Shown here piece by piece: positions 1-64,000 of a stretch of 64,000 nt of DNA. The stretch is from Dryocola sp. LX212 (GTDB lineage Bacteria > Pseudomonadota > Gammaproteobacteria > Enterobacterales > Enterobacteriaceae). Both the position numbers and the translations under genes were made by a program. Where the stretch lies: NCBI GenBank assembly GCA_041504365.1, contig CP167917.1, forward strand, positions 2,294,001 to 2,358,000, in the 5' to 3' direction. Each line of letters opens with the position of its first letter. Position 1 is the stretch's first letter. The notes below the pieces were generated by a model. The model was not told where the DNA came from. It made no database searches and worked only from the letters and a program-made list of their open reading frames with translations.

Positions 1-474
1 GGTTACGATAGCCGTACTGAGCGCAACCAGCACCAAATCGTCCCCGATCGCCTGCCATTCGTAGCCGGGATAATACGGCAGCTGGTCAAGCATCGAGCGG
101 GGTACGGCCTTTTTGGCTATTCCCGGAGGAAGAGGTTTACCTCTTGCAAGGTTTTTGGCGATGCCGGGAGGCAGAGATTTATAGCCGGTCAGGCCATAGT
201 TAACCGCCAGGCTACGTGCATCTTTAAAGCTGATGTCCGAATCCACGTGATCCGGCTTGCCATAGTTCTTACGGCTGCCGTGATCCTGGTCAGACTTTCC
301 GTTGCCCTGCCCGCCTTTGTTGCTATGAGCGTTACCGTGCCCTTGATTACCGCTATTGCCATTACCGTTCCCGTTGCCATTTCCGTTACCCGGATTAGCA
401 AAAACGGGAGCAGTAAACAGCGCCAGTGAAACAACTACGGTGACAGCTGAAAGTAATCCTCGACGCTTAAACAT
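1..474 (-). CDS. cigR: CigR/RcnB-family membrane protein (3' end beyond window)
   Basis: The reverse strand reads 158 codons from an ATG at 474 to the window edge with no stop, so the C-terminus is missing. The product begins with a signal-peptide-like stretch ending in VFA-NPG, followed by a low-complexity segment rich in Gly, Asn and His, and then a conserved core with the repeated motif LPPGIAK (twice) and a C-terminal LPYYPGYEW...LVLVALSTA segment. This is the layout of Salmonella CigR, an SPI-3 encoded membrane protein described as an anti-virulence factor, and of the wider RcnB-like family. A GGGGTG ribosome site lies just upstream. Only a few residues should be missing if the family length holds. 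The family is clear; the function in this organism is inference. Confidence 0.85.
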   Translation of the reverse strand, partial: MFKRRGLLSAVTVVVSLALFTAPVFANPGNGNGNGNGNGNSGNQGHGNAHSNKGGQGNGKSDQDHGSRKNYGKPDHVDSDISFKDARSLAVNYGLTGYKSLPPGIAKNLARGKPLPPGIAKKAVPRSMLDQLPYYPGYEWQAIGDDLVLVALSTAIVT

Positions 475-779
475 AAATCACCCCGTAATATATGACCGTT
501 CTATTCAGAATATGTGTGCACTGCCCCTCCAGCAACCTTATTAATCTTATTTTTGTAATGCTCCCGGTTACCTATCGCATCTTTAAGGTCTTCCGGGCAG
601 TATTGGCAGCGGAATTGGCCCGTGAATGCCTGCGGGGTTTGCTATCAAGTAAACGGCGAAGCATTTTCCCTCATCGTTCCTATACTGAGATGACTTAGCA
701 GGAAGCCCGGCGAAATAATAAAACAGGTAAACTGAACCGGCGCTCCACAATGAGTTCAACTCCTTTAAGGAATGCATTG
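475..779. other. Divergent intergenic region cigR / hydrolase
   Basis: About 300 bp separate the divergent cigR and metallo-hydrolase genes. It must hold both promoters. I see no repeat, RNA gene or recognisable operator in it; the short open frames here lack ribosome sites and are not credible genes. Confidence 0.5.
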
Positions 780-1820
780 ATGAAATCCAGCCCCAACTTT
801 TGGATTAAAGCCTGCTGCATAGGCATTGTGATTATCGCATCGACGAACGTCAAAGCAGCCGAACGAGCGCCACAGGTGAAATATGAGGCAGGAACGCTAC
901 CGGAAAAATGGCGTACCGGCGGCCCGGAATGCACCACTTTCCGCGACGATTTTCAGGTGCACCAGTACAACGAAAATTTTTATATTCTGCGGGAATCAGG
1001 CTGTGTGCATACCGAGAAACCTTTCCTTTATCTTTTGTTCGGAAAAGACCGGGCGATTCTCTTTGATACCGGCGCGGGGAAAGACACCGACCCGACTACA
1101 GGCCGCGTGCCTGACGTTGTGGGAGCCGTCGACAGCGTCATAAATCTATGGCTGAAAAAAAACCATCGCCAGTCTGTTCCCTTAGTCGTCACGCACCTGC
1201 ATTCGCACTTCGATCATATCTGGGGAGACGCGCAGTTTATCAAGCGTCCTGATACCACCTTCGTTAAGCCGGGCGATGTGGAGACGCTGAAGCAATTCTT
1301 TGGCATTCATAAGTGGCCGGAGGAGACAGGACGTTTCGATCTTGGTGGGCGAGTTCTGGATATTATTCCAACGCCCGGACATGACGCGACCAGCATCGCC
1401 GTCTATGACCGACAGACAGCCATACTGTTGACTGGCGATGTGCTGTATCCCGGAAGGCTGTATATCAATGAGCGAAATCCAGATCTTATGCAAGCAAGCG
1501 CACAGCGCCTGGTCGATTTCACCGCTACCCGTCCGGTTGCGCAGATACTTGGTACGCATGTTGAACGTCGCGCGCCCTACTATGATTACCCAAGGGGGAC
1601 GCACTATGCCCCTGAAGAGTTCCCGCTTCAGATGGGCAGAGCCAGTTTACTGGAGCTGCTGGAAGCAACGAAGCTGCGTAGCGGGCAAGGCAGCCATAGC
1701 CATATCACCCAGAAGGCCTATCGCGATTTTACACTCTGCGGCGTTTACCCCATTTGTGAGCCGGTAAACGCGCCAGCCAGTACGGAGCAGATAAACGATC
1801 TTAGCGAGGCATTGCCCTGA
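780..1820 (+). CDS. Periplasmic metallo-beta-lactamase-fold hydrolase
   Basis: A 346-residue protein with an N-terminal signal sequence (roughly residues 1-26, ending VKA-AE). The metal-binding motif HSHFDH lies near residue 140, a second His in TPGHD near 200, the bridging Asp in LLTGDV near 218 and a last His in GTHVERR near 260, so all metal ligands of the MBL fold are present. It is longer than class B beta-lactamases and lacks their close sequence features, so it is best called an MBL-fold hydrolase of unknown substrate. The ATG at 780 is chosen because AAGGA sits 8 bp upstream and it begins a proper signal peptide; an in-frame ATG at 750 lacks a ribosome site. It stands alone, divergent from cigR. 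Confidence 0.85.
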   Translation: MKSSPNFWIKACCIGIVIIASTNVKAAERAPQVKYEAGTLPEKWRTGGPECTTFRDDFQVHQYNENFYILRESGCVHTEKPFLYLLFGKDRAILFDTGAGKDTDPTTGRVPDVVGAVDSVINLWLKKNHRQSVPLVVTHLHSHFDHIWGDAQFIKRPDTTFVKPGDVETLKQFFGIHKWPEETGRFDLGGRVLDIIPTPGHDATSIAVYDRQTAILLTGDVLYPGRLYINERNPDLMQASAQRLVDFTATRPVAQILGTHVERRAPYYDYPRGTHYAPEEFPLQMGRASLLELLEATKLRSGQGSHSHITQKAYRDFTLCGVYPICEPVNAPASTEQINDLSEALP

Positions 1821-1954
1821 ACGAACGTTTTTTGCCCTATCTCGTTGATAATTAAATTACAGCGAGGAATTTGAGAGATAGAGATAGGGTAAACTTCCGG
1901 ATGGCTGCAAGGCAAGGATGCCAAAAATATGACCGACTCACCAATTCTGGAACA

Positions 1955-2758
1955 ATGATGAGACTCAAGCAAATTACTTTTTCGGCACTCTGTTCAGCGC
2001 TGCTGCTTTCAACTTCTGCCTATGCCGAAGTCGACCTTGGATCGATTGATTTATTCTCCAAAGACAGTGCGACAAGCCCTATTCCAAAGGGGCTGGTGGT
2101 CGGCGGCGCGGCGGTTACCGGTACGCACCGCTATCAGGCTGACGATACTGAAACTCATTTTATTCCCGGCGCGCTCTATTTTGGCGACCAGTTTATGTAT
2201 CTTGGCGATCGCGCCCGCTATTACTTCGCGCTAAACGACTCATTTGCCGCCTACGGCTACGGCAGGTTCCGCTTTGGCAATTTGGATCCTGACGATCATG
2301 ACCAGTTTAAAGGGATGCATAAACGCAGGGCGGAGTTTGAAGCGGGCGTCGGCGGCACGGTGATCACCCCCTATGCGCTGCTAAGCGCCCGAATCAGTTC
2401 GGACGTCACGGGCCAGAGCGATGGCCAGGAGCTGCTCCTGTGGGCTGACTTCCCTATTGTCCGCGATAAGCTGCTGATTATGCCTGGGGTGGGCATGATG
2501 ATCCGCAGTTCCAATATGGCGAACTACTACTTTGGCGGCGTCTCGGCCAGTGAGGCCACGCCGCAGCGCAAAGAGTGGGACACCGGGACAACGTTCTCCC
2601 CGATGACGGCGATTATTACCAGCTACCGCTTTACCGACAGGTGGATGGGGCTGTTTGCCGCCAACTATGAATTTTACGATAAAAGCATCGCCGACAGCCC
2701 GCTCGTCCAGCACAGCGGCGAGCTGTATACCATTCTGGCCGTCGGCTATTCCTGGTAG
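1955..2758 (+). CDS. MipA/OmpV family outer-membrane protein
   Basis: A 267-residue protein with a signal peptide (ending SAYA-EVD) followed by alternating aromatic/polar strands typical of a small beta-barrel; it ends in Trp (VGYSW), as outer-membrane proteins usually end in an aromatic residue. The pattern GLVVGGAAV...RYQ...PGALYFGDQFMYLGDRARYY matches the MipA/OmpV family, whose members act as scaffolds for murein enzymes (MipA) or as outer-membrane proteins of uncertain role. Start chosen at 1955 (a second ATG follows at 1958) because it begins the signal peptide; the open frame continues further upstream without a ribosome site. It converges on mdtP with a hairpin between. Confidence 0.85.
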   Translation: MMRLKQITFSALCSALLLSTSAYAEVDLGSIDLFSKDSATSPIPKGLVVGGAAVTGTHRYQADDTETHFIPGALYFGDQFMYLGDRARYYFALNDSFAAYGYGRFRFGNLDPDDHDQFKGMHKRRAEFEAGVGGTVITPYALLSARISSDVTGQSDGQELLLWADFPIVRDKLLIMPGVGMMIRSSNMANYYFGGVSASEATPQRKEWDTGTTFSPMTAIITSYRFTDRWMGLFAANYEFYDKSIADSPLVQHSGELYTILAVGYSW

Positions 2759-2768
2759 GTTAGCGGAA

Positions 2769-2791
2769 CGGGGAAGCCCTTTACTTCCCCG
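2769..2791. terminator. Hairpin between convergent genes
   Basis: CGGGGAAG and CTTCCCCG form an 8-bp stem around a 7-base loop. The stop codon of mdtP (2781-2783) lies in the loop. It sits between the convergent mipA-like gene and mdtP and is probably a shared terminator, although the T-run on either side is short. Confidence 0.5.
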
Positions 2792-4223
2792 CTTTCCCAC
2801 CGCCTAGTGCCTTATTGAGCAGGATATCGCTACTGACGATGCTGCTGTTGAGCGTCAGCTGTTTGATCCTTTCAGCAATCAGCAGGCTGCCCGCGGAAGT
2901 GGCTGCCTGCCTGCTGATAAGCCCCCTCTTATAACGCGCGGTGGCGTTGTTTGCCGTAAACGACGCCGCAGAGATTTTCTGTTCCTGAAGCTCCGCCTCC
3001 TCATGCAGGGACTCTATTTCGCTCCCCACGACGGCCACATCACGCACTGCCGTTAGCACCGCCTGGTTGTACTGGGAAATCATGATGTCGCGCTGGCGCC
3101 GGGATTTATCCAGATTAGCCTCCAGCTGGCCGCCGGAGAAAATAGGCAGATACAGGCCAGGCACGATGTTGATCTGCTGGCTCGAGTGGTTAAACAGGTC
3201 GTCAAGATGCAGCGCATCAAAGCCGAAGAACGCCTTGATATCAAATTTAGGGTAAAACGCCGCTTTGGCAGCATCGATCTGGCTCATAGATGATTTCACG
3301 TACCAGTGCGCCGCCTGCAGATCGGGGCGACGAGCCAGAAGCTGATAGTTAAGGGAGGCTGGCAGCCCGGTGGACGGTACGGGAAGCGTCACCGGCTTCA
3401 GTTCCGGAAGCTCACCACCGCCCACTATCAACCGTAACGACTCACGGTGTTTAATCCGCTGCTGTCTGGCAGAAGAGATCTGCTGTTCAACGCTCAACAG
3501 GTGCGCTTTAGCGGCTTCTGCCTCCGCGTGCGATTCCAGCCCGCGTGCCGCCCGCGCTTCGTGCCCCTGTAACGCATAGGATTCGATACGCTTCTGTTCT
3601 TCAAGCAGCGCAATCAGCTGGGTGGAGGTCTGCAGGGCATAATAGAGCTGTGCCGTATCGGCAGAAATTTCGAGGCTTACCGCAGAAGCTTCAAGCCTGC
3701 GGGCATTCTGTACCCCCATGCCCGCCTCAAGCCTGGAGCGATGCTCGCCCCAGATATCGATGTCCAGCGTGGCACCAAGGCCCACTATCCCTTCGGTATA
3801 CCAGGGGCCAGTCAGCCCCAGCCCCGGGCGGTCGTTGGCAAAAGGCCCGAGGTAGCCGTTAGATGAAACATGTGCCTGATCGATGCTGGCCGTACCATAA
3901 ATCTTCAGGTTGCTCCCGGACTCAATCATCTGCACATCCGAGCGGGCCTGCTGCACTTTGGCATGGGCCAGCGCCATGGTCGGCGAGTTTTTAATCGCCC
4001 GATCGATGAGCGCGTCCAGCTGAGGGTCTCGGTAGGTCTTCCACCACTGCTCCTGCGGCCAGCTGGCGTTAGTTAGCTGCAAATCAGCGGGCAGAACCAC
4101 ATCGCTGCTTTGGATCTGCTTCAGCGGCGTGTCGTCATTATTCATTAAGGCACAGGAAGTCAGCAGCACGCAAAGCAGCATGCTAAACGGTTTGAGATTA
4201 TGACGCGTAATCGAATTTTTCAT
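2781..4223 (-). CDS. mdtP: Outer-membrane channel lipoprotein MdtP
   Basis: A 480-residue outer-membrane factor of the NodT/TolC-like lipoprotein group. The signal peptide ends in a lipobox (LLTSC-AL near residue 24), followed by motifs of this family: WPQEQWWKTYRDPQLDALI near the N-terminus, LLARRPDLQAA in the middle, and coiled-coil helices. Similarity to E. coli MdtP (SdsP) is good over the whole length. It forms the outer-membrane exit of the MdtNOP pump, which in E. coli has been linked to resistance to puromycin, acriflavine and sulfa drugs. Its ATG overlaps the mdtO stop by 4 bp, implying coupled translation. Confidence 0.9.
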   Translation of the reverse strand: MKNSITRHNLKPFSMLLCVLLTSCALMNNDDTPLKQIQSSDVVLPADLQLTNASWPQEQWWKTYRDPQLDALIDRAIKNSPTMALAHAKVQQARSDVQMIESGSNLKIYGTASIDQAHVSSNGYLGPFANDRPGLGLTGPWYTEGIVGLGATLDIDIWGEHRSRLEAGMGVQNARRLEASAVSLEISADTAQLYYALQTSTQLIALLEEQKRIESYALQGHEARAARGLESHAEAEAAKAHLLSVEQQISSARQQRIKHRESLRLIVGGGELPELKPVTLPVPSTGLPASLNYQLLARRPDLQAAHWYVKSSMSQIDAAKAAFYPKFDIKAFFGFDALHLDDLFNHSSQQINIVPGLYLPIFSGGQLEANLDKSRRQRDIMISQYNQAVLTAVRDVAVVGSEIESLHEEAELQEQKISAASFTANNATARYKRGLISRQAATSAGSLLIAERIKQLTLNSSIVSSDILLNKALGGGKAGK

Positions 4224-6232
4224 AAGTTGGTAAACTCACGTTCCTGGGCAAGCCTGCTTTTCTGGCTCGCCAGCAGCTCGGTAATTTCGTAGAAGAGGTG
4301 CTGCACTTTTTTAACCAGCACGGAGTGGGGTTGCGTGTTGATAAGAGAGTCAGGAATGGCGTGCTCGCGCTGCCAGTTGGCAAGCACTGAAGGTTCGCTC
4401 ACCGCCTGAGCACTCAGCGCCAGAAGCTCTCCGGCCTGCTCCCGTAGCGGCGCGTAGATCTCATCCTGTCCCAGGCTGGATCCCACCGCTATGCTGTCCA
4501 TGATGTACAGCACCTCGCGCACGTGTCCCAGCACGGCCTGCGTGGTGAAAATATCGTATTCAGACTGGTCATCACCAGGCGCCCCGCCCGGTTCCAGGGC
4601 AACCCGAGCGGCAGTGTTTTCGCAGTTCGCCAGCGCCTGCCAGAGCTGCAGGGAAACCAGCGATTGATCCGTTTGACGTCTGATGCGCACAGATGCGTCC
4701 TGCAATATGCGCGCAATGCTTTTCCACAGCTGCTCCCCTTCAACCTCCGGCCATAACAGCACGTGGGTCAGCGTTGCAATTCCCACACCCAGCAGGATAC
4801 CGATGATTCTGTCGCGGATTTCAACCAGATCGAAGGTCGGCCCGAATGTCTCCAGCAGCGCCAGCGCAAAGGTGAACATAAGTTGGATCCCGGCATAGCT
4901 CATTTTCTCGCTTCCGGCATACACCCAGGCACCCAGCGCAACCACGGGAAGCGTCATCAGCAGCAGGCCAACGATGCTGTCGATGTGCGGCATCACCAGG
5001 ATCACCATCAGCAGCGCAATCAGGCTGCCAATGACGGCCCCAACCGCACGCAGCAGCGCCCGCTGTGTGGTGGTACCGAGGCTGGACTGCGCCACGATCA
5101 CGCAGCTGAGCATGATGGTATGGATGCCCTGCCAGTCCGTCGCCGCGTAGAGCAGATAACAGATGAAACTGGACAGCACCGTTTTTAAGGCAAATTTTAT
5201 GAAGGTCGGGTTGAGCTGAAAGTTTTTTCCCGCTTGCACCGTCGGAGACGAGGGATCGGTCCTCTCCTCGTGATGTGAAAAAGCCACCAGGGCGTCCAGC
5301 ATCTTCTTCAGCACTGGCGTCGTGGTTTCGGGGACCTGCCTGTCGGGCAGCAAGAAAGGGCAGTCTTCTGCAACTGAGGTATTAAGCGCCAGGCAGGCAT
5401 CACGCAGCAGCTGAAGCTGTTCTTTGCAGACGCCATCATTCGCAGGCTCCAGGTGCTGTGCCGCCAGATACAGAGTTGAAATAGTATTCAGACGCGCAAG
5501 CTGAAAGGCTTTAGTGTCCCGATAGCGTCGGTTATGCATCACCGCAAAGGCGAGCAAATGCTGAACCGACAGGATCTTGCTCTGCAAAGTCTCCGCGCTC
5601 ACGGGCTCGGGGGGTGAGGTGTTTTCAATCAGGCACTCGAGCCGCCGAATTGTCTCGTTATTCTGCTGCAGCACAACCTGCTTAAATTGCTGAACGGGGT
5701 CCTGGGGGATAAACAGCAGGTTGGTAATCAGCGTCAGCAGAATCGAGTAATTAATTGCCACCCAGAGCCAGAGCATCAGCCTGACCACGATTTCGGGGTT
5801 ATCCGTGGCATCGGCAAACGTATGGCTGTAAATAATGACCACGCTGGTCAGGAAGAAGACTATCCCGGCTTTGCTGGCGCGCATCATATAAACGCTGCAG
5901 AAGAACAGCCCATAAGCCAGCAGGATCCTCAGCATTGGATAGCTATAGGTTAATTTCAATGTCAATATCGACAGGCCTACGGCAAGCGTGGTACCCGAGA
6001 AAAACAGTATCGCGGTCATCTTCGACAGCACAACGTTCTTTTGCGTGACGTAAAAGACGACAATCAGCGACAGGGCTAAAAAGGGGATCTGCAGGGTCAT
6101 TGACAGCGTAATGACCAGCGCGCTGGTAATAAGGCAGCGCATCATCACGCTGCTCCGCCCCGGGTAATCCGCCAGCAGCTCTAGCAGCGCGCTTATTTTA
6201 TCAGCCAGCGATTTGGTTGGATGGATGCTCAT
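4220..6232 (-). CDS. mdtO: Inner-membrane efflux protein MdtO (FUSC family)
   Basis: A 670-residue protein of the fusaric-acid-resistance/aromatic-acid exporter (FUSC) family: two blocks of closely spaced membrane helices (about residues 30-175 and 355-490) each followed by a cytoplasmic domain. E. coli MdtO (SdsQ) is about 680 residues and has the same neighbours, so the assignment rests on both sequence type and order (ytcA, mdtN, mdtO, mdtP). It would be the energised inner-membrane component of the tripartite pump. It starts 9 bp after the mdtN stop with a GGGG ribosome site and overlaps mdtP by 4 bp. Confidence 0.9.
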   Translation of the reverse strand: MSIHPTKSLADKISALLELLADYPGRSSVMMRCLITSALVITLSMTLQIPFLALSLIVVFYVTQKNVVLSKMTAILFFSGTTLAVGLSILTLKLTYSYPMLRILLAYGLFFCSVYMMRASKAGIVFFLTSVVIIYSHTFADATDNPEIVVRLMLWLWVAINYSILLTLITNLLFIPQDPVQQFKQVVLQQNNETIRRLECLIENTSPPEPVSAETLQSKILSVQHLLAFAVMHNRRYRDTKAFQLARLNTISTLYLAAQHLEPANDGVCKEQLQLLRDACLALNTSVAEDCPFLLPDRQVPETTTPVLKKMLDALVAFSHHEERTDPSSPTVQAGKNFQLNPTFIKFALKTVLSSFICYLLYAATDWQGIHTIMLSCVIVAQSSLGTTTQRALLRAVGAVIGSLIALLMVILVMPHIDSIVGLLLMTLPVVALGAWVYAGSEKMSYAGIQLMFTFALALLETFGPTFDLVEIRDRIIGILLGVGIATLTHVLLWPEVEGEQLWKSIARILQDASVRIRRQTDQSLVSLQLWQALANCENTAARVALEPGGAPGDDQSEYDIFTTQAVLGHVREVLYIMDSIAVGSSLGQDEIYAPLREQAGELLALSAQAVSEPSVLANWQREHAIPDSLINTQPHSVLVKKVQHLFYEITELLASQKSRLAQEREFTNL

Positions 6233-6241
6233 ATCGCCCCG

Positions 6242-7261
6242 TTAGGACCTGGTTTTCAGGGTCGCGACGGCGGACGCCCCAACACGGAACAGGCTCTCGT
6301 CAGGATTGGTGATGCGAATTTTCACCGGAAAACGCTGGGAAACATGTACCCAATTTATGGTGCGTTTGACGTCAGGCAGGCCGGATGCCAGATTCCCGCC
6401 GTCCTCCGGGGTGATCCCGTAGCTGATGGAATCAACATGACCGTCGAACTTAACGCCGGTATTGCTCATTAAATAAACCTGCGCCACCGTACCCTCTTTA
6501 ATATTTTTAAGCTCGGTTTCACGGAAATTGGCAATGACGTACCAGTGCGAGGTATCGATCAGGGTAAACACGGGTTTGCCTGCGCTTGCAAACTGGCCAA
6601 CGGTGGTTTTCAGCGAAGCGACACGACCATCAAAAGGGGCGCGTATCTCTGTAAACTCAAGATTAAGCTTTGCCACGTCGATAAGCGCCGCCACTTCCGC
6701 CCGCTGGGCGACCAGTGCTTCCACCCCGCTCACCCCTGCCTTTGCCTGTCTGGCCTGTAATTTCAGGGTGTCCAGCTTCGAGATTGCGCTAAGTTTCGCC
6801 GTGCGGGCCTGATCCACCTCTTCGGCGGATGCAAAGCCCTGCGCGAGCAGCGGCTCCAGGCGGCGCAGCGTGGCGGTGGCCTGCTTCGCAGCGGCGCTGG
6901 CGCTGGCAATGGCGGCATGAGCCGAGTCCGCACTAAATTTTTGCGCATTGACGGATCGCTGGGTTAGTTCGATTTGCTGATTCAGCCCTTCGAGCTTCGC
7001 CTGAGCATGCTTTAGCGCAGCCTGATAAGGCCGAGGGTCAATCTGAAATAACAGATCGCCTTTATGCACCCGCTGATTATCCCGTACCGGCTGCGCGATA
7101 ATTCGGCCATTCACCTCCGGGGAGATAGCGATGGTATCCGCATAGGCATAAGCATCGTCGGTGCGTGGGCTGCTATCAATACGCCACAGCACAATAATAA
7201 AAACCATGGCCGCCAGCAGCAGTAACAGGAGTAACGAAAAAGACTTTTGCAGTTTTAACAT
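6242..7261 (-). CDS. mdtN: Membrane-fusion protein MdtN (HlyD family)
   Basis: A 339-residue periplasmic adaptor with one N-terminal membrane anchor (about residues 8-27), then the HlyD/EmrA-type lipoyl half-motif (AISPEVNGRIIAQPVRDNQ near 45-65), a long alpha-helical hairpin with coiled-coil character (about 80-190), and the second half-motif and beta-barrel (IRAPFDGRVASLKTTVGQF near 205-225). It bridges MdtO and MdtP. An AGGAAA ribosome site precedes the ATG. Its position between ytcA and mdtO matches the E. coli operon. Confidence 0.9.
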   Translation of the reverse strand: MLKLQKSFSLLLLLLLAAMVFIIVLWRIDSSPRTDDAYAYADTIAISPEVNGRIIAQPVRDNQRVHKGDLLFQIDPRPYQAALKHAQAKLEGLNQQIELTQRSVNAQKFSADSAHAAIASASAAAKQATATLRRLEPLLAQGFASAEEVDQARTAKLSAISKLDTLKLQARQAKAGVSGVEALVAQRAEVAALIDVAKLNLEFTEIRAPFDGRVASLKTTVGQFASAGKPVFTLIDTSHWYVIANFRETELKNIKEGTVAQVYLMSNTGVKFDGHVDSISYGITPEDGGNLASGLPDVKRTINWVHVSQRFPVKIRITNPDESLFRVGASAVATLKTRS

Positions 7262-7276
7262 GATAATTTTCCTGTT

Positions 7277-7540
7277 CTACTGGCTGAAAATCAGTAGCCA
7301 CGCCACCATCGCTACCAGCGCGGTGAACAGTGGATAACCAATAATATGAGGGGCAAACCAGGCCTTCTTCTTTTTCACCAGAAAAAGATGCAGGCACCAG
7401 GTTGCGATAACCCCACCGGTGAGACAGAACAACCAGTCAGGGAAAGAGGCGCCAAAGACCGGTAACGACGGCGAAACGGAGCAGGCTGACAGTAAACACG
7501 CAGGAATTAAAATCAGCAGCGGGCAGATATTTTTGTGCAT
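7277..7540 (-). CDS. ytcA: YtcA family lipoprotein
   Basis: An 87-residue membrane protein with a signal sequence ending in a lipobox (LLSAC near residue 20) and two further hydrophobic segments (about 35-55 and 65-85) separated by the basic turn VKKKKAW. E. coli YtcA is a small lipoprotein of the same size encoded just upstream of mdtN, and the same order is seen here, 15 bp before mdtN. Function is unknown; its place as first gene of the operon suggests an accessory role in the MdtNOP pump. The ribosome site is weak. Confidence 0.8.
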   Translation of the reverse strand: MHKNICPLLILIPACLLSACSVSPSLPVFGASFPDWLFCLTGGVIATWCLHLFLVKKKKAWFAPHIIGYPLFTALVAMVAWLLIFSQ

Positions 7541-8027
7541 ATTCTGTTTCTTATCAGGCGAATGCTGGCTCTTTACTATAGTTCATAACAAAGCGGGCCA
7601 TATCGGCAGAACAATAAAATGAACTAGCGAAGAGAACGAGAAGGAAGACTAGCATGTGTAAAATTAATTTCTTAAGTTATTGTTGCGCTGTTTATTAAAA
7701 ATCTTAACCCAGAATATACCGTGCGCCAGGGCCGGCAAAGTTTAAATTTAAAAATAAACCAACATTACAAAATTTAATTAACTGTAAAAACGTGTACTGA
7801 CGCACGATGTGCAAGCAAACAGATTCTTAAAAATGCTATCAATATCCTTTTGTAAGCATAGCCCACGTCCAAACCCTAACTCCGACCAGCGCTGACATTG
7901 ATAAAATTCCGCTCATTTCCTGTAAAGACTTAATAAAAGAACCGCCATCAGGACGATACCGCATAAATTCCTGACGCACTCCCTGCTCAACGCTACAAAA
8001 GTACACTTAATTAACTCGCGTAGGACG
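7541..8027. other. AT-rich intergenic region
   Basis: About 490 bp that are clearly richer in A and T than the neighbouring genes, with runs of A and T around 7680-7790. It must hold the ytcA-mdtNOP promoter. No gene, repeat or RNA could be recognised. The N-terminal part of the broken cyclase that follows is not recoverable here. Confidence 0.45.
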
Positions 8028-9170
8028 ATGGATCGTTACCAGACCGTACAGCCGCGAGATCCTGTCGCCGAGCAGCATGCCATTGACGAAATGGTTGCTG
8101 CCACAAATTTCTACCATAAGGCGCTGTACCGCAAAACTTCCGAATGCATTGTAATGAAATCAGCGAACATTCCCGGTTCACTGAGCTGCTGGCGCAGACG
8201 CGGCACCGCTTTGAAAGCCAGGGGATGACGCTGATTGAAGAATTACAAAAACAAAGTGATAACGGTGCCAGCTATACGATGGATGCGGATATTTTTGCGG
8301 TTAAATATCACTCGAGCCTGAAATCTTTTAACAACCTGTTAAACGTTTACCTGAGCGATCTGAAAGAGAATTATATCGCCAGTGAAAATAAGGCCATGAT
8401 GAACCTGATGCTGGTGTGCTGCATCCTGCTGATTCTTTATATTCTGGTGATTGGGGCCGTCTATTACATCCGCACGCGGGTGTTAAAGCCCATTATGAAG
8501 CTCAATGAAATTACCCACGGTTTAATTTCAGGCGACAGAAAAACCATCGGGCTGCTGACCAACAACAGCGCCGGGGAAGTACAGCAGCTGTGGTCTTCGC
8601 TTGGTGCACTTGGCAATAAGCTCAACGAGCAGGCCGAAATGAGCGAGCAGTTTCAAAAGTCTTCCGAGGAGGATACCCTCACCTCGCTACTTAATCGTCG
8701 GGCATTCGAAAAGCTGGCGGGTGACATCGTCCACAGGTCAAGCGAGTCGAATTTCGCCTGGGTTATGCTGATTGATATTGACCACTTTAAGTCGATAAAC
8801 GATACCTGGGGCCATCCGGTCGGGGATGCGGTGCTGGTAGCCTTTGCCACCATGCTAAAGAATGTGTGCCGGGGTGAAGATGTTGTTGCCCGCATCGGCG
8901 GCGAGGAGTTAGCCGTGGTATTCGAGAATGGCGATACCAATGCGGCACTGAAATATGCTTTCAGGCTGCTGGAGCAGATTCGCAGCCTTGAAATTACCGT
9001 ACAAGCTAATGAAACACTGCGCCTCACCGCCAGCTTTGGCATCGCTTCGGGTTATCAAAAAAAACCTTCCCAACCTGCTTTCAGAAGCAGACCTCGAGCT
9101 CTACAAAGCGAAAAACAATGGCCGTGACCGGATTTGTTACCAGTCCGCGAGAGCAATAAATGAGGATTAA
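8028..9170 (+). pseudogene. Broken membrane diguanylate cyclase (HAMP-GGEEL)
   Basis: The reading frame from about 8144 encodes part of a sensor domain, one membrane helix (MNLMLVCCILLILYILVIGAV), a HAMP-like linker and most of a GGDEF domain: D-I-D metal site, NDTWGHPVGD, and the signature GGEEL with an RxxD inhibitory site (RGED) five residues before it. At a run of eight A residues (9057-9064) the frame shifts; removing one A would restore the normal C-terminal end (EADLELYKAKNNGRDRI) and the stop at 9170. Upstream, the frame from 8028 looks like the continuation of the sensor domain, so a second shift near 8143 is likely, and no first membrane helix or good start is found. I read it as a decayed cyclase. 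A single-base sequencing error in the A-run could explain one lesion, but not the N-terminal loss. Confidence 0.75.
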
Positions 9171-9680
9171 CTGGCGGACAGCGCTACCGCTTATTCAGCC
9201 TGCTTGCGACAAGGTTCATTGCGAGCATCATCGGCGCGGGAATAACCAGCATGTGTCCGGTTATAGTCTATGATGCGCGGGTGCATATTTAAGGCATGCA
9301 GTAACACCGTGTTTTCACCATGAAAGACCAACAGCACTTTTTAATTTTTAGCCAATTAAAATCTCATCATAAACTCACTTTCGCACAACCTTGTGCAGCG
9401 AGAGAAAAAAGGTGGCCGCAATAAATAACTTAAGCTTATTGATTGAATGCAATATCTCTATTTATTCACCAACATAACCGTGCATAAAGATTGGCGACAC
9501 AAACACACTGTGCAGCAGGGATGTTATTGCATCGCGTCGGCAATTTATATTTAAACAAGAAAACATTAATCCTGCACCGTGCAGCTATTCCACTCGCATT
9601 GTTCGTTTGGCAATATATGCGATTAACTCAATTTTATTAATACCATTTCCTGTTTTTATGCAGAGTAATCGTTGGAAGCC
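9171..9680. other. Intergenic region between two broken signalling genes
   Basis: About 500 bp, AT-rich, without a credible gene. Two short palindromes are present, one around 9384-9397 (GCACAA..TTGTGC) and one around 9572-9584 (CTGCAC..GTGCAG). They could be operators or decayed repeats; nothing else supports a function. Confidence 0.4.
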
Positions 9681-11100
9681 ATGACAAAATTTAAAACATA
9701 CCCGGTTTCGTTGACTAAAGCGCTGGTCATTCTGATGATTATATCTTCGGCCATCGTGGCGCTGTGTTTGAACAGCTACCTCGATCGGGCGGTAAAACAA
9801 ATTTACTCCGATATGAACGAACAGCTGCTGAAAAATGACGGTGAACAGGTGTCACAGCAAATCGGCAAATATCTTAATCAACCTCAGGCTTCCGCAAAAC
9901 TGATGGCGCTGCTTTCAGCGGGTGAGTCTGCGGCCAAACCGGCGTCCGTCGCCGGAATTCTCCAGCAGATTATCGAGCTTAATTTCAACAACGGTCAGCC
10001 GCTCAGCAAACTTAGTTTTGCCACCGCGAACGGGAGTTACACGGTGCTTCAGCGCGATCCGACAGACGGCACTTTTAAAACGATTCATGCATCAGCCCAG
10101 ACAAACCAGGCCGTGCTGAAACAGCTCTGGTTCGTGCATGCCCGTGAAACCAGCCAGCCATTCTGGACGGAACATACGCACCGCCATGCGGCTGGACAGG
10201 GTATGGCGATGACCTGGCGACAGCCGGTCAGGGATCGGAGGGGGAGTTTCCTGGGCGTGCTATCGGCGGAAATTCAGCCGGAAGCGATGTCAGGCTGGCT
10301 ACAGTCACTGGATACCAATAATTCTCATCGGCTGATGCTGCTCAATGAAAAAGGGAAGCTGATTGCCGCCGCATCCCCCTTGTCGGCAGATGAAATTCAG
10401 AATGCCGGCCAGCATCTGCCCTCCCCAGGCCGTACTGATAGCCTGCTTCGTCCCGCCGTTGATCACAACCTGATGCTAAGCAAAGCCATCTCCGATGCGG
10501 AGGGCAAGCTGAAATGGACGCTGGTTATGCTGACGCCGGACAACCAGTGGCAGGCCAGCATCAACCGTTACCATCAACATAACTTTGTCGGACTCACCAT
10601 TTTCATCACCCTTGCATTACTGCTTATCACTTTCATGATGGTGCGTTTCTCCCGCCCTCTGTTCTCCCTTATTAACCACGTCCATCTGTTGGGGACGCCA
10701 TTATGGAAAACTACCGCACAGGGCACTATGTTTCCGGAAGTCGCAAAACTTGCCAGCGCGTTGGACGATAAATCCAGACTGATCATGGAGATGCTGGATG
10801 CGCGCCAGAAGGGCATTGAGCATGATAAGGATGATGACATTTACCAGCCTGTGCAACCGGCAGGAGCTGTACCGCGGGCGAAACATGATTGCTCTGCTGT
10901 ACCTCAGCAACCACTGTTTGCTGACAAATCTGCTGGGTAAAGAGTATGGGACAGGCAACGTCGGGATCGTTGAAGAGCAGCTGACTGAGGAGCGTCTGAA
11001 GGTGCTTGTGCTCTGGCCATTAAGCTCAGTGTTTATCAGGCAGCAACGCTGCTCACCCTTTCACTTTTCGACTCGCAAACGGGCAGGCCTGCCCGTTTAG
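9681..11100 (+). pseudogene. Broken sensor protein (dCACHE-HAMP, output domain lost)
   Basis: From ATG 9681 (GGAAG ribosome site) an intact frame runs to 10940 with a membrane helix (about residues 10-32), a periplasmic region of about 270 residues with the look of a double-CACHE sensor, a second membrane helix (NFVGLTIFITLALLLITFMMV) and a HAMP-like segment. After EHDKDDD near 10830 the frame is lost; the +1 frame continues with TSLCNRQELYR, the usual start of a GGDEF domain (compare LTGLxNRR), and then 70 further residues of poor similarity to the stop at 11100. No GGDEF or EAL signature is present. The gene therefore appears frameshifted and truncated. Some truncated sensor made from the first frame is possible. 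Confidence 0.65.
11077..11098. terminator. Perfect 22-bp palindrome over the ynfU-like stop
   Basis: Eleven bases (AAACGGGCAGG) are followed at once by their exact reverse complement, giving a perfect palindrome whose right edge overlaps the stop codon of the zinc-ribbon gene (11097-11099). It lies between convergent units and is probably a bidirectional terminator with A/T runs at both ends. Confidence 0.5.
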
Positions 11101-11270
11101 TCGCCCTTTCGTGGCACAACAAACATCGACTTGCACTTCGGACAGAGCAGCGTCTGCCCCTGGCGAATTTTAGCGTTGGGGTGAGAGGATTTACTGCCAC
11201 AGACCGGGCATGTCGCGGAGCTGGTGCCCGCGCTGCCGAAGCGCTTCATTGCGAAATCTAAGAGAGACAT
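11097..11270 (-). CDS. YnfU-like small zinc-ribbon protein
   Basis: A 57-residue protein with two CPxC knuckles (CPVC near residue 20 and CPKC near 43), which form a single zinc ribbon, followed by a basic tail. The pattern CPVC...KIRQGQTLLCPKCKSMFV is that of the small YnfU family of enterobacteria. Function is not known; such ribbons often bind nucleic acid or another protein. Start chosen at 11270 because AAAGG lies 8 bp upstream; the longer open frame has no ribosome site. Confidence 0.7.
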   Translation of the reverse strand: MSLLDFAMKRFGSAGTSSATCPVCGSKSSHPNAKIRQGQTLLCPKCKSMFVVPRKGD

Positions 11271-11373
11271 GATGCTGACCTTTCCATGAGTGAGGTTCAT
11301 CGTAGCACGCCCTGCACAATAACCGCACAACTATCCTTCCTCCCCTGCACCCACAAACGCTCGCCTCGCACAT

Positions 11374-11397
11374 AAAAAAGGCGCCGTCAGGCGCCTC
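11374..11397 (-). terminator. Rho-independent terminator of the SYLF gene
   Basis: AGGCGCC and GGCGCCT form a 7-bp stem with a 4-base loop, followed on the reverse strand by a run of six T. It lies about 30 bp after the stop of the SYLF lipoprotein gene. Confidence 0.8.
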
Positions 11398-11429
11398 AAC
11401 ATTTTAATTCATTAGCTGATCAAGCCGCG

Positions 11430-12029
11430 TTATTTAACCCCGTTCAGCTCATCATCCGGCCAGTATTTGTAGCCGTTGATCATCGCCTGGGCCGCAAGAC
11501 CTTTTTCCGTCAGCTCATAAACGCTAACAGGTTTCGGTATTTCTACGCTGCTTGGCGCCACGGCGCTTGCGGAAGCGCCTACTGCCGGCAAACCTTGATC
11601 GTCGTATTTCGCCGCGACGTTCGCATCGGCTCCCACGATATAGCCGTTGGTGATGAAATCGGCCAGCGCTTTACTGTCGTTAAAGATCATCAAGGTACGC
11701 AGCTGTTTAATGCCGATTCCCAGGCCCGCTCCGCCCTGCGCCATTTTCATATAGGTATTTTTACCGGAGCGGAAATCCTTGACGACCCCGTAGCCGCCGC
11801 CGAAGCCGACGACAAAAATTTTGCTGCTGTTGCTCGAAAAGACGGCGTAGCCCTGAGATTTTTTGATCTCATTTTTGATTTCAGGATGAAGCTTATATAG
11901 CTGAGTGAGGGTATCGTTACGCATGTGCTCAATGGCGGCGCGCTGCTGGCTGGCGGTGTCGCCATCCGCGCTACAGCCTGTTAGCGCCAGCACCGCGGCG
12001 GCAATAAGCATTATTTGTTTAAATCGCAT
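11430..12029 (-). CDS. SYLF-domain (YSC84-like) lipoprotein
   Basis: A 199-residue lipoprotein: signal peptide with lipobox LTGC-SAD near residue 18, then a lipid-binding SYLF/Ysc84 domain (GYAVFSSNSSKIFVVGFGGGYGVV...GGAGLGIGIKQLRTLMIFND). Bacterial members are outer-membrane-associated lipoproteins of uncertain role; the domain binds phosphoinositides in eukaryotes. Start chosen at 12029 because GGA lies six bases upstream; an ATG six bases further out would leave no room for a ribosome site. A clear terminator follows. Monocistronic. Confidence 0.8.
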   Translation of the reverse strand: MRFKQIMLIAAAVLALTGCSADGDTASQQRAAIEHMRNDTLTQLYKLHPEIKNEIKKSQGYAVFSSNSSKIFVVGFGGGYGVVKDFRSGKNTYMKMAQGGAGLGIGIKQLRTLMIFNDSKALADFITNGYIVGADANVAAKYDDQGLPAVGASASAVAPSSVEIPKPVSVYELTEKGLAAQAMINGYKYWPDDELNGVK

Positions 12030-12207
12030 GTGCATTCCATATCAAAACAGAACCCGGAAATAACGCTGGGTTATGAATAATGTTAAAAGAATTCGCATGC
12101 TAGTCGCCTGAGACTTTTGACGCTGCGTTTATCGTGCTTTGCTGGTGATTATTTTATCTAAAAATAAATTGGCGAATGATAAGGGACCGCCAGAGCGGCC
12201 CCGGTCA

Positions 12208-12543
12208 TCAGACCCGTATATCGATGGTGGTAGACTTCACCTGCGTCTCGACGGCGCTTATGCTGTCAGCGCTGGACATCTGCTGCCTGCGCTGCGCCTC
12301 CTGCGCCTGCTTCTGAATCAGGTCTGCAAGCTGCTGTTGCAGCATCGCCATCTGCTCCTGCACGCTCTGCTGCTCTTCCTTACTCATCCCGGCGGCGTTT
12401 TTCTGAATAAACTCCGCAAGCTCGGTAATTTTATTCATGACGATTCTGATCTGCGCGGCAATGTTCCCGCCGCCGCCGGAGGGGGCCGATAGCTGTTCCA
12501 TTTTCGCTGCGGCAGCGGCGTTTCCCGCGGAGCCTATGTTCAT
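12208..12543 (-). CDS. FlxA-like protein
   Basis: A 111-residue soluble protein with a glycine-rich patch (about 20-27) and a long amphipathic helix (about 28-90) with heptad-like repeats and many Gln and Glu, ending in a beta-like TTIDIRV. Size, helix pattern (MxKITELAEFIQ...QMAMLQQQLADLIQKQAQ) and C-terminus resemble E. coli FlxA, a class 3 flagellar-regulon protein of unknown function. The promoter region holds a perfect sigma-28 -10 element (see 12577), which supports this family call. Not the same sequence as FlxA, so no symbol is given. Confidence 0.7.
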   Translation of the reverse strand: MNIGSAGNAAAAAKMEQLSAPSGGGGNIAAQIRIVMNKITELAEFIQKNAAGMSKEEQQSVQEQMAMLQQQLADLIQKQAQEAQRRQQMSSADSISAVETQVKSTTIDIRV

Positions 12544-12576
12544 ATTTTTCCCCTTGAAGATGAAAGATCCCTGTCT

Positions 12577-12603
12577 TTATCGGCACCTTAAGGAAAAATA
12601 TAA
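12577..12603 (-). promoter_or_regulatory. Sigma-28 (FliA) type promoter of the flxA-like gene
   Basis: On the reverse strand GCCGATAA, the exact FliA -10 consensus, lies at 12577-12584, about 35 bp before the ATG. Fifteen bases further upstream the -35 position reads TTAT instead of TAAA, so only the -10 is strong. Confidence 0.55.
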
Positions 12604-12618
12604 GCCTTTATAGGCCGA

Positions 12619-12897
12619 TCAATCCGTTTTCTTGCTGCGCCAGTTGGCCCACGGGCTGTCCGCCGGGGTTTCCGCCCGTACTTCCAGTGAATCCAGATAG
12701 AGATTTTCAACTTCTTTGCGTGCCCAGGGCGTACGGCGCAAAAACTTGAGGCTCGACTTCACGCTCGGATCGCTTTTAAAGCAGTTGATATTGATTTTCT
12801 TAGCCAGCTCTTCCCAACCATACTGTGCTACCAGCGCGTTCAGCAGGGCTTCCAGCGTCACGCCATGGAGAGGATCTTTTGAAGGAGGGGTGTTCAT
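12619..12897 (-). CDS. VF530 family DNA-binding protein (DUF2132)
   Basis: A 92-residue basic protein containing the conserved core [24 protein letters not shown]...[24 protein letters not shown] of the VF530/DUF2132 family, small proteins with a structure suggesting DNA binding. The ATG at 12897 has AGGA eight bases upstream and matches the family start; a longer open frame lies upstream without support. The C-terminal tail is rich in Ser, Trp and Lys. Function unknown. Confidence 0.85.
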
Positions 12898-13060
12898 TGC
12901 GCGGGTCCTGAATTCTGTATAAATGACGGGCGCCATACTGAGCGAAATCAACTTACTCCGCAACCCATTCACCACGGTGTTGATTCGGCTGGCAAACAGG
13001 CTTAGGGTACCCTTCGGACTCAATTTTATAAAAAATGCTGGCGTAAGCAGAGGAAAAATA

Positions 13061-14035
13061 ATGAAAGCGATAGTGCTCGAGCAAATTGCAGGCAAAACCC
13101 AGGCCACGATTAAACAGGCCGATTTGCCTGCCGCGCAGGCGGGTGACGTGCTGGTAGACGTGGAATGGTCGAGTCTGAACTATAAAGATGCCCTTGCAAT
13201 CACTGGCAAAGGCAAAATTATTCGTCAATTCCCGATGGTTCCCGGCATTGATTTTGCCGGTACCGTTAAGCACAGCAACGATGCACGTTACACCGCAGGC
13301 CAGCAGGTCGTGTTAACCGGCTGGGGCGTGGGTGAAAACTACTGGGGCGGCCTTGCTGAACAGGCGCAGGTAAAAAGCGACTGGCTGGTCCCTCTTCCTG
13401 CCGGTCTGTCTGCCCGTAAAGCAATGATTATTGGTACGGCCGGGCTGACCGCGATGCTTTGCGTTCTGGCGCTGGAAGAAGCAGGCGTGAAGCCAGCGAG
13501 TGGTGAAGTGGTAGTAACCGGCGCAAGCGGCGGCGTTGGCAGCACGGCAGTCGCGCTTCTGCATGCGCTTGGCTATCAGGTAGCGGCGGTAACGGGCCGC
13601 GAAAGCACTCATGATTATCTTTTAAAACTTGGTGCGTCACGCATCGTGCCACGCAGCGAATTTGCGGAAACCCGCCCGCTTGAAAAACAGATTTGGGCAG
13701 GTGCTGTCGATACCGTCGGCGGCGGCGTGCTGGCTAAGGTTCTGGCCCAGACTCACTACTCCGGCTGCGTCGCAGCCTGTGGCCTGGCAGGCGGTTTCGA
13801 CCTGCCAACGACCGTCATGCCATTCATTCTGCGCAACGTGCGTTTACAGGGCGTGGATTCCGTCAGCGCGCCCTTCGAACGCCGCACAGAAGCCTGGGAG
13901 CGCCTGGCAACCCTTCTGCCAGAAAGTTTCTACGAAACTGCCACCACGGAAATTGCCCTGGAAGAAGCGCCTGACGTTGCCGAAGATTTCCTGAACAACG
14001 CCATTCAGGGCCGAACGCTGGTAAAAATTCGCTAA
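13061..14035 (+). CDS. acuI: Acrylyl-CoA reductase AcuI (YhdH)
   Basis: A 324-residue zinc-independent medium-chain reductase, the same length as E. coli AcuI/YhdH and very similar throughout ([28 protein letters not shown] near 40-70; [16 protein letters not shown] near 88-103; nucleotide-binding [17 protein letters not shown] near 150). AcuI reduces toxic acrylyl-CoA to propionyl-CoA with NADPH. The ATG at 13061 is preceded by GAGG at good spacing; the longer frame from 12923 is rejected. Fifteen bases separate it from dsbG, so the two are probably co-transcribed, an arrangement without an evident metabolic link. Confidence 0.92.
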
Positions 14036-14050
14036 CTCTAAGGACAATAC

Positions 14051-14818
14051 ATGAATAGTGCATCAACCTGGCTTGCCTCGTTTACTCTGCTTGCCAGCAC
14101 AGGCGTGCTGGCGGCGGAAACGAAGCTCCCGGCCCCCATTGAAGCATTGCAAAAACAGGGCTTTGAACTGAAAGGCGAATTTAAAGCACCCGGCGATCTT
14201 CAGGGGTACGCCATGCAGTATCAGGGACAAGGCACCACAGTTTATCTCACCCCGGATAAGCAGCATGCCATCATGGGGAATATGGTGGATGCCGGTGGCA
14301 AAAACCTCAGCGATGCGCAGGTCGAAAAGTGGATCTATGCCCCGATGGCTAAAGAGATGTGGCAGAAGCTGGAGAAAAACCACTGGATTGCCGCCGGGAA
14401 GGCAGATGCGCCGCGTATCGTCTATGCTTTTGCGGATCCGTATTGCCCGTACTGCACACAGTTCTGGCAGAGCGCACAGCCGTGGCTGAAATCAGGCAAG
14501 GTTCAGCTACGGGTGCTGATGGTTGGCATGCTGCGCCCGGACAGCGCGCAGAAAGCCGCGGCAATCATGATGGCCGACGACCCGGCGAAAGCCCTGGCGG
14601 ATTATGAAAACAGCCAGGGAAAGATGGCGCTGAAGAAACCAGAGGCCATTAAGCCCGTCATCAACGAGGCGTTGAAAAACAATCTGGCGCTGATGGACGA
14701 GCTGGGGGGGAACGCCACGCCATCCATTTACTATCTGAATGACAGCGGGCGCCTTCAGCAGCATCAGGGATTGCCGGATGCCGAGACGCTGCAAGCGATT
14801 ATGGGCGGTAAGCCGTAA
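14051..14818 (+). CDS. dsbG: Thiol:disulfide interchange protein DsbG
   Basis: A 255-residue periplasmic protein: signal peptide (ending VLA-AETK), an N-terminal dimerisation domain, and a thioredoxin-fold domain with the active-site CPYC in ADPYCPYCTQF near residue 133 and the cis-proline loop NATPSIYY near 222. DsbG is a DsbC-like disulfide isomerase/reductase that also rescues single cysteines from sulfenylation; it is kept reduced by DsbD. Length is close to E. coli DsbG (248). Downstream of acuI with a 15-bp gap. Confidence 0.92.
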   Translation: MNSASTWLASFTLLASTGVLAAETKLPAPIEALQKQGFELKGEFKAPGDLQGYAMQYQGQGTTVYLTPDKQHAIMGNMVDAGGKNLSDAQVEKWIYAPMAKEMWQKLEKNHWIAAGKADAPRIVYAFADPYCPYCTQFWQSAQPWLKSGKVQLRVLMVGMLRPDSAQKAAAIMMADDPAKALADYENSQGKMALKKPEAIKPVINEALKNNLALMDELGGNATPSIYYLNDSGRLQQHQGLPDAETLQAIMGGKP

Positions 14819-14824
14819 TTTTGT

Positions 14825-14943
14825 GTCGGATGACGCAGCGTTTATCCGACCTACGAACTGCCGGTTATTCGTAAGGCGACGCCAGCGTCATCCACCATCG
14901 TCGGTTGTTCGTAGGGTGGATAAGCGCCAGCGTCATCCACCGT
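14825..14943. repeat. REP-like palindromes downstream of dsbG
   Basis: Three related units (about 14825-14850, 14876-14896 and 14911-14943) share the core GGATGACGC..CAGCG..TATCC in alternating orientation. The same family recurs elsewhere in the window. They fill the gap between the convergent dsbG and enoyl reductase genes and probably act as mRNA 3'-end stabilisers or terminators. Confidence 0.65.
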
Positions 14944-14955
14944 AAGGCCTCATAT

Positions 14956-15879
14956 TCAGAACACTAAAACAGGTTTGCGGCGTCTTCCCGGCACCGCGAA
15001 CGCCCGCAAAGCCTCCCGCCATTCCTTCAGCGCAAACACGCTCACATCCGGCAGCTGACTTTCGGGTAATAGCGTCCAGATCCCCTTAAACCACTGCTGC
15101 CAAACGTCAGGCCGTGTTGTAGAGAGCGTATCGCGCAGATGAAAGCGCTGGGGGTTAACCTTGCTGCCATTCAGCTGATAGGGCTGGCCGCTGAGCAGGC
15201 CATAAGAGACAAAGTTTGCGTCGGCGGGCAGCCGCTGCAGCAGTGTTGTAGCCAGCTCTCCGCCGACGGCATCGAAAACGACGTCCGTGCGCCGTGCCGC
15301 CTCCGCCAGCCCCGCAAGATCGTCCTTTTCTAACGGTATTATTCCGCTTTGCTCTGTGACAGCAGAGCGATAAACCCCAAAAATCTTTTTCGCCCCCTGC
15401 CGCCTTGCCCACTGCGCCAGAAGCCCGGCGCAGGAAGAGTTCGCGGCGGTCAGCAGCACCGTTTTCCCCCGCACGGGCCACTGGTTCAGCATCACCCAGG
15501 CGGCCAGCGGGTTGATATAGCCGCGAGCTGCCAGCATATCGGGGATCTCGTCCGGTACGAGTACCGCAAGGCTTGCATCACAATCCACAAACCGTTGCCA
15601 TGTCCCCTCCCCACGCAGCGGCAGAACGCGCAGGCCCGACAGCGCCAGATTATCCGCCTCAACCACAACACCCATGCCTTCGTAGCCAGCAATTTTTGGC
15701 GGCAGAACACGATGGCGATAAGCGCCGGTAATAGGGATCAAATCGGAAGGATTAAGGGGTGAATAGCGCATCTGCACGCGCAGCATGCCGGGCTTACAAG
15801 CTGGGAGGGGGTAAGATTCAAGTGTTAAGACATCTTCGGGGTGCCCGAACTGACGAAACCAGAGCGCGGTATTGTCCAT
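14956..15879 (-). CDS. Medium-chain oxidoreductase, Etr1-like
   Basis: A 307-residue member of the medium-chain dehydrogenase/reductase superfamily. The N-terminal segment RYSPLNPSDLIPITGAYRHR..PKIAGYEGMGVV (about 38-75) is the pattern of 2-enoyl thioester reductases (Etr/MECR) and related quinone reductases, and the nucleotide-binding loop is LLTAANSSCAGLLAQWARRQG near 145. No zinc ligands are seen. Substrate is unknown. No operon partner: it stands alone between REP-like sequences. Confidence 0.75.
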   Translation of the reverse strand: MDNTALWFRQFGHPEDVLTLESYPLPACKPGMLRVQMRYSPLNPSDLIPITGAYRHRVLPPKIAGYEGMGVVVEADNLALSGLRVLPLRGEGTWQRFVDCDASLAVLVPDEIPDMLAARGYINPLAAWVMLNQWPVRGKTVLLTAANSSCAGLLAQWARRQGAKKIFGVYRSAVTEQSGIIPLEKDDLAGLAEAARRTDVVFDAVGGELATTLLQRLPADANFVSYGLLSGQPYQLNGSKVNPQRFHLRDTLSTTRPDVWQQWFKGIWTLLPESQLPDVSVFALKEWREALRAFAVPGRRRKPVLVF

Positions 15880-15960
15880 GAAAAGTGCCTGCCAGCCGAA
15901 ATGACAGGCACTATATCACGCTGGGTCTGGCCCGTAGCATGAGCCGCAGCATAATGATCT

Positions 15961-15986
15961 GTCGGAAGACGCTGCGCTTTTCCGAC
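15961..15986. repeat. REP-like palindrome
   Basis: GTCGGAAGACGCTGCGC followed by TTTTCCGAC, a single unit of the dispersed family, placed just after the uxaB stop codon. Confidence 0.55.
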
Positions 15987-15993
15987 CTTCGCT

Positions 15994-17442
15994 TTATATC
16001 TTCGCCATGGCTGTACGCATGCCCAGACTCTGAATTAGCTGCAGATTAGCAGCCACCTGGGCGGTCAGACCCGGCACCTGCGTTAAATCCTGTTCCCAGT
16101 GCGCGCTGTCGCTAAGGACTTCTGCAACCAGCTGCTGAATGGTAATTTGTTGGTCACGCAGCTGCGCCCACAGCTGCTGGTAGCGTACCAGCCAGTGCTC
16201 ATCGTCCTGCAGCGGGTAACGTTCACCGTTGCGCTCGCCCTGATAAAACGCGATCAGCGCTGCCAGCGCGAAGGTCAGGCGCGGTGGCAATATTCCGTTC
16301 GCCTGCTGTCCGGCCAGGAGCTGCGGTAGGATACGGGTGCGGAATTTAGTCATGCCGTTCAGCGCAATAGACAGCAGCTGGTGCTGAATGTATGGGTTGC
16401 GGAACCGACCAGTGACCGCTTCCGCAAAGGTTAACAACTCGTCGCGCGGCAAATCCAGCACCGGAATAATCTCCTCGGCTATGGTCTTTTCCACAAAGCG
16501 GCACACGTCCAGGTCGTTCATCGCTTCGCCAACGGTATTCAGCCCGGCCAGATACGCCACAGGCACCAGCGCGGTGTGCGCGCCGTTCAGAATGGCAACT
16601 TTTCGGGCTTTGTAGGGTTTGATGTCGTCAACAATCAGCACGTTGAGGGGATATTTATCCAGACGCAGCTCTTTTTCCAGCCACGCAGGCCCCTGGATAA
16701 CGAACAGATAGAAGTGTTCAGCCGCTGCCAGAAAAGTGTCCTTGTAACCCAGATCCTGCTCAATGGCGGAGGCTTCTTCGCGGGGGTAGCCGGTCACGAT
16801 GCGGTCAACCAACGTTGAACAAAACGTGTTGGCCTCATCCAGCCATTCGGTAAAGGCGGCTGGCAGCGCCCATTCCTGCGCATAGCGGAGCACCAGTTCC
16901 CGTAAGGCTTCGCCATTATAGTCGATAAGCTCGCAGGGAATGATGACCCAGCCCATGTCGGCGGCCCCGTCGAAATGGCTGAAGCGCTCGAAGAGCAGGC
17001 GCGTCAGTTTAGCCGGGTAGCTCACCGCAGGCGCATCTTCAAATTTATCGCCTGCGTGATAGCTGATGCCTGCTTCGGTGGTGTTTGAAAAGACGAAGCG
17101 AACATCCGGATTGTGCGCCAGCTTCAAGTAGGACTCGTAATCCTGATAGACATTAATCTCACGGTTAACGGAGCGAATCAGACGCGCATCGCTGACGGCT
17201 TCGCCCTGCTCGTTCAGGCCGCGAATTACGGTGGTGTACAACCCATCCTGAGTGGACAGCGATGGCGGAAACGCGCTGTCAATCGGGCGAACGATTTCGA
17301 TGCCCGCGTTGAGATCGGTGTGTTCATTGAGTAAATCGATTTGCCAGTCGATAAAGGCACGCAAAAAGTTGCCTTCACCAAACTGAATAATGCGGGTGGG
17401 ATACTGAGCGCCGGGAAAATCATGACGATTAAGCGTTTTCAC
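15994..17442 (-). CDS. uxaB: Tagaturonate reductase (altronate oxidoreductase) UxaB
   Basis: A 482-residue long-chain polyol dehydrogenase, the same length as E. coli UxaB. It shows the N-terminal Rossmann loop [13 protein letters not shown] (about 18-30) and the catalytic K-x4-N-G-x-H motif (KVAILNGAH near 285). UxaB interconverts D-tagaturonate and D-altronate with NAD in galacturonate breakdown. The other galacturonate genes (uxaCA, exuT) are not in the window, as in E. coli where uxaB is unlinked. A likely ExuR operator lies about 100 bp upstream. Confidence 0.93.
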
Positions 17443-17540
17443 TATAGGATTCCTTCGTTAGCAGAGGTAAGGACGACGACAGACACGTCCAGCTAACGTA
17501 GCAGAATCTTTAGCGCTAAAACCCCGTTTTGATCAAGTCA

Positions 17541-17558
17541 AAGTTATTATACCAATTT
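17541..17558. promoter_or_regulatory. Putative ExuR/UxuR operator of uxaB
   Basis: The 18-bp sequence AAGTTATTATACCAATTT matches the known ExuR/UxuR palindrome (AAATTGGTATACCAATTT) at 15 positions, with one half perfect. It lies about 100 bp before uxaB and overlaps the stop codon of the upstream GNAT gene. The match is by eye; binding is inference. Confidence 0.5.
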
Positions 17559-18080
17559 CAGATGCTTAAAATAGAAAGTCGTTGAACATAAGGCACCATC
17601 GGGCGTTAACGCATAATCAGGGATGGTTCCGCTTCTGACCCAGCGCAGGCTTTGGTATAACATCTCAGCGTCACTTCCCGTCGCGGTGTCCAGCACAAGC
17701 ACCGTTTTGCCGACCTGTCTGGCAGTAGCTTCAAGCTGACGCATGAGTTTTTGCGCGATGCCCCGGCGGCGTGCGCGTGGATGCACCAGCAATTTGGAGA
17801 CGTCTGCACGATGGGGCTGGTTTTCCGGCTGGCTGGTAATCAGCTGAACGGTGCCGACGATCTGCTGGTTTTCATCTTCGACAATCAGCACGATTCGTTC
17901 GTTATTGCCCACGCTTAGCGCGACGCTTTGCCAAAATTGTGTCGCTTTGCTGACGGAAAGCGGGTGCATAAAGCTGACGGATGCCCCACCGGCCACGCAT
18001 TCAATGAGGACTTCATTGAGCTGCGGGATACGGGAGGCAAACTCGGAAAATGGCAGTGCGCGAATGAGCCGATCGGTCAT
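17547..18080 (-). CDS. GNAT family N-acetyltransferase
   Basis: A 177-residue GNAT protein with the acetyl-CoA binding motif A in VSKLLVHPRARRRGIAQKLMRQLE (about 91-115, the RxxGxA loop being RRRGIA), followed by motif B (LVLDTATGSDAEMLYQSLRW). The substrate is unknown. Start at 18080 with GGAG upstream; the longer frame is rejected. Same strand as uxaB but separated by about 100 bp that holds the putative ExuR site, so independent transcription is likely. Confidence 0.8.
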   Translation of the reverse strand: MTDRLIRALPFSEFASRIPQLNEVLIECVAGGASVSFMHPLSVSKATQFWQSVALSVGNNERIVLIVEDENQQIVGTVQLITSQPENQPHRADVSKLLVHPRARRRGIAQKLMRQLEATARQVGKTVLVLDTATGSDAEMLYQSLRWVRSGTIPDYALTPDGALCSTTFYFKHLKLV

Positions 18081-18168
18081 CGCTATCTCTCCGTTAAATG
18101 GCGGTTTTTTGCCATACCATAGTAGAGAGCTGGTGCCCGGCGTCAATCGCCCGGGTCAGAGGAATTAC

Positions 18169-19110
18169 TTATCTCAGCAGGGCAAATTCTTGCTTCAGCG
18201 CATCCAGCAGCGCATAACGCTTACGGTATTCCGAGCGTTTTTTGCTGGGAATTTCGCTCAGATCTTTTTGCGGCAGCGAAAGCGGCAGGCTGAAAAGATG
18301 AGTGTCATATTTTTCTCCACCGACCGATTTCCAGAATTCGTTATAGCTGGCGTGAAAGTGCTTGCCTTTGCTCAGGCGGTAGCGCAGCCCGCGAAATACA
18401 TGGCCTTCGTCGCTGACGCCGTATACAGCCTTGATAGTCTGCCGCTGCGCCAGCAGCCACAGAGTTTCCATCAGCAGTCGCTTGGGGAAAAGGCCATGAC
18501 AGACTTTAGTAGCGATTTTAATTGTCTGATGCGGTACGTGACGGCTCGCGCCCTGCAGCCCGCCGATGACAATCTGCTGCTTGCCCGCTGAACCCGTGAC
18601 GCAAAAAGTAACCGATGCCAGCAGCGTTTCGTTCATATACAGCCACAGCGTACTTTCCCCTTCACGCTCCGCACCGCTGGCGGAGCTGGCGCGAACAGTT
18701 ATCTCCTCACCCTCTTTCCCCGTCAGGTGAATTAACGGGACTTTATCCACTGAGGTCAGCGCCTGGCCTAACTGTCCTGCATCAAGCCTGTCTATAAACG
18801 CGTAGTGACTAACAATAGCATCGACGCGTGAAGCCGCGCCCAGGCCCAGATGCAAATAATGACGATGGATTTTACTGGGTAATGTTTTCTGGGCCGAAAG
18901 CAGCGCCGAAAAATGACGATTGCGTGTCATCTCGTTAAAGAAACGCAGCGTCTGGCGGGGGGCTAAGAGCGTGCGCAGACAGAATTTTGCCCGATAGGCT
19001 TTTTCACGCCAGATATCAGCGGGAATAAGTCCTCCGCCAATTAAAGCCATAATCGTCGACAGCCCTGTATTTTCAGCCTGCAGCGTCTCGTGCTGGTCAA
19101 GAATAGTCAT
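18169..19110 (-). CDS. VirK/YbjX family protein (DUF535)
   Basis: A 313-residue soluble protein of the DUF535 family, to which Shigella/Salmonella VirK and E. coli YbjX belong. Characteristic parts are RHYLHLGLGAASRVDAIVSHY (about 90-112), VIGGLQGA near 190, and the C-terminal LSKGKHFHASYNEFWKSVGG...LPQKDLSEIPSKKRSEYRKRYALLDAL. Family members are tied to resistance to antimicrobial peptides or late survival inside host cells, but the biochemical role is unknown. ATG 19110 has a purine-rich ribosome site; the frame upstream begins with TTG and is less likely. Confidence 0.85.
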   Translation of the reverse strand: MTILDQHETLQAENTGLSTIMALIGGGLIPADIWREKAYRAKFCLRTLLAPRQTLRFFNEMTRNRHFSALLSAQKTLPSKIHRHYLHLGLGAASRVDAIVSHYAFIDRLDAGQLGQALTSVDKVPLIHLTGKEGEEITVRASSASGAEREGESTLWLYMNETLLASVTFCVTGSAGKQQIVIGGLQGASRHVPHQTIKIATKVCHGLFPKRLLMETLWLLAQRQTIKAVYGVSDEGHVFRGLRYRLSKGKHFHASYNEFWKSVGGEKYDTHLFSLPLSLPQKDLSEIPSKKRSEYRKRYALLDALKQEFALLR

Positions 19111-19232
19111 TTCCCCTCGCCTCAGAATCCTTAAATTCAACGGGCAAAGTTTATGAGGGGGAACTTATACGTAATTACAACGGCGTTATGAAAACTTCGG
19201 GCCGGTCGGTATTGAGCACGGAATGTAAAAAC

Positions 19233-19748
19233 TCAATGACCGACGGATTTTTGATGGATCGCTTTCATCTTTTGCATCTCATTTTCAGCGCGACGGAGAA
19301 TATCCGCCCTGCCGGAAAACACCAGCTCATTGTATTCGACAATGCCCACCGAATAATTGAGCTGCCACGGCTGGCCGGAGGTGCGATTAAAGTCACCTAC
19401 CTGCTCACGCAGATACTCCAGCGCAATAAAGGCACCGGCTTCGTCCGTATCGGCAAAAATAATCGCAAACTTGTCACCGCCGGCACGGGCAATGACGTCA
19501 GTATCGCGGAAAGCATTTTTCATCAGGCCAGCCATTGCTACAAGCGCTTTATCGCCCTCTTCAAGACCGCAGCGGCTATTGATCTGCCCAAAATTATCAA
19601 GACCGATAAACGTAATACTGAGCGGCTCGGCCCGGCGTTGGGACGCCACCATCAGGTAATCCGCAAGGAGATTGAACCCCCGCTGATTCAGCAGGCCGGT
19701 GAGTTCATCAGTGGTTGCGACGTCACGCGGTGGGGATTCAGAATTCAT
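19233..19748 (-). CDS. Stand-alone degenerate GGDEF protein (GGDKF) with intact RxxD site
   Basis: A 171-residue protein that is only a GGDEF domain. The domain begins at TDELTGLLNQRGF; the signature reads GGDKF instead of GGDEF/GGEEF, and the first metal-binding Asp of the DxD segment is replaced (FIGLDNF, Gly where Asp is normal). Cyclase activity is therefore unlikely. The inhibitory site RxxD is kept (RDTD, five residues before GGDKF), so the protein may bind cyclic-di-GMP as a receptor. Good ribosome site (AGGAAGG). It follows a membrane GGEEF cyclase gene by 60 bp on the same strand, suggesting a producer/receptor pair. Confidence 0.8.
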   Translation of the reverse strand: MNSESPPRDVATTDELTGLLNQRGFNLLADYLMVASQRRAEPLSITFIGLDNFGQINSRCGLEEGDKALVAMAGLMKNAFRDTDVIARAGGDKFAIIFADTDEAGAFIALEYLREQVGDFNRTSGQPWQLNYSVGIVEYNELVFSGRADILRRAENEMQKMKAIHQKSVGH

Positions 19749-19808
19749 GAGCTGCCTTCCTGTGGGTAAAATTTCCAGATAAAAGACCAGCTACGCTTCG
19801 TCCTCGGC

Positions 19809-21284
19809 TTAGGGAGCAGATTGTAAAGAGGCGCTAACGTCCTGCGGGCCAACGGATGATGTGCTGGTCTGGTTGCGGCCATTGCGTTTCGAAGTATAGA
19901 GGTTCCTGTCCGCCTCATGGACCAGCTCGTTAAAAAGATCCAGTAATGGGCTACGGGTGATGCTGGCCGTTGCAAGCCCGACGCTGACGGTGACATATAG
20001 GCTCTCCTGCTGATAGCGGAAAGAATCCAGCTCTATGCTTTTGCGCACCCGCTCTGCCAGGGCAAAGCCCTGAGCCTCATTTTCTACGCCTGCCACGACT
20101 ACAAACTCCTCGCCTCCCATGCGTGCCACCAGCCCTTTTTCCCCGACAGCTTGCCGTAGCTTAGTGGCGAAAGAGGCCAGGACTATGTCGCCGCACTCGT
20201 GGCCGTAGTTATCGTTAATGCGCTTGAAGAAATCGATATCCAGCAGCATGACGCACAGGATGGAATTATCTTTTCCGGCTAACGGGTGCCGCGCCGTTTT
20301 CAGCGATTCAAACAGGCCAGAGCGGGAATAGACGCCGGTCAGATAATCGAAATCGGCGCGCAGCGAGGTCTGCTTAATCAGCTGGTTAATGGCATCCACG
20401 CTCACGGACACAATTAGCGGGCAGATGGCAATGGTGGCGATCCCCAGCCGTGCGGAAAACATCTGGTTTACCAGCAGCGGCTGGTCGGCATTAATGCTAA
20501 TCACCGAGCTGGCCACCAGAATGATTTCCGTGCCGCCGGTCAGCAGCGTGACCAGCGCCGTAATCGGCAGCGGGTAGCGAATGGCACACCAGATAAGCGC
20601 CGGTAGCGGGAACGCCAGGCTGCCCGCACCGCCGATGACCACCGAGGCACAAAGAGAAACCACCAGCCCCACCAGGGGATAGAGTTTTGAGAGTCTGAAC
20701 GGGGGGATTTTGCTCCAGTCCGGCCATTTTGCCGACAGCAGGCACGGGAGCATCAGCACCCCGGTGGAAAATTGCTCGCTGACCCAGTCGGCATATAATG
20801 GTAACAATCTGGGATAATCGCCAATGTTATCAACTGAACCAAGTGCGCCGACTAAAGAGCAAAATATCGCGCCAATCAGGCTAAAGTGAAAAATATTAAA
20901 AGCGTTAACCGCCCAGTTATTGTCGCTGTGCTGATAAGAATAACGAAGTAATAATCGCGCGACGGTAATAATAAATACCATATTTGAACAATTGATGATT
21001 AACGACTGCCAGCCCCAGGAGGCAGTGAAGGCGTCGTAGACGATCATCGCGCAGTAGCACAGGGCGTAGTAAAGCGCACGGTTAAGAAAGGGATTGCGAA
21101 CGAAGACCGCCGCCAGCACGGCGTTTAGCGGCCAGAAAAGCGACAGTTCGTCTATCAGACGCAGCGCGGCGCCAAAGAAATAAAACAGCGTGGTGATAAC
21201 AAATATCCCGATAGCATTGACCAGCGTTTTGTCCGGGGAAAATAGAACCAACTTCTTGTGGCTAGCCATGCGATTCAGATTCAT
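19809..21284 (-). CDS. Membrane diguanylate cyclase (GGEEF), DgcF-like
   Basis: A 491-residue protein with about eight membrane helices in residues 20-300 (MASE1-like sensor) followed by a GGDEF domain: DYLTGVYSRSGLFE, metal-binding MLLDIDFFKRINDNYGHECGD, and the active signature GGEEF near 405. No RxxD inhibitory site is seen at the usual place before the signature (VGEK), so product inhibition may be absent. The C-terminal 25 residues are polar and probably disordered. In E. coli the cyclase gene dgcF (yneF) lies beside uxaB, so this may be its orthologue, but three genes separate them here. Start at 21284 or the Met five codons later. Confidence 0.8.
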   Translation of the reverse strand: MNLNRMASHKKLVLFSPDKTLVNAIGIFVITTLFYFFGAALRLIDELSLFWPLNAVLAAVFVRNPFLNRALYYALCYCAMIVYDAFTASWGWQSLIINCSNMVFIITVARLLLRYSYQHSDNNWAVNAFNIFHFSLIGAIFCSLVGALGSVDNIGDYPRLLPLYADWVSEQFSTGVLMLPCLLSAKWPDWSKIPPFRLSKLYPLVGLVVSLCASVVIGGAGSLAFPLPALIWCAIRYPLPITALVTLLTGGTEIILVASSVISINADQPLLVNQMFSARLGIATIAICPLIVSVSVDAINQLIKQTSLRADFDYLTGVYSRSGLFESLKTARHPLAGKDNSILCVMLLDIDFFKRINDNYGHECGDIVLASFATKLRQAVGEKGLVARMGGEEFVVVAGVENEAQGFALAERVRKSIELDSFRYQQESLYVTVSVGLATASITRSPLLDLFNELVHEADRNLYTSKRNGRNQTSTSSVGPQDVSASLQSAP

Positions 21285-21596
21285 ATGTAGGCGTTCACGT
21301 GACGGGAAAATAAGCCCGTGGGAGAGAGAGGAAATTTGAATTTATAGTAGCATGTTTTCCCACCACCCGATCGGATGAGTCTGATTAAGTAATAAATTCA
21401 AAACCCTGCTGATAACGAGGATAATAATCTTTCATTAACCGCAATATACCAAAGGGTATTTGGGCTGGCGTTTTTTCAGGATATTTGGCCGCTCTCCACG
21501 GCTGTCGTCCGTCCGGGAGGAAAAAGACAAAAACCTGTCCCTGATAAACATCAATGCGCTACAGTGGGATGTTGATAAATTGTTAAGGAACGCCCC
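21285..21596. other. Divergent intergenic region cyclase / LysR regulator
   Basis: About 310 bp between divergent genes. It carries both promoters; an AT-rich part lies at 21320-21430. No recognisable operator. The 60-codon open frame at 21460 lacks a ribosome site and is not accepted. Confidence 0.4.
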
Positions 21597-22496
21597 TTGC
21601 CCAACTTCGATTTACAGGATCTTTACGCCTTCCTCGCCCTGAGCGAGCACGGCAGCTTCCGCTACGCCGCCGAGGCTATCTGTATTTCACAGTCCGCGCT
21701 GAGCCGCCGCATTGAAAAGCTGGAGAACCTGCTGGGCGTCAGATTGTTTGACAGAACCACCCGCCGGGTCACGCTAACGCAGATCGGCAAAACCTTCGCG
21801 CCGCGGGCGCAGCATCTGCTGCTTGAATTTGAGGATGCTTTAGCGGGGATTGGCGACCGCGCGGCGCACGGAACGGGGCTGGTTACGGTTGCCTGCGTTC
21901 CCTCCGCGGCGAACTATTTTATGCCGCAGGTGATAACCCGCTTCAGAACGCGCTTCCCGAAAGCGAGGATTAAAGTTGTCGACACCAGCGCGGGGGAAGT
22001 TGCTTCGGCTGTTCAGCACCACCAGGCGGATTTTGGCCTGAGCTTTCTGTCCAGTATCGACATCGGCCTGATCTTTATGCCGCTGGTAGATGAAACCTAC
22101 CGCGCCGTCTGCCGCCGGGACGATCCGCTGGCCCGGCGCGCCAGCCTCAGCTGGGCGGAGTTTTTCGCGGGCGACTATATCTGGCTGGATAAACCGTCGG
22201 GGAACCGGCAGCTTCTCGATCAGGCTCTCGGCAGCATCAAGCCCGCCAGGCCGCCGGTATGTGAAACGCGACACGTTACGGCGATGCTCAGCATGGTCAA
22301 TGCCGGGTTGGGTATAGCGGCAGCTCCGGAGATGGCCGTGCCGGACTACGCTGGCTCGTCACTGGTGCAGATTCCCCTCACCGACCCGGTAGTAAAACGC
22401 CAGGTCGGGCTCGTCAAAAAAGCGGGTAAAGCGCTCTCCCCGCTTGCCGCCGGGCTTGAAGCCGAGATCGTCTCTTTTTATCAGGCCAGCGCTTAA
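21597..22496 (+). CDS. LysR-family transcriptional regulator
   Basis: A 299-residue LysR regulator with the N-terminal winged helix-turn-helix (FLALSEHGSFRYAAEAICISQSALSRRIEKLENLLGVRLFDRTTR, in parts, about 9-55) and a C-terminal effector-binding domain. It starts with TTG at 21597, supported by AAGGAA seven bases upstream and by the normal family start. It converges on the binding-protein gene (stop codons overlap by 4 bp), so it probably controls that module. The effector may be a tricarboxylate, by analogy with TcuR of the Salmonella tricarballylate genes; this is inference. Confidence 0.85.
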   Translation: MPNFDLQDLYAFLALSEHGSFRYAAEAICISQSALSRRIEKLENLLGVRLFDRTTRRVTLTQIGKTFAPRAQHLLLEFEDALAGIGDRAAHGTGLVTVACVPSAANYFMPQVITRFRTRFPKARIKVVDTSAGEVASAVQHHQADFGLSFLSSIDIGLIFMPLVDETYRAVCRRDDPLARRASLSWAEFFAGDYIWLDKPSGNRQLLDQALGSIKPARPPVCETRHVTAMLSMVNAGLGIAAAPEMAVPDYAGSSLVQIPLTDPVVKRQVGLVKKAGKALSPLAAGLEAEIVSFYQASA

Positions 22497-23287
22497 GCTG
22501 CGCAGTCGTTCAGTTTGGCTGGCAAAACAGTAAGCCCGGTTTTCTCTACCGTGGCCTTCGCGTCTGCGGAGGCAAGATAGCAAAGCAGCTGGCGGGCGTG
22601 CTGCTGGTGGGAAGATTTCGCCACCACGGCTCCGGCAAAACGGGTCACATACTGCACAGACTCGGGTACGGGGCCAATAAATGTGGCTCCTGGCACCGGC
22701 AGCAGCTCGCTTATCTGCTGAAAGCCGATCTCCTCATCACCTTTCGCAACCACCGTGGCAACGGGGATCTTTTCGATCATCTTCGCCTTCGCCCTGACCT
22801 CGTCCGCAATGCCTAACTTGATGAAAAAATCGCTCTGCACGTAGCGCCCGCTGGCGCTGTCGGAATAGGCGACAGATTTCGCCTGCAATAACACCTTCCT
22901 GAGTGACTCCACGGTGCTGATGTCCGGCACGGGGCTGCCCTTGCGCACCACGGCGCCAATACGGGAATCCGCCAGCTCCGTTCTGCTGCCGGACGCGATC
23001 CTGCCGGAATGCTGTAGCGCATCCAGCGCGTAGCCCACCATAATCACCACATCCGCCTGCTGGCCGTTATCAAGACGATTAGGGATCGCCTCGGGAGATT
23101 TTCCCATCGACGGGCCGTGAATGATGCGCAGCGTATCGCCGGTTTTTTGTTGATATCCCGGAGCCAGCCCGTCAAGAGCGGCGGAAAAACCGCCGGAGAT
23201 CATTACGGTAATGTCCTGCGCGTTAGCAACGGCGCTGAAGCTGCCCGCTACCAGCAGCAGCGGGATGAATACGGCCTGATTTTTCAC
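22493..23287 (-). CDS. ModA-like periplasmic substrate-binding protein
   Basis: A 264-residue secreted protein (signal peptide ending ANA-QDI) of the molybdate-type binding protein fold (SBP_bac_11), with [23 protein letters not shown] near 27-50, [15 protein letters not shown] near 140 and [17 protein letters not shown] near 180. The anion-contact residues of ModA are not obviously kept, so molybdate is doubtful. No ABC permease or ATPase is near. Its ATG overlaps by 4 bp the stop of an MFS transporter gene, implying coupled translation and a shared substrate. It may deliver or sense an organic anion. Confidence 0.75.
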
Positions 23288-24600
23288 GCCTTCTCCTTAG
23301 CCAGACGGGCGGTACCGAACTGCTGATGTGAAGCGCGGCGGTAGAGATACAGGGTTGCCAGCAGCGCGCAGACAGCAGCGAAGCTCATCCAGTAGCCGGG
23401 GGCGGCTTTGTCGCCGGTGTACTGAATCAGCGCCGTTGAGACAGCCGGGGTGAAGCCGCCAAACAGGGCTGTCGCCAGGCTGTAGGCCAGCGAGAAGCCC
23501 GCAACCCGAACCTCCAGCGGCATGATTTCGGTGAGCGCAGGGACCATCGCCCCGTTGTACATGCCATAGATAAATGACAGCCACAGCAGCACGCCCAGCA
23601 TCATGCTGAAATCGGGGGCGTGGGTAAGCATCCGCAGCGCGGGCCAGGTTGTGGCGATTGCCAGCACGGTCATCGCCAGTAGCACGGGTTTGCGTCCGAT
23701 GCGGTCAGAAACCATGCCGCCAATCGGCAACCAGATAAAGTTGGAAATGGCGACCAGCAAAGTAACGAGCAGGCTGTCCGATGCGCTAAGGTGCAGCACT
23801 TTCTTGCCAAAGGTTGGCGCGTACACCGTGATCAGGTAGAAAGCCGTCGTGGTCATCGCCACCATAAACATCCCGGCCAGCACCACGTGCCAGTTCGCCA
23901 TTAAAATCCTGACGGACTGTTTTAACGTCGGGTGGCTCTGGCGTTTGGCATATTCCGCCGTCTCGTTGAGATTTTTACGCAGGATGAAAATAAAAGGCAC
24001 GATCAGGCAGCCGATGGCGAAGGGTATTCTCCAGCCCCAGTCATGAATCGTCGATTCGCTAAGGGCCTGATTAAGGATATAGCCCAGCGCTGCCGCCGCC
24101 ATAATGGAAACCTGCTGGCTGCCGGACTGCCAGCTGGTGTAGAACCCCCTGCGGTTCGGCGTCGCCATCTCCGCCAGATAGACGGACACGCCGCCCAGCT
24201 CTGCTCCGGCAGAGAATCCTTGCAGTAAGCGCCCGCTGAGCACCAGCAGCGGCGCCCAGATGCCGATAGTGTCGTATCCCGGCACGAGCACAATCAGAAA
24301 CGTCCCCGTCGCCATAATAGACAAGGTGCCAATCAGGCCTTTTCGACGCCCTACTTTGTCAATCCATGCACCGAGGATCACCGCGCCCAGCGGGCGCATC
24401 AGGAAGCCTGCCCCGAAGACGCCAAAGGTCATCATCAGCGAGGTGAATTCATTTTCCGCCGGGAAGAAGGTATGGGCGATGTAGGTGGCATAAAAGCCAA
24501 ACAGGAAAAAGTCGAACTGCTCGAGGAAGTTTCCCGACGTGACCTGCAGGATCGCTTTGGCCTTCGCGCGGACGGTGGTAAGAGGGATAGCAGCTGGCAT
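23284..24600 (-). CDS. MFS transporter of the MHS family, TcuC/CitA-like
   Basis: A 438-residue, 12-helix transporter. It shows the family motif [20 protein letters not shown] (about 22-41), the loop [20 protein letters not shown] and the second [13 protein letters not shown], and is strongly similar to the tricarballylate/proton symporter TcuC of Salmonella and to citrate carriers such as CitA. Transport of a tricarboxylate (tricarballylate, citrate, aconitate) is likely, but the enzymes TcuA and TcuB are absent. It is the first gene of a pair with the ModA-like protein (4-bp overlap). Confidence 0.85.
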
Positions 24601-24855
24601 TCAGCACTCCATTATTAACAACTTCGTTAATTGTCAGTAACTTTTTGATAACCAACAGAGTGCGCCCGCCGCGACGCGGACATAAGTGCAATTTATGCAT
24701 CTATTGATGCGTTCTGCACATTAATAGCCTGCTAATCTTTATTTTACGCTCCTGCCTGCCCGGCTACGTTCGCCGAAGTGATTTTAAGTAATGTGATGTC
24801 GTACACATTCAGCTGTGGCCGGTGATAGCGACTCGTCCCTGAGTCGCCGCAGGCT
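24601..24855. other. Intergenic region with a hairpin after rhmA
   Basis: Holds the promoter of the transporter/binding-protein pair. A 7-bp stem hairpin (GCGACTC..GAGTCGC) lies at 24828-24847 just after the rhmA stop; it has no T-run, so a terminator role is uncertain. Confidence 0.4.
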
Positions 24856-25656
24856 CTAGTAGCTCTGCTTATCGCTCTCGGGGATACCGCCGGTGAAGAG
24901 CGCGAGACGCGCGTCCAGGGCCTGGGTATAAAGCATGGTATCCACGCCTACGGCGACGAAGTTTGCTCCCCACTCAATGCACCTGTGCGCCATATCCGGG
25001 CTCACCGCCAGAAAGCCCGCCGCTTTACCCGCGCGGCGAATCTGCCGAATACTCTGCTCTATTATTTTTTGTACCTCGGGATGATCGGCATTATCAGGAT
25101 ATCCAAGCGAGGCGGAGAGATCCGCCGGACCGATAAAGACGCCGTCAATGCCCTCCACCTCCAGAATCTCGTCGAGGTTATCCAGCGCCATTTTGCTTTC
25201 AACCTGAATCAGCACGCACAGCTCCTCGTTTGCCTGCGCCATGTAGTTTCCCACGCGCCCCCAGCGGGCAGCGCGGGCAACGCTTGCCCCTACGCCCCGC
25301 GTCCCCAGCGGCGGATAGCGGGTCGCGCTGACGATGTCACGAGCCTGCTCTGCGGTATCCACCATCGGTATCAGCAGCGTTCTGGCCCCGATATCCAGCA
25401 TCTGCTTAATGAGGCTTTTCTGCCCTTCAACGGGCCGGATCACCGGCTGGCTGCGGTAGGCCGCAATAGCCTGCAGCTGATGATAAAGGTCCTGTACGGT
25501 ATTGGGGGCATGTTCTCCGTCGATTAACAGCCAGTCGTAATCCGCCGTGGCGGCGATCTCCGCTAAATACGATGACGTGCTGCTGAGCCACAGCCCCAGC
25601 TGCACCCTGCCCGCCAGTAAGCCCTGCTTAAACGGATTGCTTAAAACCGAATTCAT
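24856..25656 (-). CDS. rhmA: 2-keto-3-deoxy-L-rhamnonate aldolase
   Basis: A 266-residue class II aldolase of the HpcH/HpaI family, almost the length of E. coli RhmA/YfaU (267) and highly similar ([32 protein letters not shown] in parts, about 21-52). Expected metal ligands are in VQVES (Glu near 153) and GPADLS (Asp near 179). It splits 2-keto-3-deoxy-L-rhamnonate to pyruvate and L-lactaldehyde. It is the last gene of the rhmR-rhmD-rhmT-rhmA operon, 15 bp after rhmT. Confidence 0.92.
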
Positions 25657-25671
25657 AAACTTCCCTCCAGG

Positions 25672-26958
25672 TTAGGAACGCTGCGGATCGGCAAGCGGAT
25701 TCTGCTTTGCCACGCTCAGCGTAAAAATAATTAACGAGCCAACAACGGCGATCCCCGCCAGAGCAAGCAGCCCCGCAGCGTGGCTGTTAAAAGCCTTCTC
25801 TGCCTCCACGCGAATAAGCGGTGCGAGAAATCCGCCCACGGCCCCGAACAAATTCACAAAGCCGATGCCTGCGGCCAACGCCGTGCCGGACAGCAGCTGG
25901 GTAGGCATCGTCCAGAACACGGGCTGCACGGCGATAAATCCAACCGCCGCGATGCACAGCGCCAAAATGGCAAGTACAGGGCTGACGAGTCCGGAGACAC
26001 CGATGCCAAGCCCCGCGGCAAGCAGCGTCAGCGCCGCCACGTTGCGGCGGTCGCCGGTTCTGTCGGAATAGCGCGGTATGAACCAGGTGCCGAACAGCGC
26101 GGCCACCCAGGGAATGGCGGTGACCAGGGAAGCAGTAAAACCGACTTTAGTGCCCATCAGCTGCGCGACCTGGGTCGGCAGGAAGAAAATCAGCCCGTAC
26201 ACGGCAATCTGAATAGTCATGTAGATAATCGCGAGCTGCCAGACGCGGCCATTGCTGATGGCATCCCTGAAGCGAGAAGCAGTTTTGGTTTGCTCTTCGC
26301 TCGCCAGCTGCGCTAACAGCACCTGCTTTTCCTCATCACTCAGAAAGCGGGCTTTCTGCGGCGTATCGTCCAGATAAAAGAAGGTAAAGACCCCGGCGGC
26401 CACCGCCAGAAGTCCCTCAATCAGGAACATCCAGTACCAGCCCGGGCTGCCCATAAAACCATGCATCTCGAGCAGCGCACCGGAAAGCGGCGAGCCAAGC
26501 GTTAAGGCCAGCGGTGCCCCCATGTAAAACATGCCCATAATGGCGGCGCGGTTTTGCTGCGGGAACCACTGGGAGGTGAGATAAATCATGCCGGGGAAGA
26601 AGCCTGCTTCAGCGGCCCCAAGCAGGGTGCGCACCAGCAGAAACTTTGCTTCCGTGTCCGCATAACCCATGGCGGCAGAGAGTAATCCCCACAGCAGCGT
26701 GGTCCCCCCAATCCATCTGCGCGCCCCCCACCTGCGCATCAAAAGATTCGCCGGAACGCCAAGCAGAGCGTACACCACGAAAAATATACCGGCGCCAAGA
26801 GCATAGGCTTCGTTGCTCAACCCGGTATCAATCTGATAGGTCTCTTTGGCAAAGCCGATGTTTGAGCGGTCAAGAAAGGCCAGAATATAAAGCGCCAGCA
26901 TGAACGGGATCAGCCGCGCCCGATTCTTCTTCACCGCGCTCTTCAGAATTAAATCCAT
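25672..26958 (-). CDS. rhmT: L-rhamnonate transporter (MFS)
   Basis: A 428-residue, 12-helix transporter of the anion:cation symporter branch of the MFS, close in size and place to E. coli RhmT/YfaV. Typical parts are the N-terminal LYILAFLDRSNIGFAK, and the A-type loop RWGARRWIGG. Rhamnonate uptake is inferred from its place between rhmD and rhmA. The ATG at 26958 has GAGG about nine bases upstream; the frame before it begins with TTG. Confidence 0.88.
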   Translation of the reverse strand: MDLILKSAVKKNRARLIPFMLALYILAFLDRSNIGFAKETYQIDTGLSNEAYALGAGIFFVVYALLGVPANLLMRRWGARRWIGGTTLLWGLLSAAMGYADTEAKFLLVRTLLGAAEAGFFPGMIYLTSQWFPQQNRAAIMGMFYMGAPLALTLGSPLSGALLEMHGFMGSPGWYWMFLIEGLLAVAAGVFTFFYLDDTPQKARFLSDEEKQVLLAQLASEEQTKTASRFRDAISNGRVWQLAIIYMTIQIAVYGLIFFLPTQVAQLMGTKVGFTASLVTAIPWVAALFGTWFIPRYSDRTGDRRNVAALTLLAAGLGIGVSGLVSPVLAILALCIAAVGFIAVQPVFWTMPTQLLSGTALAAGIGFVNLFGAVGGFLAPLIRVEAEKAFNSHAAGLLALAGIAVVGSLIIFTLSVAKQNPLADPQRS

Positions 26959-27043
26959 AGCGAATATCCTCAATGAGGTCGTTTTTAAGTGACAACGTCA
27001 CGTTTACTTCATGCTATTTGGCTGCAAAACGTGACGCTTAAAA

Positions 27044-28249
27044 TTAATGGCTGTAAGGACGTTTCAGCTTGAGATCCCTGTTTAGCTCTACGCCGAAGCC
27101 GGGCTTATCCAGCACTGACTTATGCATGCGCCCTTTCATCGGCACCGGCTCATTGAGCAGAATAGGGTCGAACTGCGGTCGCAGAGTTGAGCAGTCCGGG
27201 CTGGTCATCAGGAATTCGCTGAACGGCGTATTGGTGAAAGTGATCACCGCATGGTGGGAATAAACCGAAGAACCGTGGGGCACAACCAGCTGGCCGCGCG
27301 ACTTCGCGATGGCGGCAATTTCAACAAGCGTAGTCAGCCCGCCGCACCAGCCCACGTCCGGCTGCATAATATCTATACCGGTCTCCCCAAGCGTGCGGAA
27401 GGAATGTAGCGTACCGTGGTGTTCGCCGCTTGTTACCATCATCCCCGCAGGCGCGTTCCTTTTGAGTTCGCGGTAGCCTTCGTATTGCTGCGGCGGCAGG
27501 CACTCTTCAATCCATTTCAGATTGTAGGGCGCGCAGGCGTGGGCAAGCCGCGTGGCGTAATTCACGTCCTGACTCATCCAGCAGTCGAGCATTAGCCAGA
27601 AGTCATCGCCGCATTTCTCGCGGTATTCAGCCACCATCGCCGCATCTTTGCGGATCCCGGCATCGCCGTCGTGCGGGCCATAATGGGCGGGCATTTTCCC
27701 ACCGATGAACCCCATCTCTTTGGCAAGATCCGGGCGTGCGCCGGTCGCATAAAACTGTATTTCGTCACGCACCGCACCGCCCAGAAGCTTGTAGACGGGA
27801 AGCCCGACGACCCTGCCGAACAGATCCCAGAGCGCAAGGTCAATACAGGAAATGGTGTTCATCACCAGGCCGCCGGAGCCGGAGTAATACATCGTGGCGC
27901 CCAGCATCTGATCGTGGATAAGCCTGATGTCGCTGACGCACCTGCCCTCAATAAAGCGGTTGAGGTGTTTTTCAACGATAAAGCAGCCCATTTCCCCGGC
28001 GGTGGACACGGCAAAACCAACCTGCCCGTTATCCGCTTCCACCTCTACCACCAGCGTGCCCAGCACGTTAATACCAAACGACTGGCGCGACTGCTCATAC
28101 TGCTTGTATTTGCTCATTGGCGTGGCGATATGATCGTCGATCCAGTGCTGATTGCCCTGATCGTGATAGTCCGCCCCGCCGCTGCCCTTTTCGGCGGTTG
28201 CCCCGCCCAGGTACCATGCACGCACTTCTTTGATTTTAGGTAAGTTCAT
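27044..28249 (-). CDS. rhmD: L-rhamnonate dehydratase
   Basis: A 401-residue enolase-superfamily enzyme matching E. coli RhmD/YfaW. Metal-binding acids lie in [10 protein letters not shown] (near 220), WIEECLPP (near 247) and VTSGEHHG (near 275), and the catalytic His in [12 protein letters not shown] (near 325). It removes water from L-rhamnonate to give 2-keto-3-deoxy-L-rhamnonate. Second gene of the operon, 22 bp after rhmR. Confidence 0.93.
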
Positions 28250-28271
28250 GAGTCTGTCTCCTTACGTTACG

Positions 28272-29051
28272 TTAAGACGCTTTTAAGTCGAACGGGCTGC
28301 GCCAGCCGAGCAGGCGGGAAATGTCTTTCGCGCAGGCTATGGTCTGACTGGCGATAAGATCGCGATTGTCATCGTTGATTTGTAACCGGGTACCCACTAC
28401 GGAAATCGCGGCGGTAAGCGCGTTATGACCGTTAAATACCGGGGCGGCCACGCAGCGAACGTCCGGGTAGTCTTCTCCGTGGTCATAGCTCCAGCCCTGG
28501 CGGCGGATTTTGTCCGTTTCCTGGCGCATCTGCTCGGGCGTGGTGATGGAAGTCGGCGTGCGGGGAGAATAATCAAGCCCGTCCATAATGCTCTCCCGCA
28601 GCGGCGAAGGCTGCCATGCCAGCAGGCATTTGCCGATTCCGGAGCGGCTAAGCGAAAGGCTTTTGCCTTCGTGGGAGCGCACGCTTATCGTCGAGGAGGA
28701 TTCAATTTTCAGAATGTAGTAGGCGTTGCCATCATCAATGATCCCCAGATGGCACAGCAGCCCCGTCAGCTCCATCAGCCGGGTAAGCCGCCTGCGGGCA
28801 GTGTCGCGCAGATCGATTTTGCTTAGCGCCTGCTCCGCCAGCTCCACCAGTTTTGTCCACAGGCAATAGTTATCCTGAGCATCTACCGATACAAAACGGT
28901 GCTTTCGCAGCTCGCCCAGCAGCAGATAAAGGGTGCTTTTTGGGATAGCCAGTTCGCTGATAAGCGTCGCGGCGCTGGTCGGGCCGTGCCGGGCAATAAA
29001 ATTCATGATCTCAATAGATCGCGTCAGGGCGGGGACTTTGGTTGATTCCAC
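28272..29051 (-). CDS. rhmR: IclR-family regulator of rhamnonate catabolism
   Basis: A 259-residue IclR regulator: winged helix-turn-helix (about 8-70, LTRSIEIMNFIARHGPTSAA) and a C-terminal effector domain with GIGKCLLAW and DVRCVAAPVF motifs. Size and place (first gene, same strand as rhmD) match E. coli YfaX/RhmR. It probably responds to rhamnonate or its keto-deoxy product and controls its own operon. A putative CRP site lies about 65 bp before its start. Confidence 0.88.
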   Translation of the reverse strand: MESTKVPALTRSIEIMNFIARHGPTSAATLISELAIPKSTLYLLLGELRKHRFVSVDAQDNYCLWTKLVELAEQALSKIDLRDTARRRLTRLMELTGLLCHLGIIDDGNAYYILKIESSSTISVRSHEGKSLSLSRSGIGKCLLAWQPSPLRESIMDGLDYSPRTPTSITTPEQMRQETDKIRRQGWSYDHGEDYPDVRCVAAPVFNGHNALTAAISVVGTRLQINDDNRDLIASQTIACAKDISRLLGWRSPFDLKAS

Positions 29052-29107
29052 TATGCTGGACTCCGGTCTGGTCTGATGGAATCAGTGTGGCGGTCAGGGG
29101 AGCCGTC

Positions 29108-29129
29108 AAATGTGAAACGGATCAAACTT
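29108..29129. promoter_or_regulatory. Putative CRP site upstream of rhmR
   Basis: AAATGTGA, six bases, then TCAAACTT: 14 of 16 positions fit the CRP consensus AAATGTGA-N6-TCACATTT. The centre is about 67 bp before the rhmR start, a plausible position for an activator site. A half-site of the same type occurs at about 29167. Confidence 0.5.
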
Positions 29130-29292
29130 TGCTTTTCAGCCGTCGGGAAGCGATCTCTCGCGGGTAAAAATGTGACAAGTAGCGCAGATTTATTTTCAGC
29201 GAGTACAACAGGTTGTACTCAGGCGCTGGTTTACGCGTCGTTTACGGTGGCGGCATTATATTGGCCAGACTAATGATTACCTGGAGAAGTGA

Positions 29293-29415
29293 TTGAGAAA
29301 GTCGACGCTTGCTGAAGCGGTGATGGTGACAATAATTATGGGCGCGGTGCTGGTAACGGTGAGTTCGGTCAGCCTGCTGCTGCTGACGCATCCGGGTACC
29401 ATGATTTTCTGGTAG
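29293..29415 (+). CDS. Possible small membrane protein (40 aa)
   Basis: A 40-codon frame from TTG 29293, with GGAGAAG at 29283 about five bases upstream, encodes a basic N-terminus (LRKS) and one hydrophobic helix of about 22 residues (VTIIMGAVLVTVSSVSLLLLTH), ending MIFW. This is the layout of an E. coli-type small membrane protein. I do not recognise the family. An internal ATG at 29323 is the alternative start. It lies between the divergent or unlinked rhmR and glsB genes, on the opposite strand from both. Confidence 0.35.
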   Translation: MRKSTLAEAVMVTIIMGAVLVTVSSVSLLLLTHPGTMIFW

Positions 29416-29511
29416 CCCAAAGACGTCAGCAAAGGCCCGGCACGGGGCAGTGGTTATAAATTCTTAATGGATGTTGTCTGGCCATCATCCTGCTTTTTCT
29501 TTGCAGCTTAC

Positions 29512-30438
29512 TTAAAAAATAGAGCGGCCAATACGCTTCGCCAGGATCTCCAGCGCGGCGGTGCCCGCCAGCGAGTTGCCGGAGGCGTCCAGCTCCGGGC
29601 ACCAGACGGCAATCGACATCTCGTGCGGGACGATGGCGATTATCCCTCCGCCGACGCCCGACTTGCCCGGCATGCCAACCCGGTAGGCAAACTCACCAGC
29701 CCCATCGTACATGCCGCTGGTCACCATCAGAGCGTTAATCTGGCGGGTCTGCTGCGGGGTGATTAGCGGCTCATCATGCTGCAGCGTCTGCCCCTGGTTT
29801 GCCAGAAACAGAAACGTTTTAGCCAGCTCCGCGCAACTCATTTTCAGCGCGCAGTAGTGGAAATAGTTCTGCAGAACGGTGATGACGTCGTTGTCGAAGT
29901 TGCCGAAGGACTTCATCAGCCACGCGATGGCGGCGTTGCGCGCCGAATGTTCGAACTCTGATTTTGCGATACGGGCATCGTAGGCCAGATCCTGCTGGTC
30001 CGCGAGCTGACGGACCACCTCCAGCATGCGCTGCCTTGGGGCACTGAGGCGGGTTTGCAGCATGTCGCAGACTACCAGCGCACCGGCATTAATAAAGGGG
30101 TTGCGGGGTTTCCCCTGCTCCAGCTCTAGCTGCACAAGGGAATTAAAGGGCTGGCCGGAGGGCTCTTTGCCGACGCGCTGCCAGATTTCCGCCTCTTCGT
30201 AGCGCCCCATGGCGAGGACCAGGCTCAGAACCTTAGAAATAGACTGGATGGAAAATCGCTCCTGCGCGTCGCCGGCGGTGAACAGATCGCCGTCAACGGT
30301 GCAGACGGCAATGCCCAGCTTATCAGCCTGAACCTCTGCCAGCGCGGGAATGTAGTCCGCCACCTGCCCCTGGCCGATAAGGGGCCTGACCTGCGCCAGA
30401 ATCTCTTCCAGCAAATGGCTATCTAACTGAACGGGCAC
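29512..30438 (-). CDS. glsB: Glutaminase GlsB (GlsA2, YneH)
   Basis: A 308-residue glutaminase, exactly the length of E. coli YneH when read from GTG 30438; AGGAG lies six bases upstream. The open frame extends further but without similarity. The serine hydrolase motif SxxK is in [11 protein letters not shown] near residue 66, with other family motifs [28 protein letters not shown] and [12 protein letters not shown]. It converts L-glutamine to glutamate and ammonia. It follows sad on the same strand, as in E. coli. Confidence 0.92.
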
Positions 30439-30641
30439 CCAAAGCTCCTGAAGTGGCGGGAATTTTACGCCCGCTATTATATCAGAGCTTGTTGTGCGCG
30501 GCCCGTTCTTACCGAGCGCCTGACAGAAAGAGGTATCACGCAAAATAACTGCATTATCGAAACGGTAAAGCGCTGTGTATCGGCTGTAAAGTTGCTTTTA
30601 AAAGCTTAGCGAGTGCGGTGGACACCCGCTGCCTGACGTTT

Positions 30642-32033
30642 CTAACGACGATCTTTCCAGACGGTCTGCACATTGCAGAACTCGTGCAGCCCGAAGTGGG
30701 ACAGCTCGCGCCCAAATCCGCTCTTCTTCACGCCGCCGAACGCTACTCGCGGGTCGCTTGCGCTATAGCCGTTGATAAATACTCCGCCGCACTCAAGCCG
30801 TGCCGCCATTTCTTCGGCACGCTGCTCGTCTGCGGTGAAAATCGTGGCGGAGAGGCCAAAATCGCTGTCGTTTGCCAGCTCCACCGCGTGCTGTGCGTCT
30901 CGTGCAACGGTGATGGCGGCAACAGGCCCGAAGAGCTCCTGACGAAAGGCCGTCATCTCAGGGGTGACGTTGCCCAGCACGGTTGGCGCGTAATAATTTC
31001 CCTCTCCGGCCATCTTCTCCCCGCCCAGCAGCAGCGTCGCCCCCTCACGAAGTGACGTTGTCACCTGTTGATTTAACTCGTCGCGCAGATCGTAGCGCGC
31101 CATCGGCCCAAGCTGCGTGGTTTCTGACAGCGGATCACCGGATACCAGCTTTGCCGCAGCGGCAACAAACAGACCGGTAAACGCATCCGCGATGCCCGCC
31201 TCAACGATAAAGCGTTTTGCCGCCGCGCAGACCTGCCCAGTGTTCTGGTAGCGCCCGGCGACTGCGGCTTTGACCGCTTCTTCAAGGTCGGCATCATTGA
31301 GCACAATAAAAGGATCGGAACCGCCCAGCTCAAGCACGCATTTTTTCAGCGCTGCTCCAGCCTGAGCGCCAATGGCCGCGCCTGCACGTCCGCTGCCGGT
31401 TACCGTGACGGCGGCGATGCGCGGATCCTTTATCGCCCTGCTGACGCCTTCGGGCATGACGTTAATTACCGAGAATAAATCCTGCGGGAATTCGGCTTTA
31501 ATAAACATTTCCTGAATTAGCGCCGCGCATCCCATCACGTTGGGAGCATGTTTCAGCACATAGCTGTTTCCTGCCAGCAGGATCGGCACGGCACCGCGCA
31601 GTACCTGCCACAGCGGGAAGTTCCACGGCATAACGGCCAGAATCGGACCCAGCGGACGGTATTCAATCACCGCTTTATTATCCTCCACCAGCGTTGATTC
31701 CGTACTCAACATGGCCGGACCGTGCTCCGCGTACCAGTCGCACAGATTTGCTGATTTAGTGACTTCCGCCCTCGCCTGGGCAATCGGTTTACCCATTTCA
31801 GCGGTAATCATACAGGCCATTTCTTCCGCGTTATCCCGCAGCACGACGGCGAGATCTCTGAGTTTCTGTGCCCTTTGAGTAAGGGGACTATTTCGCCAGG
31901 ACTGGAAAGCGCGGTGATTGTTGACCAAAGCCGTATCCAGCTGGGCATCGGTGGCAAAGGGATAAGCGGCGAGCTGCTTTCCGTTCGCCGGGTTAAGGGA
32001 GATGGCGTGCGTTTGCGGGTTTGCAGAATGCAT
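30642..32033 (-). CDS. sad: Succinate semialdehyde dehydrogenase Sad (YneI)
   Basis: A 463-residue aldehyde dehydrogenase. NAD-binding VTVTGSGRAGAAIG (near 210), the general-base Glu in LELGGSDPF (near 237) and the nucleophile Cys in NTGQVCAAAKRF (near 271) are all present. It oxidises succinate semialdehyde to succinate with NAD, and also acts on related aldehydes. Divergent from the LysR gene yneJ and upstream of glsB, the same order as in E. coli, where YneJ is suspected to control it. Confidence 0.92.
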   Translation of the reverse strand: MHSANPQTHAISLNPANGKQLAAYPFATDAQLDTALVNNHRAFQSWRNSPLTQRAQKLRDLAVVLRDNAEEMACMITAEMGKPIAQARAEVTKSANLCDWYAEHGPAMLSTESTLVEDNKAVIEYRPLGPILAVMPWNFPLWQVLRGAVPILLAGNSYVLKHAPNVMGCAALIQEMFIKAEFPQDLFSVINVMPEGVSRAIKDPRIAAVTVTGSGRAGAAIGAQAGAALKKCVLELGGSDPFIVLNDADLEEAVKAAVAGRYQNTGQVCAAAKRFIVEAGIADAFTGLFVAAAAKLVSGDPLSETTQLGPMARYDLRDELNQQVTTSLREGATLLLGGEKMAGEGNYYAPTVLGNVTPEMTAFRQELFGPVAAITVARDAQHAVELANDSDFGLSATIFTADEQRAEEMAARLECGGVFINGYSASDPRVAFGGVKKSGFGRELSHFGLHEFCNVQTVWKDRR

Positions 32034-32134
32034 TGTTATTCCTCGTTCAGTGGATGTAAGGCTACCTTATCCTAGAGGCGAAATGTTTAAAAATGAATAA
32101 TACTAAGCGTACCATTCACGAAATGAGAATAAAA

Positions 32135-32995
32135 ATGGACCTGATACAGCTGGAGATGTTTAACGCCGTGGCCGAAACAGGCAGCATTAACGCCGCCGCC
32201 CAGAAGGTTCACCGCGTGCCCTCTAACCTCACCACGCGCATCAAGCAACTGGAGGCCGATCTCGGCGTCGATCTGTTTATTCGTGAAAACCAGCGCCTGA
32301 AGCTGGCGCCCGCCGGACACAGCTTCCTCGAGTACAGCAAACGCATTCTTATGCTGGTGGACGAGGCCAGAATGGTGGTCGCCGGCGATGAACCGCAGGG
32401 CATGCTGGCACTGGGTTCGCTGGAAAGTACCGCCGCCGTCAGGATCCCGCCGCTTCTCGCCTCTTTCAACCAGCGCTACCCTAAAATTCAGCTCTCGCTG
32501 GCGACCGGCCCTTCCGGAGATCAGATTGACGGTGTGCTGGAGGGCAAGCTCTCCGCCGCCTTTGTCGACGGCCCGGTACTGCATCCGTCGCTCGACGGCG
32601 TGCCCGTATACGAAGAAGAAATGGTGATAGTCACACCGGGCGATCATCCTGCCATCAGGGATGCGCGGCAGGTTAACGGGTCTGACATTTATGCTTTCCG
32701 GGCCAACTGTTCTTACCGCCGCCACTTTGAAAGCTGGTTTCACCACGACGGCGCGATGCCGGGGAAAATTCACGAAATGGAGTCTTACCACGGTATGCTG
32801 GCCTGCGTGGTCGCCGGAGCGGGCATTGCACTGATGCCGCGCAGCATGCTGGAGAGCATGCCCGGCAGCCATCAGGCCAGCGCCTGGCCGCTGCCGCCCG
32901 ACTGGCGCTATCTGAAAACCTGGCTTATCTGGCGCCGCGGCGCTAAAACCCGCCAGCTGGATGTGTTTATGGGGCTGCTGAACCCGGACGCTTAA
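32135..32995 (+). CDS. yneJ: LysR-family regulator YneJ (PtrR)
   Basis: A 286-residue LysR regulator with an N-terminal helix-turn-helix ([34 protein letters not shown] in parts, about 6-40) and an effector domain. The segment [17 protein letters not shown] is shared with E. coli YneJ, reported as a regulator of the divergent sad gene. Start at 32135 gives the family N-terminus MDLIQLEMF; a Met 14 codons earlier is less likely. Confidence 0.88.
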
Positions 32996-33035
32996 CCCTG
33001 GACGATGCTGGCGATCCTCCTGCACGCCAGCTCCT

Positions 33036-34070
33036 CTATCGACTCTCTTTCATAATTTCGGTGACGCGGTGCATAACCGGCCCGGCCTCGGTGATGCCCT
33101 TGCTTTCCTGCTCCTTCACCCAGTCTGCCTGAACGTCCTGGTAGCGGGTGGCCTTTTCCCACTTCAGAATTTCCGCATGCCGGACGAGCCTGACCTGTGC
33201 GCCCTGCTTTTTCATATCGCTGATTTGCATGAGCATTTTCTGCTTCATAATATCCCCCAGCGTTATATAGGAGGACGCCGCGGCGCGCCGTAAAGCCTGC
33301 CGATCCTCCTTGCTTAACCCATCCCAGGTCTGTTTATTCATCGCTACCAGATAAACATGCCCCAGCCACAGCTCGGGGGAGATCAGCACGTACGGTGCGG
33401 CCTCATGCACTTCGAGCTCATAGCCGCTGTCCACGTTGACCATCACCCCGTCCAGTCTGCCGTTCGCGAGCGCCTTGTAGATGCCGTCGCCCCAGGGCAT
33501 GGTGACCGGCGTGGCCCCGGCATTGCGCAGAAAGTCCTGATGCCAGAAGCTCGCCGTGCGCCATTTGGTCTCCTTCAGGTCGTCGAGCTTTTTGATTTCA
33601 TGGGTGCTGAAAAATGCCACGGGATACCCTGTAGCAATAAAGACGGGCATGATGTTAGCCCTAAGCAGCTCGGCCTGAAAAGCGGGTACTTCTTTATACA
33701 CGCGACGAAAAAAAGCGACCTGTTTATCGGCAGCAGGCCCGACGGGAAAACTTTTGAAAATCTGATGCAGCGGCAGTTCGCCAGCGGAATATTCGGGTAC
33801 CACAACGGCCATATCTGCCGTGGCCCCTTTCGAAACAGTCTGTAAGGCGCGGTAGCTTGTGGAAAGCTTACCGTCCCAGTGCGGCTCTATTTTTAACCGC
33901 CCATGAGACTCTTTTTCCACCGCTGGAAAGAAAACATCGTTCAGAAAGCGTGTACGCATACCGCCCAGCGCTTCATGGTCGGTGTAGATTATTGTTTTAG
34001 CGGCAAAAGCAGCCTGCGAAAACAGCAGCGCGGCGACGGATACAGCCAGAATTTTTTTAACCAAATCCAT
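33036..34070 (-). CDS. Orphan TRAP-type (DctP) periplasmic binding protein
   Basis: A 344-residue secreted protein (signal peptide ending AFA-AKT) of the DctP family: VFFPAVEKESHGRLKIEPHWDG near 48-70, the carboxylate-binding Arg region KWRTASFW near 155, and GVMVNVDSGYELEVHEAAPYV near 205-225. TRAP systems move organic acids with a membrane pair DctQ/DctM, but neither gene is present here. It may pair with a transporter elsewhere or serve in sensing. ATG 34070 begins the signal peptide; the longer frame is rejected. It sits between yneJ and a PhzF gene, where E. coli has yneK. Confidence 0.85.
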   Translation of the reverse strand: MDLVKKILAVSVAALLFSQAAFAAKTIIYTDHEALGGMRTRFLNDVFFPAVEKESHGRLKIEPHWDGKLSTSYRALQTVSKGATADMAVVVPEYSAGELPLHQIFKSFPVGPAADKQVAFFRRVYKEVPAFQAELLRANIMPVFIATGYPVAFFSTHEIKKLDDLKETKWRTASFWHQDFLRNAGATPVTMPWGDGIYKALANGRLDGVMVNVDSGYELEVHEAAPYVLISPELWLGHVYLVAMNKQTWDGLSKEDRQALRRAAASSYITLGDIMKQKMLMQISDMKKQGAQVRLVRHAEILKWEKATRYQDVQADWVKEQESKGITEAGPVMHRVTEIMKESR

Positions 34071-34122
34071 ATGCAATCTCACTGGGTTTAGAGCGTGCCA
34101 CCGCGGTGGAGGCACGTATGCA

Positions 34123-34914
34123 TTAGCGTAGCAGGACTTTGCCAATCAGATAGGTTGACGCTTTGCCGCCAATATGCACGCGGCTTCCCTCGAGCTGGCA
34201 GCGCAAATCACCGCCGCGTTCGGATACCTGACGCGCCAGCATTTGCGTTTTACCCAGTTTTTCCGCCCAGTAAGGAATGAGCATGCTGTGCGTGGAGCCG
34301 GTCACCGGATCTTCCGCCACGGCTTCGCCAGGGCAGAAGAAGCGGCTGACAAAATCGTAATCGCCGTCACCAGGAGCAGTAATGCAGACCATTTTTTCCA
34401 ACGGGATCATGGCGTTGATATCTGCTTTAACCGCTTCCACCTGCTGCTGGTTTTCCAGAACGACTATATAGTCCCGCGCTACGCGGACTTCTTTGCATTC
34501 GCTGATCCCCAGCGTTTCCAGCAGCAGCGGCAGAGGCATTACCGGCTCCGTTGCCCAGGCCGGGAAATCCATTGTCAGCCATTCGCCATTACGGGTGACC
34601 TTCAGCGGCCCCACGAAGCGCGTATCAAACTGGATGACCGCATCGGGATAATCGAGATGCTCAAAAATTACGTGGGCCGCCGCCAGCGTGGCGTGGCCGC
34701 AGAGATTGATTTCATATTGCGTGGTAAACCAGCGCAGCTCAAAACCTGAATCAGTGGTGACGAAGAATGCCGTTTCTGACTGGTTATGCTGCTTCGCCAT
34801 ATTTAGCAGCGTTTCATCCGGCAGCCATTCCGTGAGCGGACAAACCGCGGCGGCATTGCCACCAAAGGTGGTGTCGGCGAAAGCATCCACCATGTAAAAG
34901 TCAATGGGTTGCAT
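34123..34914 (-). CDS. PhzF family isomerase/epimerase
   Basis: A 263-residue protein of the PhzF fold (two similar diaminopimelate-epimerase-like halves). The conserved acid is in NQSETAFF (near residue 45), with GHATLAAAHVIF near 73 and the second-half motif EDPVTGSTHSMLIPYW near 205. PhzF isomerises a phenazine precursor; most relatives, as here, have unknown substrates. GAGAGG lies before the ATG at 34914. Confidence 0.85.
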   Translation of the reverse strand: MQPIDFYMVDAFADTTFGGNAAAVCPLTEWLPDETLLNMAKQHNQSETAFFVTTDSGFELRWFTTQYEINLCGHATLAAAHVIFEHLDYPDAVIQFDTRFVGPLKVTRNGEWLTMDFPAWATEPVMPLPLLLETLGISECKEVRVARDYIVVLENQQQVEAVKADINAMIPLEKMVCITAPGDGDYDFVSRFFCPGEAVAEDPVTGSTHSMLIPYWAEKLGKTQMLARQVSERGGDLRCQLEGSRVHIGGKASTYLIGKVLLR

Positions 34915-35111
34915 AGCTAAACCTCTCGTTGTTATTTGTCTGTGCATCACGCTTACACTGCCATAAGCCATTGAGTAAGCGTATACAATTTTTCACACCC
35001 TCGCCGCCCCGCAAATAAATGAGATATATATCACAAAATGAGTTGTATGCCCCGATCGATGGTTTTATGATCGCTTTTCTCCCGTCTGTTTGACCTACGC
35101 GAAACTCTCTT

Positions 35112-36308
35112 ATGACTTTAAACACGGTCTCACGCAAAACCGCGTGGCTGCGAGTCGTCACTCTTGCCGTCGCGGCGTTTATCTTTAACACCACTGAATT
35201 TGTGCCCGTCGGCCTGCTGTCGGATATTGCCAACAGTTTCGGCATGGAGACCGCGCAGGTCGGCATTATGCTGACGATCTACGCCTGGGTGGTGGCACTG
35301 ATGTCGCTGCCGTTTATGCTGATGACCAGCATGGTTGAACGGCGCAAGCTGCTGATTGGCATCTTCATGCTGTTTATCGCAAGCCACGTGCTCTCTTTCC
35401 TCGCGTGGAACTTTACCGTGCTGGTTATTAGCCGCATCGGCATCGCCTTTGCCCACGCTATTTTCTGGTCGATAACCGCCTCGCTGGCAATTCGCATGGC
35501 CCCGGCGGGGAAAAAAGCTCAGGCTTTGAGCCTGATTGCTACCGGCACAGCACTCGCGATGGTGCTCGGCCTGCCGCTGGGACGTATAGTCGGGCAATAT
35601 TTTGGCTGGCGTACCACCTTCTTTGCTATCGGCGTGGTTGCGGCGATTACCCTGGTCTGCCTGACAAAACTGCTGCCGAAACTGCCGAGCGAACACTCAG
35701 GCTCGCTGAGCAGCGTTCCGCAGCTGTTCCGCCGTCCTGCGCTGGTGAGCACCTATCTGCTGACGGCAGTCGTTGTTACCGCTCACTACACGGCTTACAG
35801 CTACATTGAACCCTTTGTGAACACTGTAGCCGGGCTAAGCGCGAATTTTGCGACGCTTTTGCTGCTGGTGCTTGGCGGCACGGGTATTATTGGCAGCGTG
35901 CTGTTTGGCAAGCTTGGCAATAAACATGCTTCCACGCTTATCAGCGGCGCCATTGCCTTACTGGTGCTGTGCCTGGTACTGCTGCTGCCTGCCTCTGACA
36001 GCAACGTTAACCTGACGATTCTGTGTATGTTCTGGGGGATCGCCATCATGGTGATCGGGCTGGGGATGCAGGTGAAGGTTCTTGCGCTGGCGCCGGACGC
36101 CACGGACGTGGCCATGTCGCTCTTTTCCGGGATATTTAATATCGGCATCGGTGCGGGAGCGCTGTTGGGAAATCAGGTCAGCCTGCACCTGTCGATGGCC
36201 AGCATCGGCTGGGTGGGCGCGATACCGGCGCTGGCGGCGTTGATCTGGTCGGTACTGATTTTCCGCCGCTGGCCCGCTGCGCTGGAAGAGCAGGCTCATC
36301 ATAGTTAA
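35112..36308 (+). CDS. sotB: Sugar efflux transporter SotB (YdeA)
   Basis: A 398-residue MFS exporter with 12 helices, close in length and sequence to E. coli SotB (396). The N-terminal [18 protein letters not shown] and [16 protein letters not shown] are characteristic of the drug:H+ antiporter branch that exports arabinose and IPTG-like sugars. In E. coli sotB lies directly beside marC; here a toxin-antitoxin pair and a DUF2164 gene lie between. Confidence 0.92.
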
Positions 36309-36315
36309 ACAAATT

Positions 36316-36337
36316 CGGGTGGCCGTTACGCCACCCG
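36316..36337. terminator. Hairpin between convergent sotB and RES toxin
   Basis: CGGGTGGC and GCCACCCG form an 8-bp stem with a 6-base loop between the two stop codons; a shared terminator is likely. Confidence 0.6.
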
Positions 36338-36338
36338 C

Positions 36339-37010
36339 TCATTTCCTCCCCCCGCCGGGCTCCAGCAATATCAGGCCAAGCTGATCGGCTTCTTCTTCAA
36401 GAATATCCATTAACATCTCAGACTCCAGCAATAATTCTGATTCAACGAGCACCTGAAGCAGGTCATGTTTAACCCTGTCGCCAAACAGCATTATGGCAAA
36501 TCCGCCGTGCTGCCGGGATGACCACTGCAACCCATGGAGTTCCGGGTGAGCCTCATAAATAGCCAGCGCATACTCTCGCGTTAAAGGATACTGTGACGCC
36601 GATGAGTCCAGCAGTTCGGCGCGCGTAACGCCTATTTTGCGGAGCGTCCTGGGATTCAGATCTGCCAGCATTAAATCACTTACGGGGGCGAGAACAGAAT
36701 GGACCGCATTTTCGGCCCGTCGGAGATCGAACGATACGCCATCTGTATGGACTGGGAGATCGTGAAATAGCGTCTCCATTAAAGCCACGCCTGTGCTCAC
36801 CCCGCCATAAAGCGTGCTGACACCATTTCTCAAGGGGCTGAAACGAGCATTACCCGCACCTGGGTTAAACTGGGCTGCCGTAAATTGTTTTGAATGGATA
36901 CGATAGATTTGAGTCCCGGCGAGCCAGAGTGTGGTATTGACTCTTAAATTCCGGGGCGGGACAGGAAATTCGCGTGATGCTTCAGACACCTCCTTGTGTC
37001 CTTTAGCCAT
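36339..37010 (-). CDS. RES-domain toxin (NAD+ phosphorylase type)
   Basis: A 223-residue protein with the RES family features: the Arg-Tyr region QIYRIHSKQF..AAQFNPGAGNARFSPL near 33-58, the LYGGVSTGVALMETLF segment near 68-83 with the conserved Glu, and a later Ser-Ala-Ser/Tyr region. RES toxins degrade NAD+ and stop growth until an antitoxin blocks them. Its ATG overlaps the upstream gene by 8 bp, the classic layout of a toxin after its antitoxin. The C-terminus is an acidic helix with many Leu and Glu, longer than in the smallest family members. Confidence 0.8.
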   Translation of the reverse strand: MAKGHKEVSEASREFPVPPRNLRVNTTLWLAGTQIYRIHSKQFTAAQFNPGAGNARFSPLRNGVSTLYGGVSTGVALMETLFHDLPVHTDGVSFDLRRAENAVHSVLAPVSDLMLADLNPRTLRKIGVTRAELLDSSASQYPLTREYALAIYEAHPELHGLQWSSRQHGGFAIMLFGDRVKHDLLQVLVESELLLESEMLMDILEEEADQLGLILLEPGGGRK

Positions 37011-37683
37011 GGAGTCCTCCCTCGCACTCTTCCTTAGCGGCAGCAATTACCCGTTCGGACATTGTGGCCAGCACATCTTTTGGTTTTTGACCATCAAGCC
37101 AGCTATTGCCTGAGCCAAACCAGATTGCCAGGCCCCAGGGCGTTTTGCTATCGCCAAAAATACTGAGGATTTTTTTTACCGCGGGTAACGGGCGGTATCC
37201 TTCGTCCAGTAAATATCTGGGATAATTGTCTTTGCCATTAACTGGAACAGCAAAAATTGCCCCGGATGCCTTCCAGCGATTTGGGCCAGCGCTTGGATTA
37301 CCATTTTTAAAATTGGCTTTATCGGAGAGTTCACGGGCCGACAACCAGACAGAATCCTGCAAAATCTGCTCATTAAGCTTATCAAGACGACGAGCATTCC
37401 GTTCGGCTCTCTGCTGCTTTTTTTCTGCAGCAGCCAGATGCGATGAGCGACTCACCTCATCGTTCAGTGAAATGAGCGATGACAGCGCCGCGTTTACGGC
37501 AGCTTCTATCGCTATTTCCATCATTTCGCCAAAAGCAGCATGCCGTCCGGAGATGTCACCTAAATCAATGAGGAGATATTCAGATTCCTTATTGAGCTTC
37601 AAATGATGCAGTTCTTTGCCGCTCAAAGCCTGCACGTTACAGGGCATATCATTACGCCGGGCGAGATTTGCCTTCGAAACCAT
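37003..37683 (-). CDS. Putative antitoxin of the RES toxin
   Basis: A 226-residue protein placed directly before the RES toxin with an 8-bp overlap, behind a near-perfect ribosome site (GGAGGTG). The N-terminal half is helical (LIDLGDISGRHAAFGEMMEIAIEAA and a basic coiled-coil near 85-110). The C-terminal half contains RYLLDEGYRPLPAVKKILSIFG and then WGLAIWFGSGNSWLDGQKPKDVLA, which resembles the toxin-binding end of the Xre/MbcA/ParS antitoxins (a Trp-Leu-x-Gly-x-x-Pro pattern), although the usual Xre helix-turn-helix is not evident. The antitoxin role is inferred from place and this tail. Confidence 0.65.
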   Translation of the reverse strand: MVSKANLARRNDMPCNVQALSGKELHHLKLNKESEYLLIDLGDISGRHAAFGEMMEIAIEAAVNAALSSLISLNDEVSRSSHLAAAEKKQQRAERNARRLDKLNEQILQDSVWLSARELSDKANFKNGNPSAGPNRWKASGAIFAVPVNGKDNYPRYLLDEGYRPLPAVKKILSIFGDSKTPWGLAIWFGSGNSWLDGQKPKDVLATMSERVIAAAKEECEGGLHG

Positions 37684-37764
37684 TTGTCACCTCCGTACGG
37701 CTATTACTTACGCGGTTATATCCATTATATGCGTTATATATGGTTTGTCACCCTCGTCCTCATT

Positions 37765-38004
37765 TCACACTTCCTTCTCCAGATCCAGCAGCTCTTCGAG
37801 CGTCAGCACGTTGTTGTTGATCACGTCCATCGCCTTGTTAAGCCCCTGATTATAAAAGAGCGGTGCGATCTTCTTCACCAGATCGTCAAGAAAGAACTCG
37901 GCTTCGAACTGGCCGAGCTGCAGATCGTGTTTGTCCTCCATATAATCAACGATATGCCCTACTACCGCGTTGTAGTCATCCTGGGGTAGTTTGAGATTTT
38001 TCAT
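37765..38004 (-). CDS. DUF2164 family protein
   Basis: A 79-residue acidic protein with the DUF2164 pattern: YMEDKHDLQLGQFEAEFFLDDLVKKIAPLFYNQGLNKAMDVI (in parts). Function unknown. ATG 38004 matches the family start; an upstream extension overlapping marC is rejected. It starts 17 bp after the marC stop, so it is probably co-transcribed with marC. Confidence 0.8.
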   Translation of the reverse strand: MKNLKLPQDDYNAVVGHIVDYMEDKHDLQLGQFEAEFFLDDLVKKIAPLFYNQGLNKAMDVINNNVLTLEELLDLEKEV

Positions 38005-38021
38005 ATCCGCCTCCTTGTGGC

Positions 38022-38690
38022 TTACGCAGGCCACGTTTTAATGATTTCAATTACGCCGTTGATGATGAACTGCACGCCCATGCAGACCAGCAGGAAGCCC
38101 ATCAGGCGCGATATGGCCTCGATGCCGCTTTTACCTACCATGCGCATAATGGCACCGGAGCTGCGGAGGCTTGCCCACAGAATGATCCCCACCAGCATGA
38201 AGATAATTGGTGGCGCAACCAGTACAACCCACGGAGTAAAGTCGACGCCGTGTTTAATGGTTGAGGCTGAGCTGATGATCATCGCAATGGTCCCCGGCCC
38301 GGCGGTGCTCGGCATTGCCAGCGGCACAAAGGCAATATTGGTCTCCGGCTCCTCGCTCAGCTCTTCATGCTTGCTTCTGGATTCCGGCGACTCGTGCGCC
38401 TTCTGCTGCGGGAACAGCATGCGGAAACCGATAAGCCCGACGATCAGCCCGCCCGCAATACGCAGGCCCGGAATTGAGATACCAAAAGTGCTCATGACGA
38501 CCTGACCGGCGTAATACGCAACCATCATAATGATGAACACGTTCACCGAGGCCATTACCGCCGTGCGATTTCGCGCCTTGCCGTTCATATTCCCTGCGAG
38601 CCCCAGGAACAGCGCAACCGTTGTCAGGGGGTTTGCCAGCGGCAAGAGCACCATCAGCCCAAGCCCAATGGCCTGCAGTAATTCAATCAT
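38022..38690 (-). CDS. marC: MarC family membrane protein
   Basis: A 222-residue protein with six predicted membrane helices, matching E. coli MarC (221) in length and sequence ([19 protein letters not shown] near 15-33; [18 protein letters not shown] near 122-140). It lies divergent from marRAB as in E. coli. Despite the name no role in antibiotic resistance has been shown, and its function is unknown. Confidence 0.93.
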
Positions 38691-38800
38691 CAGTAAGCCC
38701 CTATGTCCGTTACGTTATTTCAGCCGAGTATACTAATCAATTGCGCTTAATGCCGTCAGGGTTTTGTTGCAGGGTTAAACTTGCCCTGCCCACTGAAACG

Positions 38801-38819
38801 TTTTAGCTATTTGTGTCAT
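38801..38819. promoter_or_regulatory. Putative marbox
   Basis: Reverse-strand reading ATGACACAAATAGCTAAAA fits the degenerate MarA/SoxS/Rob consensus (AYnGCACnnWnnRYYAAAY) at all but two fixed positions. It lies 25 bp before the marR -35 box, similar to the single marbox of the E. coli mar promoter through which MarA activates its own operon. Confidence 0.65.
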
Positions 38820-38844
38820 TTTTTTTCGCCGATGGACCATCACG

Positions 38845-38904
38845 TTGACTTATACTTGCCCTGGCAATAATATCTCGCGTGATTAATCTACTTGCCTGGG
38901 CAAC
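38845..38904 (+). promoter_or_regulatory. mar promoter and two MarR operator sites
   Basis: A -35 box TTGACT (38845-38850) and a -10 box TAATAT (38868-38873) with 17-bp spacing form a strong promoter. ACTTGCCCTGGCAAT (38854-38868) lies between the boxes, and ACTTGCCTGGGCAAC (38890-38904) lies just before the marR GTG codon. Both have the TTGCC..GGCAA pattern of the MarR sites I and II of E. coli marO, in the same places. Control by MarR repression and MarA activation is therefore expected to be conserved. Confidence 0.85.
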
Positions 38905-38908
38905 CATA

Positions 38909-39343
38909 GTGAAAAGTACAAGCGATCTGTTTAATGAAATGATCCCACTCGGTCGGCTGATTCACATGGTTAATCAGCATAAAGACCGCCTGCTCAACGA
39001 TTATCTTTCGCCGCTGGATATCACCGCCACGCAATTTAAGGTGCTCTGCTCCATCTATTGCCAGGTGTGCATAACGCCGGTTGAGTTAAAGAAAGTGCTG
39101 TCGGTAGATCTCGGCGCGTTAACCCGCATGCTCGATCGCCTGCTTTGTAAGGGCTGGATCGAGCGTTTGCCTAACCCGAACGATAAACGCGGCGTTCTGG
39201 TGAGGCTGACGCCCGAAGGGAAAACGCTGTGTGAGAAATGCCACAGCCTCGTAGGCCAGGACCTGCACCAGGAACTAACTAAAAACCTGACGGCAGATGA
39301 AGTCGACGCGCTTTATCACCTGCTGACAAAGGTTTTGCCGTAA
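38909..39343 (+). CDS. marR: Multiple antibiotic resistance repressor MarR
   Basis: A 144-residue winged-helix repressor, the same length as E. coli MarR when started at GTG 38909, and nearly identical in the DNA-binding region (ELKKVLSVDLGALTRMLDRLLCKGWIERLPNPNDKRGVLV in parts). Salicylate and copper-induced disulfide formation release it from DNA in E. coli; the Cys equivalent to E. coli Cys80 is kept (LLCKGW). First gene of marRAB. No sign of inactivation is seen. Confidence 0.95.
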   Translation: MKSTSDLFNEMIPLGRLIHMVNQHKDRLLNDYLSPLDITATQFKVLCSIYCQVCITPVELKKVLSVDLGALTRMLDRLLCKGWIERLPNPNDKRGVLVRLTPEGKTLCEKCHSLVGQDLHQELTKNLTADEVDALYHLLTKVLP

Positions 39344-39363
39344 AGCTGAAATGAGGTGAGACG

Positions 39364-39738
39364 ATGTCCAGACGCAATAACGATGCAGTGACAGTACATA
39401 GCATTTTGGACTGGATAGAAGAGAACCTGGAAACCCCTTTATCGCTAGAGAAGGTTTCCCAGCGTTCAGGCTACTCTAAGTGGCACCTGCAAAGAATGTT
39501 TAAAAAAGAGACCGGGCACTCCCTGGGACAATATATTCGCAATCGCAAACTGACCGAGATCGCCCAGAAGCTGAAAGAGAGCGACGAGCCGATTCTCTAT
39601 TTAGCCGAACGGTACGGGTTTGAATCCCAGCAGACGCTGACCCGCACGTTCAAGAACTATTTTTCCGTGCCGCCGCACAAGTATCGCATCACGCACCTTG
39701 CCGGCGACGGAAAGTATCTTCATCCGCTAAATCATTAA
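39364..39738 (+). CDS. marA: Transcriptional activator MarA
   Basis: A 124-residue AraC/XylS protein made only of two helix-turn-helix motifs, nearly identical to E. coli MarA through the core ([29 protein letters not shown] and [23 protein letters not shown], in parts). It activates genes with marboxes (acrAB, tolC, micF). GAGGTGAG ribosome site; 20 bp after marR. Confidence 0.95.
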
Positions 39739-39787
39739 GTCATCAATGCTGTAAGCGCCTGTTTATTAAGGCGTAAACGAGGAAATC

Positions 39788-39988
39788 ATGAAACGCTTTA
39801 TCGCCGCTGCAGCCCTGGTACTGGCGCTGGTATCGGGCAACGTTCTGGCGGAACAATCAGGTAGTTATAACGCCTCCCAGGCCAACCACGGCGGCATGAT
39901 GATGCCCCCTGCTGATAGCCCTGCCGGCAACACCATCAGCGACAAGTCCGAGCATCTGGGGACACCGTACTATAACGGCCACGAGTGA
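39788..39988 (+). CDS. marB: MarB, small periplasmic protein
   Basis: A 66-residue protein with a signal peptide (ending VLA-EQS) and a short polar tail with the MarB-type ending SDKSEHLGTPYYNGHE. In E. coli MarB lowers marA expression indirectly. Third gene of the operon, AGGAAA ribosome site. Slightly shorter than E. coli MarB (72). Confidence 0.9.
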   Translation: MKRFIAAAALVLALVSGNVLAEQSGSYNASQANHGGMMMPPADSPAGNTISDKSEHLGTPYYNGHE

Positions 39989-40001
39989 TTCAATAATCTT
40001 C

Positions 40002-40026
40002 GTATGACGCTGCGCTTATCCGGCCT
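40002..40026. repeat. REP-like palindrome after marB
   Basis: GTATGACGCTGCGCTTATCC followed by GGCC; one unit of the dispersed family between convergent marB and eamA. Confidence 0.5.
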
Positions 40027-40049
40027 GAAGGCAGCGTCACCCTCCGCTT

Positions 40050-40943
40050 TTAACCGTTAACCGCCCTTCTGACTTTCAACCCAAACACGTTGATATACAG
40101 CCCCGCCATAATCAGTGCCGCACCGACCAGTTGTGTGGCAGACAGCGTTTCGTCCAGCAGCAGAGCGGCGCTTGCCATGCCGACGACCGGCACCAGCAGC
40201 GACAGCGGCGCAACACGCCAGGTTTCATAGCGGCCCAGCAGGCTGCCCCAGATGCCGTAGCCGATAATGGTGGCGACAAAGGCAAGATAGACCAGCGACG
40301 CGACGGTGACAAAATCGATAGTCACCAGGCTTTGCAGCATAACCGCCGGGCCGTCCATCAGCAGGCTTGCCACAAAGAACGGAATAACCGGGATAAGCGC
40401 GCTCCACACCACCAGCGACATAATCGGCGGGCGTGAGGCCAGCTGCATAATTTTTTTATTGAAGATGTTGCCGCACGCCCAGCTGAACGCCGCCGCCAGC
40501 GTCAGCATAAAGCCCAGCAGCGCGACGTGCTCGCCGCCGAGGCTACCCTCAATCAGGATCAGCACGCCGATGACCGCAAGCGTAATACCGGCAATCTGTT
40601 TCGTCTGTAAACGTTCCCGGAAGGCAAAGGCCCCCAGAATAATGGTGAAAAATGCCTGCGCCTGTAATACCAGCGACGCAAGCCCGGCTGGCATGCCGAA
40701 TTTAATAGCGCTGAACAGAAAGGCGAACTGCCCAAAGCTGATGGTCAGGGCATAGGCCGCAAGTAATCGAAACGGGATGCGGGGACGGGCGACGAATAAC
40801 AACGCGGGGAACGCCACCAGCAAAAAACGTAAGCCTGCCAGCAGCAGCGGCGGCATATTATGCAGCCCCATTTTAATCACTACGAAATTAAGTCCCCACA
40901 CTACGACCACTAGCATCGCCAGTAATCCGTCTTTACGCGTCAT
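40050..40943 (-). CDS. eamA: EamA, O-acetylserine/cysteine exporter
   Basis: A 297-residue protein of the drug/metabolite transporter family with ten helices in two EamA repeats (LLAMLVVVVWGLNFVVIK near 7-24; GFMLTLAAAFSWACGNIFNKK near 145-165). E. coli EamA (YdeD, 299) lies in the same place after marB. It exports O-acetylserine and cysteine-pathway metabolites. Confidence 0.92.
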   Translation of the reverse strand: MTRKDGLLAMLVVVVWGLNFVVIKMGLHNMPPLLLAGLRFLLVAFPALLFVARPRIPFRLLAAYALTISFGQFAFLFSAIKFGMPAGLASLVLQAQAFFTIILGAFAFRERLQTKQIAGITLAVIGVLILIEGSLGGEHVALLGFMLTLAAAFSWACGNIFNKKIMQLASRPPIMSLVVWSALIPVIPFFVASLLMDGPAVMLQSLVTIDFVTVASLVYLAFVATIIGYGIWGSLLGRYETWRVAPLSLLVPVVGMASAALLLDETLSATQLVGAALIMAGLYINVFGLKVRRAVNG

Positions 40944-41137
40944 ACCCTGCCCCTGTAAGTAACAATTTTGTTAAAACCTAAGCCTAAAACGGCGCGCTGA
41001 ACAGATACAGATCGTAATTAATGACTGCCATACAGATTTGTTATGGCGTGCACCTGCCAGAATCAGTACCTGTACACGCCTGTTTCTTCATGATAAATCT
41101 GACGATCTGACAGCACGATCCCCATGATAACGATAAA

Positions 41138-42346
41138 ATGACGATCTATAAGAAGTGGTTTTCCGGTAAGGCATTATCAACAAGCGTGTTACTTATCGCC
41201 TCCCTGCTGCTCACCGTGGGACGCGGCCTGACGCTGCCGTTTATGACGATTTATCTGTCCCGCCAGTACGCCATGCCGCTAAAAGAGATCGGCTTTGCTC
41301 TGACGCTGGCCCTGACGGCAGGCGTTGTCTTCAGCCTGTGGTTCGGCATTCTTGCGGATAAATTCGATAAAAAAATCTCTATGCTGCTGTCGATTATTCT
41401 CTTCCTCGGCGGCTTTATCGCCATTCCGCTGGTCAATAATGCCGTGCTGGTCGTAGTGTTTTATTCGCTGATTAACTGCGCCTATTCCGTTTTCGCTACG
41501 GTGCTGAAAGGCTATTTTTCCGACACGCTGGAAATCCACCAGAAGCCGAAAATTTTCTCGCTCAACTATACCTTCGCCAACATCGGCTGGACGGTTGGGC
41601 CGCCGATTGGCACGCTCGCGGTGCTATACAGCACAAACCTGCCGTTCTGGCTCTCCGGCCTGACGGCGGTGATCCCGTTCATTCTTATCAGCCGCTATGT
41701 GCACAGTGCCCCGGTTAACGAAAACGCGCAGCCAGGCACAACGGTGCTTTCACCACGAACAATGTTGCAAGACCGGGCGTTGATGTATTTCACCCTGTCG
41801 GCATTCCTTGGCTCGCTGGTATACGGATCTTTTGCCGCCTGCCTGTCGCAGTACGCCATCGCCATTTCCGACTCAAGCCTCGCGGAAAAAGTCGTCGGCG
41901 TGGTGCTGCCGGTGAACGCATTTGTCGTCGTTGTTTTTCAATACCTGATAGGGAAGCGCATCCGCCCGGATAACATCAGGAAATTGATGTTCTACGGCAC
42001 GCTGTTTTTCATGGCCGGGCTGGCCGGTTTTATGCTGTCGGGAAATAACCTGCTGTTGTGGGGGATTTCCGCCGCCGTGTTCACCGTCGGGGAGCTTATT
42101 TACGCGCCGGGGGAATATATGCTGGTAGATAACATTGCCCCGCCGGGCCTGAAGGCGAGCTACTTCGCGGCACAACAGCTGGGATGGCTGGGGGGAGCCT
42201 GTAATCCGATGATCACCGGCCTGCTGCTGACGTGGTTTGCGCCGTCGATACTTTTCGTCGTGCTGATGGCGGCGATTGTGCTGGCTTATTTCATGATTGT
42301 GCGGGGAATGGCCGTGAAGTCACCGACCATTCCCTCCATGTTTTAA
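41138..42346 (+). CDS. ydeE: MFS transporter YdeE
   Basis: A 402-residue, 12-helix MFS protein similar along its length to E. coli YdeE (395): SLLLTVGRGLTLPFMTIYLSRQY near 20-42, FGILADKFDKK near 69-79, and LLLWGISAAVFTVGELIYAPGEYMLVDNIAPP in parts near 307-338. E. coli YdeE has been linked to dipeptide export. It is in the E. coli order after eamA. The stop overlaps the convergent GNAT gene by 4 bp. Confidence 0.88.
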   Translation: MTIYKKWFSGKALSTSVLLIASLLLTVGRGLTLPFMTIYLSRQYAMPLKEIGFALTLALTAGVVFSLWFGILADKFDKKISMLLSIILFLGGFIAIPLVNNAVLVVVFYSLINCAYSVFATVLKGYFSDTLEIHQKPKIFSLNYTFANIGWTVGPPIGTLAVLYSTNLPFWLSGLTAVIPFILISRYVHSAPVNENAQPGTTVLSPRTMLQDRALMYFTLSAFLGSLVYGSFAACLSQYAIAISDSSLAEKVVGVVLPVNAFVVVVFQYLIGKRIRPDNIRKLMFYGTLFFMAGLAGFMLSGNNLLLWGISAAVFTVGELIYAPGEYMLVDNIAPPGLKASYFAAQQLGWLGGACNPMITGLLLTWFAPSILFVVLMAAIVLAYFMIVRGMAVKSPTIPSMF

Positions 42347-43080
42347 AGCAAATTCCGTGGGGTCTGCGCGGCCAGCTCTTCACGCAGGCTGGAAAGCGTG
42401 CGCTGCTGCTTGCCCGCTGGCAGATTGGCGTCAGACAGCCAGGCCTCAAATGCTTCCTTAACCAGCGGCCATTCGCCGTCGATAATGGAAAACCAGGCCG
42501 TGTCGCGCGTTCTGCCTTTATAGATCAGCAGCTGGCGGAACACGCCTTCAAAGTGAAAGCCAAGTCGCAGGGCGGCGCTGCGCGACGGGGCGTTCAGGCT
42601 GTCGCACTTCCACTCATAGCGGCGATAGCCCAGCTCGTCAAAAGCATATTTCATCAGCAGATAGTGTGCTTCCGTGGCCTGCACGGTGCGCTTTAGCTCC
42701 GGTGAAAAGGTCACAAAACCCACTTCCATCACGCCGTTTGTCGGGTCGATACGCATCAGCGCAACGGTGCCTAGCGCGTATCCGCTCAGGTTGTCGATAA
42801 TCGCGTAGTGCAGCGGATCATTGCTTGCGGCGATAGCGTCAATGTGCCCCGCAAACTCCGCTTCACTGGCAAACGGTCCTGTGCCCAGATAGGTCCAGTC
42901 GCGACCGTCCTGCGCCTTGCCCCAGGCCTTGAGCAACGACTTTGTGTGAGCTTCGGGATCCAGAGGTTCAAGACGGCAGTATTTTCCCTCCAGCACCACG
43001 CGCTGGGGAAGCGGACGCGCCTGCCAGTCGGGCATCGGGTCGCCAATCGGTTGCAGATATTCATTGATAGATCCAGCCAA
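42343..43080 (-). CDS. RimJ/RimL-type GNAT acetyltransferase
   Basis: A 245-residue GNAT protein with the RimJ/RimL layout: RLEPLDPEAHTKSLLKAW near 37, DNLSGYALGTVALMRID near 97-113, and YRRYEWKCDSLNAPSRSAALRLGFHFEGVFRQ (in parts) near 152-184, where the acetyl-CoA binding residues lie. Relatives acetylate ribosomal protein N-termini or small amines; the target here is unknown. Convergent with ydeE. Confidence 0.82.
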   Translation of the reverse strand: MAGSINEYLQPIGDPMPDWQARPLPQRVVLEGKYCRLEPLDPEAHTKSLLKAWGKAQDGRDWTYLGTGPFASEAEFAGHIDAIAASNDPLHYAIIDNLSGYALGTVALMRIDPTNGVMEVGFVTFSPELKRTVQATEAHYLLMKYAFDELGYRRYEWKCDSLNAPSRSAALRLGFHFEGVFRQLLIYKGRTRDTAWFSIIDGEWPLVKEAFEAWLSDANLPAGKQQRTLSSLREELAAQTPRNLL

Positions 43081-43178
43081 GACAAACCTCCGGGAACGGT
43101 GAGCAGTGACCCTGACTATAGTGATAAAGTGGCCTTAACCATAGAGCCAAAAAGAAGTTATTCCGGGAGACCACTTAA

Positions 43179-43877
43179 TTAAATCGCCACCAGCCCGCGA
43201 ACGCCCTCCGTTTCCATATCCCTTCCCGCTCCCCGCTGCACAATCGAACCGCGTGACATCACCAGATAGCTGTCCGCCAGCCCGGCGGCAAAATCGTAGA
43301 ACTGCTCCACCAGCAGAATGGCCATATCGCCCCTTGCGGCAAGCTGGCTGATGACCAGGCCTATCTCTTTGATCACCGACGGCTGAATGCCCTCGGTAGG
43401 CTCATCAAGCATTAACAGCTGTGGCCTGCATGCCAGCGCACGGCCAATCGCCAGCTGCTGCTGTTGCCCACCAGAGAGATCGCCACCGCGGCGCAGCTTC
43501 ATCTCTTTTAAAACAGGGAAAAGTTGATAAATTTCTTCAGGCACCTGCTTAGCGTCCCGGCCGGCAAACCGGGAAAGCCCCATCAGCAGGTTTTCCTCTA
43601 CCGTCAGACGCGGAAAGATTTCTCTTCCCTGCGGCACGTAGGCAATGCCCGCCTGGACCCGCTGATGCGGCTTACGGGAAGTGATGTTGTTCTGCTGCCA
43701 GCTTACGCTGCCGGACTTTGCCGGGATCAGCCCCATCAGGCATTTAAGCAGCGTGCTTTTCCCCACGCCGTTACGTCCCAGCAGGCAGGTAACTTCGCCG
43801 ATTTTTGCTTCAAACGATACGCCGCGCAGGATGTGGCTGCCGCCGTAAAACTGGTTTAGATCATCGACTATTAACAT
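43179..43877 (-). CDS. urtE: Urea ABC transporter ATPase UrtE
   Basis: A 232-residue ABC ATPase of the LivF type. Walker A GRNGVGKST near 33, signature LSGGQQQQLAIGRAL near 135, Walker B LLMLDEPTEGIQPS near 155. The Glu-Gly-Ile-Gln-Pro-Ser segment after Walker B is typical of UrtE. Last gene of urtABCDE; a 74-bp gap with a REP-like unit separates it from urtD. Confidence 0.93.
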   Translation of the reverse strand: MLIVDDLNQFYGGSHILRGVSFEAKIGEVTCLLGRNGVGKSTLLKCLMGLIPAKSGSVSWQQNNITSRKPHQRVQAGIAYVPQGREIFPRLTVEENLLMGLSRFAGRDAKQVPEEIYQLFPVLKEMKLRRGGDLSGGQQQQLAIGRALACRPQLLMLDEPTEGIQPSVIKEIGLVISQLAARGDMAILLVEQFYDFAAGLADSYLVMSRGSIVQRGAGRDMETEGVRGLVAI

Positions 43878-43891
43878 TGATTACCCCTTTC

Positions 43892-43917
43892 GGCGGATGA
43901 CGCTGCGCTTCTCCGCC
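43892..43917. repeat. REP-like palindrome between urtD and urtE
   Basis: GGCGGATGACGCTGCGC then TTCTCCGCC, a unit of the dispersed family inside the urt operon. Confidence 0.6.
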
Positions 43918-43951
43918 CTGCAACGAAACCAGCACCATCCGCCATAAATTA

Positions 43952-44749
43952 TTATCGCCCCAGATAAACTTCTATCACCCGCTCGTTGGCCTGCACTTCG
44001 CGCAGCGATCCCTCCGCCAGCACCTGGCCCTGGTGTAATACCGTTACGTGGTCGGCGATGGTTTCAACGAAGCCCATGTCATGCTCCACCACCATCAGGG
44101 AATGCTTGCCCGCGAGGTTTTTGAATAATTCTGCGGTGTATTCCGTTTCCGCGTCGGTCATCCCCGCTGCGGGTTCGTCCAGCAGCAGTAGATGAGGTTC
44201 CTGCACCAGCAGCATGCCGATTTCCAGAAACTGTTTCTGCCCGTGGGACAGCAGCCCCGCCTGGCGGTTACGTTCGGCGCTGAGGCGCAGCGTGGTGAGC
44301 ATTTCGTCAATGCGGTCGCGCTGCTCCGAACCGAGTTTTGCCTTCAGGCTCGCCCAGACGGATTTATCCGCTTTCTGCGCAATCTCCAGATTTTCGAACA
44401 CCGTTAGCGCTTCAAAAACCGTTGGCTTCTGAAACTTGCGCCCTATTCCGCACCTGGCAATATCGGCAGGCTCCAGGCGCATTAAATCCGTAGACTGGTC
44501 GTAAAATGCCTTACCTGTCTGTGGCTTCGTTTTACCGGTGATGACGTCCATCAGCGTTGTTTTCCCCGCGCCGTTCGGGCCAATCACGCAGCGCAACTCG
44601 CCCACGCCAATGTTCAGCGACAGGTTCGTCAGCGCCTGGAAACCATCAAAATTCACGTTGATGTTTTCCAGCATCAGGATCGGATCCGTCTGGTCGCGGT
44701 AGCGGTCCGTCAGGTGCTGACGGGTAAACAGCGGTTCGCCTGGCTGCAT
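43952..44749 (-). CDS. urtD: Urea ABC transporter ATPase UrtD
   Basis: A 265-residue ABC ATPase of the LivG type. Walker A GPNGAGKTT near 59, signature LSHGQKQFLEIGMLL near 165, Walker B LLLLDEPAAGMTDAETE near 185. The first base of its stop region and the urtC stop overlap by one base at 44749. Energises urea uptake together with UrtE. Confidence 0.93.
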   Translation of the reverse strand: MQPGEPLFTRQHLTDRYRDQTDPILMLENINVNFDGFQALTNLSLNIGVGELRCVIGPNGAGKTTLMDVITGKTKPQTGKAFYDQSTDLMRLEPADIARCGIGRKFQKPTVFEALTVFENLEIAQKADKSVWASLKAKLGSEQRDRIDEMLTTLRLSAERNRQAGLLSHGQKQFLEIGMLLVQEPHLLLLDEPAAGMTDAETEYTAELFKNLAGKHSLMVVEHDMGFVETIADHVTVLHQGQVLAEGSLREVQANERVIEVYLGR

Positions 44750-45822
44750 TATTTATCCCTCTTGCGCAGTAATCCGATGACGCCGTGCGGCAGGAACAGC
44801 GTGACGACGATAAAAATCAGCCCCAGGAACAACTGCCAGTATTCCGGCACCGCCATGGTGAAGTAGCTTTTCGCGCCGTTGACCAGCCCCGCACCGAGAA
44901 TGGGGCCAATCAGCGTGCCGCGCCCGCCCAGCGCCACCCAGATTGCCGCCTCGATGGAATTAGTCGGCGACATTTCGCCAGGGTTGATGATCCCCACCTG
45001 CGGCACGTACAGCGCGCCAGCCAGGCCACAAAGCACGGCGGATAACGTCCAGACAAGCAGTTTGAAACCTCGCGGGTCGTACCCGCAGAACACCAGCCGG
45101 TTTTCCGCGTCGCGCACGGCGGTCAACACGCGGCCAAACTTGCTGCGTGCAAGGGCAAAACCAATGCCCAACGAGGCGATCAGCAGGATCACCGTGGCGA
45201 TGAACAGCCCGATGCGCGTGCTGGTCGCGGTGATCGGCATCCCCAGCAGCGTGGTAAAACCGGTAAAGCCGTTGTTGCCGCCGAAGCCGGTTTCGTTACG
45301 AAAGAACAGCAGCATCCCCGCGTAGGTCAGCGCCTGGGTCATGATTGAGAAATACACGCCTTTGATTTTCGAGCGGAAGGCAAAGAAGCCGAATACCAGC
45401 GCCAGCAGCCCCGGCGCCAGCACGACCAGCGCCATTGCCCAGGCGAAGTGCTGCGTTCCCCACCAGAACCACGGCAGTTCGCTCAAGGAGAGAAACGACA
45501 TAAACGCGGGCAGCCCGTCGCCTGCAGCCTGCCGCATCAGGTACATCCCCATCGCGTAGCCGCCCAGGGCGAAGAAAATGCCGTGCCCGAGAGAAAGCAG
45601 CCCGGCGTAGCCCCAGACCAGATCCAGCGCCACGGCCACCGTGGCGTAGCAGAGTATTTTGCCCACCAGCGTTAACGTGTATGTCGATAAGCCCAGCGGA
45701 TGCCCGGCGGGCAGCAGCGTTAAAAATGGCAGCGTCAGCAGTAGCGCCACCAGCAGCGTTCCCAGCACCACGCTAAAACGAGGCGCGCGGCGGGTCACGG
45801 TTAAAGTCAGCGGCAGGCTCAT
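44749..45822 (-). CDS. urtC: Urea ABC transporter permease UrtC
   Basis: A 357-residue LivM-type permease with eight to ten helices, including ALDLVWGYAGLLSLGHGIFFALGGYAMGMYL (in parts, about 63-93) and the ATPase-contact loop SPTNSIEAAIWVALGGRGTLIGPILGAGLVNGAKSYF (in parts) near 285-320. Joined by one-base overlaps to urtB and urtD, so translation is coupled. Confidence 0.93.
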   Translation of the reverse strand: MSLPLTLTVTRRAPRFSVVLGTLLVALLLTLPFLTLLPAGHPLGLSTYTLTLVGKILCYATVAVALDLVWGYAGLLSLGHGIFFALGGYAMGMYLMRQAAGDGLPAFMSFLSLSELPWFWWGTQHFAWAMALVVLAPGLLALVFGFFAFRSKIKGVYFSIMTQALTYAGMLLFFRNETGFGGNNGFTGFTTLLGMPITATSTRIGLFIATVILLIASLGIGFALARSKFGRVLTAVRDAENRLVFCGYDPRGFKLLVWTLSAVLCGLAGALYVPQVGIINPGEMSPTNSIEAAIWVALGGRGTLIGPILGAGLVNGAKSYFTMAVPEYWQLFLGLIFIVVTLFLPHGVIGLLRKRDK

Positions 45823-47387
45823 TAGTCAGTTACCCTCCCTTTCAGCGCGAACAAGCCCTGCGGACGCTTCTGGATAAACAGAATAATCAGCACGAGGATG
45901 AGGATTTTCCCCAGCACCGCACCAATCTGCGGCTCAAGGATTTTATTGAAGATGCCCAGCCCAAACGCCGCGGCAACGCTGCCGGCAAGCTGCCCAACGC
46001 CGCCGAGCACCACCACCAGGAAAGAGTCGATGATATAGCCCTGGCCAAGCTCCGGCCCAACGTTGCCAAGCTGCGAAAGCGCCACGCCGCCCAGCCCGGC
46101 AATCCCGGAGCCGAGGCCAAACGCCAGCATATCGACGCGCCCGGTAGGCACGCCGCAGCAGGCCGCCATGGCGCGGTTTTGCGTCACGGCCCGCACGTTC
46201 ATGCCCAGCCGGGTTTTATTGAGCAGCAGCCAGGTGAACAGCAGCACCAGCATGACAAAGCCCAGCACCACCAGCCGGTTCCACGGCAGGATAAGATTCG
46301 GCAATACCTGTACGCCGCCGGAAAGCCACGCGGGATTAGCCACCTCCATGTTCTGCGCACCGAACACCATGCGCACAATCTGGATCAGCATCAGGCTGAT
46401 GCCCCACGTCGCCAGCAGCGTTTCCAGCGGGCGGCCATATAAATGGCGAATAACCGTGCGCTCAAGCGCCATGCCGATGCCGCCGGTAATCGCAAAAGCG
46501 ACCGGCAGCGCCACTACCGGGTAGAAGGTCAGCCAGGCGGGTGCGTAGTGCTGGAAAGCAGTTTGTACCAGCCATGCGGAATAGGCGCCCAGCATCAGCA
46601 TTTCGCCGTGGGCCATATTGATAACGCCCAGCAGGCCGTAGGTAATCGCCAGGCCCAGCGCCGCCAGCAGCAGAATTGAACCGAGTGAAAGGCCCATAAA
46701 CGCCTGGCCCAGAATGTCACCCAGCATCAGCCGGTGCTGGATTTTTTGCAGCCCTTCTTCCGCCGCCTCTCGCACCTGTACGTCAGGCTCAGCCTGTGTG
46801 TTCGTTAGCGGTTTGAGCAACGCCTGGGTATCCGGGTCAGCGGAATGCCCCAGCAGCTCAACGGCACTAAGCCTTGTCTTTGCATCCGGGCTTGCCAGCT
46901 GGAGACGGGCTACCGCGCCCTCAAGAGCAGCACGAACATCGCTGTCCTCTTCAACTTTAAGCTTTTGTTCCAGCAGAGGAAGAAGATCGGGGTCGGCATC
47001 GCGCTGAAGCGCCTTTGCCGCCCCTAACCTTGTCGTTACGTTGTCACTTACCAGGCGATGACTGGCCAGCGCGCTGCCCGCCAGAACGCGAAGGCGGTTG
47101 GTGAGGCGGAGTTTTTTTACCTCACCGTTCGGAGACTGGACGTTACCCAATGGCTTCAGCGTGGCATCGCCCTGCGCAAACGCGTGATGCTGCTCGTCAA
47201 TGACCAGACTCTCCTGCGTGATTGCGCTTAGCAGCGGCAGACGAGCGGTGTCAGGTGCTGTGGCCCAGCTTTGCAGCAGCTTAGCCTGCTGGCTGCGGTT
47301 AGCCGCCGCAAAATCTTCGGCATCCCCCGCGCGGGCGAGACACGGCAGCAGCCAGGCCACGATAAGCAGCCAGCGAACTAGTTTCAT
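45822..47387 (-). CDS. urtB: Urea ABC transporter permease UrtB
   Basis: A 521-residue LivH-type permease. The C-terminal 300 residues hold the membrane domain (GLLGVINMAHGEMLMLGAYSAW near 245 and VGQLAGSVAAAFGLGIF near 475). The N-terminal 210 residues are a signal peptide (ending ARA-GDA) plus a helical domain with HEAT-like repeats (LLPLLEQKLKVEEDSDVRAAL and similar), which is a usual feature of the long form of UrtB and would lie in the periplasm. It follows urtA by 79 bp. Confidence 0.92.
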   Translation of the reverse strand: MKLVRWLLIVAWLLPCLARAGDAEDFAAANRSQQAKLLQSWATAPDTARLPLLSAITQESLVIDEQHHAFAQGDATLKPLGNVQSPNGEVKKLRLTNRLRVLAGSALASHRLVSDNVTTRLGAAKALQRDADPDLLPLLEQKLKVEEDSDVRAALEGAVARLQLASPDAKTRLSAVELLGHSADPDTQALLKPLTNTQAEPDVQVREAAEEGLQKIQHRLMLGDILGQAFMGLSLGSILLLAALGLAITYGLLGVINMAHGEMLMLGAYSAWLVQTAFQHYAPAWLTFYPVVALPVAFAITGGIGMALERTVIRHLYGRPLETLLATWGISLMLIQIVRMVFGAQNMEVANPAWLSGGVQVLPNLILPWNRLVVLGFVMLVLLFTWLLLNKTRLGMNVRAVTQNRAMAACCGVPTGRVDMLAFGLGSGIAGLGGVALSQLGNVGPELGQGYIIDSFLVVVLGGVGQLAGSVAAAFGLGIFNKILEPQIGAVLGKILILVLIILFIQKRPQGLFALKGRVTD

Positions 47388-47406
47388 GGTCGTCTCCTGT
47401 TTTTTT

Positions 47407-47431
47407 GGTGGATGACGCTGCGCTTAGCCAC
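47407..47431. repeat. REP-like palindrome between urtA and urtB
   Basis: GGTGGATGACGCTGCGC then TTAGCCAC in the 79-bp gap; may limit mRNA decay so that the binding protein message is more abundant. Confidence 0.6.
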
Positions 47432-47466
47432 ACTACATGGCGCAGCGCCTTCCCCGCGGGTCTGAC

Positions 47467-48738
47467 TCAGTTGCTCGCCGTTTTCACGGGCGCGTCAGAT
47501 TTCTTGTCGTTGCCGGTGATAAACGGGCTCCACGGCTGGGCGCGAACCGGGCCGTCGGTTTGCCACACCACGTTGAACTGGCCGTTATTTTCGATTTCGC
47601 CGATCATTACCGGTTTGTGCAGATGATGGTTGGTAGCATCCATGGTCAGCGTGAAGCCGGAAGGTGCCTTAAAGGTCTGGCCTGCCATCGCCTCGCGGAC
47701 TTTATCCACGTCCGTCGTGCCCGCTTTTTCTACCGCCTGCGCCCACATATGGATACCGACGTAGGTTGCTTCCATCGGGTCGTTGGTCACTACGGTATCG
47801 GCGTTCGGCAGCTTGTGGGCTTTGGCGTATGCCTTCCACTCGGCAACAAACTGCTTGTTGGTTGGGTTATCCACGGACTCGAAGTAGTTCCACGCAGCAA
47901 GGTTGCCGACCAGCGGTTTGGTGTCGATGCCGCGCAGCTCTTCTTCCCCTACGGAGAACGCCACGACGGGCACGTCCGTTGCCTTCAGGCCCTGGTTGGC
48001 CAGCTCTTTGTAGAACGGCACGTTGGAGTCGCCGTTAATGGTGGAGATCACTGCGGTTTTGCCACCGGCGGAGAATTTTTTGATATTGGAAACGATGGTC
48101 TGATAGTCGCTGTAGCCAAACGGCGTGTAGACCTCTTCAATATCCTTGTCCTGCACGCCTTTCGAGTGCAGGAACGCGCGCAGAATTTTGTTGGTGGTAC
48201 GTGGATAAACGTAGTCCGTCCCCAGCAGGAAGAAGCGTTTCGCCTCCCCGCCGTCTTCGCTCATCAGATACTCCACAGCCGGAATAGCCTGCTGATTAGG
48301 CGCCGCACCGGTGTAGAAGACGTTTGGCGACATCTCTTCCCCTTCGTACTGCACCGGGTAGAACAGCAGCCCATTCAGCTCCTCAAACACCGGCAGCACG
48401 GATTTGCGCGACACCGACGTCCAGCAGCCGAAGACCACCGCCGCCTTATCCTGGCTCAGCAGCTGGCGAGCTTTTTCTGCAAACAGCGGCCAGTTAGACG
48501 CCGGGTCCACCACTACCGGTTCAAGCTGTTTACCCAGCACGCCGCCCTTCGAGTTAATGTCGGCGATGGTCATCAGCGCCACGTCCTTCAGCGGCGTTTC
48601 AGAGATGGCCATGGTGCCGGACAGCGAGTGCATAATGCCGACTTTGATGGTGTCGGCGGCCTGCGCGCTGAACGCCAGCCCCATGCTGATAACGGAGGCA
48701 GAGAGCGCAAAAGCTTTAACAAAGGTACGACGGTGCAT
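47467..48738 (-). CDS. urtA: Urea-binding periplasmic protein UrtA
   Basis: A 423-residue LivK-like binding protein with a twin-residue signal peptide (MHRRTFVKAF, ending AQA-ADT). The UrtA pattern KVGIMHSLSGTMAISETPLKDVALM (in parts, near 34) and GCWTSVSRKSVLPVFEELNGLLFYPVQYEG (in parts) near 105 is clear and separates it from branched-chain amino acid binders. Start at 48738 (GGAGTG upstream) chosen over a longer frame that runs into gntR. It lies 19 bp after gntR. Confidence 0.93.
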   Translation of the reverse strand: MHRRTFVKAFALSASVISMGLAFSAQAADTIKVGIMHSLSGTMAISETPLKDVALMTIADINSKGGVLGKQLEPVVVDPASNWPLFAEKARQLLSQDKAAVVFGCWTSVSRKSVLPVFEELNGLLFYPVQYEGEEMSPNVFYTGAAPNQQAIPAVEYLMSEDGGEAKRFFLLGTDYVYPRTTNKILRAFLHSKGVQDKDIEEVYTPFGYSDYQTIVSNIKKFSAGGKTAVISTINGDSNVPFYKELANQGLKATDVPVVAFSVGEEELRGIDTKPLVGNLAAWNYFESVDNPTNKQFVAEWKAYAKAHKLPNADTVVTNDPMEATYVGIHMWAQAVEKAGTTDVDKVREAMAGQTFKAPSGFTLTMDATNHHLHKPVMIGEIENNGQFNVVWQTDGPVRAQPWSPFITGNDKKSDAPVKTASN

Positions 48739-48757
48739 AGTTGTCACTCCAAAAGTA

Positions 48758-49438
48758 TTAAGGAAAAACCCCACGCTTCGCCTGCTGAAGCATATGGAGA
48801 GTAATCTGACGAACCTCTTTCTGACTTGCGGCAATGTGGTCGTGTAAACGGCTCTGCGCCTCCTGAAAATGACGGTCTAAAATGGCGAGCAAAATCTGCC
48901 CGTGCTCGTGGTACGTCGCGCTGACGCGTGGCCGTTGGGTAAAATCCAGCCGCCTCACGATACGAATTTTTTCGGTGATGTCCCGGTGAACCCGGGCCAT
49001 TTCAGGGTTTCCCGCTGCTTCTACCAGCGTCATGTGAAACGCCTCGTCGTGGCTGGCAACCTCGCCGCCGTCCGCCAGCTGCGGAGAGTCAATCCAGAAG
49101 TGCTTCAGCGTCTGCAGCGGCTTCACCTCCGGCGGTAGCGCACACAGCCGCTTCACCGCTTCAAGCTCCAGCACAATTCGCAGGTCGTAGAGCGATTCCA
49201 GAAAGTCAAAATCCACCGTTTTGATCTGCCAGCCGCTGCGGGGCTGCACCCCGACGTAACCTTCCTGTTCCAGGGCATACAGCGCCTGGCGCACCGGGGT
49301 ACGGCTGGCTTCCAGCCGCCGGGCAACGTCGTTTTCGCTGAAGCGGTCGCCCGGCAGCAGCTGGAAATCGAAGATCTCCTGCTTGAGCTGACGGTAGATG
49401 CGTTCTGCGATACCTTCTGGTTTTTTACTAATTTGCAT
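48758..49438 (-). CDS. GntR-family (FCD) regulator of the urea cluster
   Basis: A 226-residue GntR regulator: winged helix-turn-helix (RLEASRTPVRQALYALEQEGYV near 42-63) and an all-helical FCD ligand domain (about 80-215) with metal-binding His/Asp residues (SHDEAFHMTLVEAAGNPEM). Its place between urea carboxylase and urtA points to control of urea use, with urea, allophanate or a nitrogen signal as possible ligand. Confidence 0.85.
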   Translation of the reverse strand: MQISKKPEGIAERIYRQLKQEIFDFQLLPGDRFSENDVARRLEASRTPVRQALYALEQEGYVGVQPRSGWQIKTVDFDFLESLYDLRIVLELEAVKRLCALPPEVKPLQTLKHFWIDSPQLADGGEVASHDEAFHMTLVEAAGNPEMARVHRDITEKIRIVRRLDFTQRPRVSATYHEHGQILLAILDRHFQEAQSRLHDHIAASQKEVRQITLHMLQQAKRGVFP

Positions 49439-49450
49439 AATTTCCCCGCG

Positions 49451-49520
49451 CTCAAGCCGCTGCGCTTTTCCGCCCTATAAATCCTGGCCGTAGGGTGGAT
49501 AAGCGCAGCGTCATCCACCG
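49451..49520. repeat. Two REP-like palindromes between uca and gntR
   Basis: Units at about 49451-49473 and 49491-49520 (GGTGGATAAGCGCAGCGTC then ATCCACC) in opposite orientation, forming a BIME-like pair just after the urea carboxylase stop. Confidence 0.65.
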
Positions 49521-52500
49521 TTAAGCTTCAAGCCAGAGCAGTGCGTCCCCTGGCCCCACAGGGCGGCCCTGCTGGCAGCCAATGCGCAGCACGGTGCCGT
49601 CGCACGGGGCGGCGACCATCAGCTCCATCTTCATGGCCTCCACGACAATCAGCGGATCGCCCTGCTTCACTGCCTGACCCGGCTCGACTAAGATCTTCCA
49701 GATGTTGCCGTTCAAATCCGCGCTGATAAGCCTGCCCTTCAGATCCTCGTCAACTTCCTGCTCCGCCTGCATTGCGCTTTCCACGGTGGCACTTTCCTGC
49801 TCTTTCCAGTGGGCAACCTCGCTGTTAAAGGCAAGCTGCTGACGACGGCGGAAGTCAGCGATGTCGTCGGCGTTGTCGTCCAGGAACTGGCTGTACTGCG
49901 CAAAATCAAACTCGACCTCTTCGACGCGAACCTGCGCACGCCCCTCCCGGAAGGCCGAACGGAATGCCGTCAGTTCGTCTTCGCTTACCGGATAGAAGCG
50001 CACCTGATCGAAGAATTTCAGCAGCCACGGCTCATCGCCAAACTGCTCGTTTTTGAGGAATTTGTTCCAGATTGGCACCGTGCGACCGACAAGCTGATAG
50101 CCCCCCGGAGAATCCATCCCGTAGATGCACATGTACATCCCGCCGATCCCGACCGTGCCTTCTGCGGTCCAGGTGCGGGCCGGGTTGTACTTGGAGCTAA
50201 GTAAGCGGTGCCGTGGGTCGAGGGGGACGGCACAAGGCGCGCCGAGATAAACATCGCCCAGGCCCAGCACCAGATAGCTGGCGTCGAAGATGATCTGCTT
50301 CACTTCGTCACGGTTCGCGAGTCCGTTAGTGCGCTGGATAAAATCGACGTTGTTGGGCAGCCACGGCGCATCTGGGCGAACGGTTTCTTTGTAGCGCTCA
50401 ACGGCTGCCAGCGTGGCGCTGTCTTCGAAGGCCATAGGCAAATGCACAACCCGAGACGGAATTTTGAGTTTTGTGACGTCGCCGAGCTGTTTCTCCAGTC
50501 CCAGCAGCAGCGTTAAAAGCTGCGTCTGGGAGATATGCTGGCTGTCATAGCGCACCTGCAGCGACCGCACGCCGGGCGAAAGCTCCTCAACGCCGTTCGC
50601 GTTGGCCTGCTTAATCGCCTTCATGAGCAGGTAGATGCGCAGGCGCAGGGCCAGATCCAGTACCTGATCGCCGTACTCAATCAGCACGTAATTATCACCA
50701 GCCTGGCGGTAAACCACGGCGGGGAAGCCGCTCTGCGCGGGCAGTTCAGCCAGGATCGCCGCGCTGGATGTGGTATCGGGCAAAATTCCCGGATGCAGGT
50801 CCGGCAGCGTGGCAACGTGAAGCAGATTAGTGACCGCCACCTCCTGCGCGATTTCGAGCGACTGCGCGTGTTCAAAAGTGATGGCGTGGAAGCGAATACG
50901 GTCGCCCGGCTTCACCTGCCCGACCTTCCACAGCTCCGCTTTAGCAATGGTGACCGGACAGACAAATCCCCCGAGGCTTGGCCCATCCCGCGTCAGGATC
51001 ACCGGGAAGTCGCCGGTGAAGTTCACCGCGCCGATGGCGTATTCGCAGTCATGGACATTGGAAGGGTGCAGCCCGGCCTCGCCGCCGTCGGCCCGCGTCC
51101 ATTCTGGCTTAGGCCCGACAAGCCTCACGCCGAGGCGGTTGGAGTTGTAATGAACCTGCCATTCCGCGTCAAAGAACGTCTGCATCGATTCAGGGGTGAA
51201 GAAGTCCGGCGCGCCGTGCGGGCCGTAGAGCACGCCTATTTCCCATACTTCACCATATTGCGGAATGACCGCCGGTTCCGGCGTTTGCGGCAGAGAGATA
51301 GGCGCAGGCGTGGTGCAGGCCGGCAGGTTCGGCTGCGAAATAGCCAGCACGTCCGCGACGCGTAAAGTGCGCCCGGCGTGGCCGCCAAACTGCCCGAGCG
51401 CAAAGGTCGAGCGGCTGCCGAGGTAAACCGGCACGTCCAGCCCGTTGCGAACGGCCAGATAGGTACGGCAGCCGGAGGTGGCGCGACCAAGCCTGAGTGT
51501 TTGTCCGGCTTTGATAATCACCGGCTGCCAGTACGGGACAGGTTCATCGTCAACCGTCGCCGGGCAGTCTGCGCCGGTCAGGGCAATAGTTGCGTCGCTG
51601 TGGAAGCGCAGCGTCGGGCCCTGCAGGGTGAACTCCAGCCCGGCGGCAGCAGGATGGTTACCGACGATGCGGTTTGCCAGACGGAAGGCAAAGTCGTCCA
51701 TCGGGCCGGACGGCGGCACGCCAATGTCCCAGTAGCCGAGGCGGCCAGGGCTGTCCTGCACGCTGCTCCAGGTCCCCGGTTCCAGCACTTCTATCGCATG
51801 GGCTTCGTAAACAACCGTATCCAGCAGGCGCGTCCACATCACGCCGGCCTTGAATTCTGCCAGCTGAACAATCTGGCGCAGGTAGTCCAGGTTGGTGGCG
51901 ATGCCGTGCAGACGGGTCGTCGCCAGCGCTTCGTTCAGTTTACTTAATGCATGCTGGCGATCGTCACCGTGGACGATCACTTTGGCGATCATCGGGTCAT
52001 AGAAGGCGCTGACTTCGCTGCCGGTGCTCACCCAGCCGTCCACGCGAACATCCTCAGGAAAGCAAACGTCCGTCAGCACGCCCGGGGCTGGCTGGAAGTT
52101 TTTCAGTGCGTCCTCGGCGTAGATCCGCACTTCAATCGCAGCGCCCTTTGGCGGCTTCGTAAGACGTTGCCAGTCAAGCGTAACGCCAGCCGCAACGTTA
52201 ACCATGCACTCAATCAGATCCAGGCCGGTGACCATTTCGGTAACCGGGTGCTCCACCTGCAGACGGGTATTAACCTCAAGAAAATAGAACGCATCGCGAG
52301 CCGCATCATAGATAAACTCCACGGTGCCCGCGCTGCGGTAGTTAACGGACTCACCCAGGGCAACTGCGGCGGCATGAATTGCCTCGCGTGTAGCCTGCGG
52401 CAGATTTGGCGCGGGGGTTTCTTCTACCACTTTTTGGTTGCGGCGCTGCAGCGAGCAGTCGCGTTCGCCAAGCGCCACCACTTTGCCTTTGCCATCACCA

Positions 52501-53138
52501 AAGATCTGCACTTCCAGATGACGCGCCCGATCAACAAAGCGCTCGATAAAGACGCCATCATCGCTGAAAAACTGTTGTCCCATCCGTTTGACGCTCGCCC
52601 AGGCTTCCGTTAACCCTGCTTCATCGTCGCAGCGGGTAAGGCCAATGCCGCCCCCGCCAGCGGTGGTTTTCAGCATCACCGGATAGCCAATTTCTGCCGC
52701 TGCCAGCTGTGCTTCCTGCAGGGTGAGCAACAGGCCAGTGCCCGGCGTCATCGGCACGTCCGCTTTGAAAGCCAGATCCCGGGCGCAGTGCTTCAGGCCA
52801 AAATCACGGATCTGCGCCGCCGTCGGGCCGATAAAGACAATCCCGGCCTCTTCGCAGGCCTGTGCGAACTCGGCTCGTTCAGACAGGAAGCCGTAGCCGG
52901 GAAAGATGGCCTGCGCGCCGCTCTGTTTTGCCGCTGCGAGAATTTTATCGATATCCAGGTAGCTCTCCGCCGCCTTTTCACCACCGAGAGCGATGGCAAC
53001 GTCAGCATCCATTACGTGCTGCGCATTTGCATCCGGGTCGGAATAGACCGCTACGCTGGTCATCCCCATTTTCTTAAGCGTTCTGATAGCGCGAACGGCT
53101 ATTTCGCCACGGTTGGCAATCAAGACTGTGCTGAACAT
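49521..53138 (-). CDS. uca: Urea carboxylase
   Basis: A 1205-residue biotin enzyme. The N-terminal 450 residues are a biotin carboxylase with ATP-grasp fold (VLIANRGEIAVRAIRTLKKMG at 5-25, GGGGIGLTRC near 164, VEHPVTEMVTGLDLIE near 295). The middle holds the KipA/AHS2-like and KipI/AHS1-like carboxyltransferase domains (GPMDDFAFRLANRIVGN near 480; QYSQFLDD later), and the C-terminus is a biotinyl domain with the attachment Lys in EAMKMEL near 1165. It carboxylates urea to allophanate using ATP and bicarbonate. Length equals the family norm. It starts 9 bp after the allophanate hydrolase gene. Confidence 0.93.
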   Translation of the reverse strand: MFSTVLIANRGEIAVRAIRTLKKMGMTSVAVYSDPDANAQHVMDADVAIALGGEKAAESYLDIDKILAAAKQSGAQAIFPGYGFLSERAEFAQACEEAGIVFIGPTAAQIRDFGLKHCARDLAFKADVPMTPGTGLLLTLQEAQLAAAEIGYPVMLKTTAGGGGIGLTRCDDEAGLTEAWASVKRMGQQFFSDDGVFIERFVDRARHLEVQIFGDGKGKVVALGERDCSLQRRNQKVVEETPAPNLPQATREAIHAAAVALGESVNYRSAGTVEFIYDAARDAFYFLEVNTRLQVEHPVTEMVTGLDLIECMVNVAAGVTLDWQRLTKPPKGAAIEVRIYAEDALKNFQPAPGVLTDVCFPEDVRVDGWVSTGSEVSAFYDPMIAKVIVHGDDRQHALSKLNEALATTRLHGIATNLDYLRQIVQLAEFKAGVMWTRLLDTVVYEAHAIEVLEPGTWSSVQDSPGRLGYWDIGVPPSGPMDDFAFRLANRIVGNHPAAAGLEFTLQGPTLRFHSDATIALTGADCPATVDDEPVPYWQPVIIKAGQTLRLGRATSGCRTYLAVRNGLDVPVYLGSRSTFALGQFGGHAGRTLRVADVLAISQPNLPACTTPAPISLPQTPEPAVIPQYGEVWEIGVLYGPHGAPDFFTPESMQTFFDAEWQVHYNSNRLGVRLVGPKPEWTRADGGEAGLHPSNVHDCEYAIGAVNFTGDFPVILTRDGPSLGGFVCPVTIAKAELWKVGQVKPGDRIRFHAITFEHAQSLEIAQEVAVTNLLHVATLPDLHPGILPDTTSSAAILAELPAQSGFPAVVYRQAGDNYVLIEYGDQVLDLALRLRIYLLMKAIKQANANGVEELSPGVRSLQVRYDSQHISQTQLLTLLLGLEKQLGDVTKLKIPSRVVHLPMAFEDSATLAAVERYKETVRPDAPWLPNNVDFIQRTNGLANRDEVKQIIFDASYLVLGLGDVYLGAPCAVPLDPRHRLLSSKYNPARTWTAEGTVGIGGMYMCIYGMDSPGGYQLVGRTVPIWNKFLKNEQFGDEPWLLKFFDQVRFYPVSEDELTAFRSAFREGRAQVRVEEVEFDFAQYSQFLDDNADDIADFRRRQQLAFNSEVAHWKEQESATVESAMQAEQEVDEDLKGRLISADLNGNIWKILVEPGQAVKQGDPLIVVEAMKMELMVAAPCDGTVLRIGCQQGRPVGPGDALLWLEA

Positions 53139-53147
53139 ATTTCCTCC

Positions 53148-54944
53148 TCAGGCGCTGTGGTGACGGGCAAGCCAGGCTTTCCAGCCGCCCCACGCGGTGA
53201 TATCCGTGGCGTCAGCAAGGGCTGACGATTCGCAAATAAACCCTTTCACGGTGGTGCCGTCCTCAAGCGTCAGGGTGCCAATGCCGAGCGGCGCGGGAAT
53301 TTCCGCTACAAACTCGCCAAAGCGCGCCAGCGGGACGTCCCACAGTTCAAGCGCAATCGGCTGTCCCTGCTGGCTGCGGGCCAGGCCTGGCTTCGCGGGC
53401 TGGGTATTGGCTAAGGCGTAAAGGCGGTAGTTGTCGGCGGTACGGGCTTCTTTGATGAAAACCGCATTGCGAGTGGTGAGCTGATGGTTAAGCGGCATGC
53501 CGCGCAGGTGCGCGCCAACCACCGCCACACGGACGTGATCCGCCGACGGTTTTTCCGCCGCCGCATCCGGCAAGGCTATGTTCGTGGCGCCTAAAGGTAG
53601 ATTTATCGCGGACTGCCATGCGGTGCCGAAGTGGCTCAGCGCTTGGTCGTGCCATGCTGGGGCAATCAGCGTGATCCCGGCAGGCAGGCCGTCATCCCGA
53701 AAATCCCCCGGCAGCGCCAGCGCGCAGAGATCGGCAAGGTTGGTAAAGTTGGTGTAGGTGCCAAACTGCGAGTTGTAACGCACCGGCTCCTGCGCCATTT
53801 CCGCGATGGTATGAATTGTTGGCGAGGTTGGCACGACCAGCGCATCAAATTCAGCCAGCCGGGCGTTAATTTTCCGGGAGAGTTCGGCGCGGGTATATTC
53901 CGCCTGCCAGGCGTCGCAGGCGCTGAAGTTCAGGCCGTTAGCGACGATGCCGCGCACGGTCGGATCCATCTCTTCCGGCTGATTTTTGAATATTTCCCCC
54001 ACCGCTACGGTGCGTTCGGCCACCCAGGCGTCGTTATAGAGCTGCTCCGCCAGCGCGTTGAAATCGCCGAAGTCGATGGCAACCAGCTCTGCGCCCTGCT
54101 CCCGCAACCGTGCCAGCGATTTAGCAAACGCTGCTTCGCTTTGCCTGTCGCCGAAAAATTCCAGCTTGTCAGGGATGGCAAAGCGGGGTTTATCGCTGAA
54201 ACGAGCCGGGGCCGCTTTCGGATTTGCACGGGAATAGGGATCCTGCGGATCGTATCCGCCTGCTACCGCCGCCACGGTTTGCGCATCGGCAACCGTTAGG
54301 GCAAAGACGGACACGCAGTCGTTCAGGCGGCAGGCGGGAACCACGCCGTGGGCAGAAAGCCAGCCTTTGGTCGGTTTTAGGCCCACGATGTTATTGAACC
54401 CCGCCGGCACGCGGCCCGACCCGGCGGTATCAGTCCCCAGCGCAAAGCAAACCAGCCCGCGAGCGACCGCGGATGCGGAACCGGAGCTGGAGCCGCCGCT
54501 GACATACTCAGGATCAAAAGCGTTCTGCACCGCGCCAAACGGCGAGCGCGTGCCGACCAGGCCCGTGGCAAACTGATCGAGATTCGTTTTGCCGACGGCA
54601 ACTGCCCCCGCCGCTTTCAGCCGGGCGACGACCGTTGCGTCCTGTTCCGGCAGATAAGTAAAGGCCGGACAGCCCGCGCTGGTGGGCATGCCAGCGACAT
54701 CGATATTATCTTTTACGGCAAAAGGCACGCCTAAAAGCGGGAAGTCATTAACTTGCTTTTCGCCAGAATTAATCAGCTGGAATATCGAGGTTAACTGAGA
54801 ATATATTTCGTCATGCGTGGCGATATATATCCACGCGCTGTCTTCGCGGGATAAATTAGCATCCAGGCTCTGATAAGCCGCCACCAGCTGCTGCGGCTGC
54901 TGGCGATAAAACGCGACCCATTCGGATAGGGTTGAAACTGACAT
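53148..54944 (-). CDS. atzF: Allophanate hydrolase
   Basis: A 598-residue amidase-signature enzyme. Catalytic Lys in PFAVKDNIDVAG near 78, cis-Ser and the Gly/Ser-rich GGSSSGSASAVARG near 155, nucleophile Ser in LGTDTAGSGRVPAGF near 178. The C-terminal 130 residues (from about 465) are the AtzF-specific domain. It splits allophanate to ammonia and CO2, completing the urea amidolyase route. First gene of the unit, behind a sigma-54-type promoter. ATG 54944 is used; the open frame extends five codons more. Confidence 0.93.
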   Translation of the reverse strand: MSVSTLSEWVAFYRQQPQQLVAAYQSLDANLSREDSAWIYIATHDEIYSQLTSIFQLINSGEKQVNDFPLLGVPFAVKDNIDVAGMPTSAGCPAFTYLPEQDATVVARLKAAGAVAVGKTNLDQFATGLVGTRSPFGAVQNAFDPEYVSGGSSSGSASAVARGLVCFALGTDTAGSGRVPAGFNNIVGLKPTKGWLSAHGVVPACRLNDCVSVFALTVADAQTVAAVAGGYDPQDPYSRANPKAAPARFSDKPRFAIPDKLEFFGDRQSEAAFAKSLARLREQGAELVAIDFGDFNALAEQLYNDAWVAERTVAVGEIFKNQPEEMDPTVRGIVANGLNFSACDAWQAEYTRAELSRKINARLAEFDALVVPTSPTIHTIAEMAQEPVRYNSQFGTYTNFTNLADLCALALPGDFRDDGLPAGITLIAPAWHDQALSHFGTAWQSAINLPLGATNIALPDAAAEKPSADHVRVAVVGAHLRGMPLNHQLTTRNAVFIKEARTADNYRLYALANTQPAKPGLARSQQGQPIALELWDVPLARFGEFVAEIPAPLGIGTLTLEDGTTVKGFICESSALADATDITAWGGWKAWLARHHSA

Positions 54945-54984
54945 AAGCTGGCATCCCATCTGGTATACAAGATGAGAGTATTAA

Positions 54985-55000
54985 AGCATTAAGCGTGCCA
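54985..55000 (-). promoter_or_regulatory. Sigma-54 (RpoN) type promoter of the urea cluster
   Basis: On the reverse strand TGGCACG, four bases, then ATGCT: the -24/-12 consensus TGGCACG-N4-TTGCW with a single mismatch, and the essential GG and GC separated by ten bases. The start point would be about 30 bp before the atzF ATG. Possible NtrC half-sites (TTGCAC type) lie at about 55066-55072 and 55107-55114. This fits nitrogen-limitation control of urea use; NtrC binding is inference. Confidence 0.65.
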
Positions 55001-55115
55001 GTTATTTATTTTGCATTTATTACAGTGGGATAGATTCAACATAAGATTTTCTTATTATATATTTGCACTATTCTAGAGCGGAATTTCGATTAATTAACGT
55101 TTACGTGGTGCAAGC

Positions 55116-55179
55116 GATGGATGACGCTGATACTTATCCGCCTTACTGAATAAAAATAGCGTAAGCGTCATCCATCGTA
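55116..55179. repeat. REP-like pair upstream of the urea cluster
   Basis: Two units, GATGGATGACGCT..TATCCGCC (55116-55142) and AGCGTAAGCGTCATCCATCG (about 55157-55177), in opposite orientation, directly after the ydcY stop. Confidence 0.55.
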
Positions 55180-55187
55180 GAAACCTG

Positions 55188-55421
55188 CTAAATAATCGTG
55201 CCGCCTTTGGTTAACTCTTCGCGGCGATGCTCCGCCTCTTCGCGGGTATGATGCCCTTTGTGCGCTATGGCGGTGCGCAGACGCTGCTGCTGGGTATAGC
55301 GATCTTCACGGCTTAATTCCGCATCGTCGCTCAGCTCAATCAGCAGTTCGTTCATATGCTCAATGCTGCACTCAGCAATTTGCGCGTCTACGCGTGCGAT
55401 AACGTCGTCCAGATGTGCCAT
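55188..55421 (-). CDS. ydcY: YdcY (DUF2526 family)
   Basis: A 77-residue hydrophilic protein nearly identical in length and sequence to E. coli YdcY: MxHLDxVIARVDAxI, then HMNELLIELSDDAELSREDRYTQQQRLRTAIAHKG (in parts) and the end LTKGGTII. Function unknown. ATG 55421 gives the family start. Confidence 0.9.
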   Translation of the reverse strand: MAHLDDVIARVDAQIAECSIEHMNELLIELSDDAELSREDRYTQQQRLRTAIAHKGHHTREEAEHRREELTKGGTII

Positions 55422-55436
55422 GGTTTCTCCTCTTGT

Positions 55437-55465
55437 CGGTGGATGACGCTTTAGCTTATCCACCG
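55437..55465. repeat. REP-like palindrome before ydcY
   Basis: CGGTGGATGACGC, five bases, AGCTTATCCACCGG: the best-paired unit of the family in the window, between the peptide-binding protein stop and ydcY. Confidence 0.65.
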
Positions 55466-55466
55466 G

Positions 55467-57065
55467 TTAGTTAATCTTTACCTTCGAAAAATCACTGCCG
55501 TTCAGGCTGACACTATACCCACTCACGTTGCTGCGCGTGGCATAAAATGTTTTGCCGTTGGCCAGCGGGATCCACGGCGCCTGCTGATAGAAAATCTCCT
55601 GCGCCTGCTCGTAGAGCTTCGCACGGGCAGCCGGGTCGCTGGTCAGCTTCGCCTTCTGGATCAGCGCGTCGTAGCCCTTATCGCACCAGCGGGCGACGTT
55701 CGAGCCGCTTTCGATGCTGCCGCAGCCTAACAGCGTATCGGCGAAGTTATCCGGGTCGCCGTTGTCGGACATCCAGCCGAACAGCGCCGAAGCGTCTTCC
55801 CCTTTGCGCATGCCGGAGAGGTATTCGCCCCACTCAAAGGTGACGATTTTGGCGTTTACGCCCACCTTCGCCCAGTCCGCCTGAATCATTTCCGCGATGC
55901 GGCGGGAGTTCGGGTTATACGGGCGCTGCACCGGCATTGACCACAGATCGGTTTCAAACCCCTTCTCAAGCCCGGCCTGCTTCAGCAGCGCCTTCGCTTT
56001 TTCAGGATCGTAGCTGTAATCCTTGAGATCTTTGTTGTAGCCCATCATGGTCGGCGGAATTGGTGAATTCGCGACGGAGCCCGAGCCCATGAACACGGCG
56101 TTAACGATCGCTTTTTTATCCACGGCATAGTTAAGCGCCTGGCGAACCAGCACGTTATCAAACGGTTTTTTAGTTGTGTTGAACGCCAGGTAGCCCACGT
56201 TCAGGCCGTCAATGGAGCGCAGCGCAAGGTCTTTATTAGCCTTGATGGCGTCGAACTGGACCGGGCTTGGCGCGGGGATAATCTGACACTCATTTTTTTG
56301 CAGCTTCGCCAGGCGAGTCTGCACGTTAGGCGTAATCGAGAAGATCAGGTGTTTAGTCGGCACTTCGCCGTCCCAGTAGTTCGGGTTCGCCACGTAGCGG
56401 ATCAGGGAGTCCACCTTATATTCCTGCAGCGCGTACGGCCCGGTGCCGATGGGCTGGGTATCCACCAGTTCAGGGGTGCCCTTTTTCATCATCGCATCGG
56501 CATATTCTGAGGACAGAATAGACGCAAAGTCCATGCCCCAGTCTGCAAGGAACGCCGCATTCGGCTCGCTCAGCGTAAACTGCACGTGATAGTCGTCGAT
56601 TTTTTTCACGTCGATGATGAGCTTTTCCAGCCCGACGTCGTTGAAGTATTCGTAGTTCGACTGCGAAACCTTGTGATACGGATGATTCGCATCTTTCTGG
56701 CGCATCACCGAGAAAATAACGTCATCGGCGTTGAAGTCACGCGTCGGCTTAAAGTATTTGTTGCTGGTGAACTTCACGCCTTTGCGCAGCGTGAAGGTGT
56801 AGGTTCTGCCGTCCGGGCTGATTTTCCACTCAGTGGCCAGCGACGGCACGGGCATATTATCGCTCGGACGGAAGGTAATCAGGCGGTTATACAGCGTCTG
56901 CGAGCTGGCGACAAAGGTCGGGCCGGAGCTGGCGATCTGCGGGTTAAAAGATTCCGGCGAGGCTTCGGAGCAGTAAACCAGCGTGCTGGCAGGCGCGGCA
57001 TACGCGGCACCGGCGGTGGAAAGAGCGGCGATTAACAACCCGAGAAGCGTTTTCCCTGTAGTCAT
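55467..57065 (-). CDS. Periplasmic peptide-binding protein, DppA-like (SBP family 5)
   Basis: A 532-residue secreted protein (signal peptide ending AYA-APA) of the DppA/OppA family. DppA-type features are TLVYCSEASPESFNPQ near 30, GTGPYALQEYK near 215 and the C-terminal LFGWMSDNGDPDNFADTLLGC near 430. Length and these motifs fit dipeptide binders, but no permease or ATPase is near, so it probably feeds a transporter encoded elsewhere. ATG 57065 starts the signal peptide; an upstream hydrophobic extension is rejected. Confidence 0.85.
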   Translation of the reverse strand: MTTGKTLLGLLIAALSTAGAAYAAPASTLVYCSEASPESFNPQIASSGPTFVASSQTLYNRLITFRPSDNMPVPSLATEWKISPDGRTYTFTLRKGVKFTSNKYFKPTRDFNADDVIFSVMRQKDANHPYHKVSQSNYEYFNDVGLEKLIIDVKKIDDYHVQFTLSEPNAAFLADWGMDFASILSSEYADAMMKKGTPELVDTQPIGTGPYALQEYKVDSLIRYVANPNYWDGEVPTKHLIFSITPNVQTRLAKLQKNECQIIPAPSPVQFDAIKANKDLALRSIDGLNVGYLAFNTTKKPFDNVLVRQALNYAVDKKAIVNAVFMGSGSVANSPIPPTMMGYNKDLKDYSYDPEKAKALLKQAGLEKGFETDLWSMPVQRPYNPNSRRIAEMIQADWAKVGVNAKIVTFEWGEYLSGMRKGEDASALFGWMSDNGDPDNFADTLLGCGSIESGSNVARWCDKGYDALIQKAKLTSDPAARAKLYEQAQEIFYQQAPWIPLANGKTFYATRSNVSGYSVSLNGSDFSKVKIN

Positions 57066-57274
57066 AGCGTTGCCTTTATTAGTTTGCCAAATGGATAGTG
57101 TGATTATTATTTTGAATATTAATATCATCACAGGCAGGCGCGGGCGGCAAATAACAAAAGTCTATCTTGTTATTCATTTTGAGCGTTTTTTGCTTATTTT
57201 GGCAGCAGCGACAGGAGATAAAGCTGGGGTTGTGCGCCCTCTGCCGGACTGGAAGAGGGCGAATGGGAATAAGG

Positions 57275-58612
57275 TTACTTCAGACTTTCCGGCAGCTTAA
57301 TTACCCAAAGCTCATTGAGCGACTGCGGCTTCTCCAGCGGCTTCAGGCCGATTTTGACAGACACTTCCTTGCCGTCGCGGATCAGGTGGCCTTTGCCGTC
57401 AACCTGGTAATCGTCCGGGTTCTCCAGCACCGGCTGCAGGCCGAAGTCATTGTCGTTAATCACCGCGATGGTCTGGCTATCAATAAGCGTCATACCCTCC
57501 GCTTTTTCCTGCTGCCAGCCAAGCTTGCGCAGATCCAGCGCCTCTTTCTTTTCCGCCAGCCTGATGCCGCGCGACTTAAGCTGCTGCGCATCGTTAAACT
57601 CTGGTGCCTGCTCTTTATCGAACCCGCTCAGGTCCGTAGCCTGGGAAAGATCGACAACGTAGACCAGATTGCGCATGACTTTGTTTTTATCACCGCCCTG
57701 CTCAAGCAGCAGAATGCGGTTGTCGTCCAGCGCCACGATATCGCCAATTTTGGCATCTTTGGCCTTCTTGTAGACGTCGGCATCGATTGGGTAGCCGTAC
57801 ATCGCCGTTTTGCCGGTAGCCGGGTCGATGCTGACCAGGCGGGTAAACAGCGCGCTGTTTTTACTTTTTCCGTCGATATCCAGCGTACTTTGCACGGCGG
57901 CGATAATGCGTCCGTCCGGCATCCGCGTTATCCCTTCAAACCCTCGGTTGGCCTGACGCCATTTGATGATGTTCGGCAGGCCCCCGGCCACGCCCTTCTC
58001 GCCCTGTTCCGCCTGCGGGCCGTACTTTTTAAGGATTTTACCGCTGGCGTCAATATTGACGATAAACGGGCCGTATTCATCGCACAGCCAGTAGCCGCCC
58101 TTGCCGTCCGGCGTGATGCCTTCGGTGTCCAGCCCGCGTTTGTCACTCGCCAGCCGCATCAATTTATCATCGAGAGCAACTTCATTGGTTGCGCCTATCA
58201 GCCCTTCCGGCAGCGGCAGGCCGCTGACTGGCCCCTGGTCGTCGTGCAGTGGATGGGCGTCGGTCGCCAGCGCTTTGCCATCGACTACGCGGATGGTCAT
58301 CAGCAGCGGCGTAAACTTCGGACTGGCAAAAATTTTAGAATCTTTTTTGCCCGCCTTCGGCGAGTCGGCATTTGGGCCGCGATCGGTCACCGTGGCGAAA
58401 ATTAGGTCGTTACCTTCTTTACGCAGAAACTGTAGTCCGGAGCCTACGCCTACCGGCAGGCCGTCGGGAAACTGGCTGGCGTACGTGCCGGTATAGGCGA
58501 CGCGGTCACCCTGCGGAAAAGTGACAACGTAACGATTAACCAGAGGCTCAGCGGCCTGGCTTAACAGAGGGAAAAGAGAAAGAGCCAGCAGCGCAAGGGG
58601 TTTTAATTTCAT
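57275..58612 (-). CDS. Phytase-like esterase-family periplasmic protein
   Basis: A 445-residue secreted protein (signal peptide ending SQA-AEP) with the beta-propeller pattern of the phytase-like esterase family: FATVTDRGPNAD near 70, GLDTEGITPDGKGGYWLCDEYGPFIVNIDASGKIL (in parts) near 158-192, and RGFEGITRMPDGRIIAAVQS near 222. The acid clusters suggest calcium or phosphate-ester handling, but no substrate is known. ATG 58612 chosen over a start ten codons upstream. Its promoter region ends where a transposon-like element begins (58704). Confidence 0.8.
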   Translation of the reverse strand: MKLKPLALLALSLFPLLSQAAEPLVNRYVVTFPQGDRVAYTGTYASQFPDGLPVGVGSGLQFLRKEGNDLIFATVTDRGPNADSPKAGKKDSKIFASPKFTPLLMTIRVVDGKALATDAHPLHDDQGPVSGLPLPEGLIGATNEVALDDKLMRLASDKRGLDTEGITPDGKGGYWLCDEYGPFIVNIDASGKILKKYGPQAEQGEKGVAGGLPNIIKWRQANRGFEGITRMPDGRIIAAVQSTLDIDGKSKNSALFTRLVSIDPATGKTAMYGYPIDADVYKKAKDAKIGDIVALDDNRILLLEQGGDKNKVMRNLVYVVDLSQATDLSGFDKEQAPEFNDAQQLKSRGIRLAEKKEALDLRKLGWQQEKAEGMTLIDSQTIAVINDNDFGLQPVLENPDDYQVDGKGHLIRDGKEVSVKIGLKPLEKPQSLNELWVIKLPESLK

Positions 58613-58767
58613 TGTTTTACGGATCCGTGGTTTTGGTGTCACGGAGTTATAAAACAGTCTGATGACATAATTATGACGGCTAAAGGCGGTCTCCCCCAGT
58701 GCGCTGTCTCTTAGTCACAACTCACTCCGGTCATACGTCAGGATTGATCTGTTAACCGGCTGGTTTT

Positions 58768-59005
58768 CCGTTCACCCGACCGTCTGGTTATCTCTGCTAC
58801 CGTTGCGAACCGTGAACGTGTCATGGGGAATACGCCATCCCCCTGACAACCCCGGCGCCCGGCAAATAAATCGCCGCTGAAGCGGTAAACTCCGGTTTTT
58901 ACCCAACATGCAGGGTCGTTCGCGATTCGTTCCCGACGATCGCTCTCTCACGTTGTTCCCGACAACGTGACCCTGCCTGAAGGGCAAAAACCGGAGCGAT
59001 TTAAG
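58768..59005 (+). repeat. Structured repeat, copy A
   Basis: A chain of hairpins: GTTCAC/GTGAAC closing stem; GTCA-GGGG/CCCC-TGAC hairpin (58820-58847); CCGCT/AGCGG; then a long outer stem CTCCGGTTTTT (58890-58900)/AAAAACCGGAG (58986-58996), an inner stem GCAGGGTC/GACCCTGC (58910-58917, 58969-58976), and inside it two hairpins, GCGAT..ATCGC with TTCCCG in its loop (58922-58943) and CACGTTG/CAACGTG with loop TTCCCGA (58949-58969). The sequence GCGATTTAAGCCGG follows. Compared with copy B, stems differ by paired changes while loops are identical. Confidence 0.8.
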
Positions 59006-59122
59006 CCGGGAACAGGGTGTCGCTTTGAGTTAACTATCGCATCAGAAATAGCATCGCTTTAAAACCTACAGCGACATCGGAGGTGGGACATTCATGAAAG
59101 TTGACGCGAGGGTGTTGGGTCC

Positions 59123-59360
59123 GGCTTAAATCGCCTCCATTTTTGGCTTCATGGCCGGGTCCAGCCGTCGGGAACGGCTGGAGGTTGTGATCGTCGGGAA
59201 CGAATCGCAACCGACCCGGACAGGGAGCCAAAAATGGAGGTTTACCGCCGCAGGTGGCGATTTATTGCCGGGAGTCGGGAGCCCAGAGGGTGTGACGGCG
59301 AACACCCTCTGGACGTTCACCGGTTCGGCAGCAACATATGCCACCTGACGCAAAGTGAAC
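59123..59360 (-). repeat. Structured repeat, copy B (inverted)
   Basis: Read on the reverse strand it repeats the architecture of copy A: GTTCAC/GTGAAC; an 11-bp perfect hairpin CCAGAGGGTGT/ACACCCTCTGG (59283-59312); CGCC/GGCG; a 15-bp outer stem (59134-59148 with 59226-59240); inner stem CCGGGTC/GACCCGG; hairpins GTTG..CAAC (59184-59211) and CCAGCCG/CGGCTGG (59161-59181), both with the TTCCCG-type loop; then GCGATTTAAGCCGG. Orientation is opposite to copy A, tail to tail. Confidence 0.8.
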
Positions 59361-59434
59361 GGAATCTTCTCGATCTCGCCAGTAACTGACTCAAAGATCT
59401 ATATAAGAGACAGCCTGTGCGGGGGAGAAAATAA

Positions 59435-60235
59435 TTACAGGCCCCGCTCGCCGATTAAGCGCGCCAGCGCGCTGTCGTTTTGCAGCAGCTGCCAGGCATT
59501 CATGACCTGCACGGGGATCTCAACCTGGACGATATAATCGCGGCCCTGCGGTCCGTATCCCTGCAGGTCGTCACGAATTCGCGGGATTTCCCCCAGAATT
59601 AACGAGATGTAGCGGGCAACGGGCCATAGCCCTTTCTGCGGAGGGGAAAACTGGCTGCTGCGCTCGTCGGCAACCATCAAAGGCACGATGCCCGGCCAGC
59701 TTCGCCAATCTGGCTGCTGGCTTTCCCCCTGCCAGGCGCGTTCAAACGTTGCCAGGGTGCGGCGCTGCATGGTGGGATCCTGAATCACGATGATTCGCGC
59801 GGGCGCCATTCCCTGCTCTGCAAGGCGTTCTTTCGTGAAGCTCGCGTTCTCGCCGCAGTTGGTAGATTTCTCTTCGGTAACGATACGCTCGGCGGGGATT
59901 TTCCAGAACTCCGTGGCGATGTCTTTGATGATCGCCGCCTCCGCACGTCCGGTGGTCGGTATGGTGTTATAGCGTGGATGGACGGCAATAGCGCCGTAAA
60001 GAAACGTGGTTGAATGGCCAATCCCACCTGTAATCAGCAAAGGCAGTTCGCTGGCCGCGGCAAGCTGGCATGCGGCATCGATGGTGGGGATCACGGCGTT
60101 ACCCGCCAGCACGATGAGATCGGCGTCATCCGCCTGGGGAGATTCAACAAAATCATTGCGGGCCAGCCACTGCCCCAGGGTGTTAATCGCCCCGATGGTT
60201 GTTGCCTGTAAGGCCGGGAAAGTTGTCGTCAACAT
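59435..60235 (-). CDS. ydcF: YdcF, DUF218 family protein
   Basis: A 266-residue protein, the same length as E. coli YdcF and similar throughout (VLAGNAVIPTIDAACQLA near 45-62; GGIGHSTTFLYGAIAVHPRYNTI in parts near 70-92; STNCGENASFT near 125; QDPTMQRRTLATFERA near 150). The structure of YdcF has a Rossmann-like fold that binds S-adenosylmethionine; the reaction is unknown. Its 3' end lies 22 bp from the IS50-ended element. Confidence 0.9.
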   Translation of the reverse strand: MLTTTFPALQATTIGAINTLGQWLARNDFVESPQADDADLIVLAGNAVIPTIDAACQLAAASELPLLITGGIGHSTTFLYGAIAVHPRYNTIPTTGRAEAAIIKDIATEFWKIPAERIVTEEKSTNCGENASFTKERLAEQGMAPARIIVIQDPTMQRRTLATFERAWQGESQQPDWRSWPGIVPLMVADERSSQFSPPQKGLWPVARYISLILGEIPRIRDDLQGYGPQGRDYIVQVEIPVQVMNAWQLLQNDSALARLIGERGL

Positions 60236-60361
60236 AACCCCTCCGTGTCAAAAAACCAGTATGCATCATATATCGGCACGGTCGGGCTGGGTATCAGATG
60301 GTGCTGAAAGGAAGAGTGATGACTTTACAGCGGCGCGCCCGAAGCGGTCACGCCGCAATGG

Positions 60362-60775
60362 TCAGGCTTCCGGCTTGTCCTCAGGCTTATTAATTTCGTC
60401 CGGGGAGACTTCTTTAAAGCCCGCTTTGTTTTTGGTGACCGCATACTCCACGGCCTTCTCGCCCTTCACGCTGGTGGTGAGCTTGACAGAATCAACGCTG
60501 ACTTTGCCAATCAGCGATCTTGCGTAGCCGCCAATCTGGTAGGTCCCTTCGGGCAGACGAAGCGCCACGCTTTCGCCGACTTTCAGCGCGGCGGCATCCT
60601 TACCGTCAACGGTAACCACCACCGTTGTGCCATCGTCAACGCGGGTCCATGCATGTTCCACGGTGACGAGCGTCGGGCCGGTGGTGAAGTCAGCCGCGGG
60701 TTCGCCGGTTACGGGTTTCGCACAGCCCAAAAGTGAAAAAACCGCCAGGGCGGTGAGGGTAAAACGGTAACTCAT
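60362..60775 (-). CDS. Small lipoprotein of unknown function
   Basis: A 137-residue lipoprotein (lipobox LLGC-AKP near residue 18) with a short beta-rich domain (VTVEHAWTRVDDGTTVVVTVDGKDAAALKVGESVALRLP in parts) and an acidic C-terminal tail. The beta domain looks like a small sandwich that would present a loop from the membrane surface. I do not recognise the family. It begins 24 bp after a coiled-coil gene behind a sigma-28-type promoter, so both may belong to the flagellar/chemotaxis regulon. Confidence 0.7.
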   Translation of the reverse strand: MSYRFTLTALAVFSLLGCAKPVTGEPAADFTTGPTLVTVEHAWTRVDDGTTVVVTVDGKDAAALKVGESVALRLPEGTYQIGGYARSLIGKVSVDSVKLTTSVKGEKAVEYAVTKNKAGFKEVSPDEINKPEDKPEA

Positions 60776-60799
60776 TGCTTATTATCCTGCGGGAGTAAG

Positions 60800-61522
60800 T
60801 TATTTTTCTGCAATCCAACGCGTAAAGTTTTTCGACCCGATGCTCTGTTGACGTTCGCCCGGCGCGCTTTCTTTTGCGAAGGCCTGATTTTGCGTTGTTT
60901 TCAGCAGTTCGTCCAGAGAGGACTGAAGAGTTAGATTAATCTGTATCTGCGCGCGGATTTCGCTGTTGTACCCTTCGGCCAGGGCGCGGGCTTCGCTGAG
61001 ATCTGTTTTCAGCACGTTGATATAAGTCTGACACGCCTGAACCGCGTCCACTAGCGCATCACCATTTTTCACCAGCTCTTCGCGAAGCTCTCTCTGGCTC
61101 TTTGTATCCCGCTGCATTGTGCAGTGCAAATCGTCCAGCTGGCGCTGCATCGTTTCGCGCAGCAATGCCAGCTCCCGGTAATGGTGCTCACGCTCGCCGT
61201 CCAGGCTCTTTTGCAGCAGGTGAAGGCGGGCGCTTAGCCGCTGTACCTCCGTCTGGGGCGGGACTTTTTGCCGCACGCTCGCCAGCTCGGCCCGCAGATG
61301 TACTACCTCCGCCTCAGCCGCCTTCAAGCGGGCGGCCATGGTCGGATCCTGCCCCGGCACGCGCTGCAGATTAACGCCAGTCAGCGCCTGCTCGATTTCG
61401 TGGAGGATTTCGGCTCTGCTGCTGTTTTTCATCCGGTTGCATGCGCTGGCTAAAAAGCTGGCCGCCTCGTTGACGTTTACCGTCCCGAAGGCCTTTTTAA
61501 TCAGATTCTGAATCATGCTCAC
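60800..61522 (-). CDS. Coiled-coil protein of unknown function behind trg
   Basis: A 240-residue soluble protein with no signal peptide. Residues 60-215 are almost all helix with heptad repeats (EVQRLSARLHLLQKSLDGEREHHYRELALLRETMQRQLDDLH in parts), so a long coiled coil is expected. I do not recognise the family. Its promoter region contains a near-consensus sigma-28 site (61574-61600), and it lies 95 bp after the chemoreceptor gene trg. GTG 61522 has AGGA nine bases upstream; an ATG two codons later is the alternative start. A role in the receptor array or flagellum is a reasonable guess. Confidence 0.75.
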   Translation of the reverse strand: MSMIQNLIKKAFGTVNVNEAASFLASACNRMKNSSRAEILHEIEQALTGVNLQRVPGQDPTMAARLKAAEAEVVHLRAELASVRQKVPPQTEVQRLSARLHLLQKSLDGEREHHYRELALLRETMQRQLDDLHCTMQRDTKSQRELREELVKNGDALVDAVQACQTYINVLKTDLSEARALAEGYNSEIRAQIQINLTLQSSLDELLKTTQNQAFAKESAPGERQQSIGSKNFTRWIAEK

Positions 61523-61573
61523 GCGGCGTGTTCCTGTGGTTTGGGCGGCAACCGGACGCCGACGGTAATAGAG

Positions 61574-61600
61574 TCATCGGCATCCGGCGCTTTTTCTTTA
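61574..61600 (-). promoter_or_regulatory. Sigma-28 (FliA) type promoter of the coiled-coil/lipoprotein operon
   Basis: Reverse strand TAAA (61597-61600), 15 bases, GCCGATGA (61574-61581): one mismatch to the FliA consensus TAAA-N15-GCCGATAA, with exact spacing. It lies 52 bp before the coiled-coil start, in the gap after trg. Confidence 0.7.
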
Positions 61601-61617
61601 TTAATCAGAAAAGACGT

Positions 61618-63306
61618 TTAAAACGTAGCCCAGTTGTCATCGTTTTCCACCGCCTTCACGGCTTTTAGCTTCGTGATTTTACCCTCTGGTTTTGCCATTT
61701 TTTGGGGCGACTGAGCGTTGAGGCGAAAAATCCCTACCGCGGCGGTCAGGCGGGCGGCCTGCTCTTCCAGCGAAACAGCCGCCGCCGAAGCTTCTTCCAC
61801 CAGCGAGGCGTTCTGCTGGGTGACGTTATCCATTTCGTTGATAGCCTGGCCCACCTGCACAATTCCCCGGCTCTGCTCGTCGGACGCGGCGGCAATTTCC
61901 AGCATGATGTCGGTAACGCGGCGCACCGCCTCCACCAGGCCGTTCATGGTGTCGCCCGCCTGCATAACCTGGCGGGAACCGGCATCGATTAACGTTACCG
62001 ACTCGCCGATAAGCCCTTCGATCTCTTTTGCGGCCTGCGCGCTGCGTTGGGCAAGTGTGCGCACTTCGCTGGCGACAACCGCAAAGCCTCTGCCCTGCTC
62101 CCCGGCTCGCGCTGCCTCAACCGCCGCGTTAAGTGCAAGTATATTGGTCTGGAAAGCAATGCTGTTGATGACCGCAGTGATCTCGGAGATCTTCTTCGAG
62201 CTGCTGGAGATATTGTTCATGGTCGTCACCACGCCGGAAACCATACGTCCTCCGTCGCTTGCCTTATGGGAGGCATCTTCCGCCAGCCTGCTGGCGTGAT
62301 GGGCGTTATCGGCGTTTTGCTTCACCGTCGCGGTCAGCTGCTCCATGCTGGCCGCCGTCTGCTCCAGGGCTGCCGCCTGCTCTTCGGTACGCGAAGAGAG
62401 ATCGGTGTTGCCGGCGCTGATCTCACTGGTGCCCTGATAAATCGCCTCGGCCCCTTCGCGCACGGTTCCCACCGTTTTTACCAGCGACGCCTGCATATCC
62501 TGTAGGTGCTGGCTGAGCCTGCCGATTTCGCTGCGCCCGCTCGGCTGCGGCGGCAGGGTTAAATCACCTGCGGCGATGCTTTCGATGCGCACGGCGGCCT
62601 GCTGTAATGGCCCAATGACCACCCGACGCAGCATCACGAAGGTGAAAATGGTCATAAACAGCGCAACCCCGAAGGCTCCCGCCATAACAATCATGCTCAG
62701 CCGCGTGCGTGCATGCGCCTGCTGGCCCAGCGCGTTTGCCCTTTCGGTACGGATGGCAATCGCTTTCAGCAGCACGGAGTTATAGTCCGCATCCAGCTGG
62801 CGGGCCGTTTCCGTTTCATGCTTGATGATCGCCTCAAACATGCCGTTTTTGGCATATTTGATCATCGGCTGAAGTCCCTGAGCGACGTAGGCGGTAAAGC
62901 GCCCGTTTAAATCCGCATCCAGCGCTTCATCTGCGGGCGTTTTTACGCGTCGATTCATGTAGGCGCTGAAGCCATCCTGAGCCTGTTTAATGCGTTTTTC
63001 GGCTTCGGCGATATTGCGCTTGTTGTCTTCCATTTCGCCCACGCGGACGGCGGAACCAGCGTGAATGATATTCAGGCGCGCCGTGCGCAGGTGGTTTGAG
63101 CTATTCGAGATCCCCGTTCTGACCTGAATCTCCTCGGTGACGTCCTGAAGGGCATTATTGCTCTGGATCAGAAAGTAGCTCGCCAGCGCGATACACAGCG
63201 CAAACAGCACTAAAATGCCGCCGAGAATGGCGCTGAACAGCGGAACGAGGCGGATGTGATGCCAGAAGTAGACTGAATCCTGCGAGGAGATTGTTTTTGT
63301 AGCCAT
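61618..63306 (-). CDS. trg: Methyl-accepting chemotaxis protein Trg
   Basis: A 562-residue chemoreceptor. First membrane helix about 20-45 ([22 protein letters not shown]), periplasmic four-helix sensor 46-205, second helix about 207-230, HAMP, and a signalling domain with the hairpin tip [42 protein letters not shown] (in parts). The sensor domain ([24 protein letters not shown]) matches E. coli Trg, which senses ribose and galactose through their binding proteins. Unlike E. coli Trg it ends in NWATF, the five-residue tether for CheR and CheB. A sigma-28-type promoter lies upstream. Confidence 0.88.
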
Positions 63307-63345
63307 GTCCCTGGAGTCTCTTGTAGGTAAGGTATCGTGAAGTCG

Positions 63346-63372
63346 ATATCGGCCTGCAAAAGCAAAGCATTA
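63346..63372 (-). promoter_or_regulatory. Sigma-28 (FliA) type promoter of trg
   Basis: Reverse strand TAAT (63369-63372), 15 bases, GCCGATAT (63346-63353): one mismatch in each box of the FliA consensus with the right spacing, 40 bp before the trg ATG. Confidence 0.7.
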
Positions 63373-63424
63373 CGGACATGGCTCAGAAGTGTGGGCTGCG
63401 TAACAAATTATCTACAAATGCCGC

Positions 63425-64000
63425 TTATTTCCCCTGCAGAACGATTTCCGCCGCCTTTGCCAGCACGTCGCGGCGCGCTTCGGCATCCTGCTTATGCTGG
63501 GTGAAATAGACGGTCAGCACCTGCGGAGCTTTTTGCGGCGGCCAGATCACCGCCACGTCGTTGGTGGTGCCGTAATCCCCGGCGCCGGTTTTATCCCCCA
63601 CCACCCAGCCTTCCGGCGTGCCCGCGCGGATACTTTTCGCGCCCGTCTGGTTCTGTTTCATCCAGTTCTGCAGCAGCTGTTTTTGCTCTGCTTTAAGGGC
63701 ATTGCCCAGCACCAGCTTTTGCAGGTTGGCGGCCATTGCCTCCGGCGTGGTGGTATCACGCTCGTCGCCTGGAATGGCGGTGTTCAGCTCCGGCTCCCAG
63801 CGGACGAGGTGGGTTTTACCGTCCCCTAAAGTTGCGGCAAGCTGGGCAATGCCTGACGGCCCACCAATTTCTTTAAGCAGGATATTCCCGGCAGTGTTAT
63901 CGCTCCATTCAATTGCCGCTGCTGCGATATCCGTCATTTTCATGCCCTTCCCGACGTGCTTCTCCGTCACGGGGGACCAGCTCACCAGGTCGCTTTGCTG
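63425..64000 (-). CDS. Class A beta-lactamase (5' end beyond window)
   Basis: The last 191 codons of a class A serine beta-lactamase gene. Visible motifs are the SDN loop (WSDNTAGN), the omega-loop EPELN with the deacylating Glu and Asn (near position 166-170 by Ambler numbering), and KTG in VGDKTGAGDYGTTND. The signal peptide and the catalytic SxxK lie outside the window. The omega-loop and GDYGTTND tail resemble the chromosomal extended-spectrum enzymes of enterobacteria (CTX-M, OXY, and relatives) more than TEM/SHV. The position after KTG is Ala, where CTX-M has Ser. The stop lies 53 bp upstream of the trg promoter. Confidence 0.9.
   Translation of the reverse strand, partial: QQSDLVSWSPVTEKHVGKGMKMTDIAAAAIEWSDNTAGNILLKEIGGPSGIAQLAATLGDGKTHLVRWEPELNTAIPGDERDTTTPEAMAANLQKLVLGNALKAEQKQLLQNWMKQNQTGAKSIRAGTPEGWVVGDKTGAGDYGTTNDVAVIWPPQKAPQVLTVYFTQHKQDAEARRDVLAKAAEIVLQGK

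Follow-up and report, generated by a model that had tools for sequence, protein, structure and literature searches.

A dispersed pseudoknotted repeat of Enterobacteriaceae whose fold may be maintained in DNA

The window, i.e., the whole 64,000-nucleotide stretch of the Dryocola sp. LX212 genome analyzed here, contains at positions 58704–59413 a 710-bp dispersed element with an inverted pair of 244-nt structured arms. Arms of this type, approximately 245 nt long, are scattered through intergenic regions in genomes of the family, frequently as two unlike arms in inverted orientation, and the arm fold is maintained by Watson–Crick replacements without preference for G-U over A-C. Comparison of the sequences favors folded DNA over a one-strand RNA for the arm, and our preferred, still tentative reading, with a probability of about 0.45, is a non-autonomous, REP-like mobile DNA element. 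The arm would work as folded DNA, either single-stranded at replication forks or as a cruciform; a trans-acting enzyme would bind it via hairpin H1 and the exposed TCC loops, and would move or copy it; strict pairing would be kept, as the DNA must fold and either strand may fold. The features in the window are as follows.

58704–59413, no strand assigned: complete, putatively mobile element, 710 bp, with ends CTGTCTCTTAGTCACAACT .. AGATCTATATAAGAGACAG (from the copies in the source genome and in G065, and from the empty site)
58766–59364, no strand assigned: inverted double-arm unit, TTCCGTTCAC .. GTGAACGGAA, seen in other genera and in copy L005, which lacks the outer ends
58766–59009, plus strand: arm A (alignment of the arms; match of covariance model R1)
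58769–58818, plus strand: arm A hairpin H1 (CGTTCAC/GTGAACG); both-side changes in 6/7 pairs in the wider set
58819–58848, plus strand: arm A hairpin H2; both-side changes in 8/11 pairs
58834–58856, plus strand: arm A pseudoknot, H2 loop GCC (58834–58836) with linker GGC (58854–58856)
58859–59009, plus strand: arm A closing stem P3 (58859–58873 with 58997–59009), enclosing hairpin H4 (58874–58885) and the junction
58918–58947, plus strand: arm A hairpin H7, loop with TCC
58949–58969, plus strand: arm A hairpin H8, loop TTCCCGA; both-side changes in 7/7 pairs
59121–59364, minus strand: arm B (alignment of the arms; match of covariance model R1)
59314–59361, minus strand: arm B hairpin H1 (structure mapped from the alignment)
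59282–59313, minus strand: arm B hairpin H2 (structure mapped from the alignment)
59274–59296, minus strand: arm B pseudoknot, H2 loop GTC (59294–59296) with linker GAC (59274–59276)
59183–59212, minus strand: arm B hairpin H7, loop with TCC
59161–59181, minus strand: arm B hairpin H8, loop TTCCCGA

The first-pass annotation had placed two inverted copies of a stem-loop at 58768–59360; the stems are indeed there, at the positions quoted, and the repeated element is longer (58704–59413). The stem letters differ between the copies, as had been described: the TTCCCGA loop of H8 is flanked by CACGTTG/CAACGTG in copy A and by CCAGCCG/CGGCTGG in copy B, and the sides of the H2 hairpin are TGTCATGGGG/TCCCCCTGACA and TCCAGAGGGTG/CACCCTCTGGG. 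Complementary 28-nt stretches, also with unlike letters in the two copies, are formed by 58890–58917/58969–58996 (86%) and 59134–59161/59213–59240 (89%). Of the shared blocks initially taken as unpaired, GCGATTCGTTCCCGACGATC contains an inner hairpin, the first letters of GCGGTAAAC pair as the 3′ strand of H4, and GCGATTT..GCCGG provides the 3′ strand of P3, the closing stem. The stems of the initial description stand; the 5′ hairpin H1 and the pseudoknot between the H2 loop and the linker had not been named in it.

The common structure of 32 non-redundant arms consists of H1, H2, the closing stem P3, H4, a junction with H7 and H8, and the H2-loop/linker pseudoknot. This set (186 candidates, 54 selected by regular expression, 45 within the length range, 32 non-redundant) was aligned without a structure model. 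Both-side changes are seen in 28 of 57 pairs (236 cells, which are non-independent events, since the arm sequences are related; 0/500 shuffles were as high), and 94.8% of cells are paired, compared to 34–43% after sliding the partners; of the five measures, only the number of further pair types fails to exceed the shuffles in this set (457/500 as high). For 133 distinct arms (135 rows minus identical ones), aligned to the covariance model and hence leaning to its structure, the number of further pair types is above the shuffles (0/500 as high), both-side changes occur in 49 of 53 pairs, including six of the seven H1 pairs, and 91.8% of cells are paired, compared to 40–42% with partners slid. 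In a phylogenetic null test of our own design (40 simulations), 12 column pairs have E ≤ 0.1; nine of them are base pairs of H2 or H8, and three are outside the structure. Covariation over 133 arms, with H2 and H8 beyond the phylogenetic null, supports the reading as a mobile DNA fold. The early idea that the fold is kept rather than the letters thus holds for a large arm family, in both alignments and in the null test, and the covariance-model check that had been proposed, performed with R1, yielded further arms, with covarying pairs exceeding the shuffles.

The pseudoknot covaries as well: columns 73–93 are paired in 32/32 arms, as CG, UA, or AU. TCC is present in 105/108 H8 loops and 101/106 H7 loops, which also supports the mobile DNA-fold reading. 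Both the TCC loops and the pseudoknot (paired throughout at its variable pair) speak for a shape that is probably recognized. These features bear on the main rival explanation, a fair one though in our estimate unlikely, that the arms are relics of template-switch repair, with the fork using one stem side as the template for the other, which would keep stems perfect without any function; the mechanism is described in PMC8794818. Template switching accounts for one-step Watson–Crick replacements without G-U steps, and for clustered changes at a fixed locus, such as the one common to G151 and G387 (L242/L250), where four H7 pairs are replaced and one A-C mismatch is present, at a flank identity of ~91%. 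However, conserved TCC loops, the long-range stem P3, and a covarying 3-bp pseudoknot are unexpected from local stem repair alone, and in RNase P stems from the same order, G-U still accounts for 11.4% of the covarying standard pairs. The reading as a mobile DNA element is, in turn, weakened by the G151/G387 loci, because compensated changes continue there in unmoved copies, which would also be expected from template switching or from a host function. Orthologues in G023 and G168, ~99% identical within the element and also around it, have diverged too little to be informative.

G-U is tolerated in an RNA fold, whereas A-C is not; on the opposite strand G-U becomes A-C, hence the two are equivalent for a fold whose relevance lies in DNA or in both strands. 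Covarying pairs of the 133 arms comprise 4426 Watson–Crick, 64 G-T, 78 A-C, and 286 other mismatched cells if two edge pairs (the outermost H2 pair and the loop-closing pair of H7) are excluded, as in the main count, and 4480, 96, 78, and 306, respectively, if both are included. RNase P RNA, the one aligned control and itself an RNA, yields 1106 Watson–Crick, 142 G-U, 6 A-C, and 22 other cells in 28 sequences of the same order (30 loci, two dropped as short at contig ends). In the 32-arm alignment, covarying H2 and H8 pairs comprise 464 Watson–Crick, no G-U, and ten mismatched cells; the only G-U cells of H2/H8 there, six in number, are in the outermost H2 pair. Because G-T and A-C are about equally rare in covarying arm pairs, it is apparently in DNA, or on both strands, that the pairing counts, with RNase P RNA as the sole comparator. 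Unlike RNase P RNA, the arms have no G-T excess, which supports the mobile DNA-fold reading, and our confidence in DNA is slightly lowered, since all controls of this test are RNAs. A one-strand RNA as the full account is disfavored, given 64 G-T vs. 78 A-C cells in the arms and 142 G-U vs. 6 A-C cells in RNase P; hence, of the two possibilities offered by the first-pass annotation, a structured RNA and a single-stranded DNA, it is the folded DNA that is favored.

In minimum-energy folds of the 99 arms of 225–260 nt (of 133), G-U pairs constitute 5.3% on the drawn strand and 6.7% on the opposite strand, and in their shuffled counterparts 10.0% and 12.3%, respectively. The fractions for the two strands are 11.6% and 9.7% in RNase P, and 10.3% and 7.8% in 19 sequences of the CsrB family (shuffles, 14.2% and 11.2%), the latter being used in this fold check only. 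The predicted folds, obtained without an alignment, in part agree with the G-U/A-C balance against a one-strand RNA.

Rfam models yielded nothing at cut-off in the window, and the element has no match to TwoAYGGAY at E ≤ 10. The fold had been thought absent from known RNA families; this is true for the window itself, with no related model at E ≤ 10, whereas relatives of the arm overlap Rfam TwoAYGGAY on the opposite strand. Among 17 arm loci compared with TwoAYGGAY (RF01731, clan CL00106), two exceed the cut-off of 43 bits (L182, 48.1; L019, 44.6) and three are weaker; the K-12 arm scores 30.9 bits. Similar to the arm core on the opposite strand, TwoAYGGAY has a stem enclosing two adjacent GGA-loop hairpins. 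In contrast to TwoAYGGAY, the arm is longer (H1, H2, and the pseudoknot), dispersed, and often arranged in inverted pairs, the window copy gives no match, and G-U is not preferred on either strand. On the TwoAYGGAY strand, the window loops read CGGGAA rather than AYGGAY; AYGGAY loops occur in other arms, e.g., CATCCATG in 16/108 H8 loops. PMC2864571 lists TwoAYGGAY, from gamma-Proteobacteria, Clostridiales, and human gut, as probably RNA, which weakens the DNA reading.

CsrA binding has been proposed for TwoAYGGAY (PMC4333381). Applied to the arms, this idea would make the opposite strand an RNA whose two GGA-loop hairpins per arm sequester CsrA; we regard it as improbable. It is consistent with the published hypothesis, with the near-universal GGA (TCC on the drawn strand) in the H8 and H7 loops, and with the TwoAYGGAY matches above. 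Still, G-U is again not preferred on the opposite strand, where 64 to 96 G-T and 78 A-C cells exchange roles; the window has CGGGAA loops and no TwoAYGGAY match; and the single promoter-like site in the element and its flanks is at 59407–59435, with none in the spacer between the arms.

Turning to the element as a mobile DNA, four further copies in the source genome span most of it, and fragments are also present; L002–L004 are near-complete copies, while L005 lacks the outer ends. In G065, of the same genus, copies are present elsewhere, and the genes flanking the window locus are found without the element (the copy search across other genomes, including G065, scored two candidates per genome). 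The empty site in G065 is a palindrome, GTCTCCCCCTGTACGGGGGAGAC, and comparison with it reveals a repeated CC(A/T)GTGCG, 8 bp with one mismatch, flanking the window element; in the other copies, read by eye only, the flank repeat is not clear. In the source genus, the arm pair is enclosed in a 710-bp element that has inverted CTGTCTCTTA at its ends and a palindrome as its insertion site, and the dispersed copies together with the empty site support mobility. For the double-arm unit without outer ends, a clean empty site was not obtained at the loci compared. A CTGTCTCTTAGTC hairpin also adjoins arms of G151 and G387, so that the outer ends may be native to the element rather than borrowed. In the same two genomes, at L180, L181, L197, and L198, a hairpin starting with (C)TGTCT(CT)TAGTC and similar to the outer end of the window element directly precedes the arm.

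The inverted CTGTCTCTTA ends, possibly Tn5-like, and the short putative target repeat at insertion may resemble those of IS50/Tn5-like MITEs of the IS4 family. The target repeat of IS50/Tn5-like elements is 9 bp, whereas that in the window is 8 bp, and no autonomous partner with the right-end pattern was seen in the source genome (G000): with up to three mismatches, this pattern has six places there, all within element copies, and none beyond them. REP/BIME palindromes, 20–40 nt long with a GTAG-type tag next to them, are moved by TnpA-REP (RAYT). Like them, the arms are dispersed intergenic palindromes, mostly 3′ of genes, and REP-like or other palindromes take the site of the arm in sister species; unlike them, the arm is about ten times longer and multi-branched. 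The Y1 transposase was found in 6/15 arm-bearing genomes and in 3/15 other genomes searched, and is absent from G000 and eight other arm-bearing genomes of the 15; as it does not track the arms, mobilization by RAYT is unsupported. The mobile-element reading is weakened, because neither the Y1 search nor the right-end pattern in G000 revealed a mobilizing enzyme. An autonomous copy between widely spaced inverted arms was also considered, and in the ORF lists of G011 and G140, the only source used for it, there is no obvious transposon gene. Integron attC sites are recombination sites recognized as folded single strands, with structure kept over sequence, and the arm is similar in the latter respect.

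A pattern for H1, CCGTTCAC-N25-50-GTGAACG-N5-RGG, matches in 41/198 genomes of the family, with at most 39 places in one genome; the reversed pattern, used as a control, gives 0 in the genomes listed. Searching with covariance model R1 added arms that score 61–117 bits, from less closely related genera within the family; matches are present in at least 20/295 genomes in an R1 search and in at least 3/274, the source genome included, in a further one, no more than seven candidates being scored per genome in either. Outside the family, matches are weak (22–42 bits) and may reflect chance or a remote relationship. Among the stretches fetched, seven additional genera of Enterobacteriaceae have inverted double-arm units of 389–601 bp with unlike arms; shorter, internally deleted double-arm units also exist, as do single arms. 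A past pairing of the two arms with each other as one palindrome, suggested at the outset, is therefore not needed.

Blast with the window element itself as the query gave no match among E. coli, phage, or plasmid records. With L023 (genome G081), an arm of more typical sequence, matches were obtained in E. coli and in 12 plasmid-collection records, some of which (several) are chromosome-sized, and none in phage records. It is found in 5375/5426 E. coli genomes, with a median of three places; one place covers at least 80% of the arm in 1434 genomes, and elsewhere chiefly the core is matched. With the K-12 form as the query, at least 80% is covered in 3289/5426 genomes. In MG1655, the arm lies between yohP and dusC, with no annotated feature there. 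Of 40 rows spread along the ranking of the K-12-form search, 15 match in two pieces (69–70% cover); in the three such rows fetched (L333, L334, and L336), the yohP–dusC arm is inverted relative to K-12 (L282), with opposite orientations in different E. coli lineages. The inverted arms are 88.6% identical to that of K-12 over 272 bases, and two H2 pairs are changed from C:G to A:T. A simple flip does not account for this, since the letters between the arm and the genes differ too. The two orientations at one E. coli locus support the mobile DNA-fold reading.

A wider claim is that the repeat family, including Rfam TwoAYGGAY, consists of long pseudoknotted DNA structures and not RNA, which an enzyme recognizing the folded strand would move or copy, and which are widespread in enterobacteria including E. 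coli K-12; we consider it possible and rather doubtful. If it is true, a family that a public database lists as candidate RNA, along with its proposed CsrA role, needs re-reading as DNA, and a common E. coli repeat, unannotated at the one K-12 locus checked, offers a tractable model of mobile DNA that is read by its structure. The G-T vs. A-C balance is a simple test that could separate conserved RNA folds from DNA folds in covariation data. The stem-loop families that PMC2267715 found in E. coli are named there as PU-BIME, ERIC, BoxC, and Eco-1; searches of a limited literature collection gave no paper that treats the arm as DNA or as inverted pairs.

As for gene context, among 37 scored loci (39 sampled, two dropped for lack of two flanking ORFs; some of the 37 are identical to or orthologous with one another), the flanking genes are convergent at 22, tandem at 14, and divergent at one. 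The K-12 locus was scored as tandem, as yohP (27 aa) is below the ORF limit; by the annotation it is convergent. At one intergenic site in the genus of G041 (L314–L319), five sister species have other or REP-like palindromes instead of the arm, as if palindromic repeat families replace one another there. Such placement, the replacement by other palindromes, and the two orientations of the yohP–dusC arm might point to a bidirectional 3′-UTR element, entered by convergent transcripts, which fold and terminate or protect mRNA ends, so that both strands must pair. This is, in our estimate, the least probable of the explanations: the arm is far more elaborate than a terminator, the TCC loops are on one strand only, the two terminator-like matches in the element are at chance level, and the placement is also explicable by insertion into palindromes after genes.

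Several minor observations concern the arms and their neighborhoods. In L020 and L022, sub-threshold matches of naRNA4 (RF02564), presumably REP-derived, flank the arms. In the window, a minus-strand ORF at 63425–63985 resembles, by eye in translation, part of a class A beta-lactamase. A four-hairpin module of ~70 nt interrupts the H7 loop in arms from several genera, and it has no match in E. coli (L252 copy as the query) or in plasmids (L106 copy). Its places are:

L009, 1428–1508: in the H7 loop
L121, 261–341: in the H7 loop
L106, 252–338: in the H7 loop
L251 and L252, 757–840: in the H7 loop
L021, 1386–1472: in the H7 loop
L079, 1356–1437: elsewhere in the arm

Finally, L275 (G002) contains at 958–1732 five head-to-tail units of 104–106 bp that comprise just H1 and H2; a complete arm comes after them.
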